A stretch of DNA of 64,000 nucleotides from Halichondria panicea. Taxonomy: Eukaryota; Porifera; Demospongiae; Suberitida; Halichondriidae. The stretch's first letter is position 1. The number at the start of each line of letters is the position of its first letter. The notes beneath the pieces were generated by a model. The model was given only the letters and a program-made list of their open reading frames with translations. It did not search any database and was not told the origin of the DNA. The translations under genes and the position numbers were made by a program. Of the stretch, positions 1 to 64,000 are shown piece by piece. The stretch lies in NCBI RefSeq assembly GCF_963675165.1, contig NC_087389.1:1770001-1834000 (forward strand). The letters run 5' to 3'.

Positions 1-44
1 TGTATCTGATACTTATGTTCACACACACACACATGCACACACAG

Positions 45-3000
45 TCCAACACTATTGCTGGCAGTACCCTGCTAGACACTGTCGAGAGGATAGCCTTCAA
101 CGTACTCACTGCAGATGTCATGATTCCCTCAAAAGAACAAACTGGTAAAAAATTATGTGGTTTGCCTTGGTGGTTAAACACAGGATGTTAAACCATAAAA
201 GTCTACACTAATGTCTTATCTTTTGCCTAAAACATTAGTACTTGGCAACTGGTCGGTGTCAAAGCAAAATTCAATTGTCAATTGTCCTCATTGCAGAAGT
301 CGTTAATTTTGAGACCCAAGTGGACAGTGACGATACATCTTTGACTGGTATTGATGTGAGGGGTAACTCTATTCGAGTGCCCACTGAGTTAGTGAGAATG
401 GTAGCTACCGGTACAACTGGACCAATCACTGTGGCCTCAGTTTACTACAGGAACATGAGTGGGCTGTTGCCCGGGACTCTGCCGGGAGAGAGGGACACTG
501 ATCTAGCATCTCCAGTGGTCTCCACCAGTCTGCAGTGCGGGGATAAGATCTGTGACACAGCCAACATTCAACTCAGTCAGCCAGTCATTGTGACACTGAA
601 ACACAGTCAACGTGCAAAAGTGAGTAATTTGTAATAATTACACACAGTATAATTATTACGTGTATGTGATTACAGGATCGTATTGAAAATGACACTACCA
701 GTGAAGTGACTTGTGTATTCTGGCAGTTCATCAGAGAAAGGTTTGTGATTCCTAACAAGTGCGTGTAGTTGCTTTAACTTGTCATACTTTGTTGCCCAGT
801 GAGTGGGCAGATCAAAGCGATCCAGTGCTCAGTATATGGCATCACTGCCATGGCTACCATATATTGCACTGGATTATATCAAGGGCGTATACAGAGAAGA
901 GGGCGTGCAACTCGCCCTATTCTCAGAATCATCCGACTTCGTATTGAGCTATTTTTAGAACTGCCCACAAAAACGCCCACGCGTAAACTTTGACCGCACA
1001 AGGTAAATCAAAGTATTTTTTTATATCTGTGCTAGCTAGCTAGCTCGATTGCAGCATAATAAAACTAGTTCTTAGCAGCAGTATGGCTCGTACTAGCAGT
1101 GTCAAAGGCAAACCATCCAACAGTTGCAACTCCAAGAAGATGAAACCTAGGTACAATAAACCTGTCTTCCTGAGTCTCTGGTACTTCTTAACAATGCACC
1201 CAGCACTTAACTTCCTGCTCGAAGGGGTTGTCTTGGACCTTGCTGGACTAGGACTGGTCATGACACTTCTCTAAAATAATACTGCACTGTTAGCTAGCTA
1301 GCAAAGGCAGCTCTGATGTACAAGCCCATCATTATAAAAACAACACTGCCCACTTGTTCACGTCTGTATACTGGATTCTATTTTTAGCATATCTGGTCTC
1401 TGATACGAAGTCGGATGAGTACGTAGGGTAGATAGTGAGTTGCATGCCCTCTTCTCTGTTGATTATATGCACTTGAACTGTGTGTAAATGCAGTAGATTT
1501 CTTTAAGAGATATCCATTTGGAACTTATGCCCCACCATCCCACACAATAACTCATTTGGTCCCTTTTATAGACTACTACTTTTATAACTACTAGTGGGAA
1601 GAAAACCTAAACATTTAAATTCAGCAAAAGTAATGAATTCCTTCAAAACACATGTCTTTTATTACGATTTATATGACCAGTCAGACGAGTTTAACGTCAT
1701 TGGGCCAACAAGTTAGTTATTGCAGGCGCCCTCGTGCAACATGCCATATATTGCACTGGATGACATAATGCCCTCGGGGCCTGCGGCCCTCGGGCATTAT
1801 ATTGTTCCAGTGCAATAGCACTCTGGCTGGGCAATAACTAATACATACTTACCGTATATGCTTGATCAGGAGCCGCAGCTACTAAATGTTTCATTTTGCT
1901 GGAAGAGGAGGCTACAATTCAAGAGAGGCCACTGTTCAAGAGCGACGTTTATTAGCTCCAGATAATTTAGTTTGTCATCTAAAGTTGTTTTCACCTGCAT
2001 AAACTTGAACTCTGCCATGAGAAAGTCTTTGTGAAGCACTAACAAGCTGCTACTTGTAGCTACGTACATGTAGCTAGCTGCTAGTAATAATTTTTTGGCT
2101 GCCACGTGCAGAAATGCTAGAGTCAAAGTTCACTGAGGCTACTATTTGAGAGCGGCTACTAAATGTTTCATTTTGCTAGCAAGGGAGGCTACTATTTGAG
2201 TGCGGCCTTTATACAAGAGCGGCCTCTGATCGAGCATATACGGTAGTCATAATCATTATGTGTCATAACAATTTACCATAATATACAGCCTTCATTAACG
2301 CCCACTTCCTTTGTTCCTTATATGGCAATTGTTCTAAGTTACACACCCGTACTTGCACTCTACACACACACACATATACACACACACGCACATACACACA
2401 CACGCATGCACGCACACAACACACACACACACACAACACACGCACAGTGGCAATCCTCTGGCTCATGGACGATGGGACACTGAAGGTTGTGTGAAAAATG
2501 GCAACCTTTCCAGCTCCACACAAACCGTGTGTGAGTGTACACATCTCACCAACTTTGCCATTCTCCTCAGTGCACGGCCACTCATCCAACCCTCTGGTGT
2601 GGCCCTGTCTCTTTCAATCATTGGCTACATTGGAGTGTCTCTATCTGTGATTGCCATGCTGGCCACTATTATGGCCTTGGTCTTTCTTAGGTGAGAAAAC
2701 CTTACTAAAAATACTGAGTGTTTCAATTGACAATGTAGGACCTTGTGGAACATGCGTAACTACATCCACATCAACCTGTGTGTGAGTCTGATTCTGGCAC
2801 AGCTGACCTTTGTGATTGGGGTGACCCCTCACGGAGGAGAGGGTGTGGTGGATCCTGGTTGTCAGACAGCAGCAGTTCTCATGCACTACTTGTTCCTGGT
2901 GTCCTTCATGTGGATGCTCATGGAGGGCGTGGTCTTGTATCTGGTCCTTGTCAAAGTCTTCGTAAAAGAACATGAACGGAAATACATTTTTAACTTCACC

Positions 3001-4178
3001 ATTGTCAGCTATGGTATGTGTAAATTCAACTGACATTGTTCATCCTCTCCCTATATAGGTGCCCCTGTACTGTACATGGCCCTCTGTATTCCGTTGGGCT
3101 TTGCTCTATCTGGCCTGGAGGATAGCTATGGCTATCAGCTGATCAACAGCAATACAACCACCATAGTGTGAGTTCAGTCGCTCTCTTATCAAGACCCAAG
3201 TATGCATGTGTGCGTACGTATACGGTTGTATACATACACCGATCTTTATGTTTATATTTTAAGTTTTCATGATAGTGTCCTCTAAAGGAGTGTTGGCTAT
3301 ACCTATTTAACTTCATGTCATTCCTATTTTTCGGCTGGGTCGGCCTTGAGTGACCCCAGAGTCAAGTTTGAGACATTATATGATTTTCTCATCAATTTCA
3401 CACTATAATTATATACCTATACTTGTGTTTGCAGCTGCTGGTTGAACCCCATCACTAACTTTATTCTGACATTCATTGTACCAGTGGTGGTGATTCTCTT
3501 GGTGAATGTTTGCTTTTTTATCATGGCAATAGTTATCATGTGTAGACACCAAACGAGGCAAGGAAAGTCACAGGAAATAAGGTATGTGGCTATTTTATGA
3601 TACAGACCAAGAGTTATTAATGAACTCCTGTACAGACACATAATTATTTGCACTGTGCTTGAAGTGTTTCTGATATAATTGTATACAGTTCTTGGTTGAA
3701 GTCATCTGTGTCACTGGTCACTGTCATGGGACTGACATGGATAACTGGTGAGAACAATAATACGTGAGATTTTGATTGTCAACACATGCAGGTCTTTTGG
3801 TGTTCGATGTCCCTGCTCTACTCCCAGTGTCGTACATCTTCACGATCTTCGCTTCATTCCAAGGAGTGGCCATTTTCATACTTTTTGTGCCTCTCTCTCT
3901 GCCAGTGAGGGATGCGTACTTCAAATGGTGGAAGGAAAAGTTGGCAAAGCATCGATATCAATTTCATTTTAAAAGCACCAAGGTATATCACTAACAAATC
4001 CAATCGTAATTACATGCCAGTGTATATAATTAGCTATGTACATTATTCTGCATTTCAGAGTGCCGCTCTCAGCAGTGTCAACACCAATGTTACCTCTCCA
4101 CCTTTGGATAGTTCGTTGAAACTGGAGTCTAATAATATTATATTCAACTCGACCATGGAAAGAGAGTCAGGTGTGTGA
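45..4178 (+). CDS. Adhesion-type GPCR (GAIN/GPS + 7TM), gene 1, 5' end outside window
   Basis: Ten exons by splice signals and phase: 45-144, 297-619, 676-740, 2448-2690, 2739-3013, 3059-3167, 3435-3581, 3689-3747, 3792-3982, 4059-4178. They total 1632 nt, 543 aa in one open frame. The N-terminal part is a GAIN-like region ending in a GPS, with the cleavage triad HLT in CECTHLTNFAILL. Seven hydrophobic segments follow (for example CVSLILAQLTFVIGV and HYLFLVSFMWMLMEGVVLYL), typical of secretin/adhesion class B2 receptors. Exons 297-2690 have the same lengths as those of gene 2 at 14447-19490, and the next exons differ only by a few codons, so the pair is a tandem duplicate. The last coding exon ends in TGA directly, whereas gene 2 splices to one more exon. 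The third intron (741-2447) is swollen by two inserted elements. The role should be a plasma-membrane receptor; the ligand is unknown. Earlier exons must lie left of the window. Confidence 0.85.
791..1842. mobile_element. Non-autonomous element(s) in gene 1 intron
   Basis: Gene 2 lacks this segment in the homologous intron, so it is an insertion. The left end reads GTTGCCCAG and the right end CTGGGCAATAAC, an imperfect terminal inverted pair. About 880-960 is an imperfect inverted match to about 1385-1465. A tight foldback at 1713-1841 (ends TTAGTTATTGC and GCAATAACTAA, core CCCTCGGG/CCCGAGGG type) sits at its right end. No transposase is visible. Confidence 0.55.
1851..2245. mobile_element. 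MITE with ~24-bp TIRs
   Basis: The left end TACCGTATATGCTTGATCAG matches the reverse complement of the right end (CTGATCGAGCATATACGGTA) with one mismatch. Internally it repeats variants of GGCTACTATTTGAGAGCGGC. It is absent from the homologous intron of gene 2. No ORF is supported. Confidence 0.65.
2363..2447. repeat. AC microsatellite ending at a 3' splice site
   Basis: An interrupted (CA)n run ends in CGCACAG, which is the acceptor of the exon at 2448. The same arrangement occurs in gene 2 (17511-17575), and shorter CA runs precede the acceptors at 44 and 16562. Confidence 0.8.
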
Positions 4179-4489
4179 TTGCACAACTTGGAAGATGTTT
4201 CTAACACATGAGCTTAATTGCTGTAACGTGTATAGGCACCCCCTCATATAGCTTCATTGTAGAGTTGTATGCGCTAGTACTGGCCGGAGCTATAAACGTA
4301 AAAATGGTATACATGTGTGATGTTTTGACCCCGTATATCATTAATTCTACTTAAAATGACGTAATCAATATAATATTATAACTACATGAGGTGTCTTAAT
4401 TCCTATCTAGCTAAGGTTTTGAACCATCAATGCATTTGAAAGGTTCAATATCTCTGTGAAAGGCTGGAACTGAACTATCAGTTGTGTAA

Positions 4490-4720
4490 TGTGTTTTTGT
4501 CATTTTTGTGGTTAGTGACTTAGAGAGGTCACGCGATTGACAGCGTAGAGACTGAGTGTTACATTGTTGTAGTTCTTTTTGTGAGCATTAGTTTTCGTGT
4601 TCTTGTGACTGTTCTATTTACATAATTATGAGCTGATTTTAAAGTAGGCTTCGGTATAATAAGCTGATTTTAAAGTAGGCTTACTACTAGTATTAGTTAA
4701 TTTGGATCACTCGGTTACAT
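4490..4720 (+). repeat. Putative 5' LTR of the gypsy element
   Basis: This lies immediately upstream of a primer-binding site and should therefore be the 3' part of a 5' LTR. It ends near TTACAT. It contains a duplicated 20-bp segment (AGCTGATTTTAAAGTAGGCT at about 4631 and 4663). No second LTR remains in the window because the element is cut off at about 8878, so the left boundary is a guess. The 300 bp between the GPCR stop (4178) and here holds nothing recognisable apart from 3' flank shared with about 20.39-20.56 kb. Confidence 0.35.
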
Positions 4721-6142
4721 ATTGGTGGCAGCGGTGGGATACTGTCTACGGTTGGTTAGACTCACCCAGTGGATGTCTGGTAGAAAAGACACAAAGTGAC
4801 GATCGAGGCGACACGAGTACCGCTAGTCAAAGTCAGACGGACATGGCAGAGACAGGCGAACTAACGGAGATGTTGAAGGCCCTTCTAGAAGATCGGAAGA
4901 CTCTAGAGGCTGACTTACGAGAAGAACGCAGAGTTCTGGCTGAAGAAACAGCCGAGATAGATGAAGGAATTCGAGAGCAGATGGACTTGCTACGAGGATT
5001 AGTAGAAAGAGCACACGGTGAGGGCGGTGACGAACGGAGGGTGACGATCCGAGCTCACGGATGCAAACGACATTGAGGTGACTTTTGATGTCTGCTTATG
5101 ATGTACCGGTGAATCGTTGCTTGCTCCTCAACTGTCTGGTAAGGCCCAGCAGGCCTATGCAGCTCTAAGTGGGGAGGCTGCGACAAGCTATACCCAAGTG
5201 AAAGAGGCCATTTTTCGAAGAAACCTTTAGGAGACGGTTTCGAACAGCGTCAGTGAGGACTGGTGAGACTGTAATGGAGCTACGAGTGAGGCTGGAGGAC
5301 CTGGCCAAGAAACGGTTGAAGGAGTGCGACACCGTGGATAAACTGAGAGACGCGATTGTGTTGGAACAGTTTTTAAATTCATTACCAGAGGAAGTGAGGG
5401 TCTGGGTCTAAGAACACAAACCAAAAACCAGCGAAGCGGCGGCCCAACTAGCAGATAACTATACCTCCAAGCCCGACAGACCCAGTCGTGAGTGAAGGAA
5501 GGAAGCCGGTAAACCCAAACCCTATTGTGTGTGCAAAGTGCAAAAGACGAGGCCATGCACAAGGCACGGAATTGTAGAGTTGGAGTGGAGGATAAAACTA
5601 GCTCTCCCCCACCTAAAGCTGAGAGGGATCTGAAAGATATTACCTGTTTCACGTGTAATCAGAAGGGCCACTACGCAGCCAACTGTCCCTCAAAGGTGAA
5701 CCTCCTGTGTATAGAACGAAGGAGTAATTTCCAGGGAGAATCAGAACTGATTCAGCACACGGTAGAGCCGAAGCCTGGAATCTTCCAAACAGGGACTATC
5801 GAAGGACAAGCAGTGACGGACGTTTGCTTAGACACTGGATGTACTAGGACGATGGTACGAGAAGACTTAGTCCCAGCAGAAAAGTTATTGGAAGGCGATT
5901 CGATTGCGATATGTTGTGCCCATGGGGATACGGTAGTGTACCCCCTGGCTAGAATTCAAGTAGAAGTGAACGGAACTACACATGAAGTGGAGGCAGCTGT
6001 TTCGAGGACATTGCCACTATCGATGTTGATGGGTACCGATGTACCAGTACTACCAGCACTCGTTACGAACAAACTGGGCGACAGCCTTAGTGGTTATGAC
6101 AAGAGCCAAGAAGAGAGCTCAAGATCGAGAAGAAGCCACTGA
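4702..6142 (+). pseudogene. gag/protease region of the gypsy element
   Basis: The first open stretch (4702-5076) is charged and predicted coiled-coil (EDRKTLEADLREERRVLAEE). The frame is broken between about 5070 and 5520. The stretch 5525-6142 carries a CCHC zinc knuckle (C-X2-C-X4-H-X4-C, at 5645-5686) and then an aspartic-protease active site, LDTGCTRTMV (DTG at 5831-5839), followed by an LMGTDV-like flap partner. It is disrupted and not expected to be functional. Confidence 0.8.
4723..4740 (+). promoter_or_regulatory. Primer-binding site, tRNA-Leu type
   Basis: TGGTGGCAGCGGTGGGAT is the exact complement of a tRNA-Leu 3' end including CCA, as I recall the animal tRNA-Leu(AAG) sequence. 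It sits where a minus-strand primer site belongs, just after the LTR and ahead of gag. Confidence 0.75.
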
Positions 6143-6162
6143 CCGACGCAACGAAGAGGAGT

Positions 6163-7560
6163 GTGGAGTACACCAAAACGGTGTTGACGAATAGTCGTGA
6201 AGACGTTACTAACCTACCTGAGTTCGATGATGATTTGTTCAGTGTAGTACGAGAGAAGAGTATATTGACTAGAAGTGAAAAGCGTGCCCAATGCCAAAAG
6301 TATCAACCTATCGACAAACCTATGGAAGAAACGAAACGAGCGTGTAGTGGGGCAGAGGAATTCCAGAAACTCCAACAGGAGGATGTGACTCTTGAAGATA
6401 CACGGAAGGCTGCGGATGCACACCCCGCTTTAACAGGTGATGGATTCTTCAAGAAGAACGGTTTGGTGTATAGACGTTGGCTTCCTCGAGGTAAACCAAG
6501 AGGAGACGAAGTGGAATAGCTTGTGTTGCTGTTGAAGTACCGACCCGAGGTGCTGAAGCTAGCTCACAAACCCCCATTTGCTGGCCACCTGGGGCGGGAC
6601 AAGACTGTGAATTGGATTAGTCAGAGATTTTATTGGCCCACGATGTTCGCCGATGTGCAGAGAGTGGTGAAGACGTGCGACGAGTGCCAGAAGACAGGGC
6701 AAGTGAAGGCACCAATGGTTCCCCTACCGATATTTTCAGAGCCATTTCGAAGGATCGCAATGGACATTGTGGGGCCCGTTATTTGCGACTATGCAACCCG
6801 GTTCCCAGAAGCTATCCCGATGAAGTCTATTGATGCAGTACATGTTGCAGAGGAGCTGCTTGTCTATTGTTTGAGATTTGGAGTGCCTCAGGAAATTCTA
6901 ACCGATCAAGGGGAAAATTTTACGTTAAAGTTGCTCGCGGAGTTGTACCGAATGTTGCACATCCATTCTATCAGAACGACACCGTATCACCCACAAACAA
7001 ACGGGCTTGTGGAGTGATTCAATAAGATCCTGAAGTCTATGTTGAGAAAGGCGGCTATATCCGAAGGAAAAGATTGGGACAAGATGGTCCCCAACCTACT
7101 CTTTGCATATCGGGAGGTCGAACAGTCATCCACAGGATTTTCACCTTTTGAATTGGTGTACGGTCGGACAGTTCGAGGGCCCTTAGATGTACTCAAAGAG
7201 ACAGGTCAAGGAGGACACAAGTGAGAGTATTGTGTCGTACGTGTTTACGATCCAAGAAAGGCTATGAAGAAGTTGGTGCCTGCAGGATGCCCAACAGACG
7301 CAGAAGCGATGGTATGACCAGAAGGCTCGTATGCTGGAGTTTGAAGTTGGAGAACAGGTGTTGGTGTTGTTGCCGACGGAATCAAAGAAGCTGTTTGCAC
7401 GGTGGCAAGGGCCATATAAGATTGTAGCGAAGACCGGTGAAGTAACTTACCGAGTGGAGATGTCAGGGCGACGGACACCCAAGCAAATCTTCCATGTGAA
7501 CATGCTGAGAAAATACTACTCGAGTGATTTTGTCGGATTTGTGCAGCAAGGTGATACCCC
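6163..7560 (+). pseudogene. Integrase region of the gypsy element
   Basis: The HHCC zinc-binding region is seen as AHKPPFAGHLGRDKT followed by CDECQKTG. The catalytic core has MDIVGP (first D), LTDQGENF (second D) and NGLVE (E). A TGA directly follows that E at 7015-7017, a TAG lies at 6517-6519, and there is a frame change near 7220. The C-terminal GPY/F motif is seen as WQGPYKIV about 60-80 residues before the RT region begins. The integrase clearly lies upstream of RT. Confidence 0.85.
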
Positions 7561-7599
7561 AGAGGGGGAAGACGTTGATGTCTGGGAGAACGATTGCAG

Positions 7600-8886
7600 T
7601 GCAGAGGGCATGACTACGGGAAAGGAACTATCGGTGGCCCAGTGCGACCAAGTACAAACTCTGATCAAGAAGTACAGTAAAAAGGTACCCGGAAGGACAG
7701 AGAAGATTGCACACTCGGTAGAAACAGGGTTGGCACATCCAATACGGCAACCCACTTACCGGATTCCCCAAGCTCATAAAGCTGAAGTCATGGCGGAAAT
7801 TGAGAAGATGGAAGAGGCAGGAGTAATTGTGCCCTCAGTCAGTCAATGGAGCTTACCGATTGTTCCTGTACGGAAGAAAGACGGTTCGCTGCGGATATGC
7901 ATTGATTATCGGAAGTTGAATGCTGTATCGCGTACGGATTCCTACCCAATGCCCCGTATCGATGACATCATTGACCTATTGGGAAAAGCTGGTTATATTT
8001 AACCCTGGATTTGGCCAAGGGCTATTGGCAAGTTCCTGCTTTTTCCTCTCCCATGGGCCTTTTTGAGTTTACGGTGATGCCGTTCGGTTTGCAAGGGGCC
8101 TCAGCTACGTTCCAGCGTCTGATGGACTCAGTGGTGGCGGGTCTAAGTTTCTGTGCGGCTTATCTGGATGATGTTGTCATTTTTAGCGAAACCTGGACGG
8201 AGCACCTGACCCATCTGGAACAGGTGTTTGTAGGTCTTGAGGAGGCCGGTTTGACAGTCAAAGCAAGTAAGTGCCAAATTGGGATGCGAGAATGTGTGTA
8301 TCTTGGTCATGTGGTCGGGAATGGCTGTGTTAGGCCAGAAGCCTCTAAACTGGAAGCAGTGAATTTGTTCTTTGTGCCAAGGACCAAGAAACAAGTAAGG
8401 TCGTTTTTAGGCTTGAGCGGTTATTATCGACCGAATTATGCATCGATAGCTGCACCTCCATCAGATTTGACAAGGAAGTCACTCCCCAAAGAAGTGAAAT
8501 GGACCGAGAAGTGCCAGGAAGCATTTGAAAACTAAAAATTTCTGAGAAACTCACCAATACTAAGGAACCCTGATTTCGGACGTAGTTTTGTGCTTCGACG
8601 GATGCTTCTGATCATGGGGGTAGGCGCAGTATTAAGTCAAGTGGACGATACTGGAGTGGATCACCCAGTTGCTTATTACAGTTGGAAATTGCTGGATAGA
8701 GAGACGAGATACTCAACAGTTGAAAAAGAATGCCTGGCCATCAAACTGGGAATTCAAGCAGTTAAGGTGTACTTGTTGGGCCGACATTTTACGGTACAGA
8801 CGGACCATCACGCTCTGACATGGCTACACAGACTCAAGGAAAACAATGCTCGATTGAGCCGGTGGAGTCTAGCTCTATCCGACTAG
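7600..8886 (+). pseudogene. Reverse transcriptase-RNase H region of the gypsy element
   Basis: RT motifs are present in order: VPVRKKDGSLRICIDYRKLN, LAKGYWQV, the catalytic YLDD box (8161-8172), YLGHVV and FLGLSGYYR. The RNase H part shows VAYYSWKLLDRETRYSTVEKE and TDHHALTWLH. A frameshift near 8000 splits the RT, a stop lies at 8533-8535, and a further frame change precedes the RNase H. The reading frame ends within a few bases of the flanking repeat at 8879. Confidence 0.85.
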
Positions 8887-9430
8887 AAAAACATTTGCAA
8901 TGTGAAAGATTGCTAGGATTGGCCAGGGGAACCACAAAAAAGCGTGGAAACAAGAAATCAGACGAGAGCATAACTCCAATCCGTTACAACGTCAATCACA
9001 TGTACTGGTAGTTTCCCATGTTTTCCCGTTCATGCGCCAATATACCACGCAATTTTTACTGGTGCATGGAGTGATGACCATGCAAATCCCTATATATTTA
9101 TATTTTGGAATGTGCGGGCATAAAAATTAATCATGTGATTTGTACTGAATTGATGTTCCTAATACATGGAGTCTTGAGCACAGGTATACACAGTCCATCC
9201 ATGCGTAGTAACATTCACGGACCGTACTGGTGACCTGCATGGAATGATGTGGTGGATGGAAGCTGCATGGTAGATGGATCTGGAACACAGTCTATATACT
9301 ATGCATTGTACATGTTCATGACGTTGTAACGGATTGGAGTTATGCTCTCGTCTGATTTCTTGTTTCCACGCTTTTTTGTGGTTCCCCTGGCCAATCCTAG
9401 CAATTTTTCACATTGCAAATGTTCTGGACT
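8879..9430. mobile_element. Long-TIR MITE, copy 1
   Basis: About 125 bp at the left (starting CCGACTAGAAAAACATTTGC) is repeated inverted at 9314-9424. Two further copies lie at 13670-14202 and 39676-40220. The copies share a central part that mentions nothing coding. This copy truncates the gypsy element on its left. Confidence 0.8.
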
Positions 9431-9623
9431 AATCAGACATCTTCTCGAATATCTCTGGACTAATAATTCAGTAATGAGTATTGCTTGATATGTTGAATTT
9501 GTGAAGCATGCCTGTCAGAGAAAGGGAGCTAGAGCTGAACACTGTGAAGAAAAGCAACACCTCAGGCTCTGGAACACTGCGATTTTAGGCACACGGTTTC
9601 TTAGCCACGCCTATCTATTATTA
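9425..9623 (-). repeat. Inverted partial copy of the composite repeat
   Basis: This is the reverse complement of roughly 13320-13580 of the composite repeat at 12803-14209, including GGGAGCTAGAGCTGAACA and CACCTCAGGCTCTGGAA. It is cut at 9622 by the TA-flanked transposon. Confidence 0.7.
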
Positions 9624-9764
9624 CAGTGGATTTCAGTTGCGTTTGAATGTTGCGTTGACATACGGACTTCCGTGTTGCGCTATAAGATAGGAAAAACGCG
9701 GTAAATTATTATATTGTCACGTGAGCTTCCACGTGAAAATTTCAGAGCCTTCTCAGATCAGTCT

Positions 9765-9985
9765 AGTCGAGCGCCGCCGCCCTCCTTGAAGGAGGTCGGG
9801 AATCAAGCCTATCCACAGTTTTGTTCTGGCCTGTTACGCAATAGTATCATGAATATCATTTATTCTATGTGGGATTGCAGCTGGTGGAATTGTTGGATTT
9901 CCAACAACAGAACAAAACTGTGGATAGGCTTGATTCCCGACCTCCTTCCGGGCAACGGTAGAGGGCGGCGGCGCCCGACTAAGAT
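9765..9985. repeat. Inverted repeat inside the TA transposon
   Basis: The arms at about 9771-9832 and 9905-9981 are reverse complements (GAATCAAGCCTATCCACAGT against ACTGTGGATAGGCTTGATTC, and CGCCGCCGCCCTCC-type ends). They enclose about 75 bp. It lies upstream of the plus-strand ORF and may be subterminal structure or a small insertion. Confidence 0.6.
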
Positions 9986-10076
9986 CAGTCTTAGTTCTGT
10001 TCTCAGATTATTCACAGTATATACGTGTCTGACAGTATTAAACAACATTAACAGGGACTCTGGCTGGCCTGATTAC

Positions 10077-11064
10077 ATGGAGAGTTGTGACTACCAGTCC
10101 CACTCACCATACCCTGGGTCTATCTCTATGGGTCGTTGTTGGCAAGGCCAAAGTAGAGTGGAAGTTTCAGCACCCAAAGCTACAGTTAGCGCTGCTTCTG
10201 GAAGCTGCATCGAAGTAGAAGTAAGTAAATAAAATTGGCTAACATGTTTCCATGTAATACCCTTTGTGTACACAGTGTGAAACAGCACGGGTTAGGGCTT
10301 CCCCTTCAAAATTATCTTCTAAACACTACGTATATTCGGTAAAGGTAGTGAACCCAGTACGCAAGTCCGAATACACTGTCAGAAAGCTTAGTGCTTATGA
10401 TCGTTTCTCCTCATTTGATGAACTAACAGAGCAGTTGCAAAAGTGTTTGGACAAAATATCACCCAGCCAAATAGGCTACATTGAGCCAGGGCATGGATTA
10501 AAGGGGAAGCAGAGGTGGCTGTATACAGATGAAGATGTAGATACCATGTATGACATTTACAAGAGAAAGACTGAGATTCTGCTCTGGTGCTTTTCTGAGA
10601 ACCCTGAAGGATCTGAGATCACTACATGCAGTAGTAAATCAAAAAAAGCAGAGACAAGTTCCAAATCTAAGAAGGAAGCAATTGAGTGCATCGTGAAGAA
10701 ACTTCAAGATAAGCATGGCAACCAATATTCAGTAGAAAAGTGTAATGCTTGGGCACATTTGATTCATGTGGGAAAACACGATTCACACAATGATCCTCCA
10801 GATTTACCATACTTCCGAGGAACAAAGAAACGAAAATTGCAGACTCCTAGTGAAGGACGCGAGAATTCTCCACCTTCACCTCAAGCTGCCTCTAAGTCTT
10901 CACCATCAATTATTACTTCTCCTAGTAAAAGGGTTGGCCTCCGGAGTCAGTGCATTGAGCAGTTAGTTAAATGGCACTCACTGCTTGAGAAAGGTGCCAT
11001 TTCTCAACTGCAGTATGATGAAATGCAAAAGGCAATCATGGAGGAAATTAAATCCAACTATTGA
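10077..11064 (+). CDS. Accessory ORF of the TA transposon, PB1-like N-terminal half (function unknown)
   Basis: Two exons, 10077-10220 and 10276-11064, join in phase 0 across a clean 55-bp GTAAGT..ACACAG intron to give 310 aa. ATG 10077 is the first methionine downstream of the inverted repeat in a frame that stays open further left, so the true start is uncertain. After a low-complexity N-terminus comes an ordered block of about 90 residues (YVYSVKVVNPVRKSEYTV ... GKQRWLYTDEDVDTMY). Its basic strand and acidic DED loop recall PB1-like folds. A second block (KEAIECIVKKLQDKHG ... CNAWAHLIHVGKHDSHND), a basic Ser/Pro-rich linker and a C-terminal helix (CIEQLVKWHSLLEKGAISQL) follow. I do not recognise the family. 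It is intact while the transposase opposite is broken. Confidence 0.65.
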
Positions 11065-11173
11065 CTGTTTGTAACATTGCTAAATTCGAGACTTAAAGAA
11101 TCAGGAACCTTCAAATCAAGTATTGTGTATGAATGACATTGTGTAACTATATTATATGAATGGAATGCACAAA

Positions 11174-12149
11174 TTATTTTGAGTAACCGCTGTGTCGAAT
11201 CCAAGCAGTACAATGTTCACTGGTGATACTATCAAAAGCTGAGTGTATTATATCAGTTGGGTTGGTGACAATTTGCAGTAGGTTATCATGTTTTCTTAAG
11301 TAGTTTTTTACAAAACTAAACATTTCTTCTGCCGGATTGAGACCAGGACTATACGGTGGAAGAAATAGTAAAAGTATGCCCATTTGTCTGAATAGATCTG
11401 TGATATCTTGAGTGTGGTGCACAGACAAATTGTCCATTATAACAATTGAACAAGGATTAGATCCGTTGAATGGTAGCATGTTCGGTATGAGGGATCGTCT
11501 TGCATCACTTCCGCATCAACATTAGACTTAGTAACTTCAACAGCTACTACACCATCAGTGCTCATGCCAGCAATAGCATTAACTCTTTGCCCACGACTCA
11601 ACAGACGTTTATTCTGTGGTGCTAATCCTCTTATTGCATATCCATACTTTCTGATATGATCTCTGGCATCTGAACCCGTTTCATCAATAAATACAAACTG
11701 GTCTGGATTAAATAGTAAACACTGAGCCATAAATGCTCCACGGAGTGTATAGCACCTTTGGAGAGCTACTTGTTGAATCTTCTTTCGAGTGATTCCATAT
11801 CTTCTAAGTAGCCGACAAATAGTTGGGGGAGTCACCACAACCCCCATTGCTTCCTCCAATTCGTGGCACACCCTCAGAGAGATACATGGATGGATCCTCG
11901 AGCACCATCCCAACTGTATATATTTCTTCATGTACACTTAGCTTTCTCAGCTCTCTCCTTTGTTCGCTCAGTACAGGGTCTACTTTTCCTGTTTGCTGAA
12001 ACCTCGTAAATATAGTATGCTGTGCTTGCTGCAATATTTAAGTTAGTAGCTATCTTGTCATAGGTAAGATTCATACCAATTCTTTGATAGACTACTCTCC
12101 AGCGTAGATCTATGCCATAGGCTTTCTTTCTTCCCGGTTCAGCTGACAT
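11174..12149 (-). pseudogene. DD34E (IS630/Tc1-like) transposase, frameshifted
   Basis: An N-terminal helix-turn-helix (LTYDKIATNLNIAASTAYYI) is followed by a second HTH (TPPTICRLLRRYGITRKKIQ). The catalytic DDE core has FIDETG (first D), IVIMDNLSVHH (second D) and NPAEEMF (E, 34 residues after the second D). YSPGLNP is typical of DDE_3 transposases. The reading frame changes at least three times (near 12000, 11890 and 11490), so no full-length enzyme is encoded. It is read towards the left TIR and opposite to the accessory ORF. Confidence 0.85.
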
Positions 12150-12439
12150 TTTGATCTGTAGTATTACATTTGAATTTCCCGCGGTTTTCCTCTTGTAAGC
12201 GCAACACGCGTTACGGAAGTCCGTACGTCAACGCAAATTCGAACGCAACTGAAATCCACTGTATCTAATCAGACTACTCGGTTTATTCACTGTTCCACAA
12301 TTACTGTTACTAATTTCATTTCATTTGATAAATAAACTTAAATTACCACATCGTGCACTGTACTGTACAACAAATACACAAATTGCTTGCTCGCCCCAAA
12401 CATGCTCTGCATGCTCCTAGTTATAAGTTAAGTTAATGA

Positions 12440-12660
12440 TCTTTACAAGCAGACTGACACAAGTACATGGATAATTGGTGAGGACAATAGAAATTACTAA
12501 TATGGCTATAATCATGCACACAAACATATCTAACGCAGGTGTTCTGGTGTTTGAAGCCCCTAAACTTGGCGTACATATTCACCTATACTGTTTATTTTTT
12601 GTGCCCCTTTATTAATTTCAAAATGCTGTTTTGACATCCTAAGAACGGCCCAGGGTGTCA
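12440..12660 (+). pseudogene. Decayed adhesion-GPCR exon pair (TM6-TM7)
   Basis: STWIIG followed by GTGAGG, a short intron ending AACGCAG, and then GVLVFEAPKLGVHIH match the TM6/TM7 junction of the two intact receptors in order and spacing. The second exon soon meets a stop and lacks most of TM7. It shows a third receptor unit once lay in this cluster. Confidence 0.6.
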
Positions 12661-12802
12661 GCGTCTGGAAATCAAGGTGTGTCAATTAACTGCATGTTTT
12701 GCATACCTATAGTATTATAAATATAGCCGTTGTATTTGTGCATGTCTTCTGTATATGTGTCTTCAAATCTACAATGAGTTGAATTGCTAATGCACCTTAA
12801 TT

Positions 12803-14209
12803 GCAGTATTAGTAAAACCAGTAGGTTTTACATAGGATTGGCAGTGGGTTTGCCCGTGTTTAGCAATATTTCAATTATTTTGACTCATGTTCAAACTGTT
12901 CTATCTCTGCAGGGAAAGGCCACATCAAGGAACTGGCTAGACAGATAGTTTATTTAGCCTTTTCTCTCTTTGTATCTCTCATTTCATAATCCATGAACAT
13001 TTTGATGAATGAATATTGTCATTTTAAAAATTGCACTATTTCGACATTTCACCGCTCTTTGTCTGACTGACTAAGTAAGTAAGTAAGTGAGTAAGTAAGT
13101 AAGTTTCTTGCCCAGCATTTGCTCCAAGTACAGCCATCTCCAGGACATTCTGCACAGGGTTTCCAAACGACTACAACCTGGGTTACAAAGCGCTTCTTCA
13201 GATTTGCGATTGCTTCCACGAGGCAGATGACCTCTCAGCCTCTATTTCTCTTACCTAGACAATTCCGCCATCTTTAATGACTCACAGCAATTGCGTTGTG
13301 GCCAATAATTATTAATAATAGATAGGCGTGGCTAATAAACCGTGCGCCTAACTTGAATCAGTGCAGTGCTTTTCCAGAGCCTGAGGTGTTGCTTTTAATC
13401 ACACTGTTCAGCTCTAGCTCCCTTTCTCTGACAGGCATGCTATATGCACTGGCTAGATATCATGCTCTTAAAATTGCTGTCATTTAATACTGATACAAAT
13501 TCAACATATCAAGCAATAATTATTACTCATTACTATAATTATTAGTCCAGAGATATTCGAGAAGATATCTGATTAGTCCTGTCTTCTCTTCTTGAACTTC
13601 TGTACTGCCTCTTGACGTTCCACTTATGCATGTCATGATACGTAAACTATACTGAAAAAGAAAGGGAATCCGACTATAAAAACATTTGCAATGTGAAAAA
13701 TTGCTAGGATTGGCCAGGGGAACCACAAAAAAGCGTGGAAACAAGAAATCAGACGAGAGCATAACTCCAATCCGTTACAACGTCATGAACATGTACAATA
13801 CATAGTATATTAAATAATAGACTGTGTTCCAGATCCACCACATCATTCCATGCAGGTCACCAGTACGGTCCGTGCATGCATGTTATACTACGCATGGATG
13901 GACTGTGTGTATACCTGTGCTCAACACTGCATGTATTAGGAACATCAATTCATCACAAATCATCATGATTATGTGCCCGCACATTCCAAAATGGATAAAT
14001 ATATAGGGATTGGTCATCACTCCACCAGTAAAAATTGCGTGGCATATTGGCTGGGAAAACATGGGAAAACTACCAGTACATGTGATTGACGTTGTAACGG
14101 ATTGGAGTTATGCTCTCGTCTGATTTCTTGTTTCCACGCTTTTTTGTGGTTCCCCTGGCCAATCCTAGCAATTTTTCACATTGCAAATGTTTTTATAGTC
14201 GGTTGTATA
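12803..14209. repeat. Composite dispersed repeat, copy A
   Basis: It starts at the palindrome GTAAAACCAGTAGGTTTTAC and ends near TAGTCGGTT. Nearly the same sequence recurs at 38838-40228, including a (TAAG)n microsatellite and the ~530-bp long-TIR MITE as its right part. No intact protein is visible. A short stretch after TCTCTGCAG looks like an old 3' exon end (GKGHIKELARQIVYLA) but is not otherwise supported. Confidence 0.75.
13670..14202. mobile_element. Long-TIR MITE, copy 2
   Basis: The ends CCGACTATAAAAACATTTGC and its inverse are about 130 bp long and frame a 270-bp centre. It is homologous to 8879-9430 and 39676-40220. Confidence 0.8.
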
Positions 14210-14446
14210 TAGTGTTGGTTGTTGGGGATGGGAATCACCCCATGCAGTGAACTTTGACTGAGATCCACTTAACACATGCTTGTTGCTATGACTTCACTGA
14301 ACTCATCAAAGGTATTCAATTTTGGACATCCTGTAGCTATGAATTAAGGGTTTCTGAAGCCAGATTTACTACAACTGTAACTGGTACAACAATAATTATA
14401 GAGATCTAGACATATAGCTAAGTTCAGCTAGAAACCAGAAGTAATC

Positions 14447-17400
14447 ATGAGAGTAGCATTTGCATTCTTGCTGATTTGTGGAGTGGTAATTTCACTTGCT
14501 TCCAGCAGCACCCAGTTATCACCAAGTTCAACTCAACAACTAAATGTAACTTTTACTTTCGTCACTAACTCTACTGCCAATTGTAGCACAGGATTGAGCC
14601 ACACTGGAGTGTTTGTACTGATTGAGTATCGTCTATTGTATAGCCCATGGAAGCTGCTCAAGAGAGTCAGTCTGGATGATACAGGTATGCAGGTCAAGAT
14701 GTAGCTATACTGATTTGTTTATGACCTTGGAGCAGGTTCAGGTGGCTGCTTTATATCAAATGACACTGTAAACATCATCGTCAATGACACGGACCCTGAG
14801 TCGGTACAGCTGCGGATCGTTCAGCCAGAACACAGTGGTGGTCTCTGCAACTGCTGGGGAGTTAAGGACTTCAGTCTCAATGGAATGCCTCTGCACAGGT
14901 TCGTTTTCTCTCAACTAGCCTAGCTAGTTGATGTTATTGTACACAATTCTCCCCTCTATATGCAGTGAAGCAGCTTGTGACTCAGTACAGTACACAAGCG
15001 TAACAAAAGACAGCTGCTCTGTACAGTTCTGTGGTGGCAGTGCCAGTGTGCCGAGAGGAGTGGTCTTTCCTCCAGTGATTCTGAGCTCTGGGACAGTACT
15101 AAACTGCTCTGATGTTATAAATGGGTCTGCAGTCACCGATGACAAAGGACCACCCCCCACCACGTGTTCTGATAATGAACCAAAAATGTGAGGGTGAATT
15201 CTACAAATATTAAATTCCAGTTGTTAATTTACATTTCTCTCCTAACATGTGTAAAGAAATCTATCGTTTGAGTTGAATCTACTACCGGGTAATTGTGAGT
15301 CTGATAAGTTCTTTGATGAGGGTGTAGAGGTTTCCGTTGGCAACTGGGAAAATGATGGCCAGTGGATTCCACTGAAATTCTTTGCATCATCATTAATGAG
15401 ACCCCCTGCACATCGAAAATTAAATATTGATATTGATCCTCAAAATATTGATATTAGTCCTTTTGCCCAGAAGTCAATTAACATTCGTGGCTACACTGTT
15501 CCAATCGTCATGCAGAACAACACTAATCCTTTGTACGTGAACTTTTCGGTGTGTGGAAATGATATAGTTCGGAGTGGTGTTCAGTTTCGATGGCTTCAAA
15601 CTGCATCAGTGTTTGTTACAAGTGTGTACGGCAACGACATAAGGGATGTTTGGACCATGAATAGTGTGTCTACCTCCAACCCCATCTGTGTATCCAAGAA
15701 CACCGTGCAGGGGTAAGCAATAACTTGTGTATATTATACGTATTTATAATCATGCAACCTGGTGTGAACTATAGGAGAGTATATTGGAGCAGTGATTTCA
15801 GAAATAGTGAATTTTCAGATGTGTGCTCAATGGGCACTAATGAACTTGTTTTTGGTGCCACTTGTGTGACAAATGATTGCTTTATGAGGCAACAAATCAC
15901 AGTCAGTCGAATAGCAACCACTGTCCCTCTGAATGTCTCTATGGCCCCACCCCTGGCACCCAGTACAGCTGTTCAGCTCTGCCCTACAGAGGATCGCTTT
16001 AATGTACAGGTAATAGCTGACTATGAGGCAACTGCCCGGGAGGAACTGGCAACTGTATACACTTTAGTGAGGAATAACGTGAGTTAGAATATACTGTTTG
16101 CATAACACCTGTCTACGTGTGTATCTCTTCCTCGTCTAGATCGAGACTAGCTCCACTTTCCAGATAATTTCGAACCTAGTAAGTGTAAAACACGTTTTTG
16201 ATGTGTGTACAGGGTTCATTTTATGCATGCACCAACCCACTCATGCAGACACCTGCACAAGCTGCTAGAGCCCTGAGGAAGTTTGTGACGCAGAACCCAC
16301 AATTCAACGAGACAGTCGTCGTCCACCTTCTGAGTGATATAGTCATACGTGTTGAGAACAGTGATGATATCATTGATGATATTCGTGGCTTTAGTGATGT
16401 GAGTTTATAGTGTTCAAAATATTCAGCTTTGAATTAAATTAAATTTCAGGATTTGCTGGAAGTGGCCACAATAGTGATTGCAAGTACTATCACCAGAGAA
16501 GAAGTGAGTTAGTTACCTTGTATCTGATACTTATGTTCACACACACACACATGCACACACAGTCCAACACTATTGCTGGCAGTACCCTGCTAGACACTGT
16601 CGAGAGGATAGCCTTCAACGTACTCACTGCAGATGTCATGATTCCCTCAAAAGAACAAACTGGTAAAAGTTTATGTTTATATGGTTTGCCTTGGTGGTTG
16701 TTTACAGGATGTTAAACCATCAAAGTCTACCACTAATGCCTTGTCTTTTGCCTAAAACATTAGTACTTGGCAACTGGTCTATGTCAAAGCAAAATTCAAT
16801 TGTTAATAATATTGTCCTCATTGCAGAAGTCGTTAATTTTGAGACCCAAGTGGATAGTGAAGATACATTCTTGACTGGTATTGATGTGAGGGGCAGCTCT
16901 ATTCGAGTGCCCACTGAGTTAGTGAGAATAGTGGCTAACGGAACAACTGGACCAATCACCGTGGCCTCAGTCTACTACAGGAACATGAGTGGGCTGTTGC
17001 TCGGGACTCTGCCGGGAGAGAGGGACACTGATCTAGCATCTCCAGTGGTCTCCACCAGTCTGCAGTGCGGGGATAAGATCTGTGACACAGCCAACATTCA
17101 ACTCAGTCAGCCAGTCATTGTGACACTGAAACACAGTCAACGTGCAAAAGTGAGTAATTTGCATAATAATTACACACAGTATAATTATTACGTGTATGTG
17201 ATTACAGGATCGTATTGAAAATGACACTGCCAGTGAAGTGACTTGTGTATTCTGGCAGTTCATCAGAGTAAGGTTTGTGATTCCTAACAAGTGCGTGTAG
17301 TTGCTTTAACTTGTCATACTTAGTCATAATATACTTAGTCATAATTATTTGTGTCATAACAATTTACCATATACAGCCTTTATTAACGCCCACACTTTGT

Positions 17401-17516
17401 TTACGCAATGTTACACACAGGAATTGACTTCACCCTAATGTATGTACTACTTCCTTTGTTCCTTATATGGCAATCTTTCTAAGTTGCACACCCGTAACTT
17501 GCACTCCACACGCGCA

Positions 17517-17576
<60 letters not shown>

Positions 17577-19490
17577 GGCAATCCTCTGGCTCATGGACGA
17601 TGGGACACTAAAGGTTGTGTGAAAAATGGCAACCTTTCCAGCTCCACACAAACCGTGTGTGAGTGCACACATCTCACCAACTTTGCCATTCTCCTCAGTG
17701 CACGGCCACTCAACCAACCTTCTAGTGTGGCCTTGTCTCTTTCAATCATTGGCTACATTGGAGTGACTATCTCTGTGATAGCCATGCTGGCTACCATTTT
17801 GGCCCTGGCCTGTTTGAGGTGAGAGCTTTAATATCCCAATGAAGTTTATCATAATTATCATAATAATTTCAGGTCTCTTTGGAGCATGCGTAACTTCATC
17901 CACATCAACCTGTGTGTAAGTCTAATTCTGGCACAGCTGACATTTGTGATTGGGGTGACCCCTCACGGAGGAGGACTTACGGTGGATCCTGGTTGTCAGA
18001 CTGCAGCAGTTCTCATGCACTACTTGTTCCTGGTGTCCTTCATGTGGATGCTCATGGAGGGGGTGGTCTTGTATGTTGCCCTCGTCAAAGTCTTTGTCAA
18101 GCACCAAAAGAGATACACTATTGGCTTCTTTCTGTTTAGCTATGGTGAGTGAATATACTATTCTAGCTATAATTTCAACTCTTTATGTATTAGGTGCTCC
18201 TCTGCTGTACATGGTTCTCTGTGTTCCCCTGGGCTTTGCAGTTCCTCGCCTGGTGGATAGTTATGGCTACATACAAAATGCCAATGACACCACTGCTATT
18301 CCTAATGTAGTGTAAGTGTGTATAGTGTCTCCTAGATTCGTTGTTACATCATTTGTTCGTTCCCACACTCTCCATGCAGATGCTGGCTGAATCCCTATTC
18401 TAACTTTGCTCTGACTTTTATTGTGCCAGTGTTGTTGGTAATCTTATTGAATATCGGCTTTTTAATCATGGCACTGGCCATCATGTGCAGACACTCGGGA
18501 AGGCAGACCCACCAGTCAAAGCTGGACAAAGTAAAGTGAGTGTTATTGCGTTACTGATCTTTACTGTATTGCATTTGCGTAATTGTTGTGTTTGATGGTT
18601 GTTTTATTGACGATCTTTACCTTGCTTGTTAGGTATTGGTTGAAGTCCTATGCATCACTGATCACTGTCATGGGTCTGTCATGGATAATTGGTAAGCACA
18701 AAAATTGTCTCAGAGTGTTTAGTAGAAGCAAGGGCTTATAAAAGAAAGAAGTCTGTATTCAAACGCTGCATGACATGATAATTCATACTGTATTAGCTGT
18801 CAGCTTACAGTACTAGTGTGCCTACACGAACTTCTAGCACTTCATGCACATTCATCATCTATGCCCTTTTTTCTTTTGTACGCGCCTTTGGTATAATTAT
18901 AAGTAATCACATACAACCATCAATACAGGTGTTCTGTTGCTTGGGATCCCTGTATTGCTCCCTGTATTGCTCCCACTGGCGTACATCTTCACAATCTTTG
19001 TTGCATTTCAAGGACTGGCCATTTTCATAATATTTGTCCCCCTTTCCAAGCAAGTGAGGGAGGCATACTCTAAATGGTGGAAAGTCAAGGTGGCAGAGTC
19101 GGACATTCTCAGCAAACACTTTGGAGAGTTTTCGACAATACAATTGAACTCGAAGGTACATAGACCTGCAGCTATGTAAATTTTTACCTTTTTCTTGTAA
19201 CTTGCAGAATGGTACTCACGTTACTAAAGCAGATTTCCCAGTTAGTATGAATCACTCTCAACACCTCTCATGCAAGGTTGATATAACCATGGATACAGAT
19301 TATCAAGGCTCAGTTGACAATAAAGGTCAGCAGACTGTGCTTCTGCCACACAACAATCTATTATCTTGCAATGTTTCCCTTGTTATCTTTAGAGTCTACA
19401 AATGGTTCCGTTGGTGAGGATGTGTGTGATGCTAATGGAGCTACAGCAACGAATGGTGTTAACACAAGTGCTAAGTTTACTACCTTTTGA
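14447..19490 (+). CDS. Adhesion-type GPCR, gene 2, complete (1146 aa, 19 exons)
   Basis: Exons: 14447-14684, 14736-14898, 14966-15187, 15257-15712, 15775-16078, 16140-16178, 16213-16398, 16450-16503, 16563-16662, 16827-17149, 17208-17272, 17576-17818, 17873-18144, 18194-18311, 18380-18535, 18633-18691, 18929-19155, 19208-19325, 19393-19490. They sum to 3441 nt in one frame. ATG 14447 opens a signal peptide (MRVAFAFLLICGVVISLAS). A long N-glycosylatable, cysteine-containing ectodomain without a recognised adhesion module follows, then a GAIN-like region. The GPS has CVFWQFI, GC, and CECTHLTNFAIL with the HLT cleavage site. Seven TM segments and a roughly 130-residue Ser/Thr-rich cytoplasmic tail complete it. 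The receptor class is clear; ligand and coupling are unknown. Confidence 0.88.
17511..17575. repeat. (CA)n microsatellite forming a 3' splice site
   Basis: Uninterrupted CA dinucleotides end in CACAG, directly followed by the GPS exon at 17576. There is no ordinary polypyrimidine tract. The paralogous intron has an interrupted CA run in the same place. Confidence 0.85.
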
Positions 19491-19659
19491 AGTCAGAACA
19501 ATTATACTTAGTAATGTGTTGATTTGTGCTTTTTGTTAAAAATTGACCCACAACAACTTTTGTTGACTAGATTTCTAAATCATTTGCACTTTCAAAGTCA
19601 TTGATAATTTGTTCAATTATAATAACACAAAATAATGCATTCCACTTATTTTCTGGTTC

Positions 19660-20560
19660 ATAATTATGCTGGTGGTGGTGATTCTCTTGGCTTCTTTGTC
19701 ATGGCAATGGCAATAGTTATCATGTGCAAAAGAGACAAAGAAAAAGAGGAATGAAGTGAACGAATAAGCTCCAACATTATTCAAAAATATAGTTGTATAA
19801 TTATAGTGGAACCATTTTAGGTGGAAATGGGGGTGATCGTAAAAAAAAATGTGTGTAAATATCTCCTGAAATAAAGTATTTCTGGACACATTTTTCTTAT
19901 CAAAGTTAGAAATTTTATTCAAGCAATTACTCCGTGTAATTTTTGGATCTTAGCCGGCTGTAAGATCTTCTTCAAATCTCTCCCTAACCGAAACGACACT
20001 AAAAACTAGAGTACTACAGAGGATGTGTAGAGCTATAGATGTTGTGACAAAGTTCCAAACCTTAGCCGCAAACCGTTGGCCTTTTCTCTCCCTAACCGAT
20101 GATTACCCACTATAACAATTGTTTACTGTTTTATTAATAATCACGAACCCACCACCTTATGTTGTCATGGAAACATGTTTGGTTATGTTGTAGCTTATTC
20201 AATCACCTGTACACATGCAATGGTATCAGCACCATTTCTTAGAAATGTTCCAATCATAAGATATTTGCATTTAAGTACTCGGTATTCTACTTTCATGCAC
20301 TGCATTAATTGTAGATCTATACAAATCTGACAGTGTACTATTATATTACGTTTTTGGATGGAGTTTAGCTGTAGTGACTATTCAATTCTATATACCAGGA
20401 AAAGTCTCGAGTCAAGTGTGTACATGTGATTGCACAACTCAAGATCAGAAGATGTTTGGTAATAAGTTATAGGAACCTCCTTGGTAATATAAATTATAGG
20501 AACCCCCATGCAAGCACAGCATATTTCTTTCAGTATGTTACTGGCCGGTGCTACGTATTG
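19660..20560 (+). pseudogene. Fragments of a further adhesion-GPCR copy
   Basis: Positions 19668-19750 resemble the TM5 exon of gene 1 (GTGGTGATTCTCTTGG and ATGGCAATAGTTATCATGTG). About 20405-20560 resembles the last exon and 3' flank of gene 1 (GTGATTGCACAACT, GAAGATGTTT, ACTGGCCGG). Both are too decayed to code. The rest of the 19.49-20.80 kb interval shows no gene. Confidence 0.55.
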
Positions 20561-20805
20561 AAGAACATCATACGAAAATTAAAACGACGAAATTACTCTA
20601 CTGCAATAAATTCAATGTCACTATCCCGAGCTGTATACAAATAAAATACGAAATACTTAAATGGGTACAGTATGCATTTCATTCTAAAATTTGCACCAAC
20701 GAAAATTATCCGCTATATATACGGTAATAGTGTTAAGGGGTCAAAACAATAACAGCACTAGTACTGATATTTCATCTATACACTAATCCATAGACCTATA
20801 TAAAC

Positions 20806-23800
20806 CTAAAGTAGTTTCTCAGCAGTTTTGAAGACATTGTCCAAGGATATTCCGCTTGGAAGAGCCTGTTTTTTCAGCCAAGAGTTTGCCTTCATTGCTA
20901 TCAGCTCCCATTCTTCCTGTTGGCCAGAGAATTTCTTCTTTAGTAGGGTAAGAATCAGTACGGTGGCCCAAAAAGTACTCGAAATATCTTCTGGGGAAGC
21001 ATCTTCAAGCTCTTTCAAGGGTTTCCCCAAAAAGTTAGAAAAGGTAGAACTAATCGCCCATGATCCGTTGGCTTGCTGTGCATTGATAAGAGCTGTCAAC
21101 GTGTCTGTAGGTACAGGTGCAGAAGCCATTTTTGCGGACAGTTTTGGTGGCGGTACGGGTGCAGAAGCCATTTTTGCAGACAGTTTTGGTGGCGGCAGTG
21201 CTGCTCCACGTATTTCTTCATCGAGAGCCATTTCTTTAAAGTTTTCCTCTACATCGAATTCAGCTTCTTCACACAAAGATTCCGACTCGTCATCGTCACT
21301 GCTAGTACCAACATCATCCATAGAAGCAGCAATAGGTGGAGCTGCAGCTTTCAATGAAGGGGAAGAGGAATTTCGTTTTCCAAACAGGCTTGAGAAGAAT
21401 CCCCCAAAGCCACCCCCCTTTTTCCCAAAGCCACCCCCCTTTTTCCTTTTAGCAGAGCGGCTAAAATTTAATGAAGCACCAGCTGCTTGAAGATCATAGG
21501 TTAGCATTGCTCCACTAACAGTATCTGAGCTCTCTTCATTAACTGCAATAAATGCTGTATGTGATGAAATGACACTTCCTTCGATGCTCAGCTTTATGAC
21601 ATCCGCCTTGCTTTTTTTTTGTGACTGCCAATCCTTGATAAGAGCTTTTGCGGCAAGATGGTGAATTGTAGGAAGAGAAGGCTTTTCAGGGGTTAGCTGG
21701 ATTTCAAACGATAGATGTTGCTCAATTCTATTTTCACCCATTTGTCCCTTCAGAATTGCTGTACCTTTAAAAGGCAACTTGGCAGATATCACTCCATAAA
21801 CCACTAGCTTTTCGCCATTGTAGATTGGAGGGAGATTATCGGGGCTCTGCAGAACTTTGCATTCTTGTCCGGGCACTTTAAATTCAATACTCACATCTGT
21901 CACTGATGGCTGAAGTGCTCGCTTTAGGCTTCGAATGACCTGAGGTTTAGTGGAACATAAGATGGCGAATTTATACCTACGTATGTTTAACTGATCACAT
22001 AATATTTTTATGATTAGCTATATATAATTATACAGCTATATATCTCACTTGGGGGTCTGTATCATAGCAACTGGATGGGGTTTAACTACCGTAAACTCTG
22101 CATTACTCATAAGCTCCCTTGCGGACTGATTTTATACTACATCTACACAGCCCAGACACTTGTTGGTAAGGGCAGGACAGATGGGTGGGGCTCGCTAAAC
22201 ACCACGATAGCTGGAAAAAGGGTGAGGCTCATTGCTGGACATGGACAAGTTAATGCGTACAGAGTGGTGGAAATGTTATGGCTTAACGAAACAAAGTGTG
22301 ATGGCTAGAGATGATCTTGAAGACAAAAGCTGTATTATCACATTGTGTATCAATTAGAAGGGGAAGGATCTGCAGAGAGGTTAAAGTTCAGCTGCTTCTG
22401 GAAATGTGCATGGCTAGCGCTTTAGTGGAGACTATAACTCACTGTTAGTTTTCGTCGCATTGCAACTGCTGAGCAGTTACAGCTGAAATACACAGATGGA
22501 TAGACAGACACACAGTCAGCTTTATACCGTGTTATTATTCAGGCACTTATTAATCTTTCATAAGTTTTTCGGATTATATATACACACCTTTGGCTGCATT
22601 CTCTCTCCTTCTTTGACAAACTCTGAGGCTCCATTTCCAGCTCGGGCCAGTCCTTCCACGAGAGACGTTGAAGCTCCTGATCCGATACCAAAAGTGAAGC
22701 ACCTAAAAGGACGAAGATAAATGCCATCTTAGTATACAGAAGTTGACATATATGTGCCATTGAATCCAATGTGCCCCAATGCACGCTATAGAATGTACTA
22801 AAAAACTGTATCATATCCTGTACCTTGCAAAACCTGAACAATCCTTCACTTTCTGAATGCATCGATCAGTATTACTGACAGAGCCATCAGTGAGTACAAA
22901 TACTTGTCGAGAGAAGCCAGGACTAGGTTGGCTGCGAAAGATGGCTTCGAGTGGAGGAAGTAGCTCTGTGCCACCAAGGTCCGCCTGAAGATTCTGTAGG
23001 TGAGCCATGGCAGTATCCAATGTTTCTTGCATGTATGAAACACTGTTCTCGGGAAACAGCTTTTCGAATCTTGATCCAAAACCGATTATGTTGAAGCGGG
23101 AATTTTCCGGCAGGCTTTTTAAGAACAGAATTAGAGTTTCACGAGCACTTTTGATGTATGAACCACTCATGCTACCACTACGATCGATCAGGAATATAAA
23201 TTCACAAGCTGCCTCTATCTGTTTGAAATCAGGAAAAAAGTTCACCATCACTGCTTGATCATTCATAAACTTTCCTTCACCATCTTTTCCCCTCTCTGTA
23301 AGAACTGTGGGTTGGTGCAGGTTCTTGTGCTCAATCTGGATTACAAGATCACTGTCGATAAATTTCCCTTCAGAAAGCGTAACAATGACACAATCTCCTT
23401 CTGCGTCTTTGACTGTTTTCAACGAATGGGTGGGAGAGGTCACATCAGCTACCTGAGCAGAGGCATTCAGAACACTGAGCTTAAATCCATTAACGCTGGA
23501 AACTGTAGAATGCTCAACTTGACTAGTCGGTACTCCAGAAACTGGTGCAAGAGGATCAACTGAACCAGCTGGTGTGTATCGAGGTTTGAGGGTAGACGGA
23601 AGGGAAAATCGAATCATATGCTCTGCATCGATTGGCAGTTCACCGACAAGCTCAAGATGAACTTCGGCACTTTTCTGAGGAGGAAGATTCCCCAGTGAAA
23701 TGCTAAAGACATCACCACTCTTTTCTTCTCCTAGTGCAGCAGATTGCCCGCTGGCAATAGCATCGTCATAAGCAGCTCTAGCTTCTTCTTTTTCACGAAT

Positions 23801-24034
23801 CTCAGCTTTGATCTTTCGACCATCGATGACGGCTGTTAGTCCAACAACAGCATAGGAATCTTCCAATGGAAACTTGAACAGTACTTCAATGGGATCCGGG
23901 GAATCATTGAGGTATGTCAGGACAGATTTGAGTCCTAGCACATAGCCTTGTATCTCAGCATTTACAGAGACATCTCTCAGAGGTATCGGGGTTTTCTTTC
24001 CAGCCACTAGTAGTCCAAAGTAGTCAGCAGACAT
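20806..24034 (-). CDS. VIT + VWA domain protein (VWA5A-like), 819 aa
   Basis: Three exons on the minus strand, 24034-22824, 22702-22588 and 21939-20806, sum to 2460 nt. The start chosen is ATG at 24032-24034 (MSADYFGLLV); an in-frame non-ATG extension exists. Residues about 1-130 form a vault-protein inter-alpha-trypsin (VIT) domain (VEVLFKFPLE-type strands, REKEEARAAYDDAIASG). The VWA domain follows with an intact MIDAS start, FLIDRSGSMSGSY, and LTDGSVSN. The short second exon encodes CFTFGIGSGAS and ends GERMQPK, as in VWA5A/LOH11CR2A proteins. The C-terminal half has a low-complexity GGGFGKK stretch, an acidic region and a duplicated PPPKLSAKMASAPV motif. It is probably cytoplasmic or nuclear; the family's function is poorly known. 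An intron-located ORF-free stretch covers 21940-22587. Confidence 0.88.
22430..22545 (+). repeat. Dispersed repeat shared with 34066-34180
   Basis: TTAGTTTTCGTCGCATTGCA and GAGCAGTTACAGCTG, then CA-rich DNA and CAGTCAGCTTTA, occur in the same order at 34074-34170. It lies in the second intron of the VWA gene. Its class is unknown and may be a short interspersed element. Confidence 0.55.
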
Positions 24035-24054
24035 TGTAGCGTGCAGCACTCTAG

Positions 24055-24253
24055 AATTGAAGTGTCGAAGTGTACAGGGATTTGAGGAGTTCTTGCAACT
24101 GTAATGTCGAGAGCGGAAGTACCTGTCACGTGAACAGTTACGTAATTATGGCTCATTACAAACCAATTTTTCTCCAATAAAGCCTTTAGGCCTGTTTATT
24201 TTGGGAAAAAACGACCTATACAGGAGGCTTTGCTCTATCTGCAAGCCTTTGCA
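24055..24253. repeat. Left arm of a large inverted repeat (VWA gene 5' flank)
   Basis: GAGGAGTTCTTGCAACTGTAATGTCGAGAG and the sequence after it recur inverted at about 25920-26098. The arms are diverged, about 180-200 bp, and separated by nested transposons. The arm includes the likely promoter and 5' UTR of the VWA gene. Confidence 0.7.
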
Positions 24254-24491
24254 CAGGGGCGGATCCAGAGGTAGTTCGTTGGGTTCGTACGAACTACCCT
24301 TCCAGCTAGTATATATTAGCTAGCTAGCTAACTAACTGTACTGTCGTGACAAAGTCGTACAAAGCTCTCCGCTTAATAAAAGGGTGGGGCTGGTTCTCTT
24401 TGCATAATAAAAGGGTGGGGCTGGTTCTCTCTACATAACAAGAGGGTGGGGCTGGCTACTGCAGCCACATTGATTTGCACCGTGGTCAAGC

Positions 24492-25259
24492 CAGGGGCGG
24501 ATCCAGGGGTGATTTTGAGGGGCTGAAGCCCCCCCCTTTTGAAAAACTACCTATGTATTGCTAGTCTGAGGTTACAACAATTTTGCCACCAACCTTGTTA
24601 CTTATGCATCTGCATGTAGACTCACTGACTTAAGAGATGCTAGACAATTGCCAAGTCTAGCTACTAAGAGTATAAAGGATGTAGGCTAGCTAGCTGGACA
24701 TGCATACTATACTAGCTAGTAGCTAGAACTAATAAAGTGCATAGGTCAACTATTGCTGTTGCTGAGTCAGCTCCTTGTGCAATGTTTTGTAGCCTCGATC
24801 ATATCCCAGGCCTCTTTTCCTAGGCCTTGTGAAGGAGGCTATTGTGCATGCTGTTGAGCTGCAACATGATGGAGCAGATCTCAGACTTTTTCAGCTAGTT
24901 GCAAGGAAGCAGCCTTATCTCCTCTCACTCTCAGTGCAGTCTGGGTAGGCATTGTGATTCTTTCATGTACCAAGAGTGCATGAATGTAGATGTAACATCT
25001 ACAGTATACATCCTTTTGTTGATCAGAACGAGTTTTTTGTATTAACTTTTTCATACATTCAGTATTCACTTATTAATATGACAGTTCAAAGGTAAAAGTG
25101 TGAGCAAATTGTAAAAAGCAAAAAATTTCGCCTCCGGCGAGGCGGGAGGGGGATGCTCCCCCTCCCATACCCACCCCCTGGGTGGCTCCGCCACCCTCGT
25201 ACGGGGCTTCGCCCCTTTCTACTAGCCCCCCCCTTTCATTTTTCCTGGATCCGCCCCTG
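24492..25259. mobile_element. Inner nested TIR transposon, 5-bp TSD
   Basis: The ends CAGGGGCGGATCCAGG and CCTGGATCCGCCCCTG are flanked by CAAGC (24487-24491, 25260-25264). It contains GC-rich mini-hairpins near its right end (CCTCCGGCGAGG, GGTGGCTCCGCCACC, GGGGCTTCGCCCC). It also hosts a 52-bp foldback at 24790-24841. It is non-coding. Confidence 0.7.
24790..24841. repeat. Miniature TAGCCTCGAT foldback
   Basis: It starts TAGCCTCGATC and ends GGAGGCTA with a CCCAGGCCT/AGGCCTT stem. It has the same termini as the 1088-bp element at 36824-37911. Confidence 0.5.
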
Positions 25260-25914
25260 CAAGCGATAATATTATTATATCTAGCCATGAATCCTTGACT
25301 CCTGGTGTAAGAAGAGGAAAGTTTCAGGTAAGGGAGAGTGCATGACACTGCATATTGAATGACACTGCATACTTACAGTTACATGTATAATTGCCCTCAT
25401 TAATATATTGATGGTCAAGTTCTACAAGTCTATATATATAGCCAAGTCTCCTCTTCACCAGCCACCACCGTCTGTCTTTCCACTGGGGACCACTACTATC
25501 TCTCCTCCAGTCACAACCATCTCTCCTGTGTTTATAAATCATGAGGGAGAACATGAGGGTTAATTAGTGGGCGTGGTACTTTAAAAGGGGCGTGGTCAAA
25601 AATTTCGGCGCTGCGCGCCCAGTGAAATTCTTACCCGCGCTTTGCGCGGACAAGAAGTACTATAAGAACCCCCCTTCCTTAAATCCTGGATCCGCCCCTG
25701 TTGCACCACAGCTAAAGCTATCCTTGAGCCCAAAATCGTGAGCTACTACTATTAGTCTGTCACACAAACTGTGTATCCAGCTAGCTGGAGCTAGCCTAAG
25801 AGAGATTTTACTGAGACTAGTGATACACTTTCAACAGCTTACAGTCAGGCTGGGGCAAGTAGTAGCTCACAAAACGATTAGAATCTCAAGGATAGCTTCA
25901 GCTGACAACCTTCT

Positions 25915-26110
25915 GTGGTGCAAAGCCTTTACCAAAGGCTCTTAGTTTTCTGATGTAAGTCGATGTTTTCCCAGTTTAACAAAAATGAATAGGCTCTATT
26001 GGAGAAAAATTGGTTTGGAAATTCAAACTTGTTACCAAGGTTCACGTGACAGGTACTTCCGCTCTCGACATTACAGTTGCAAGAACTCCTCAAATCCCTG
26101 TACCTACACG
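25915..26110. repeat. Right arm of the large inverted repeat
   Basis: This is the inverted relative of 24055-24253; GGTACTTCCGCTCTCGACAT is the reverse complement of the VWA 5' flank. No second VWA coding sequence follows to the right. The 26.1-26.9 kb stretch holds only a small MITE-like repeat (26280-26421, ends CTGTTTAAAACAGGAGTG / CACTCCTGTTTTAATTAACAG). Confidence 0.65.
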
Positions 26111-26915
26111 TACACCAACTGCATGCTGACTAGACTAGCTGTGGCTTTATAATGAGCCCACAAGTTTAAAAATAGACCTAAATCTGATGTAATTCCTTTT
26201 CAGCCACCCACTCATGTTTGCATTGCTACAATCATTGAAACAACAATGGTATTGTGAGACAGAAGCAATTATGATACAGCTGTTTAAAACAGGAGTGCGC
26301 TTCAGTTATTCTTTCAGAAATAACACTACCTCTTTAGTATTGTATGTTGACATACTCTAGCATACCTGGAACTTTCTTATAATAATTTATTGAAAGTCAC
26401 TCCTGTTTTAATTAACAGATACCTGGTGAATTTTTGCTAGAAAATATTTGGTTACGTAATTTATGATTAAATCACAAATATCATGAAGAGCATAAATAAA
26501 GCTGTGAATGTAGATTTTTTGTACCAAGACTGTACATTGTGTGGTGGGTTCTCCACTTGGATGATGAGCCATGGAAAATTTAATTCTGTACAAACTATTG
26601 TGGTATGCTACTTATTTTCGTATACTGAGTGTGATACTATGGTCTGTATCTCTCTGGTACTTCAGCTTCAGTATTACTGTCCTAGGCTAGTTGCTGCTCA
26701 TGTTGCAGAATCACCACAAAAAATTTTAAGTGGTTACACTTGAAAAAATGTTGTTTGCTGGAAAGAAGAGTAGGCCCACTTAGCTTGAGTTGGTGTCGTC
26801 TTCGTTGGGGCAATTTCCAGCTTCCTAAAGGTAGCTCATACTAAAACAAAGAGTATAACATTTCTAATTAAACGTCGTGTAACTTGCATACTTCTAGAGA
26901 TACTGCTGTTCAAAG

Positions 26916-26962
26916 TTTATGTACAATACGCACTATTTTAAATAGTGCGTATTGTACATAAA
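26916..26962. repeat. Perfect palindrome, 22-bp arms, 3-nt loop
   Basis: The arm 26916-26937 is exactly complementary to 26941-26962 around TTA. The arms contain GTACAATACGCACTATT. It lies about 240 bp upstream of the P450 start codon. Confidence 0.85.
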
Positions 26963-27202
26963 ATTTTTACTATACAAAATGCAGGAATTACGGGTATAAT
27001 TTTTATTGTAGCACATGTACAGAATCACAATCATTGTATTTTGTTGTGGGCAGATGTTAGGCCACACAGCCCCGCCCCCCTATTTGCAAGCAAACAGAGT
27101 CATGCCCCACCCATCTTTTATGCCTTGCCTAGTTCTTCTCTCTAGCTAGCTAGCTATAGCTAGATCTCCCTCTGGCTAGATCTAGTAGCAGCTCACAAAT
27201 TC

Positions 27203-28750
27203 ATGATGTTGAGTCTGCTTTGCTGGCTGTCTCTGCTCCTGTCTGCTGCTCTAACTTATATATTTTGGAGCAACCTTCCCAGGGCAGTCTGGCAGTATTA
27301 CAGACAGTGCAAGTATTTGAAGAAATTCCCGTCATGGCCAGCTCATTGGCTCTGGGGACACCTTCACCTAGTTAAACCGAATGAGGAAACGATTATGAGG
27401 TATATGGACTTCATGAAAGAAAAGAAACCAAAAATGACATGTTTTTGGGTCGGACCCTTCTTTGCTTCCGTTGGAGTACACCATCCGAACTACCTAAAGA
27501 TTCTCCTAAAGGAAGAAAAAAGCAGACCGATATATAGATTGTTTCTGCCTTGGCTTGGAGAGGGTTTACTGATAGCAGAAGGCCAAAGATGGGCCCGGAA
27601 TAGACGTCTTCTCACCCCAGCCTTCCATTTTGAAATACTGAAGGGTTACGTTCCTGTTTACAATAGTTGTGTTGAAGTATTTCTAGAAAAGTGGAGAGTA
27701 AAAGCACAAGAAGGAATTCCTGTTAAAATTTTTGACACTGTCAGCCTGTTGTCATTGGATATAATCTCTCAATGTGCATTCAGTTATAAGAGTGATTGTC
27801 AAAATGCAAAGTTCAAGCATCCATACGTGAAAGCTGTATACGATCTGTCATTTCTAGTCACTGATCGATTCTTGAATCCGCTACACCACATTGACTGGCT
27901 CTATGCCCTTACTTCTTCTGGACAGAAAATGAGAAAGGCTTGCAAACTTGTCCACGATCATTCCATGACTGTTATAAATGAGCGAAGGACAGTTCTAAAT
28001 CTCCAACAATTTCCTAAGAAACAAAGCTTCGATGTTGATGCTCTTTACAACAAAGTGTCACAGAATAGGAAGTATCTCGACTTTCTCGACATTCTACTTA
28101 CTGCTACTCATGAAGATGGAACTGGACTGTTGGATGTGGATATTCGAGCAGAAGCAGACACGTTTATGTTTGAGGGACACGATACAACAACTAGTGGGAT
28201 GTGTTGGACTCTTTACTGCCTAGCTAAGCACCCAGAACACCAGGACAAGGTCAGGGAGGAGGTGAGGAGTGTGTTGATGGACAGAAATTTCCTTGACTAC
28301 GATGACCTCAAAAATCTTAAGTACACACAGTGGTGCATTAAAGAAGCTATGAGGCTCTACCCACCCGTTCCAGAGATTTACCGAAAAGTGTCTGAAGATG
28401 TCAAACTCGATGACTACACTATTCCTAAGGGTACTCAATTCTCAATCCAAATTTATGCTCTCCACCACAATCCTGAGTTTTGGGAAAACCCTGAAGTGTT
28501 TGATCCCCTTCGATTCCATCCTAGCAATGCTGACAAACGTGATCCGTACACCTACATTCCATTTTCTGCTGGCCATAGGAACTGTATCGGCCAAAATTTT
28601 GCACTGAATGAAGAGAAAGTGGTTATTGGCTCAATTGTTAATCGTTTTCACCTGACACTGGACAAAGCTAACGAAGTTGAGATGAGTCCAAGAGTAGTGT
28701 TACGTTCAAAATATGATATCCTAATGCAGTTGGAAGAATTGAAGAATTAA
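27203..28750 (+). CDS. Cytochrome P450, CYP4-like, single exon (515 aa)
   Basis: A single open frame from ATG 27203 (a second ATG follows at once) to TAA. An N-terminal hydrophobic anchor (LCWLSLLLSAALTYIFW) points to ER-membrane attachment. Expected P450 motifs are all present: WARNRRLLTPAFH (C-helix), the CYP4 I-helix signature EADTFMFEGHDTTTSG including the glutamate that can link covalently to haem in CYP4 enzymes, EAMRLYPPVP (ExxR), and the haem loop FSAGHRNCIGQNF with its cysteine ligand. The length is normal for the family. The likely activity is omega-hydroxylation of fatty acids or related lipids using NADPH-P450 reductase; the substrate cannot be read from sequence. Lack of introns contrasts with all neighbouring genes and may reflect an old retrocopy. 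Confidence 0.95.
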   Translation: MMLSLLCWLSLLLSAALTYIFWSNLPRAVWQYYRQCKYLKKFPSWPAHWLWGHLHLVKPNEETIMRYMDFMKEKKPKMTCFWVGPFFASVGVHHPNYLKILLKEEKSRPIYRLFLPWLGEGLLIAEGQRWARNRRLLTPAFHFEILKGYVPVYNSCVEVFLEKWRVKAQEGIPVKIFDTVSLLSLDIISQCAFSYKSDCQNAKFKHPYVKAVYDLSFLVTDRFLNPLHHIDWLYALTSSGQKMRKACKLVHDHSMTVINERRTVLNLQQFPKKQSFDVDALYNKVSQNRKYLDFLDILLTATHEDGTGLLDVDIRAEADTFMFEGHDTTTSGMCWTLYCLAKHPEHQDKVREEVRSVLMDRNFLDYDDLKNLKYTQWCIKEAMRLYPPVPEIYRKVSEDVKLDDYTIPKGTQFSIQIYALHHNPEFWENPEVFDPLRFHPSNADKRDPYTYIPFSAGHRNCIGQNFALNEEKVVIGSIVNRFHLTLDKANEVEMSPRVVLRSKYDILMQLEELKN

Positions 28751-30211
28751 GTGATCCATGCATGCATGAATACCATTTGACTTAATTTGTGCTTCAAACA
28801 ATTATTGTACCGTACATGCACTGAGCATGAAGCATCGCATGTGTGTAATCTTAATGACATCATAAAGCACGTACCTTTTATGCCTTTGTACAATTACAGA
28901 TCTATATCCATGCACCGTAATATTTTTGTACAACCACCCTTTTGCACAGCCATGCACCCTTCACCATTATAGTGAACGCTTTTAATTAACGTTGTATAGC
29001 GGAATTCACAAAGGAAACCTAAAGTGTATATAGATGTGATAGTATATAGGGTAAAGTGGGTATATTGTGACAGAACCAATTAAGAAGAAGCTGTTTAAAA
29101 CAGATGTGCTTCAGCTATTCTTTTTGAACTTAAACCTCTCTAAGTATTTTTATTTGGAGTTGTAGGTATAGTTTGTTTATATACATGTAAGTGGGTGCCA
29201 AATGTTTTGTTGTCAAATTTACTAGCTATAGTACATGTTATTGTAACAGGAGTAACTAGATAGAATAATTAAATTTCCAGATATCCTAGAGTAGATGCAT
29301 GCGTTTAATGGTAGCGGTGTCTTCGTTATTATTATTGTTATACCCCCCCCTGTCTCATAATTAATACCCGAACCATTTTGAACTGTAAACAAAACACCTT
29401 TTTTTTACGTAGGGTCTACATGCAAAGTCTAATGACCATACTGCACTGATAGCAGTTAGTGAACAGCTAATTTTAGCTTCCTCATCCAAGATTACTGCAA
29501 GACAGGGGGGCCAGAAACATTTAGATGTCTCATAATACCGGGGCCAGAAACATTTAGATGTCTCATAATACCGGCCCCCTTGCCTACAGTTACTTCTACT
29601 GGTTAGTTGGGAAGAAAGAAGGAGAGAATGCACATGAGTTGTGTCTGCATGGCCTTAAAATTGATGTTAATTGCAATTAGGAGCACAAGGGAATTAGTGA
29701 GAAGGTGTTGCTGTGTTTTTACCACAAATAAGAAACTCGTGCCAAGGAAAAGGTGATCCAAGAGAGAATAGCTAATACGACCAATGTATTTGGTGTGCAC
29801 TGTGTCAATTCTATCTCCATGTTAATTTCTGTATCACAGCTGATGAATGGATTGTAGTCTCGCGGAAGCCAGACCTCTGGGATGAAACGTCTGGCTTGTG
29901 AGACTATATAATTATACGTGGATTGCCAAGGAGCTACAAATGGAGCTGCATGCAGTTCAATCAGCTGGACCAAATTAGGTCCTATCATCCAGGCCTCTTT
30001 TTATGGACTTAATACTATCTCCCTGGAAACAGTGACTCGCAATGGCAGGACGAAAGTATGTATACTATAACAAATACCATGCATGTTAGCCCTGCTCATG
30101 CACATTAAATTAGTTGTTGTATGAAAATTTGTATTATATAAAGCTGCGTGTACAAGCTGCTGCTAGCACGCATTTGTAAAATATATTTCCTCTATAAGCT
30201 ACCTCTATAAT
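28751..30211. other. Intergenic, short repeats only
   Basis: No gene is supported. A 33-bp unit (GGCCAGAAACATTTAGATGT start) is tandemly duplicated at about 29509-29580. A foldback at 29854-29903 has AGTCTCGCGGAAGCCAGAC pairing with GTCTGGCTTGTGAGAC. A diverged repeat at about 29085-29260 resembles 26280-26421. Confidence 0.5.
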
Positions 30212-30566
30212 TAGTCTGATGAATCAGCCGCCCTTCCCTAGGGGAAACCGTCTGAGCACTTCAGTCTGAACTTTTTGGCCAGGTCGGAATTACCAATCAG
30301 ATGAAGATTTACAAAATTTAATTTGAGGAAAAAGAGTAAGTGAAGTTGACTGCACTAGGCTTGTATAAACCTGTCCCTTTAGCAAAGTTCTTGCAAAAAT
30401 TCATAGCTGCTAGTCAAGCGTTCGCGGTTGACCAGTCACCTTTGCACGTGTTTCATAACATTCTTCTGGTTTATGACAATTAACCTTCCATTGTGCAAGT
30501 GCATGACCTTCAGACTAAAGTGTTCAGACTGTTTCTCCGCTAGAGGGCAGCTGATTCATGAGACTA
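30212..30566. mobile_element. TAGTCTSATGAATCAGCC MITE, copy 1
   Basis: The left end TAGTCTGATGAATCAGCCGC matches the inverse of the right end (CAGCTGATTCATGAGACTA). A subterminal CCGTCTGAGCACT / AGTGTTCAGAC pair is also present. It is related to 40373-40845. Confidence 0.65.
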
Positions 30567-30624
30567 TAATTATATAGATGGACCCCACCATTGCCATTGA
30601 AGTGTCAGTATATAGAATCTTGTT

Positions 30625-30940
30625 AATCCGGTCACCCTTGGGATAGTGCATTTTGGCCAAAAAAGCAGGTGGCTGCATTTCCGAAAAGCAATGGCTAAAA
30701 AGCAACCCTACCTCGAATCTAATGGCTAATTTTGTGGTTATATCTCGAAGATAATAATTATGCTCTCTACTCCACTCTCTATTCATGTGGAATCCAATTT
30801 TATCTGCCAAACCCCAAACATCATATCCGGCTGTAAATTAACGTATACTTAAAAACCTAGTTTGGAGCAGTCAGCACAACAGAATAGCAAGTGGCCGCAT
30901 TTCAGGGCGAGTTTTGTGCAAGCTAGCAATCAATGATCGC
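30625..30940 (+). repeat. Diverged dispersed repeat, also at 35630-35925
   Basis: Shared blocks in order include GGCCA/GTGGT-type starts, GATAATAATTATGCTCTC-like, CCAAACATCATA, AAAAACCTAGTTT and GTGGCCGCATTTCAGGGCGA. It is non-coding and its class is unknown. Confidence 0.5.
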
Positions 30941-31404
30941 CTAAAAGTTTCAAGCCTATTATTTTTGTTTTCAACGTCGTGAATCAACAACAAAAACACT
31001 TAGCTAACCAACGTGTTTTAATGCTGGTTCACTCAGATGATGTTCACTTGGAGCATCGGAGAAGATCGAATATATTGGTACAACACACATGACATTGTAC
31101 TGTTTGGTGGACGGATGCCTTACAAAATGACAATGTCAAATCTACGTCCCATTTTCAGTGCTTAATTAGGTGGTTGCATTTTGGTTTTTTTAGTCAGTTA
31201 CAATTGTAATCGGTTATGCTAATTTACTGCTTTGCCATAATATTTTACTCACGAATGAAGCGACCTTGCCTACATTTGCCTACAATACAAGCATGCAGCA
31301 ACCACAAAAATATTATCCAACAAAGTGACTATAAAATAATATTGCTCAACCCCACGAATGTTTCGCCCCCTGAAAATTACTGGCTCTACGGTACCTACTC
31401 TTGA

Positions 31405-31830
31405 CGGTACATATACAAACGTTAACTGTTTGTGACCACATGCAGTATTCCTATAAATTCTCATGCATGGTTCTCCAATCTCTTCTGTATCGATGTAGTC
31501 CAACACTGCTGTTTTTTCCGATTGAAAGCTGCAAATCTGCTCTTCGATGTGCTCGACATCTGCCGACTAACTGTACATCTACCATGCAACTATATCTATA
31601 CCAAGAATCCAAAAATCGCTACTTTGGCTTGTAATCAGAACTGCTATCAGGCCTCTCTCTCTTTTGAATACACACAGCAGTGCATGTACTATACCCTGCA
31701 CAATGACCGCTTATTTAATATAGTAGCTCAGACCAGGCGATTTACTTGCATTCTTGCGTCCATAAAACCAGAGCCATAAAATAGTGTATCGATGGGATTT
31801 GATTCTGGCCAGAACAGACAAGGTATTGCT
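31405..31830 (-). pseudogene. Decayed partial GLYAT-like paralogue
   Basis: On the minus strand, pieces match internal exons of the intact gene at 31920-34642. An exon-2-like WPESNPIDTLFYGSG ends at 31746. An exon-3-like CCVYSKERGLIAVLIT runs about 31679-31602. An exon-4-like VEHIEEQICSFQSEKTAVL starts at 31559. The acceptor of the exon-3 piece is CAC instead of CAG, and neither exon 1 nor the GNAT exon is found. It is likely the remains of a tandem duplicate. Confidence 0.6.
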
Positions 31831-31919
31831 CTTGATTCGTAGACTCAAAAATTTTATAGACTAAGTCTCCTAGATAGCAATATTCATAGTATTATTACTT
31901 ACACGTATAAACAAAAGAT

Positions 31920-34642
31920 CTAGCTGCAACAAATCAATGGAATACATTCACCTGATTTAACAAAACCCAGACTAACAAAAAGTGATGCAGCACATTGATT
32001 GTCTTTTTTAACAAAAGCAATGGGTATTTCCCCATCGTCTACAATTCGTTTGCACATGTATTGTACTAGGAGTGTGGCTAATCCTTTCCTTCTATGGTTC
32101 TTTTGAACAAATAAATGTCCTAGATTTCCATCATGATATTGCAGACACCAACCGATTGGTGATCCACTCACTTCTCCTGTCTCTGACTTAGTGAATAAAC
32201 CAACACTGTGGTAGTGCTTAATAAGTTTTGTAAAAAAACATATTTTCCTCTCAGGTGTAACTGAACAAGTTTTCCATGTTGTAGCAATCTCCTCTGCATG
32301 ATGTTCGCCTAGCTTCTTCAGCACATAGCCATCAGGGCAAACACTGCACAGTTAGTGTAAAAATTAATTAATGTCTGCAATTCACTGTAAAAAATGATGT
32401 GTGGTTTTGTGGTATTAGGCCTATATCTACTTTAATACTATATTATTGTACTCAGAAATGGTAATTAGCAATAGGCATAATTATACATGTAGACTGGCTG
32501 ACTGAGTGACAGTGAGTGTTAGCATGCATACAACACGAGGATTCTCTATAACCGTGAACATATTCATAGAGAATTCACGCCATGCGTTGAGCTTCGTTGC
32601 ATATTATAGCGGCAAATCAGATACAATAACTTTTTACTGCAATGACAAACATCATTAGGGGAATGATCGTGAATCGGAATGATCGTGAATCTATAAAGCA
32701 ACGATTAGAAAACAGTGTTTCTTGTCGCCTTCGAAATCCCCTACAAGTTTAAACTATATAACTATACATGCATGTACTGTCTCATTAACCGATTAGCCGC
32801 GTTTATGACTTCATGCAGTCCATGAAATATAAATGGTATAGGTACTGTATGAATTTTATTACACACTTTTTACATATTGTACGTAAATTAAAAGTTAATT
32901 AAACGTACTATAGTCCCATTGTGTGTACACACGTAGTAGCTTGATAGTAGGCATGGTTGTCACGGTCCAAGGCTAATTGAACAGTGCATTCCTTTCTTTT
33001 AAGTACTATCTGCAAATCCTTCTGTATGTCTTCTGCTTGCGCTCTGTCAACTAACAGTAGAATAGGCATGCATGTTATTAGCACCACTTAAAACTAATTA
33101 GCCTACCAATTATCCAAGAATGTCCTTTTTGGCTTCCAATCAGCCCACCCAACATTTGTGTGAGGCTGCTGTCATTTGAATACACACAGCACTGCACTAT
33201 TCTCTGTACGCATTGTGGCTATAATTATATAGCTAAATAAACTAGTGTTCAAGCTGGCGCTGTGCTAATGCCTCTCGCCATGATTTGCTTTCGCTCAAAA
33301 GTATAGAAGAGAAAGTATAGAAGAGGAAAAAGTGTATAAAATAATCTGTCTAAAACTGACTTGCAATTGTATAATTATGGTATCATTGTTGTGTTTTGTG
33401 GCTGCTTATACCAGGACCTCAAGGATCTAGGAAGCAACAAAGAAGAAGATTTTGTTTTCAATTAATTATAAGCGGAAGTGCATAATTATTTCATAAAGTT
33501 AGCTTATCTATATAAAGTCACTGAGAAGAAAAGACTTATTACATGCATCTATTGTTGTATTATGTGGCTTTAATACCAGGACCTCAAGAAAGAAGAAAAT
33601 TGGATCTGTAGTTCATGCAGTGTATAATTATAATATTTAAGAAGAAAAGACTTGTGTACATGCATATTGTTATCTATAGTAGTGTTTTGTGGCTTACCAG
33701 GCCCTCAAGAAAAATATGATTCTGCCAGGAGGATCTGGATCTGGGGAATGAGCGCGCATGCGCATTACATCCATAGGAATAATTAAAGGGTGTGTCCAAA
33801 GAGATCAATTTCACAAATGGCTACTGCTAGCTAGCTGTTTTAACAGGTATTTTCTGAGTCTTGTAGCTAACAAAAAGCTAGCGCTTTAGTGCAAGGCTAA
33901 CTCATATGTTGAATAGAAAGTTTGTGCGGACAGATGATGCTATGAAAGATTCTGAAGAGACTGCAACAGCCTTCAATGTGAGTCAAACTAGCCATAACTC
34001 GAGAAAGAAGCTTTAGTTTGCTAATCCACGAATCAAAATCCAAGAGAACGTGGCTAGAAGCCTATAGAAGCTGTTAGTTTTCGTCGCATTGCAACCGTTG
34101 AGCAGTTACAGCTGGAACAGACACACAGACACACAGACACACACACACACACAGTCAGCTTTACCGTATCCCTTGTGCGGCTACGCCTCGAGGCATAATA
34201 ATAAAGCTATACGTACGTTAGGGTGGGTCAGGGCACTCAGTGCATGGACTATAATTATACATACTTGCAATCAGGAATATAGCTCATTCAGCTATAATTA
34301 TACTTACAGTAAGCCCCAAAAATGGGGTGTCAATGAGGAAGAGGATGACTGTAAATTCTGGCCAGCCATTAGTGAAAATACACCCTTTAATGTCTCCAGA
34401 CTTTGTTCGCAGAATGGTATTCAACAGAGATAGTTCAAACTGTTCAAAATGATATTATTTATACCTATAAAGTCTAATATAAGCCTAATATATAATGTAC
34501 AGCTTATGTCACTTTGACATACATTATTGCATGCACTTACCCATTTTGGCTGTGGGTTGCTTCTGAGCTTATGTTCAAGCTCATCAAAGAGCTCACTTTC
34601 AATAAGTTTCCAGCAGTCTCTTTCACTGTATATTTTATCCAT
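31920..34642 (-). CDS. Glycine-N-acyltransferase-like GNAT protein, 286 aa, 5 exons
   Basis: Exons on the minus strand: 34642-34541, 34439-34308, 33191-33107, 33050-32933, 32343-31920. They total 861 nt with every junction in phase. The protein starts MDKIYSERDCWKLIE. The N-terminal half has GCIFTNGWPEFTVIL, resembling the substrate-side domain of GLYAT proteins. The last exon is a GNAT fold of the FR47/GLYAT C-terminal type: GWCLQYHDGNLGHLFV, then the acetyl/acyl-CoA loop VQKNHRRKGLATLLVQ, then FVKKDNQCAASLFVSLGF. The total length fits GLYAT (about 290 aa). Expected activity is acyl-CoA-dependent N-acylation of an amino acid or small amine; the substrate is unknown. A damaged second copy lies directly downstream. 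The gene model beyond the last exon rests on my splice-phase reasoning. Confidence 0.75.
33384..33735. repeat. Three imperfect repeats in a GLYAT-like intron
   Basis: TTGTGTTTTGTGGCT/TACCAGG.CCTCAAG occurs at about 33389, 33553 and 33690, spaced about 130-165 bp. These lie in the second intron of the minus-strand gene. They are non-coding. Confidence 0.55.
34066..34180 (+). repeat. Dispersed repeat shared with 22430-22545
   Basis: See the copy at 22430. Here the CA-rich middle is longer (about 34112-34152). Confidence 0.55.
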
Positions 34643-34769
34643 GTTGTTAATAATTATAGTGGTTTGGCTGTTCTTAGACAGCATGCTATTCAGTATTATT
34701 GTATGGGTGCAGTATCTATTTCCTGGTAGTTGATACCATGCAGGAGCGCACTGAGAACGTGTTGGCATG

Positions 34770-36090
34770 CATCTATCAGTTACCTGATACTATAAACAAA
34801 CACATTCCCAGCTTATACCAGAAAGTTTCCAAAATAGTTACCTTATGGCAAGCAGTCAATGTATAGTGATTTTACATGCGCCTATAAGTCATATAATTAT
34901 ACAGAGACCAAAAAAACTGAACCATAGATAAAATCGAATTGTAGAACCACCTGAGTACTATATATATGAGATTGCACTTGACACTAGACTACCACAAGAA
35001 TTCAATTAAGGTTCTCTTTGACGCACAAATAGAACGAAGAAAATAACATGAGCACGTACTTAGAGTGATGGCCAGGTTGAAATTGCAGCTTTGATGACTT
35101 AATATTGGCGCCAATGAAAAACCAATAAGATTAGATTGGCGCCTTAATTAGACGTTTTACGGTAGCTGTAGGGCATAAGCGCTAGCTCGGATTTAATTTT
35201 TGGGTGTTCTAAAGTATAGACACTTGCAAGCGACATTTGGGGGAGGAGGGGCGCTGTAACTACATCAACTACCTTAAAGTGCATTTCTGCTATCTGTGAA
35301 TAAGAGTAAAATCGCAAAAATGTGTGCTCGCTGATAATTCATACATGCAGCAGCCCGTATATATAAACATCACCCCAGCATGCATACAGGACGAACTGAA
35401 CCTGTTATATGCATTTGCAAGCTAACTATAATTATATATAAGTTGCTACTTATTATAATCGTTTCAGCGCATTATTTCAAATAGGACGGTAAATTTGTTT
35501 GGGTAAGAATTATGCTCAAATTACTACAATGTTTTGTTAGCATCAAACCAAACCATAGATAATAGATATGCGAACTTTGTGAGGGTTGATAAATTCGCAA
35601 CAAACAATCGCGAAACCTAAATTAGCACTTTAATCTGGCCACCTTTGGGACAGTGCAGCTTGGCCGGAATAGAAAGGTGGTTATATTTCAGAAATAGCTG
35701 CGGCTAAAAAACTACCTTACCTAATGACTACTTTTCTGGCTTTGTCTTGAGGATAATGAAGGATAATGAATCATTCTGCTCTCGATTTTAAGTGTAATCT
35801 GCTAAACCACACCCCATGCAAACATCATAATAAACGTACATTAAAAACCTTAGTTTTTGGGGCAGCCAGTATACGGATCCGCGGAATAGGTGAGTGGCCA
35901 CATTTCAGGGCGATTTTTGTGCAGTAAACATCTAGAATCTGTGCCAAAGCGAACGGCCGGTATAACGAGGTGGCCGTACTTCAGAGAGCCAGAATAGCAA
36001 GAGTCTACTGTAAATACACATTATCCTTGCCAGAACAGATTGCAAAGGGTCTATTATTCTGCTGATTTGGCTCATTCGTAAAAGTTTTTC
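34770..36090. other. Intergenic, no gene seen
   Basis: Only the diverged repeat at 35630-35925 (copy of 30625-30940) is recognisable. ORFs are short and show no protein character. Confidence 0.5.
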
Positions 36091-36395
36091 ACCTGTGTTT
36101 GTGTAGACTGCTACAGCTGCTGGATCAATCAAGTGCAAGTATACATCATGTGCAAGTAAGGGCTTCAGTTCTAGTCATATTTACTTGGATTAATGCAGGG
36201 ATTTGCTTCGTTCTCGAGTTATGCCTATAGTTTTCAATTTGCTTACTTCGAATGCCATTGCAGCCTTTTCAGAAGAGTGCGTAGCAAAACTTGTCCATGG
36301 AATGTTGTTACTCTGTTAGCTTTGCACTAGAACGCTAGCTATATTGGTAGCTGCAAGAGTGAGAAGGGAGCTGCAAGGCTCTGCTACACTGATGC
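36090..36395 (+). repeat. Dispersed ~300-bp repeat, copy 1
   Basis: It shares GTGTAGACTGCT, GATCAAT.AAGTGCAAGTA, TTCGTTCTCGAGTTATGCCT, AGAACGCTAGCTAT and GCTGCAAGAGTGAGAAG, in that order, with 45045-45320. A small foldback (AGTCTCACAGATCAGCC / GGCTGATCTATGAGA, about 36396-36461) follows. Confidence 0.65.
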
Positions 36396-36469
36396 TAGTC
36401 TCACAGATCAGCCCCTCCTCCTAAGAAGAGGTCCTTCAGGTCCGGCTGATCTATGAGATTCATGGTCAG

Positions 36470-38805
36470 ACCTTCAACCACGAAAATCACGAATATTTTG
36501 CCCCACCGTCGAAAATTACCCTCTGGAAATGGACCTACCTAATTCGAACTATCCCGAATATCGCTGATCTACTGCAACCTCTTGAGGATGCGATAAGGCA
36601 CAAATTCATACCATCCTTGACAGGTCAGAGTGCACTAAATTGCGAAACCAGAGAATTGATGGCACTACCAATACGACATGGAGGCCTTGGAATCATCAAC
36701 CCCACTAGAAATAACTCCTATCACCACAAGCCGTCACAAAGCATCACAGCTCCTCTCGTCTCTCTAATCCTGGTCCAATCTCACACATACCATCAGGAGG
36801 CCAAAGCAGAACAACTCATTGCCTAGCCTCGATCCCAGGCCGAGTTTTCGCTTTTATAACGGTTAGGCAAACAACTGGGCCTGGTACTAGTTGTCTGCGC
36901 ATGCGTCAGTCGTTTGTCAGATTCTGACGAATGGATATTCTCGTTCACTTTCGTGACATTTATATTCGTGTACTATCGTGTACTAGAAGTCAGTTCCCGT
37001 TTTATCATTATTGGAATCGATTGGAATGGCTCTTAGCTGAAGCTTCTCTCTTCTCTGAAGCTTATTCTGAAGACTGAACAACAAGGGAAGAGGTATAAAG
37101 CTTTGTCAAGCTTGTTAAGGTCAGATATTTTTGTGTGGGCCCTATGGCCGGCTATGCTATCAAGTCTTGTTCATGTTTGGCAAGAATGTAGGTAGACTAT
37201 AGTTTCATCATTAATATGGTGGATCAAGTGAAGAGTGTGAGCTAGAGAACTTGGTGCTGCCATCATCAGCTCGTCGACAATGACACTATAACCGAGAAAT
37301 TTAATATGTATAGATCTACACGTATTTAAAATGTCTACTTTTCTGTACAGGAGCAATGGCTAATATCCAGCTATCCCAACAGTGCTCCTCTTGGCTATAC
37401 TAACAGACGAGACTGGACAGTTTGAGGTAAGGGTTTAACCGTCTTTGGTTTCTTTTAATATTGTCCTATACTCACAGACACAGGACTGGAGTATGACCTG
37501 CTCATTCGAGCGTTGCTGGGTAGCTCAGAGACATCAAGAGAATCTACGTTTTCTCAAGCAATGAGTTACGAGTTGGGGCCTAAAATCAGAGAAGTCCAGC
37601 AGCCTGCTAAATCTTTTTGAAACGTAATTTGAAGGCATTCAATCATCCTGAAGTTGCCCTGGGTCACTGTAATTGTGCTGCAGCACAACTGGCAACTCCC
37701 CAGGCCTTTGTGAAGCAGCTCCCTATGTGCATCTTTTGTGTACTCACTCTGTGCATTTTCTGTGTACAAATTTCGATTATTGATTTATTAAATATTTTTG
37801 CCGACCACAAATATACAATGAAAATTTGACGCATGCACAGACAACTAGTACCAGGCCCAGTTGTTCGCCTAACCGTTATAAAAGCGAAAACTCGGCCTGG
37901 GATCGAGGCTACTCATTGCCAAGAAAAAAGCAGTAAAAATACGCAAACAATCAGACTCACAAGCAGCGGCAGAGCTGGAAAGCAAGCTATTGAACAACAT
38001 GAAGAGGGCAATGCAAGTTTCAACGGAGAAGGGAGCATCAAGTTGGCTCGCCACCCTACCCATTGATGAACATGGGTTTGCCCTCCACAAAGGTGCATTT
38101 CGAGATGCCCTCTGTCTACGTTATGGCTGGCGACCTTCAAATCTACCATCACACTGCATCTGTGGTCACCAATTCACAGTCGAGCACTCACTAATATGCA
38201 GTCGTGGAGGATTCCCTTCAATCCGCCACAACGAACTGAGGGACATTACAGCGGGTTTCCTCACTGAGGTTTGCCACAACGTTGGAACTGAACCACCACT
38301 CCAACCTCTCTCAGGAGAACAACTCAGACTTAGAACGGCAAACAGAGAAGAAGGAGCCCGCCTAGATATTGCAGCAGATAATTTCTGGGGAAGAGATCGG
38401 AACCGCGCATTTTTTGACATAAGGGTGTTCAGCCCTTTCGCGCAGAGTCATCGACAAACCTCCCTCAGTCAATGCTACAAGAAGAACGAACTAGAGAAGA
38501 AAAGAGCTTACGATGAACGTATAAGAGAAGTGGAGCATGGATCCTTCTCCCCCCTTGTCTTCTCAACATCAGGAGGAATGGCCCCAATTGCAAATGTAGT
38601 CTACAAAAGAATAGCCTCAATGACAGCTCAGAAACAAAACAAGACATACAGTAAGATAATCCATTTCAGATGCAAACTGAGCTATTCTCTACTACGCTCA
38701 GCTACAATGTGCCTAAGAGGTGCAAGATCAAGCATTCACCATCCAATAACATCCATCGACACAATGGACCTGGCATGCCAAGAGGGCAGAGTGCCACTGA
38801 ACTGA
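36470..38805 (+). pseudogene. Reverse-transcriptase element 3' part with zinc-knuckle/endonuclease-like C-terminus, interrupted
   Basis: Two blocks in the same frame are separated by a 1088-bp insertion. The left block (about 36520-36823) reads LWKWTYLIRTIPNIADLLQP and LMALPIRHGGLGIINP, typical of the region just C-terminal of the RT in non-LTR-like elements. The right block (37921-38805, stop at 38803) has a CXC-H-C cluster (CICGHQFTVEHSLICSRGGF), then RHNELRD, ARLDIAADNFWG and AFFDIRVFSPF. This arrangement resembles the zinc knuckle and PD-(D/E)XK endonuclease of R2-type elements. The RT core is missing to the left, so the copy is 5'-truncated. Clade assignment is inference. Confidence 0.7.
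36824..37911. mobile_element. 1088-bp long-TIR element with 9-bp TSD (Mutator-like size)
   Basis: The 85-bp terminal inverted repeats (36824-36908, 37827-37911) start TAGCCTCGATCCCAGGCC and differ at only a couple of positions. The target duplication CTCATTGCC lies at 36815-36823 and 37912-37920. It interrupts the reverse-transcriptase element cleanly. No transposase is visible. A 9-bp duplication with long TIRs fits Mutator-like elements, which is inference. Confidence 0.85.
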
Positions 38806-38837
38806 AGTGAAGCTGAACTAGCAGCAACTACAATAAT

Positions 38838-40228
38838 TATTAGTAAAACCAGTAGGTTTTACATAGGATTGGCAGTGGGTTTGCCCGTGTTTAGCAATAT
38901 TTCAATTATTTTGACTCATGTTCAAACTGTTCTATCTCTGCAGGGAAAGGCCATATCAAGAAACTGGCTGAACAGATAGTTTATTTAGCCTTTTCTCTCT
39001 TTGTATCTCTCATTTCATAATCCATAAACATTTTAATGAATGAATATTTTCATTTTAAAAATTGCACTATTTCGACGTTTCACCGCTCTTTGTCTGACTG
39101 ACTAAGTAAGTAAGTGAGTAAGTAAGTAAGTAAGTTTCTTGCCCAGCATTTACTCCAAGTACAGCCATCTCCAGGACATTCTGCACAGGGTTTCCAAACG
39201 ACTACAACCTGGATTACAAAGCGCTTCTTCAGATTTGCGATTGCTTCCACGAGGCAGATGACCTCTCAGTCTCTATTTCTCTTACCTAGACAATTCCGCC
39301 ATCTTTAATGACTCAGCAATTGCGTTGTGGCCAATAATAATAGATAGGCGTGGCTAATAAACCGTGCCTAAAATCAGTGCAGCAGTGCTTTTCCAGAGCC
39401 TGAGGTGTTCCTTTTCTTCACACTGTTCAGCTCTAGCTCCCTTTCTCTGACAGGCATGTTATATGCACTGGCTAGATATCATGCTCTTAAAATGGCTGTC
39501 ATTTAATAGTGATTCGCAAATTCAACATAGGGTCTAATTATCAAGCAATAAATTATTAGTCCAGAGATATTCGAGAAGATATCTGATTAGTCCTGTCTTC
39601 TCTTCTTGTACTGCCTCTTGACGTTCCACTTATGCATGTCATGATACGTAAACTGTACTGAAAAAGAAAGGGAATCCGACTAGAAAAACATTTGCAATGT
39701 GAAAAATTGCTAGGATTGGCCAGGGGAACCACAAAAAAGCGTGGGAACAAGAAATCAGACGAGAGCATAACTCCAATCCGTTACAACGTCATGAACATGT
39801 ACAATACATAGTATATTAGACTGTGTTCCAAATCCACCTATCAGCTTCCATCCACCACATCATTCCATGCAGTCACCAGTACGGTCCGTGCATGTTACTA
39901 CGCATGGATGGACTGTGTGTACCTGTGCTCAACACTGCATGTATTAGGAACATCAATTCATCACAAATCATCATAATTATGTGCCCCACATTCTAAAATG
40001 GATGTATAATAAATATATATAGGGATTGGTCATCACTCCACCAGTAAAAATTGCGTGGCATATTGGCTGGGAAAACATGGGAAAACTACCAGTATACATG
40101 TGATTGACGTTGTAACGGATTGGAGTTATGCTCTCGTCTGATTTCTTGTTCCCACACTTTTTTGTGGTTCCCCTGGCCAATCCTAGCAATTTTTCACATT
40201 GCAAATGTTTTTCTAGTCGGATTATATA
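38838..40228. repeat. Composite dispersed repeat, copy B
   Basis: It is nearly colinear with 12803-14209, with the same GTAAAACCAGTAGGTTTTAC start, (TAAG)n tract and terminal long-TIR MITE. Small indels distinguish the copies. Confidence 0.8.
39676..40220. mobile_element. Long-TIR MITE, copy 3
   Basis: The ends CCGACTAGAAAAACATTTGC and GCAAATGTTTTTCTAGTCGG are exact inverses. It is the right part of composite repeat copy B. Confidence 0.85.
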
Positions 40229-40372
40229 CATGCATTGATAGCTAGTTGCTTATATAACTTTATAAAAAAATAAAATAAAAATAAAAAAAATTACCCTCTA
40301 TACGGTATTTTTAATTGGCCTGGTCTCGAGTCTAGGCTTGCATTAACAACAATCATGGTCGATCATTAGAAC

Positions 40373-40845
40373 TAGTCTCATGAATCAGCCGCCGTTCTTT
40401 TGGAACCACCGTCTGAGCACTCTTGTCATCGTTTTATGTGCCAAGACGGAATTCCGTCTTGACCAATCAAATTGCAGAAGTCCAGTCAGGTGATGAACTT
40501 GGAGGCAGCAAAGAACTGCACTTTGCTCAACGCATTTGGATAATCATTACGCATGCATTACGCATGGTAAACACTTCATACATAGAAGCTGCTACGAAGC
40601 ATAAGCAAGGCAAGCAGGGGTCCTTGGGCACAGATTTAGCACCACAGCAAAACACAAGTAGAGAGAGATGCCTTCGCTTGGCGATTTGTATAACAATTAG
40701 GAAATATGTGTGGGCGTAAGATCACGATTTAATTACATTCCATTGGTTTTGTGAGCAATCAACATTCCATTTTGAAATGACTTCATGACAAGAGTGCTCA
40801 GACCGGCGGTGGTTCCAAAAGAACGGCGGCTGATTCATGAGACTA
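40373..40845. mobile_element. TAGTCTCATGAATCAGCC MITE, copy 2, 9-bp TSD
   Basis: The TIRs start TAGTCTCATGAATCAGCCGC and run about 55 bp including GAACCACCGTCTGAGCACTC (inverted at the right). CATTAGAAC flanks both sides (40364-40372, 40846-40854). It belongs to the same family as 30212-30566. No coding capacity is supported. Confidence 0.85.
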
Positions 40846-40860
40846 CATTAGAACCTGGTC

Positions 40861-40918
40861 TAGCCTCGATTCCAGGCCGATTAAAATACTTATTTTAATC
40901 GGCCTTGAATCGAGGCTA
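40861..40918. repeat. 58-bp TAGCCTCGAT foldback
   Basis: TAGCCTCGATTCCAGGCCGA pairs almost perfectly with the right half (TCGGCCTTGAATCGAGGCTA) around a short AT loop. It is a miniature with the same ends as 36824-37911. Confidence 0.75.
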
Positions 40919-40925
40919 AGCCTGG

Positions 40926-41741
40926 TTTAACAACTTGTGTCGCAGTATCGGGTATAATTCTACGAGCATATCGTTATGCAGAATTACTTGCTAATAATAT
41001 TATATGCAAACCAATAGCATAATGATATTGGTTGGGGTTCAAGAGCATTGTTCATCTGAATGGGCATCCCCGCCTAGGGGATTAACCCCTCAGCCTTTCG
41101 GGGGTTATATTTTAGCCAGATCTTGTTTTCTTTAAAATGGTATTTTACCACAGTAACCTATTACTCAATCTGGTGCCCATGCACATGATATGCTCTTGTC
41201 ACAGTGCCGGACAGGGTGCAAACTGACCGACGCTGGAGATACAAAAAGAACTAAAAGAACTAAGCATAATTATAAGTACAAGGGGTGGGAATGAGGAGGG
41301 GAATGAACTAAAAGAACTAAGCATAATTATAAGTACAAGGGGTGGGAATGAGGAGGGGAATGAATGATGGACGTCTGATATGCTCACAAAGTGACTGCTA
41401 ATAGTTCTGAGACTGCCACGAGGCTTCAACTTTAGTGCACATGCGTTGAGATGAGTGACGTCATTGCGGCCTTCTCCTTGTTGTTAACCCCATTTAATAT
41501 GCTATTAAATTCCATTTAACAACTTGTGTCGCAGTATCGGGTATAATTCTACGAGCATATCGTTATGCAGAATTACTTGCTAATAATATTATATGCAAAC
41601 CAATAGCATAATGATATTGGTTGGGGTTCAAGAGCATTGTTCATCTGAATGGGCATCCCCGCCTAGGGGATTAACCCCTCAGCCTTTCGGGGGTTATATT
41701 TTAGCCAGATCTTGTTTTCTTTAAAATGGTATTTTACCACA
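40926..41741. repeat. 227-bp direct-repeat pair (40926-41152 and 41515-41741)
   Basis: The two blocks are near-identical and start TTTAACAACTTGTGTCGCAG and end ATTTTACCACA. Each contains a GC-rich hairpin (CCCCGCCTAGGGG, GGGGATTAACCCC, CCTTTCGGGGG). The 362-bp spacer includes a 56-bp tandem duplication (41248-41361). It could be a TRIM/solo-LTR-like structure, although no TG..CA boundary or primer site is obvious, or a local duplication. Confidence 0.7.
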
Positions 41742-42039
41742 TATCTTTATGTCTATCTTTTGTTTGGGTGAGGAATGAGTCCCTTCGACTCACAAATACT
41801 CCCAAGCTGAGCCCAAACAACCCTTTATTGTCATTTATGTACCTTTTATTTACTCAGTCTGACGTATGTTATATTATCTCCATGATATTACAGGTCTTTC
41901 TTTAGTTAGTGTATAGGAAGCCTATCTTGATTTCATGTATACCGGTATAATCATCATTATACAGATAATGTACTAAGGGCATGACGAAATTAGCTCCATA
42001 ATTCAGACACAAGACACAAGACACAACAACCAAAGTTAG

Positions 42040-42840
42040 AGAAGAACGATTACTTCTCGGCTCTTTCTATAATTATGATGCTGGGAAAAACTTAGCCAAG
42101 GAGTGCATGTACATGCAGAGCTTGACCATGCAAATAACGCTTGCTGTTAGCACTATTGCTCTGATTCTAAAGGAGTGGCCAGTATAGTAAAGAGGATTCA
42201 GGCCAATTGTGGATATGTAAAGCGAGATTTTGTGAGTAGTCTACCGTCGTTGAACTGACTAAAACGCCATGTAAGCTAATATAACATAGCATATGCAGAA
42301 GTGATTGTTGCGAGAGAGAGCGTCGGCTAATTAGTTATGTATTCCTCTAATATGGGATGCCAACACTGTAAAGTTAAATTTGGCTGTAATAGAGACCAGA
42401 CATCTCTCCTCAGGTCTGCTAGCACCTGAGGTTATACCACGGCTGAGTTATCTGATTGGAAACGAACCGAATGTCTAACCCAGTGTTTGCCTGCTGCTAT
42501 GATCATTTCTTTTATCGATATATAACTATATGGCAATCCTCCCTTGGGTTAGGCCATTGGAGTTGGAACCATTGTCCTGCTTCATAGGTACCGCAGCCCC
42601 ATGTATAACAGTGAAACTATAGGGTTGTCCTTGATGCAGTGAACGAGCAGGAAGTGGCATGTATATTCCACTGTGAAGCAAATGTTGACCACCATTGAAT
42701 GTCAGAACGTGCAGCGACATTCAGGCGGCGAAAGCCGTCTAAGTGATGGAATGTGGTAGATGCATCAATCAGTCACAAACATGCTGAGGTATATCCAATG
42801 AGGGACAGCAACCCCTTGTCCTCCCCGCCTTTATTTAGTT
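42040..42840 (-). pseudogene. DIRS-like retroelement remnant (RNase H and tyrosine recombinase pieces)
   Basis: On the minus strand the pieces follow the DIRS order: a connection region (DKGLLSLIGY, from about 42826), an RNase H region with SDIQWWSTFASQWN, WGCGTYEAGQWFQLQWP, IKEMIIAAGKHW and SDNSAVV, then ASHIRGIHN-LADALSRNN. At 42180-42158 comes the tyrosine-recombinase box GHSFRI. Frames change repeatedly and the middle of the recombinase is missing. No RT core is found to the right. Confidence 0.65.
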
Positions 42841-42849
42841 TAGTGCTCT

Positions 42850-44470
42850 ACAATATTATAGTGAATTCCAATTTAATTGGCCATCCGCCCATCCCTGAGA
42901 ATTTGCTAAGCTCCAAGAGGGGGGGGGGACCGTTGCCTGTTCCGCGGTTGTTTCATTATATCCACTGTGTAACGCGTCTGCGGGAGATGAGCACTTTACT
43001 ATTCCATTGCATGCGCACCTATATATAGCAATCATATAATACTGATACGATAATTATACTGCAACATATCGTTGTTGATTCTATCATTGACGCTGGCGTT
43101 ATAATAGATCAATAATAAGCCGCCATACCATTTGCCTTTTTTGCAATGTTAATATATGGGACCTGTCCCTGAGGTTTTATCACCATGCATGCTGCTGCAG
43201 GTGTAGTCTTTGGGCGGAAATTTCATGTAATTTGTAAGGAGCCTTTGACTATATCCCAATCTGTTTACGACATACTAACTACATTGGGTATTATCTGGGT
43301 GGTGGCTCGGTTCTGCCTCCGAGGTTTCGGCTTTTAATGGTGTGCATGCATTACCGCGCTTCCAGCTGTTGAGTGTAAATGGTACCCTTTAGTTTTTGGC
43401 CTGCAGATCATGCATGCATGGTAATGTCTTTTGTAGGCTGGCCCCTTGCTGCCAGGCATGTTGCAGATAGATATAGGTTACCATTAAAGTTAGGAAATAC
43501 GGGTAAATTAAAAATGATTGTGGTGAATGTAGTGATAACATGGGGATGAACTAGAAAATGTAAACAAATACCTGGAAAGTGGAGTAAGTATACTAAACAT
43601 GCACAAGCTAGCTGTTTCATTGTTTTTGTGCAAGAGAGTATATCGCTCTCTTTGGGGTTATACATGCACTTGTGGGCAGCATGGTTTAATTTATTTTGGT
43701 TTGCACATATATATACATACAGAAATTGGAGCTGTAGGTTTCCAGTCCCATCAGCCGTAGCTGCTTTGGGGGGTGGAGTCGACGACACCGAGCGACGCTA
43801 GTGCCCCTTATACTGGGCTATTTTGGAGCGGCTGCATGCTTGGGAATGGGTCTGAGGAGTTGCAAATGTGACACCAGCCCGACATATAATATTCCAGCCT
43901 CCATTTTTTTTTTTTTTTTTTTTTTTTTTACCAATCACGCTGTCCTATATTGCTGCTGCGTCCTCCCGAAGGTTGTGGTCATACGTGGTCCATGATGGAA
44001 TTTTACTTTTTGCTGAGCTTGGCGATTGTATATAGCCGTGTACATTAGTAAGCATAAGGGGCATGGCTTGCATGGCTGAGAATAACGGCTGTGCATGTAT
44101 GCCTAGTTCCAATGCGTTTATACCCTATAATAGTGCCACTAGCAATGTATATTATAGTGGCTTGCTCAGCCCTCAGCCCCCCCCCCTTCTTGATGGCAAT
44201 CGATTCCACCATGGAGCGTTTGACTATAATGATGGTGTTAGATCGAGACTACTTTCTTCTTTGTTGGGTGGGAAGCTGAGTATCCGTAGTTGAGAACTCC
44301 TGATTGTCAGGGTGTTTAGCAGGCGGGGCATTGATCCGGTACCTGCGGTGAGCCGTGTATAATTTTAAAGTGCTCTTTGCTTGCTTGCTGTAGGGAGGTG
44401 CACTTATATCTCCCATGGCTGTGATGGGTGGCGACCATCGTTTAAGGCCATTACTATCAAGACATGTAGG
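42850..44470. other. Region without a supportable gene
   Basis: Several open stretches exist but show no domain or splice support. A run of 26 T lies at 43904-43929 and may be the reverse complement of a retroposed poly(A) tail. Confidence 0.4.
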
Positions 44471-45010
44471 TTTGCCAATACCGCCTACCCTGCCATTTTA
44501 TTGAGTTTGCTGCCAGTTACCATAACCCGCCTTTTGTCAGTGCCATTTTCTGAGTTTGCCCTGCACTTGTTCCTAAATGTTGTTGAGTTTGCCATACCCC
44601 TCCTGTTGTTGGTACCATTTGTTGAGTTTGCCATAGCTATACCCTACTGAGTTTTGCTGCGTTTGCCATACTCAGAGTTTTCCATACCTGCGAACTTTGC
44701 GAGATACCTGTGGTGCGTGCAAGAGCAGTTCATAAAGTGTACTGTGGCTCTTTGCTTGCTGAGGTGTATATCGTGTTTGATTGACCTGCCCCGACATTTA
44801 TTTTGGGGGATGGGCCCAGGGGGGTATATATACCATCTAGTACCCCGCTACTTGAGGTTAACTTGCAATACCAGGGTTTGCCACACCCTACTCGGCTATA
44901 TTTGTTGAGTGTGTTGCCATTTGTTGAGTTTGCATTTGCTATACTCTGGTTTATTTAGTATGCCATTTGTTGGGTTTTGCCATACTCGCCATTATATTGT
45001 GCCTCGGTGC
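44470..45010. repeat. Degenerate TTTGCCATAC minisatellite
   Basis: Variants of TGTTGAGTTTGCCATACYC recur irregularly. Related units occur at 52470-52800 and 52890-53125. Confidence 0.6.
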
Positions 45011-45044
45011 GCATGCGCAAGCGAGTATACGGTAGTATGTTTGT

Positions 45045-45320
45045 GTGTGTGTGTCAGTGTAGACTGCTCGCTGTTCAAGGATCAATGAAGTGCAAGTAAG
45101 AGTTTCTCTATAGGCTTCTAGTCATGTTTTCTTGGATTTGCAAAATAATCAGTGCTTCGTTCTCGAGTTATGCCTAGTTTTGCTTACTTGGAATGCCAGA
45201 GCATGTATCCAAACTTGTTTACCGAGTGTTGCTGCTCTGCGAAGTAGTTAGCTCTGAACTAGAACGCTAGCTATTGGTAGCTGCAAGAGTGAGAAGAGAG
45301 CTGCAAGGCTCTGCTGATGG
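45045..45320 (+). repeat. Dispersed ~300-bp repeat, copy 2
   Basis: It is colinear with 36090-36395. The 45.32-46.09 kb stretch to its right contains nothing recognisable. Confidence 0.65.
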
Positions 45321-46093
45321 CAGTCATTAATTTTCTGACAGAGACGATTAATTTTAGACTTGAACTTTTTAACAACAATCTTGGTCGATCATTACCCACT
45401 CTGAGTTTGCCATTGCCAGCAATGACTGGACACCAATTAAAATATGTCAGTAAATCAGTTAGTAATTTTCTGTATATTACGGTATGATTTTATATGTGTT
45501 CTTATGAGACCAAAGGCTATGCTTCCCTTTTTCCCTTGTAGGGAGCTACTTTCAGTTGATTTGCCGATACAAAGAAGAAGAAATACACCTTAGCTAACCT
45601 TGGAATCCCACAAGAAGCTAGCCAGCCAGCTTGTATAAGTTCCCTAACTGCTTTTGTTGATCAATGTTTCAGCGCTTGTCTCGTGTATTGTATTGTAAAA
45701 TTTGATTATTTTGTATTTTTGTGTTTGATTTGCGGCATTCTTACACATATATTTTCATTTTTGCCGATTGCCAGCAAAAATATACGGCCTACTCTGCTGC
45801 TTAAAGCGGCTGCTGCTCGATATAAAGTGGACTAAGCGGTTCCAAAATGTGTCCAGTTTTGTCAAAAAATCCACAATTATCAATGACGTATCGCATTATC
45901 TACACATACCCAAGAGCTGCGTAGAGCCACTAATTTGGGGAATTCCCCATTAATCGCAATGTACCAGCAATGTAAAGTGAGTGTATATGGCTGCAAGTAA
46001 GTATAGGCTAGCAGTCATTTACTTGAAGATAGTAAATGTGTACAATCTATCAGGATATATAGTATACTATATTATTATGTTGGGTAGAATTAA

Positions 46094-48673
46094 TCATGAT
46101 TCAGAGTCAAGTCGTGGCTGTTTGTTCATGTCTACTAAATCTAATGGAGTTTTTCGTATGTACTTTCGTTTCTTTCGCTTAAATTGTGATGTCTCGTCTA
46201 TTCTCGCTTCAGCTTTCAGAACCTCCCCCACTGGGTCATGCAGATTACTGGAGAAGTAGTGTCTCTTGGCGTCATCATTATTTTTCTCCACCCCTAGAGA
46301 AAAAGGTGATTAAAATGTTATCTCTTTACACTCGAACTCACCTTGTCCACTAAACATCTTGACATTTCCGTATTTTGAAATAAAGTAAGGGAAGTGAAAG
46401 ACCAGTGTGTGCATATAGGGCGTAATATTCTTTTCCTGAAACCCTTGACACTTGTGCTTCAAGCTCAAGAAAAGCCTTATCCAGTCTTTCGCCTATCATG
46501 ATAGATTATAGTAAATTAGATACAATGGTTCTCCCTACTAGTAAACTAACACTATACCTTTTGCTCAACCACTTCACTGGGAGGTGGAGTCCAGCTAGAA
46601 ACCATCTTATACAAAGAGAGAAATTCCTATAGAGCCAGACCATATAAATAATTATGTTTGTAAAATGCGAAGGGAAATTTAATTAGTACTCACTGTCCAA
46701 AGTTGGGCCATTTTAGCTTGAATTTCTTCCTTCAGTAGGTCAGCAAACCTCACTGGGAGACGTTCCAGAAACTTCTTGGTGTCGTTCCCCTGCAGTGATG
46801 TCCATTCGTAATGTCCAGAAGCTTTGCCATCTGGACCCCTTGCTTCCCATACCCTGAACGTGATACCACAGTCTTTAATGATCGTCTGTAGTGTTTGTAG
46901 GTGAGTGAGTATATGTGCGTTTCCTTGTCTGTCTTGTTTAGCAGATGCCACTATCTCTAGAATGAGATTTCTTGTTAAAACGTCAGCTATACGTAGGAGT
47001 AGGTGTAGCTCATCGGGTATTATATGGTCTGGCTCTATGTTCAGTAGTGGTGTTGTAATTGATCCTAGTCGTACACTTGCTGGTTTACTGCTGGGAAGTG
47101 CGCCTTTTGCTTGTAGGGAACTCAATGTTCTTGCATTTGTTACGGTGTAGTCAGCCCTATCCTTTGACATATCCCACCTATAGCGGCAAATGGGGAAGCT
47201 AGGTTTAAGCATATAATAATTATAGATATACCTTTCATCCTTCTTGATGGTACACCAGACACAAGCGTACATAGAGGTTGCTTTGTTGAGGCCCATACTC
47301 AGTAAAAGAAACTAATAATGCAATTTTTATAGTCAGTAATTAACTATACATTCTCACCTTGTAATCACTACCCAGGAAAAACTCAAGGCGGTACTCTGTT
47401 TCATCAACAGTGAGTAGTGGGTGTGAAATGATGTCGTTCAACTCCTTCAATACCTCAGATAGTCCTGAACTAATTGTTTCATACGACTCTTCGGCTTTTA
47501 GGCCAGCAAAAGTATGATTGCCTGTATGAATGTCAATATAAAAATATTTTCACCACTTTCTCGTTTAATATTTTTATTGTTAAGCTTACCCATGCCTGAT
47601 AAAACATTGTCTTGAATTTCTGGAAATGCAAATGAGAGAAGTATGATATTGGATGATCTTGTGAATCTGGCTCCGTCACCACTGAGTTTTACTTTTACTG
47701 GTTGGGTGATAGCTTTCCCTGAATGAACCTAAAATAATAATCCATAATAATAATGTATAATTTCTTCTTTACTTACGATCTTAGCTAGCTCTTCCTGGAT
47801 TGCAGCTTTCGGTGGTCTATAAGCACCAGGATAAGGACCTTCGAGATGTCGGATGTCGAGAGAGTTGTTAATTGAGAGGCGAGCATCCTTGATTCGGTAC
47901 AGTGGTGGTAAATCAGATGCGACGCTCAATTCATGATAAGCTTCGTCACTCACAGCAAACCTGTCAAGTACATAAAGAGCTTGCTGTACCCTCGCAGAAT
48001 CGTTTGGTGAAAGAGCTGGCGTTTGATGTTGTGGCTTGTGAGATGGGCTAGATAAAAAATTGAATTTGATGGGAGATCCTGTCTGTTTGCGTAGCTCTAA
48101 AGATTCTGGCTGAAGACCGAATGATTCACAAAACCAAAGCGCTTGCTCTGCAGAGCTCTTACAGTGTGCTAGCTTTCGTTTTACCTGTCGTGGTGATACC
48201 TCGTGAACTTTTTTGCCTTTGTTGATGTGTGCTGTGGTAGGTCTACTTGTTTCGGGGATTGTTGTTGGCTGTGGAGATTCAGTGGATAGTTGCTGCTCAA
48301 TTTCAGAATACGATTCTGCTTCTCCATCAAGCACGAAGAGGTTGTATTCTCCAGCAAGTACGGCATACCTCCTTCTTCCTTTTAGCCCCCGTATCCTTCT
48401 TGCTACCTTGCTAGCTTGTTCTGCAAGCCTTTTCTCCAGACGATCGCTTTGTGCTAGTTTAACTATTGTTACCATGCTATTAACTAAGCTAATGAATGTC
48501 TCTTCTGCCTTCTTGTTCATGTACCAATGATGCAGCAACTCGATAGGAATAGAGAGAGAGAAGTTTGGCTGTACTTGTGGTTCTGTGTGGCTGAAGTCAG
48601 AGTACTTCTTTGCTGAATTTGAGATGGTGATGGACAGGCTCTCTGCTCTTCTGGACTGCTTGTTTACTGCCAT
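46094..48673 (-). CDS. Unrecognised 727-aa protein, 8 exons, possibly transposase-derived
   Basis: Exons on the minus strand: 48673-47777, 47728-47590, 47521-47358, 47311-47232, 47177-46694, 46626-46558, 46492-46342, 46293-46094. The sum is 2184 nt with all phases consistent and no internal stop. The N-terminal exon is basic/helical with LRKQTGSPIKF-like linkers. The central part has VKLSGDGARFTRSSNI, then FLGSDYKFLLLSMGLNKA, ACVWC, RWDM, and PDHIIPDELHLLLRIADVL. The C-terminal part reads ITPYMHTLVFHFPYFI, FSGQGVEKNNDDAKRHYFSS and a basic tail. Regularly spaced Asp/His-rich blocks and YMH..F....QG.EK..N are reminiscent of DDE-type transposase C-termini, which is inference. I cannot name the family. 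It shares a 214-bp intergenic promoter region with a kinase. Confidence 0.8.
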
Positions 48674-48887
48674 AGCTAGGAGGCCCGGGATAATGGAACA
48701 AAAGGTCCCTTGAGCTGTTATGTAACAAAATTAATTAGCCATGTCAATATGAGTGGGCGGGTGAATAGGCTGCGGTGTTATCACCCACTAAATTAACCAC
48801 AGTACTCATTCAATAGCATGATAACACTTCTCAGATGCATTATGGCGGGTATTTTGCGACCTCTGGTTCTCTTAGACTTATTACAAA
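48674..48887. promoter_or_regulatory. Bidirectional promoter region between divergent genes
   Basis: Only 214 bp separate the start codons of the minus-strand 727-aa gene and the plus-strand kinase gene. The sequence includes GAGTGGGCGGGTGAATAGG (GC-box-like) and no TATA box near either start. Shared regulation is inferred from spacing. Confidence 0.55.
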
Positions 48888-50014
48888 ATGGCTGACCAGA
48901 CATTCTCAAGATCCAAGCTCAAGAGGCTCAATCGAAAAGCTAGAGTTGACAAAATTGGCAAGCAGCTGTGTATGGAGAAGAAGAGCCTTGAATGTGCCGA
49001 GAAAAATGTTCAGAATTGGAAGAAGAAGGCAATAGATTATAAACTGTAAGTTGCTGATTAACAGCCAGTAAATAATATTGTTCATACAGGGAACTCAACG
49101 TGTATCGAGCTAAGCAATTACGGACAGGAACTCTGGGAACATCCTGCAGTCACCAACGACCACTAAAGTTACTAACAGCAGCCATGAAGACGAGTGCAAT
49201 CAGTCTACCCAAGGCAACTCCAAGAATGTGTACGAATGCTGATATTATGCGAGGAGTTACTGTAGTTCCAGAGATAAGTGAGAAATGTTTAGCAGATGGG
49301 GGTGGTGATGTTCATATAGGAAATGGTCGGTTTGGAACATGCTCTCGTATGATTTTTAAAGAGTGTTTTGACGTCTGTGTCAAAACATTTACTTCCGACT
49401 CCTCAATCGAATCGATTAGGCATGAAGCCAGTATATTACTTACATTAAATTCCAGCCCTTATATACCACACTGTTTTGGTATTTGTTCCACCAGGAGAGC
49501 TTTAGTAATGTCTAATGTAAGCGTGAAGCAGCAACAAGTTTCATTATATTCTGCCTTGTATTCGACTAACGAAATTAAATTAAGCCCTAAGACATGGATG
49601 CAAATACTGATCCAAATTTGTGATGGTCTATCATACATGCACAAGCTGAGTATTCTTCACAATGATCTTAAAGTAGACAACGTAGTATTAGGGACTACTT
49701 TGTTAGAATGTATCCGGCCATGTATTGTGGATTTTGGAAAGGCATGTAAAGAAAAGCATGCTAAGAAGTACTGCCTGACCGAGGAACAGAAAGTTATTTA
49801 CATAAAAGAACACACTCAAGTAGCTCCAGACCTCCGCGATGGGCTTGTTTTACAGAGCACACAGAGCGATATATACTCATTAGGTAGAATAATGAAGAAG
49901 ATGAACTCCATTGTAATTAAGTCAACTGAACTTGCCCATGTAATTAAGGAATGTCTTTCTTATCATGCTCATGACCGTCCTAGCTTAGAAACCATTTCTC
50001 TTAATGTTGAATGA
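48888..50014 (+). CDS. Protein kinase with N-terminal coiled coil (360 aa, 2 exons)
   Basis: Exons 48888-49045 and 49090-50014 join in phase across a 44-bp intron. ATG 48888 opens MADQTFSRSKLKRLNRKARV, a basic, predicted coiled-coil stretch of about 60 residues. The kinase domain follows: glycine loop IGNGRFGTCSR, VAIK-type lysine in DVCVKTF, helix-C glutamate in RHEASILLTL, catalytic loop LHNDLKVDNVVL (HND in place of HRD, catalytic Asp kept), DFG in IVDFGKACK, APE-like QVAPDLRDG, SDIYSLGRIM and HDRPS. All residues needed for phosphotransfer are present, so it is probably active. The lack of HRD arginine suggests it need not use activation-loop phosphorylation. It might be a Ser/Thr or tyrosine kinase; the group is not clear. 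Confidence 0.85.
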
Positions 50015-50302
50015 CTATGTGACTAATTATGTCTTACATTCATTCGTTCATGTTTAAATCTGGTGCTAGCTTTAACTATGACATAGTCTATGTATAATTG
50101 TAGGCAAATCCGTGCTCTCTAATGGAAGGCTGACAAGGTTAGCTGTAAGTCGGGATGCGTGTTGACCCAGCCATTTGTTTGAGAGTCATTAAAAGCATTA
50201 TGGTAGAGAATTGGCCTGAAGCAGTTAGTTATGAGTCACATAGTGCGTATTGGCTGCTCAGGTTGGGCCATGCATGCATTAACAATTAACAATTAACAAT
50301 GA

Positions 50303-51127
50303 TCAACAACGTTTTTTCACCAGATTTACACATACAATTTCAGATAGTAGTCTAGGTGACTCTAACATTTCACCATTGCTATTTCTATATGTTTTCGGTC
50401 CATACTTAATTCTAGGACATACTACAATAGGAAAATCTACTGTGCAGCCATTGCCATATCTATCATACAAAATATACCAACTACCTATAAAATATTCATC
50501 GTTAAAATCAGTTTGTTGAAGTTGGAGCTTTCCGCGGGTCATTTGGGTTCCTCGATCTTTAAATAGGTAACGAAATACATCTAGCCGGAAATCTATAGTT
50601 AAATTACAGGATTTTACAGTACCTAAATTTAAACTACATTGAATGGACAGAACAAATCTTCTTGTTGCGTCGCTTATAAGCTCGGTATGTGGTGCTTGTG
50701 GTGTATTGTATGATCTGAAAGGGGGGAAATGTGCAGATATAATTATAGTAATACACAGTGCACTGCCATGCCATACTTAATAATCTTACTGGATAGTAGA
50801 GATAGTCACATCTTCCTTAGCGACCCATGAAGACTGTTCCAATGAGTAACCAGCCCACTTTACCAAATACTCCGTTTTCCCCTAGAAATAGAATCAATCG
50901 TATAGGGCTATATATCATAAAATGTTACGTACCTTAGTTAGTCGATGATGAATTATCCTCTCAACAAGGAAGACCCCTTCTGGCAGACTGTCATCAGACT
51001 TACAGCTCAGAGTGGTTCTCACATCTCGTGCTTCCCGCATGCTAGATAAGTCCATGTCAGCCGAGCTTATATTATGGAGGTAGGAATAGTATCCTTTCTC
51101 AGGTCGTTGCCTCTTTGACGAGTCCAT
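50303..51127 (-). CDS. Chromodomain protein with unknown C-terminal domain (232 aa, 3 exons)
   Basis: Exons on the minus strand: 51127-50933, 50881-50790, 50714-50303 (699 nt, phases 0 and 2 consistent). After a basic N-terminus the chromodomain runs across the first intron: VFLVERIIHHRL, then EYLVKWAGYSLEQSSWV. The aromatic/acidic positions for methyl-lysine binding are partly kept (W in VKWAGY, W in SSWV). The last exon encodes about 135 residues I do not recognise (FVLSIQCSLNLGTVKSCNLT ... GSWYILYDRYGNGCTVDFPI). The role is probably binding of methylated histone tails, or the protein may be transposon-derived, since chromodomains also occur in gypsy integrases. No integrase or RT motif is nearby. 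Confidence 0.75.
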
Positions 51128-51292
51128 AACAGGTCGATCTGCATGAACAGGTCTGCTGGAAGATTAATAATTAGTGACCATAAAGATTTTATCTCTATTC
51201 ATTTGACACACTTTACTACCATTGATTGCATGCTATTACTGTCATGTGAATCAGTAAATTACTATACAAAAAAGAACAGAGAAAGAATTGAG

Positions 51293-51655
51293 ATGGGAAA
51301 TTGCTGCCACTTCCACCCGTACCCGTACTACATCGACTCCGACTTACGAGAGATCAGGCACCACAGGAACTCCTTTCCTATTGGGTCGCTAGTAAAGATG
51401 GGAACTGAGGGAAAACAATTTTATTTTACAACAGCAGATGATACTGGAACACATTATTTTCCGATGGGGTCTCAGAAAAAGGCCCAGAACTATTTAAAGA
51501 AAGTTGTGAGGCTCAGCCAAACATACGATGTCCAGGTGTCAGAAGTTTTAAATCCAGACTACACGTTGCTAGGATTTAGAGCCAAAAAAACAAAAGAAGC
51601 GGACAACAAAGAGCCAAGAAAGAAAGTTAAATTTAATTTAGTAAAAGTGTTGTAA
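51293..51655 (+). CDS. Hypothetical 120-aa protein with MGNCC start
   Basis: The frame is open from 51143, but ATG 51293 is the better start because it yields MGNCCHFHPYPYYIDSDL, whose Gly2 and following Cys residues would suit N-myristoylation and palmitoylation. The body (FPIGSLVKMGTEGKQFYFTT ... LLGFRAKKTKEADNKEPRKK) is ordered in composition and ends in a basic tail. It is divergent from the chromodomain gene with 165 bp between starts. I do not recognise a family. Confidence 0.45.
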   Translation: MGNCCHFHPYPYYIDSDLREIRHHRNSFPIGSLVKMGTEGKQFYFTTADDTGTHYFPMGSQKKAQNYLKKVVRLSQTYDVQVSEVLNPDYTLLGFRAKKTKEADNKEPRKKVKFNLVKVL

Positions 51656-51726
51656 CTAGAACAGGACTGAGAAGAATATGACTGAGAACTGACTACTATA
51701 CTGTACTGTTCTATATAATTATTTAC

Positions 51727-51860
51727 TGTGGTAGATCTCTCTAGTCACTGTTACAGGCCGGTAAAAGTAATAACAAAATACTGAGCTGGCAGTACTGCAT
51801 GCTCAGTATTTTGTTATTACTTGTACCGGCCTGTAACAGTGACTAGAGAGATCTGCCACA
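51727..51860. repeat. Near-perfect 60-bp-arm hairpin
   Basis: The arms 51727-51786 and 51801-51860 are complementary at 58 of 60 positions around a 14-nt loop that is itself partly palindromic (GCAGTACTGC). The outer sequence is TGTGGTAGATCTCTCTAGTC. It could be a foldback transposon or a transcribed long hairpin. The stretch 51.86-52.47 kb shows no gene. Confidence 0.85.
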
Positions 51861-52469
51861 GGATAGAATCTACCACAGAAGTCTACATGAGCTCAACCAA
51901 CAGGTAAACAATAATATTACTCACCAGCACCAGTGCAGTGAACGTAGCTAGTTCAGCGAAGATCTTGCGCACGCACTACAATAGTCTATAGTAGCATTTA
52001 TTTCCGCAGTAGTTAAAATGATTGAGTAATATTTGAATTTTCATATAAATAGAACAAATATTTAGACAGGATGCTAGAACAATAGTGTCCAAAATACAAT
52101 GGCAATTGCTGGCAATGATGCAGCAAAAATGTTCACCAGACCACAGGCAAAGCAGACAGCAGCCTCCCACCACCACATGGTTTTTTAAAAATTGATGAGG
52201 CCATGAGGGGTCACTAATCACTCTTTATTATGCTGACAATGCAATATTTCTGTACACAACCATTACATCATCAGTAATCGGTTTCTAATTTGCCGTGTGG
52301 GCTGGGTGTAATTGTAGACCACTGCCTAATATACAGTGGGTGTGGCTCATTAATTTAGGCCACACCTAACAAATAATGAATAATGAATTTGGGGGGGAAG
52401 GCTAAAAGTGATGAGGGGGCTGATGAGAAATTACTGATCTAGTCTGCCTGGTATAATAGCTTTGCGTCT

Positions 52470-53125
52470 CCTGCGGTGCTTTCATTTGCTGGGTTTGCCA
52501 CGCCCTGCCAGTTGTTGCGTTTGCTACAGTCGGCATTTATTAACATGCACACTCGGCAGTTTGTTAGTATGCCATTTGTTGGGTATGCCATCACCCTGGC
52601 ATTTGTTGGGTCTGCCATCACCCTGCCATTTGTTGGGTATGCCATCACCCTGGGTCTGCCATTACCCTGGCATTTGTTGGGTATGCCATCACCCTGGCAT
52701 TTGTGGGTATGCCATCACCCTGCCATTTGTTGGGTACCTGGCATTTGTTGGGTCTGCCATCACCCTGCCAATTGCTGTGTTTGCCGTACCTTGTTGAGTT
52801 GGCCGCTGTCCGTGGAGCGACATGACATGTACTGTATATAGCTAGGTACTTAACTACGTATAAAGCATTTGATCCTACACCACCTTGGCAGTGGTTTGCT
52901 ATACCCTGCCATTGTTGAGTTTGCCATACTCTGTTGCTATTTGTTGAGTTTGCCATACTCATACTCTTATCTGTTTGAGTCCATGCAGCGACATGATCAG
53001 TATAGGTATTGTCTATACAGGTATACGAATAAAGCATCTATATGCACGTACATAGGCTTACTCTGTTGCTATGTTGATTTTGCCATACTCTGTTGCTACT
53101 TGTTGAGTTTGCCATACTCTCCATG
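52470..53125. repeat. GCCATCACCCTGGCATTTGT minisatellite
   Basis: About ten imperfect units of CATTTGTTGGGTATGCCATC occupy 52550-52790. A related TTGAGTTTGCCATACTC series lies at 52900-53125. ORFs here only reflect the repeats. Confidence 0.75.
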
Positions 53126-53403
53126 CAGCGACATGATATAATTTATTGTCTATAGCTAGCTACACTGAGCATGAGGTACGTATAAGGCATGGTTAGCGAC
53201 TATATGTACTGATCCTACACCACCTTGGCAGTCAATTGTGCCCATGATTTTTCACATTCGTATTAGAATGGAGAGGGGTTATCGACGTGCCAGCTGCGGT
53301 GGTGTCTAAGTAACTTTTGGCTAAAGGCTTAGGTGTTCTGTACCTGCCAACTGAGGGGGTGGGGGGTCCATGGCCGATGACAGTAGAATCCTGACGTCAC
53401 TGG

Positions 53404-54476
53404 TCAGGATAGCAACCACAAGTGTTGAAAGAGCCATTCTACGTCAGTAGTTTTAGTGCAGGTAGTTTTATAAGATCGGACCCTTGGGAAGGACATGAGT
53501 GGCACTGGGGCATCCTCTTCAATAAGTTCACACCCATCAGCTAGGAGGAGTACGACGGGGGTTGGAGGGGAAGGTTCCATTTTGCTCCTGTATACAAATT
53601 AGTATGAACTTAAATTCACCATTCCACTATACATTTTGTAACTCACAGTGATGGTCCACACAAACTAGCCACGATCCCAGGCCGCACTTCCTTGAAGGCC
53701 GGTGAAGGAGGCTAACACAACACCAGTGCCAGTGCCGTAATGTCATATCTTGATCCAGATACCAAGGATTGGGCTATAGGCTATAGCGTACAATTTCCAA
53801 TGATGAAAGGGTATTATTGATTTATATCGCTCACCTTGACAATACATCCCAGGCCCAGCCACTTGTGGAGACCCCTGAGCATAGTATACAAGATCTCGAT
53901 GGCCAGAGTCTGAGGATAGACTCTACCAAGTGTATCTGGCAATCAATGGTCTAATCAAGCGCTTGTGAAAGAACAGACCTAGGTTCTCAAGTTTCTGCTA
54001 TCAGTGGCTACCTTTGATTGACTACACAATTTAATACAAGCGCATGATAACAGGATCAATCCACGTAATTCAGCAGTGTTTACAGACTTTTGCAGGTGCT
54101 TTGATGCAGGTAGTCCAGAAAACTGATCAATTGTGTTAGTGTAAATACTCACGAATGCTTTTACATATACCATCACGTACCTTGACCATTGTCATAATAT
54201 TGTGTATCACATGAATGCATTCAACTCCATCCTGAGCGGCCATCTAATACAATAAACATTCGTGAAATAAAATCCATCACGAAACAAGGAGTGCGTGGAG
54301 TATCCAAGAAGACTAAAAAAATTGCATTTGGGGCAACTAAGCAAGTCAATAATTTAACTTTTATGATTACCCCATGCATGTGCACTCTATAAATTATATA
54401 CCTTCACACACTGTATATCCATCTTTGCAGGTGATCGAATGCACATGCTTAAGAATTGATTAATATCTTGTGTTGC
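53404..54476 (-). CDS. 3' part of an unrecognised multi-exon gene
   Basis: Five exons on the minus strand fit by splice signal and phase: 54476-54402 (ATQDINQFLSMCIRSPAKMD), 54243-54181 (MAAQDGVECIHVIHNIMTMV), 54122-54012 (FSGLPASKHLQKSVNTAELR), 53935-53835, 53587-53404 with a TGA. Together they give about 177 codons, mainly helical in the first three. The fourth exon also has a protein-like alternative frame (VYPQTLAIEILYTMLRGLHK) that does not join in phase, so the 3' end is uncertain and a frameshift or missed exon is possible. Upstream exons would lie beyond the tandem array at 54.5-55.8 kb. I do not recognise the family. Confidence 0.4.
53666..53714. repeat. 49-bp TAGCC foldback
   Basis: TAGCCACGATCCCAGGCC pairs with GGCCGGTGAAGGAGGCTA-type sequence. 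It is another miniature with the ends of 36824-37911. Confidence 0.5.
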
Positions 54477-54519
54477 CTGCTCAGTAAAAAGTGAGAGAAT
54501 TGGCGACTGGGAGTCAAGA

Positions 54520-55830
54520 ACATAGACACTACAGAAAAGGAAAATTGTACTCCACCTAGTTTCCAAAAACAGGAAACCTTATGGACCAACGAGCAGGTTT
54601 TCCTAAAATTGATGCAAATAAGAGACACTAAGCTTTGAAATGAGCTGACACCAACCTGGAACACATTGCATTCAAGCTGCGTGAACTATTTCTTACTTGT
54701 CGTCCAGGCCGTTGGTCCACCTAGTTTCCAGAAGCAGGAAATCTTATGGACCAACGAGCAGGTTTTCTAGTTTAAAGATGCCAACGGAGACACCATGCAA
54801 GCTTTGAAGCTCACACCAACCTGGAACACATTAAAAGAAAGTGCGTGAACTATTTTCTTACTTGTCGTTCAGGCCATTAATTGTCCACCCAGTTTCCAGA
54901 AACAGGAAACCTTACGGACCAACGAGCAGGTTTTCCAGTTTAATGATGCCAACGGAGACACCATGCAAGCTTGCTCACACCAACCTGGAACACATTAAAA
55001 GAATGCATGCATTCAAGTGCGTGAACTATTTTTTTACTTGTCGTCCAGGCCGTTGGTCCATCCAGTTTCCAGAAACAGGAAACCTCATAGACCAACAAGC
55101 AGGATTTCCAGTTTATAATGATGCCAACGGAGACACCAAGCTTTGAAATGAGCTCATAATCCAACCAAACTGGGGAACACATTAAAAAGAAAACATTCGA
55201 AGTGTGCGAACTATTTTTTTTACTTGTCGTCCAGGCCGTTGGTCCATCCAGTTTCCAGAAACAGGAAACCTCATAGACCAACAAGCAGGATTTCCAGTTT
55301 ATAATGATGCCAACGGAGACACCAAGCTTTGAAATGAGCTCATAATCACACCAAACTGGAGAACACATTAAAAGAATACATTCAAAGTGCGCGAACTATT
55401 TTTTTACTTGTCGTCCAGGCTGTTGGTCTATCCAGTTTCCAGAAACAGGAAACCTCATAGACCAACAAGCAGGATTTCCAGTTTATATAATGATGCCAAC
55501 GGAGACACCAAGCTTTGAAATGAGCTCATAATCACACCAACCTGGGGAACACAGAATGCATTCAAAGTGCGTGAACTATTTTTTTACTTGTCGTCCAGGC
55601 CGTTGGTCCACCTAGTTTCCAGAAACGGCCTCCTGTATGGACCAACGAGCAGGTTTTCCTGATGCCAACGAAGACACCAAGCTTTAAATGAGCTCGGATA
55701 CGGCTATAAAAAAGAATGCATGCAAAGTACAATGTAAGTAAACTATTTTCTTGCTTGTTATCCAGCCCGTTGGTCCACCCACTGAAATAGGAACTTTAAT
55801 GGACCAACGAATGCATTTGATACCAACGGA
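54520..55830. repeat. Tandem array 1, ~165-185-bp structured units (about 8)
   Basis: Each unit carries CTTGTCGTCCAGGCC, then GTTGGTCCA...TTTCCAGAAACAGGAAACC...TGGACCAAC (a nested stem-loop), then GATGCCAACGGAGACACC, AAGCTTTGAAATGAGCTC and GGAACACATTAAAAGAA. Unit starts are near 54697, 54862, 55039, 55224, 55408, 55589 and 55757. It is probably intronic or intergenic. Confidence 0.85.
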
Positions 55831-56030
55831 GCCATACCGAGAATGTTTAAAACGCTTGTACTTTGTGTAGGGAGTGAAAGGACGACACCAAGGAGACCTG
55901 GACCAGCTGTTCCATACCTTTCTTAAATTATTGCTTCAATTATAGATATATAGTAGAGGAATCGACAGACATGTCTCGAGAGACTACTCCCTTACTTCTT
56001 CTACTATCTATGCTTCAATCAACAGTAGAT

Positions 56031-56215
56031 CTAGTCTACATGCTGCAGGGATATACTTGAGCGTCTAGCTCTGTACTGTATACTGTGTGCATACTGCTTG
56101 TGTGAGCCCCACCCACCCTGCAGGCTCTCAGCCTCCTCATGACGTAATCTACCGTTGGTCCATTCATCAGAGTCCATTGCCACAATCTGGAAAGTGTAAT
56201 AACTCGAGAACAGTG
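56031..56215. repeat. Flank shared with 63345-63570
   Basis: CATGCTGCAGGG, TGTGTGAGCCCCACCCACC, ATGACGTAATCTACCGTTGG and AGTCCATTGCCACAATCTGG recur in order at 63350-63563. Both copies lie just right of a tandem array. The sharing indicates a segmental duplication that includes a probable promoter (see the Neuralized-domain gene). Confidence 0.75.
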
Positions 56216-56775
56216 GCAATTTAACTCTTTCGCAACGTTGAGTCGCACTGATGGTAGTGCTGACTCAGCAAAAACGAAAAGCCTGGAATGTCAGTGGGTG
56301 TGGCTAAAACTACTACGGAAGTACTCCATGTACAAAGAGTGGGTATAGCTAGCCTTGATCCCAGGCCGATCCGTCTCTAATTGAACGCTAGGTCGCCTCC
56401 TCGGCCTGTTATTGATTGTATCTGGGCGTGTATCTGGGCATGTGCTGTGGTTGCTGTGGTTGCTCAGGTATTCGCTAAAAAAGAGCGAATACCTGAGCAA
56501 GGTGGAGCGAATAGAACACTAATAGTGCATGTAAGCATACTTACTCCGTAAAATCACCGTTAAATCACAAAGAACTCCGTGTCATAGGTCTATTCTTTTA
56601 GTTTGTCATAGATAGGCTTAGCGAGCTAGAGTGTGAGGAGCTGTCTTGTGCGAAGGAAGAAGGAGCATCACTCTTGTGAAAGCTATACTCATGCTATACT
56701 CATGCTATACTCCACTCAACAAAGGTAAAAAAATGATTTTGGCTACTCCCTCATGTGTACCTATATATACTGCAG

Positions 56776-57043
56776 CCAAAAGACATCTCACGGAGTCAGA
56801 AGGAGTAAAAGGGTTGCTAATACAGATCTGCAGGTGAGTACACCACACTGACATGCACGCACTCATGATTGTGTTCATGCATTCACAAACGTTGATTGCT
56901 ATGTACTTGTATATAATGTGTATATGAGCATGCTTCACTGCATGCTCGTATATAAACTATACCGACATTAATTGTCTACTATGCAATAGACTGATGATGA
57001 TGCCAGTGTATCTGTTAAGAAGACAGCAAAATCGAAGCCTTAA
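56776..57043 (+). CDS. Possible 3' exons of a small basic protein
   Basis: Exon 56776-56833 (after ACTGCAG) joins in phase to 56990-57043 with a TAA, reading KTSHGVRRSKRVANTDLQ and TDDDASVSVKKTAKSKP. Upstream exons are not identified. This is weak and rests only on splice signals and the composition of the tail. Confidence 0.25.
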
Positions 57044-57364
57044 CTGCTATTATTACTTAACATTAATTGTATAGCTTGTAGTATAGCTCAGAATGTTTAT
57101 TTACTATTGTATATAATTATGTGCAATAATATATATAGTTACTAGTTTCCCTCATATAGTTTCTCATCTGTTATTCCTCTATGCATATATATGATTGTGT
57201 TGTGTGTAATTTCTTCAGTCACCCCTTATTGTAACGCATGCATGATAAGTCAGAACAAGTGATACCACAATTTTAAATTCATGGTTGTAAAAACAAAAAG
57301 TGCATGACAAGACCATCATGCATGTGAGTACATTATACTTATAGTTTTTTTCTGATTGTGATAC

Positions 57365-57883
57365 CATATAGATAAAATCCACAATGTGTGAGGAAATTTC
57401 TTTTATTCATATACGACAGTGACGATTTGATTCTCTTCAAGCATGAATTGCTTTGCTCTACCATCTGGCTGTTCAAGGCATCATATTTGTCTATAGGTGC
57501 TCATTTTGTAAGCAACACTGCATCCTGTATGATATATAAGTGCATGGTAATTAAAATCATATATACTTAACATACAATTATTATATACCTGAATGATTTG
57601 GCCAATGGAAACGATCTACTAGAAACCGACTGTGCCTGAAAAAGGAGGGCTCTCTATTCAAGCAGTATTGGTGCAGGTTGCAACTATTGTCGTATATGAT
57701 GACTTCAGGTGCTGCAGATACAAGGGCATATAATTATATTATGCAATTGCATGCCGGAAGAGTTCGAAAATAATCATCCTGATATAGCATTTATACCTGA
57801 TGAGAATCGTTCATATAAGATAGTGAAAGGAATGTTGGGGATTCCTGAACTTCCGAATCCGCCTGCCCAATAGAACATACAAC
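57365..57883 (-). pseudogene. KDZ/HMGXB3-like transposase remnant
   Basis: Three exon-like blocks lie on the minus strand: 57883-57797 (VCSIGQADSEVQESPTFLSL), 57715-57599 (VIIYDNSCNLHQYCLNREPS and FLVDRFHWPNH), 57524-57365 (NSQMVEQSNSCLKRIKSSLS, YMNKRNFLTHCGF). The YDNxCNLxxYCLNREP and NSQxxEQxNSxLxRI patterns are those of KDZ-type transposases and HMGXB3 relatives. A 1-nt frame error breaks the third block, and the first junction is out of phase. Further decayed stretches may extend to 58.8 kb. Confidence 0.55.
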
Positions 57884-58976
57884 CTGTAAATCATTATAAT
57901 TATATAGTTGTGATTGGAGACGTACATGCATGCACAATAGTGTCCAACTTACTTCTGTGCCAACATTTATACTGTAGGAGGTGTCCTCCTTGTGAGGTTC
58001 AATATTCAAAGTATACGAATGATCTGAATGGGTATGAGGATAATTCATAAATATTAGCTGTGCATGCACTTTTTTAGAAGACATGTACCTGATAATTCTT
58101 GAGCTGATGTAATGTTGTGAATATTGTCAGTCTCTTGGATAATCAGTCTAATTGCTTCGATGTGGATACATTCAGAGCCAACACAATGCTTGTGAATGCA
58201 TCATATGTGGAATCAACCGAAGTGGAGCAGCTATTTAGTAAGTGGCCACGTGCACTATCACAACTGCACCAGTATATACCCACTGTATACCATCACTGAA
58301 GTGCAACCCACAGCGTGAGACAAAAAGAAACTCCATGCTCTAGCTGTGAAGTTAATAGATCAACAGACCAACTACATGAATATAATTATACTTCATCTCT
58401 CTATAATTATATTATATGCATGCAATTATACGCACGAAAAAGATAATATACTTACATTCAAAGAGGAATCGATTCTATTGATTCCCTGTATAACAAACGA
58501 CCGGAGAGAGTTGTCCAATGAGTTGAAAGCACGCTGTTCATGTACATGCACTGATGAGATATGCAGACAGCAATGGAACTGGAATTCCAGACGGCTCTGT
58601 TTCTGACTTTGAAACATTATCCTGCAATGGCATGATTGTAGAGATCTAATGTTTGAGTTTGTACAATTACCTGTACTTTGTATCCGGCTTGACTTAGTGT
58701 CATAATTATCCATCAAAAGGCTCATTATGGCCCTCTTGGTCATCACTCCTGAATTGAGTTGACATGATTCCCTTTCCCTGAACAACTCGGTGCATTTTCT
58801 TGATCTGACCTACAAATTGAACGATATAATACACACTTGGGATTAATTTACTTCTTCGTGATCACTTAGCAATAGGTTGTGGATGGTACCGTATATATTG
58901 GAGGATAGTTCTTTCTACTGCAAACTGCGAATGCATAATTCGCAATCGAAATAAACGCAAAGAAAGAGCATGCGCA
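57884..58976. other. Region without a supportable intact gene
   Basis: Minus-strand open pieces (around 58.0, 58.45-58.62 and 58.69-58.78 kb) have splice-like ends but contain stops. They could be further exons of the KDZ-like remnant. Confidence 0.35.
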
Positions 58977-60954
58977 CACTGTTAAAACAGGGGTGTATAC
59001 ACCATGTACTAGGGTGTAAATAAGACCTGGTTTGGAGAGTAAACAAAAGGGGGTGTAAATATCATAGCATAAGGGTGTAATCTACAATAGTATGGGTGTA
59101 AACTACAATAGCATGGGTGTAAACTACAATAGCATGGGGTGTAAACTACAATAGCATAAAGAGTGCATCATTATATACTACCAGTTTGCCTTTACTACAC
59201 TGTACTTTATTGATTGCAGTACAGTCTAATTAAAGTTCAAGGAAGAAATTCATCTGACACAGAGAAAAATAATAAATCAAGTATAAAACACATCACATTG
59301 AGCTAAAAAGTATAAGTTTTGGAACGATACATAGCGTACTAATACTTTCTGGTAATATTCTAACATAATTACGGTTAGGTACAAAAGAAAAGAGTGAGTG
59401 CTGAGTTCCTACAATGTATAAACAGTGGAAACTACTGTGATGGTTGTAGTCTACTCGTACTCTACTGTGTCAAGTGATTGTGAAAGTACACTTTTTGTGA
59501 GTTGAGGACAAATATAATAATGTCCATCAGCTTTCCAAACATAAAGAACTCTCATGCATGTCCAACAAGACTAGAGCTAGCTAGCTAGCTGGGCTTCATC
59601 AACTTCAGTCACATAGAATTTACAGGCCCCACCCATAATTATTAATTGAGGTGTGCGTTTTTTAGGAGACACATAAGGTGTGATTCACACCTCTGTGCAC
59701 GTGTATTAATACTTGACTGGTAGCTAGCTAGCTAGCTATTCATCCCTGGGTTCTCAAGTATCCAGTAACATCCCTTTTATCGACAACAGCTTTAGTAAAC
59801 AAGTTGCTAACCAACTTCCTAGAGAATGGGACATTGATATTGATGGGATCGGGAAAGATAAGAGACCGAGTCAAGCTCAAGAAACTTCAATAGAGCTCAT
59901 CACCAGACAAAGTATGTTAATAGATCTATGTTGCTACAATTGTTTAAATCTATATCATATCATTACAGAACTGACATATTTTGAAAGAAGGAAGACAGTA
60001 CAGCCCTCGGTCTCAGATCTTAAATAAATGTTCCTTCTTTGAAACTTCACGAAGTGGTAGGTTCTAAACTTCTATGACTTCGACTATTCTTACCTGTCGT
60101 TAGCAAGTGTATCACACATCTGATTCCTCTATGCAGGCCTATTCATGAACCGAGTTCAAGAGAATCGTCAGTATTGAAAAAAGATGTGAGTGTCCAATCG
60201 ATTATTAATGGAGAACTGGGACTCATGGATTATTGCATATTCTAAGTTGGAGATGGCGACAAGGTAAAAAATTGATAGCGGGGGTTCTTCAGATGATATC
60301 AAGGTTAGCTTCGATTTGGCTTTTACAAAATAGCTGACTGTACTTTTCTATGTATGCGCATGTAGGTATTCCGTCAATTCAAAGAGTTTTTGAAGACTTA
60401 TCTATTTTGTACATGTACGAATCCATATAAGGTAAATCCTTAAGGTTGTGTGTTGCTCTTATAATAATTATGTGAATGCGTCAAACGTTTGTTCGGTAAA
60501 AATTAACATTCTCCATGCTTGTGACTTGGTGTTTTGTTTTCTGTGCAGAATTCAGACGATCTTTGTGCCAGACCAGTACAGACTGTATTTTCTGTGTGAT
60601 GTTGAACAAGAGCCAACGTGCGAGCTAAGTGTATTCTTTGGACTCAACGAACAAAATTGAACCCTTTGGCACATGTATAATTATAATCTCATTTTAGTGC
60701 TGCTATGATGTTTTGTTTCTTTGCTGCTATACTTTTGTGGATGTGTTTTAAGCTGTGATCAATTTGAATGGTGAATGCATGTTTTATGGATACTATACAC
60801 CCTATAGAGGTGTAATTGAGTACACCTTATACAGAAATATATACACCTTCAAGGTGTAAATATTGAGCATGTAGTTTACACCCTAGGGGGTAGTTTTTAA
60901 AGCGTATGTAGTACCCATTTTGGGGTGTACATATACACCCCTGTTTTAACAGTG
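58977..60954. mobile_element. CACTG-terminated transposon with GGTGTA subterminal repeats
   Basis: The ends CACTGTTAAAACAGGGGTGT and ACACCCCTGTTTTAACAGTG are exact inverses. Both subterminal regions repeat GGTGTA/TACACC motifs, including a ~23-bp tandem series at 59050-59160 (GGGTGTAAACTACAATAGCA). The inside has exon-like plus-strand pieces (59.77-60.03 kb and 60.36-60.66 kb, ending FFGLNEQN and a stop) that I cannot assemble or name. The superfamily is unclear; CAC ends and subterminal repeats recall CACTA-type elements. Confidence 0.65.
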
Positions 60955-62270
60955 CATGCATTTCGCAATAGCAATCAGGCTTGCATGTGCATCAATATCG
61001 AATACCCCGCATTCATACCCATATAGATTTATACATAATTATGCTTTAATTCTCTTACTAGGGTAGTGTTTCCTCTTCTTCTTTAACTTGTTTGAGCAAA
61101 ATGAATATTTATCTTCGTTAGCCTCTCGAATCCGTTTCCATGAGTGGCTTATAACTGGATCATAGGCCTTCTATAATTGATGATGTGTTTTATTGCCACG
61201 AGTGCATTTGTACATAGCACATGCACAATGATAGCTATACATTATTATAGCGACTCACTACATCAGTGTTGCAGATGTTGCATGAATGAATAGGAATCAC
61301 CCATGCAGTGATACCCAACCAATTATACTGATTACTCATATACATGTCATTGGATACAATATATATATAAATATATACATGGGTATATATATTATTATAT
61401 AATAATTATAATATATACTCATGCATGGCAAATATATATCGTCATGGTCAATGTTGCTAGATTAAAAAAACCGATTCAGGATCATAGGCCTTCTATAATT
61501 GATGACGATATGATTGATGGATGTTATAGAGGTCCGGGATAATTATATTTATTGTTCACCCAAAAATAGCAATATATATAGATAGGAGAAGTATCAATTT
61601 CAGCCCCACTACGCCCCGTGTATGTATGTCGGGGTTTAGTGGGGATTTGATTTGCATCAATATCCTGGGAGCCTGGGTGAAATCAAATCGCCTCTTTCCC
61701 TCCCATATACCCCCACTTAATAACCTCGGGATTGACTATACACGCGTGATTGTGCTATACACTTCTCTCCATGGATATTGCTGTTGTAAGTTTGTATACT
61801 AAGGAAGTCAAATTCTCACCCTATATCCCGCACCTCAGGGTTACCAAAACCCCACTATGTCCTACAGGGGGAGGGGGGGCAGTGGGGACTGACATGGATC
61901 GGTGCATAATTCACTGGTGCATGGTATCACTATTTTTATATATAGATCTAGGACTGAGGCTCAATATCACTGTTGCTCACCGAGAATTCAAAGTCATCTT
62001 GTTCATTGCCTGTGGCAGCCTGCTCTTCATTACATTATACAGCCTAAGTCTAGAATTAAGCTGATGTACATATTCAGAAAGATCAGAGTTCATTAGATGT
62101 CATAATCGAACCGCAGCCAGGTTTAAATCAACCACATCAAATAGCAAAGTTTATGCAACAACACCCACACACACATATTCAAAAGATGGAGCTGATCAAC
62201 ATTTTGAATGGTGTCTAACCACAGGATGTCAGGTCCCACACTGAGGCAGCATGCACTGTATGTAATAGTA
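60955..62270. other. Intergenic, no gene seen
   Basis: AT-rich with (TA)n stretches at 61362-61440. A GC-rich block near 61600-61720 has imperfect inverted pieces (GGGATTTGATTTG / CAAATCGCC...TCCC). No coding support. Confidence 0.45.
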
Positions 62271-62274
62271 GTCA

Positions 62275-63190
62275 ACAACTGGAGAAACATAATTATTTTC
62301 TTACCTGTCGTCCTGGCCCTTTAATTGGTCCATCGAATTTCCAGGAATAATTTTTATGATACTTATACGATGGGGACCCATGCAGTTATCTTGTTTAATT
62401 GATGCCAATGGAGCCACCAAACTTGGAAAGTTGAAACCAACACAATAATGCAAGCTGCATAAACTCTTTTCTTACCCCTGTTGTCTGTTGGTCTACCCAA
62501 TTTCCAGAAACTGGAAACTTTAATAGATCAACAACAGGTTTTCAATGCTAAAGGAGCCACCAAACATTGAAATGAGTACATGAAATCAAACTGCGTGAAC
62601 TATTTCTTGCTTGTCGTCCAAAGACGTTGGTCCATCCAGTTTCCATAAACAGGTAACCTTATGGACCAACGAGCAGGTTTTCCAGTTTAATGATGCCAAA
62701 GGAGACACCAAGCTTTGAAATGAGCTCACACCAACCTGGAACACATTAAATTATGCATTCAAGCTGCGTGAACTATTTTCTCACTTGTCGTCCAGGCCGT
62801 TGGTCCACCTAGTTTCCAGAAATAGGAAACCTTATGGACCAACAAGCAGGTTTTCTTTTAATTGATGCCAATAGAGACACTAAACTTTGAAAAATGAGCT
62901 GTGACACCAGCCTGGAACACATTATTCAAGCTGCGCGACTATTTTCTTACTTGCCGTCCAGGTCGTTGGTCCACCTAGTTTCCAGAAACAGCCTCCTATG
63001 GACCAACAAGCAGGTTTTCCTGATGCCAACGAACCCCTGCAAGCTTTGAAATGAGCTGCCCACCTAGAACACTTTATGCAAGCTGGGTGAATTCTTTTAC
63101 CAGTCGTCCAGGCAGTTGGTCCATGCACCTAATTTTAATAGGCCCCTTAGGACCAATGAGCAGGTTTTAATGATGCCTGGAGCAATCAAG
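62275..63190. repeat. Tandem array 2, same unit as array 1 (about 6)
   Basis: Units again contain CGTCCAGGCCGTTGGTCCA, CCAGAAACAGG, TGGACCAAC and GATGCCAA. Units start near 62302, 62470, 62611, 62786, 62951 and 63104, and are more diverged than in array 1. Confidence 0.8.
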
Positions 63191-63344
63191 CAAGTGTAAC
63201 ATGCAACACTGTTTGCTGTAGATCCTGTGAACAGAAGTTTGCAATGAAACGGATATAAAGAAACTGGCAAACTGTAGGGCAACCCAGACATGCATTAAAA
63301 ATTAAAATATGCATGCAGCCTTCCATATCCTTTTGCTTCAAGAC

Positions 63345-63570
63345 ATAGTACATGCTGCAGGGGGGTACTTTATATAACCATATTTTTCTGTGCTCTATTA
63401 TCTATGATATAACTAGTCTACTATATATCTCTAGCTAGCTGTGTGTGGTGGTATCAGCTTGCAATTGTTGTGTGAGCCCCACCCACCATGCAAGCTCTCA
63501 AGCCTCTATGACGTAATCTACCGTTGGTCCAGAGTCCATTGCCACAATCTGGAAAGTGTAATACCTCTGT
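63345..63570. repeat. Flank shared with 56031-56215, upstream of the Neuralized-domain gene
   Basis: See the partner copy. This copy ends within 30 bp of the start codon at 63593, so it likely includes promoter and 5' UTR. It has ATGACGTAA, a CRE-like site. Confidence 0.65.
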
Positions 63571-63592
63571 TCTCTAGCTCTTACATGATTAA

Positions 63593-64000
63593 ATGGCTTG
63601 TCTGACAAACACTGCTCTGAGCAGTGATGGTTGCTTATTGCAAGATCTAGACTGGGAGAGGCAAGATGTTGTCTTCCACAACAACACAGGAAAGAATGTT
63701 GAGCTGTTAGAGAAGGACACAATAGTCAGCAGAGTCAAAGGGACTACTGCAAACCGGGGCATTGTGTTCACTAGTGAGCCTCTGTCTATTGGGAAAATAT
63801 TTCAAGTGGATGTACTACAGGAAGATTTTTTTGGGGGATCTCAGCAAGGAAAATTGGTTAGCAAGTTGTGATTATTATAACTAGTCTAATAAGTTTTATT
63901 GTTGGATGTTTTTCCATACAGAGACTTGGGTTCACTGGAGAGAATCCTTCCAGCTCAATACTGCCCCTCAAACCCATGCTGTCATGGGATAACGGCCTCA
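63593..64000 (+). CDS. Neuralized (NHR) domain protein, 5' end only
   Basis: Exon 1 (63593-63856, 88 codons) joins in phase 0 to an exon from 63922 that runs off the window. The start MACLTNTALSSDGCLLQD follows the shared flank. The NHR core is visible: VVFHNNTGKNVELLEKDTIV, NRGIVFTSEPLSIGKIFQV, GGSQQGKL and, after the intron, RLGFTGENPSSSILPLKP. In Neuralized proteins this fold binds NxxN-type peptides or lipid and often precedes a RING finger; whether a RING follows cannot be seen here. Confidence 0.8.

What the first reader, a model, noticed from the sequence alone, without database searches (positions are those of the whole stretch)
4723..8878. Gypsy-type element with integrase ahead of RT (Gmr1-like)
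Zinc knuckle, protease, integrase with GPY/F tail, RT and RNase H follow one another in this order on one strand. The sequence is gypsy-like but the order is copia-like. This matches the rare Gmr1 group, described in deuterostomes; a likely sponge copy would widen its range and bear on how the order arose.
Basis: partly seen in the sequence, partly recalled or inferred. Interest (0 to 1): 0.7.

Follow-up and report, generated by a model that had tools for sequence, protein, structure and literature searches.

The report
Sponge Gmr1-like retrotransposon with SCAN capsid
The window holds a decayed copy of a sponge jumping element whose integrase comes before its reverse transcriptase, and the same genome holds intact, recently inserted relatives with the same odd order and a SCAN-type capsid, so a known group of elements reaches down to sponges.

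Summary
The window copy runs from a 5' LTR (4455-4719) through a tRNA-Leu primer site (4723), gag, protease, integrase with GPY/F tail, RT and RNase H, in that order on one strand. Its frames are broken, and at 8876 a MITE-like repeat cuts it off. It is not a nested pair of fragments: one open frame runs from GPY/F into RT, and the genome holds intact relatives with the same order in a single 1472-1544 aa gag-pol ORF, with near-identical LTRs and 5-bp target duplications. INT-first elements form one clade in the RT tree (99/99) and, less firmly, in the INT tree. They carry a SCAN-type capsid (21 of 22 INT-first sites, 0 of 28 RT-first sites), a mark reported for Gmr1. Silicatein genes show that the host is a sponge. 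The Gmr1 reading is well supported, though no named Gmr1 sequence was at hand for a tree. 'Deuterostome-only' is out of date: Gmr1-like elements are published from crustaceans (2013) and an annelid (2021). I found no sponge report in the library. New member of a known kind, with an extended host range; moderate interest.

The parts
4455..4719 (+). 5' LTR (TGTGAAAG...GGTTACA), diverged; borders by alignment to relative L046, whose two LTRs are flanked by the 5-bp duplication GTACT
4723..4740 (+). primer-binding site, TGGTGGCAGCGGTGGGAT, complementary to the 3' end of tRNA-Leu(AAG) with CCA
4843..5073 (+). N-terminal part of gag (MAETGELTEM...), resembling the start of gag in intact relatives
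5217..5480 (+). SCAN-type C-lobe of the capsid, with one TAA inside
   Evidence: Pfam SCAN 8e-11 for the frame at 5202-5411; 6e-16 over 5217-5480
5645..5686 (+). CCHC zinc knuckle
5789..6040 (+). aspartyl protease (CLDTG at about 5825)
6538..6696 (+). integrase H2C2 zinc-binding domain
6697..7224 (+). integrase catalytic core, with an in-frame gap of about 15 codons and a stop just before 7018
7403..7510 (+). integrase GPY/F tail (WQGPY...IFHVNMLRKYY)
7268..8002 (+). single open frame of 244 aa that joins the integrase tail, a spacer and the start of RT
   Evidence: same junction in relatives
7757..8535 (+). reverse transcriptase, YLDD at 8161; one frameshift near 7975-8002
8536..8876 (+). RNase H, cut off at its C-terminal end
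8877..9423 (.). MITE-like repeat with inverted ends of about 116 nt that ends the element; not part of it

Best explanation
The region is an old, inactivated, 3'-truncated copy of a Ty3/gypsy LTR retrotransposon of the Gmr1-like kind in a sponge. Intact relatives encode one gag-pol polyprotein in the order capsid (C-lobe of SCAN type), zinc knuckle, protease, integrase, RT, RNase H. Inferred mechanism: Gag packs the RNA, reverse transcription starts from tRNA-Leu at the primer site, the protease cuts the polyprotein with integrase released upstream of RT, and the integrase inserts the copy with a 5-bp duplication. Order, domains, primer site, LTRs and duplications are shown; packaging and processing are inferred from the class. 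Within this genome the odd order most likely arose once, by moving integrase inside a gypsy lineage, since RT and integrase are both gypsy-like and give the same grouping.
For: Domain order in the window. Intact relatives with the same order in one ORF: families A (L039-L041), B (L042-L043) and C (L044), with paired LTRs and target duplications. Junction of integrase tail and RT conserved at 41-50% identity in three other families. Of 59 integrase sites compared, 22 INT-first (21 with SCAN) and 28 RT-first (0 with SCAN). INT-first is one clade in the RT tree, 99/99, and one group in the INT tree, 82/90, varying from 66 to 100 with the rows used. The capsid profile matches solved SCAN domains at 1.5e-13; the predicted C-lobe superposes on SCAN, Z 10.6. 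SCAN is reported as derived from the capsid of Gmr1-like elements (PMC4592553) and in frogs was found only in Gmr elements (PMC4131045). Fish Gmr elements also have a single gag-pol of 1506-1634 aa (PMC11117352).
Against: No named Gmr1 sequence could be placed in the trees. INT-tree support depends on the rows used. Nothing here measures expression or mobility.
Confidence: 0.88

Rival explanations
1. A rearranged or nested pair of ordinary gypsy fragments that only looks INT-first.
For: The copy is decayed and lies in a repeat-rich stretch.
Against: One open frame spans the integrase tail into RT; the genome has 22 INT-first sites among those compared, several with intact single ORFs and LTR pairs.
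Confidence: 0.01
2. An INT-first gypsy lineage that arose in sponges independently of deuterostome Gmr1; the shared order is convergence.
For: No named Gmr1 sequence could be compared; the trees hold only this genome's elements and Ty3.
Against: The sponge elements share a second, unrelated Gmr1 mark, the SCAN-type capsid, which the RT-first elements of the same genome lack, and the single gag-pol ORF of fish Gmr.
Confidence: 0.1
3. A Ty1/copia element, for which INT-first is the normal order.
For: Domain order alone.
Against: RT, RNase H, H2C2 and GPY/F domains are of the gypsy type; the RT-first gypsy elements of the genome and Ty3 are close RT relatives.
Confidence: 0.01

Closest known systems
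Gmr1 clade of Ty3/gypsy (cod Gmr1; fish Gmr1-4; crustacean GyRex4; annelid LGF3)
   Same: Integrase before RT; gypsy-type domains; single gag-pol ORF of about 1500 aa as in fish Gmr; SCAN-type capsid
   Different: Host is a sponge; elements are shorter (about 5.1 kb, LTRs about 256-290 nt, against about 6.1-6.5 kb and 337-518 nt in fish, PMC11117352); direct sequence kinship not tested
RT-first Ty3/gypsy families of the same genome (L047-L053)
   Same: Gypsy-type protease, RT, RNase H and integrase; up to about 52% identity in RT
   Different: Integrase follows RNase H; no SCAN match in gag
SCAN domain of vertebrate zinc-finger proteins (ZNF24, ZNF174, MZF1, PEG3)
   Same: Same domain family as the C-lobe of the sponge capsid
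   Different: In vertebrates a part of host proteins; here part of a retrotransposon gag

Membership tests
Gmr1-like Ty3/gypsy | integrase upstream of RT in one pol frame | tested here: met
Gmr1-like Ty3/gypsy | gypsy-type RT, RNase H and integrase | tested here: met
   Pfam matches; Ty3 the best solved relative of the RT of a sister family; trees
Gmr1-like Ty3/gypsy | SCAN-type capsid (reported for Gmr1-like elements) | tested here: met
Gmr1-like Ty3/gypsy | one clade with named Gmr1 sequences in RT and INT trees | not testable with these tools
   no Gmr1 reference sequence in the collections on hand
Gmr1-like Ty3/gypsy | LTR retrotransposon frame: paired LTRs, primer site, target duplication | tested here: met
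   met in intact relatives and L046; the window copy keeps only the 5' LTR and primer site
Ty1/copia | copia-type RT and integrase families | tested here: not met
   RVT_1, RT_RNaseH, H2C2 and p58_C matches; no copia-type RT match listed

The most novel reading that the evidence does not exclude
The INT-first order and the SCAN-type capsid were already joined in one retrotransposon lineage in the ancestor of all animals, so the SCAN domain of vertebrate zinc-finger proteins traces to a capsid type older than bilaterians and kept vertically in sponges. Horizontal transfer into sponges is the alternative and was not tested.
Probability: 0.45. Interest if true: 0.55.

Novelty: new member of a known kind. 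Interest (0 to 1): 0.42.

Why it matters
It extends a rare gypsy architecture, with intact and recently inserted copies, to a non-bilaterian animal, and shows in one genome that the odd domain order and the SCAN-type capsid go together. The age and single origin of both become testable by a survey of sponges, cnidarians, ctenophores and choanoflagellates.

Tried and rejected
A scan of viral contigs with the integrase-RT junction found no relative. The scan of prokaryote genomes gave one match, L063, an RT-first gypsy frame in a bacterial MAG contig, probably contamination. A tRNA scan of the first eight primer-site loci found no tRNA gene; a longer pattern then found the tRNA-Leu genes. In one search the script's automatic match length (3) is wrong by one base of offset, because ARAGORN's gene end includes one extra T; read by eye the window matches 18 nt. 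The best cathepsin hits of the silicatein probe, L064 and L065, are ordinary cathepsins; the two-exon hits are silicateins. A SCAN site without integrase nearby (L062) was checked as a possible domesticated gene; it carries zinc knuckles and a protease, so it is a gag-pol fragment. Ten literature searches found no sponge Gmr1 report; the library lacks most subscription papers, so absence there proves little, and the original Gmr1 and SCAN-origin papers were not read directly.

Full report
Observation. Pfam scans of the open frames in 4663-8886 find, in order on the + strand, SCAN, zinc knuckle, aspartyl protease, integrase H2C2 and rve, the integrase C-terminal GPY/F domain, RT and RNase H. 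The motifs CCHC at 5645, CLDTG at about 5825, HHCC at 6565, WQGPY at 7403 and YLDD at 8161 lie in the same order. The copy is broken by frameshifts, in-frame stops and a gap of about 15 codons in the integrase core.

Borders. Alignment to the nearest genomic relative, L046 (83% identity over 3264 aligned bases), places the 5' LTR at about 4455-4719. The primer site begins at 4723. It matches the 3' end of tRNA-Leu(AAG), for which the genome has seven matching gene ends, three of them checked as genes by ARAGORN. The right end at 8876 is where a MITE-like repeat begins whose other copies start at the same base. The RNase H tail, polypurine tract and 3' LTR are not found in the window beyond it. 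L046 itself carries a short inversion relative to window 8212-8370.

Not a nested pair. The frame 7268-8002 runs from the integrase tail into RT without a stop. A genome search with it finds full-length matches in many places, among them intact frames of 1452-1546 aa. Cut out, families A, B and C show ORFs of 1516, 1544 and 1472 aa from the first Met, LTRs of 256, 290 and about 277 nt with no or one mismatch, and 5-bp target duplications (GATAC, GTACT, CATAC, CTAAG, GTTAG, GGCTG). Piecewise Pfam scans give the same domain order as in the window. The near-identical LTRs show recent insertion.

One lineage. I compared by position 59 of the 150 integrase sites listed (picked to cover the distinct families) with the RT matches and the SCAN matches. 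Of these, 22 are INT-first and 28 RT-first, and nine have no RT match near; SCAN is present at 21 of the 22 and at none of the 28. The six SCAN sites left without integrase or RT are not near any of the other listed integrase sites either. In the RT tree, with Ty3 as outgroup, the INT-first elements form one clade at 99/99. In the INT tree they form one group at 82/90, and between 66/71 and 100/100 on subsets. These trees hold only this genome's elements, plus Ty3 for RT, so they show one origin within this genome, not kinship with named Gmr1.

Capsid. A profile of five sponge capsids matches the solved SCAN domains of ZNF24, ZNF174, MZF1 and PEG3 at 1.5e-13 to 3e-10, and no retroviral capsid at comparable strength. 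The AlphaFold model (mean pLDDT 83, pTM 0.59) has two helical lobes. The C-lobe aligns to SCAN structures (Z 8.9-10.6) and the N-lobe to capsid domains of retroviruses and PEG10 (Z about 8-9). Foldseek E-values are weak (best 2e-3), and Z values of this size can be common for helical folds, so the sequence match is the firmer evidence.

Host. A silicatein-like probe written from general knowledge found genes in which the active-site Cys is Ser (CGSSYAF, CGASYAFS) in L066, L067, L068 and L070. No species name was obtained.

Known versus new. Papers describe Gmr1 as gypsy elements with integrase upstream of RT (PMC6238403; PMC8220671). It is reported in crustaceans as the first protostome cases in 2013 (PMC3587641), in an annelid (PMC8220671) and as present in several phyla (PMC8556966). 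SCAN is described as derived from the capsid of Gmr1-like elements (PMC4592553), and in frogs was found only in Gmr elements (PMC4131045). Fish Gmr elements have a single gag-pol of 1506-1634 aa (PMC11117352). The sponge elements fit this picture. What appears new, within the limits of the library, is the sponge host and the tight link of domain order and SCAN capsid outside bilaterians.

Noticed in passing
window 8877-9423, 13668-14202, 39674-40222: MITE-like repeat family with inverted ends of about 116 nt; 88-97% identity between copies. The stretch 9426-9623 is shared by the same copies, so the full unit may be longer.
   Followed up: partly
window 2731-3600: Exons of a secretin-type seven-transmembrane receptor (7tm_2) lie just upstream of the retrotransposon copy.
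   Followed up: no
L063 (JAJTIF010000382.1), 1-4727: A contig titled as a Proteobacteria MAG holds an RT-first Ty3/gypsy frame of about 1000 aa, probably eukaryotic contamination.
   Followed up: partly
L046, about 5005-5147: The nearest relative carries a short inverted segment within RT relative to window 8212-8370.
   Followed up: no
L001 and L004 (G000:C12:1073255, C4:3575690): SCAN plus integrase sites with no RT match nearby: truncated copies, or RT missed by the capped search.
   Followed up: no
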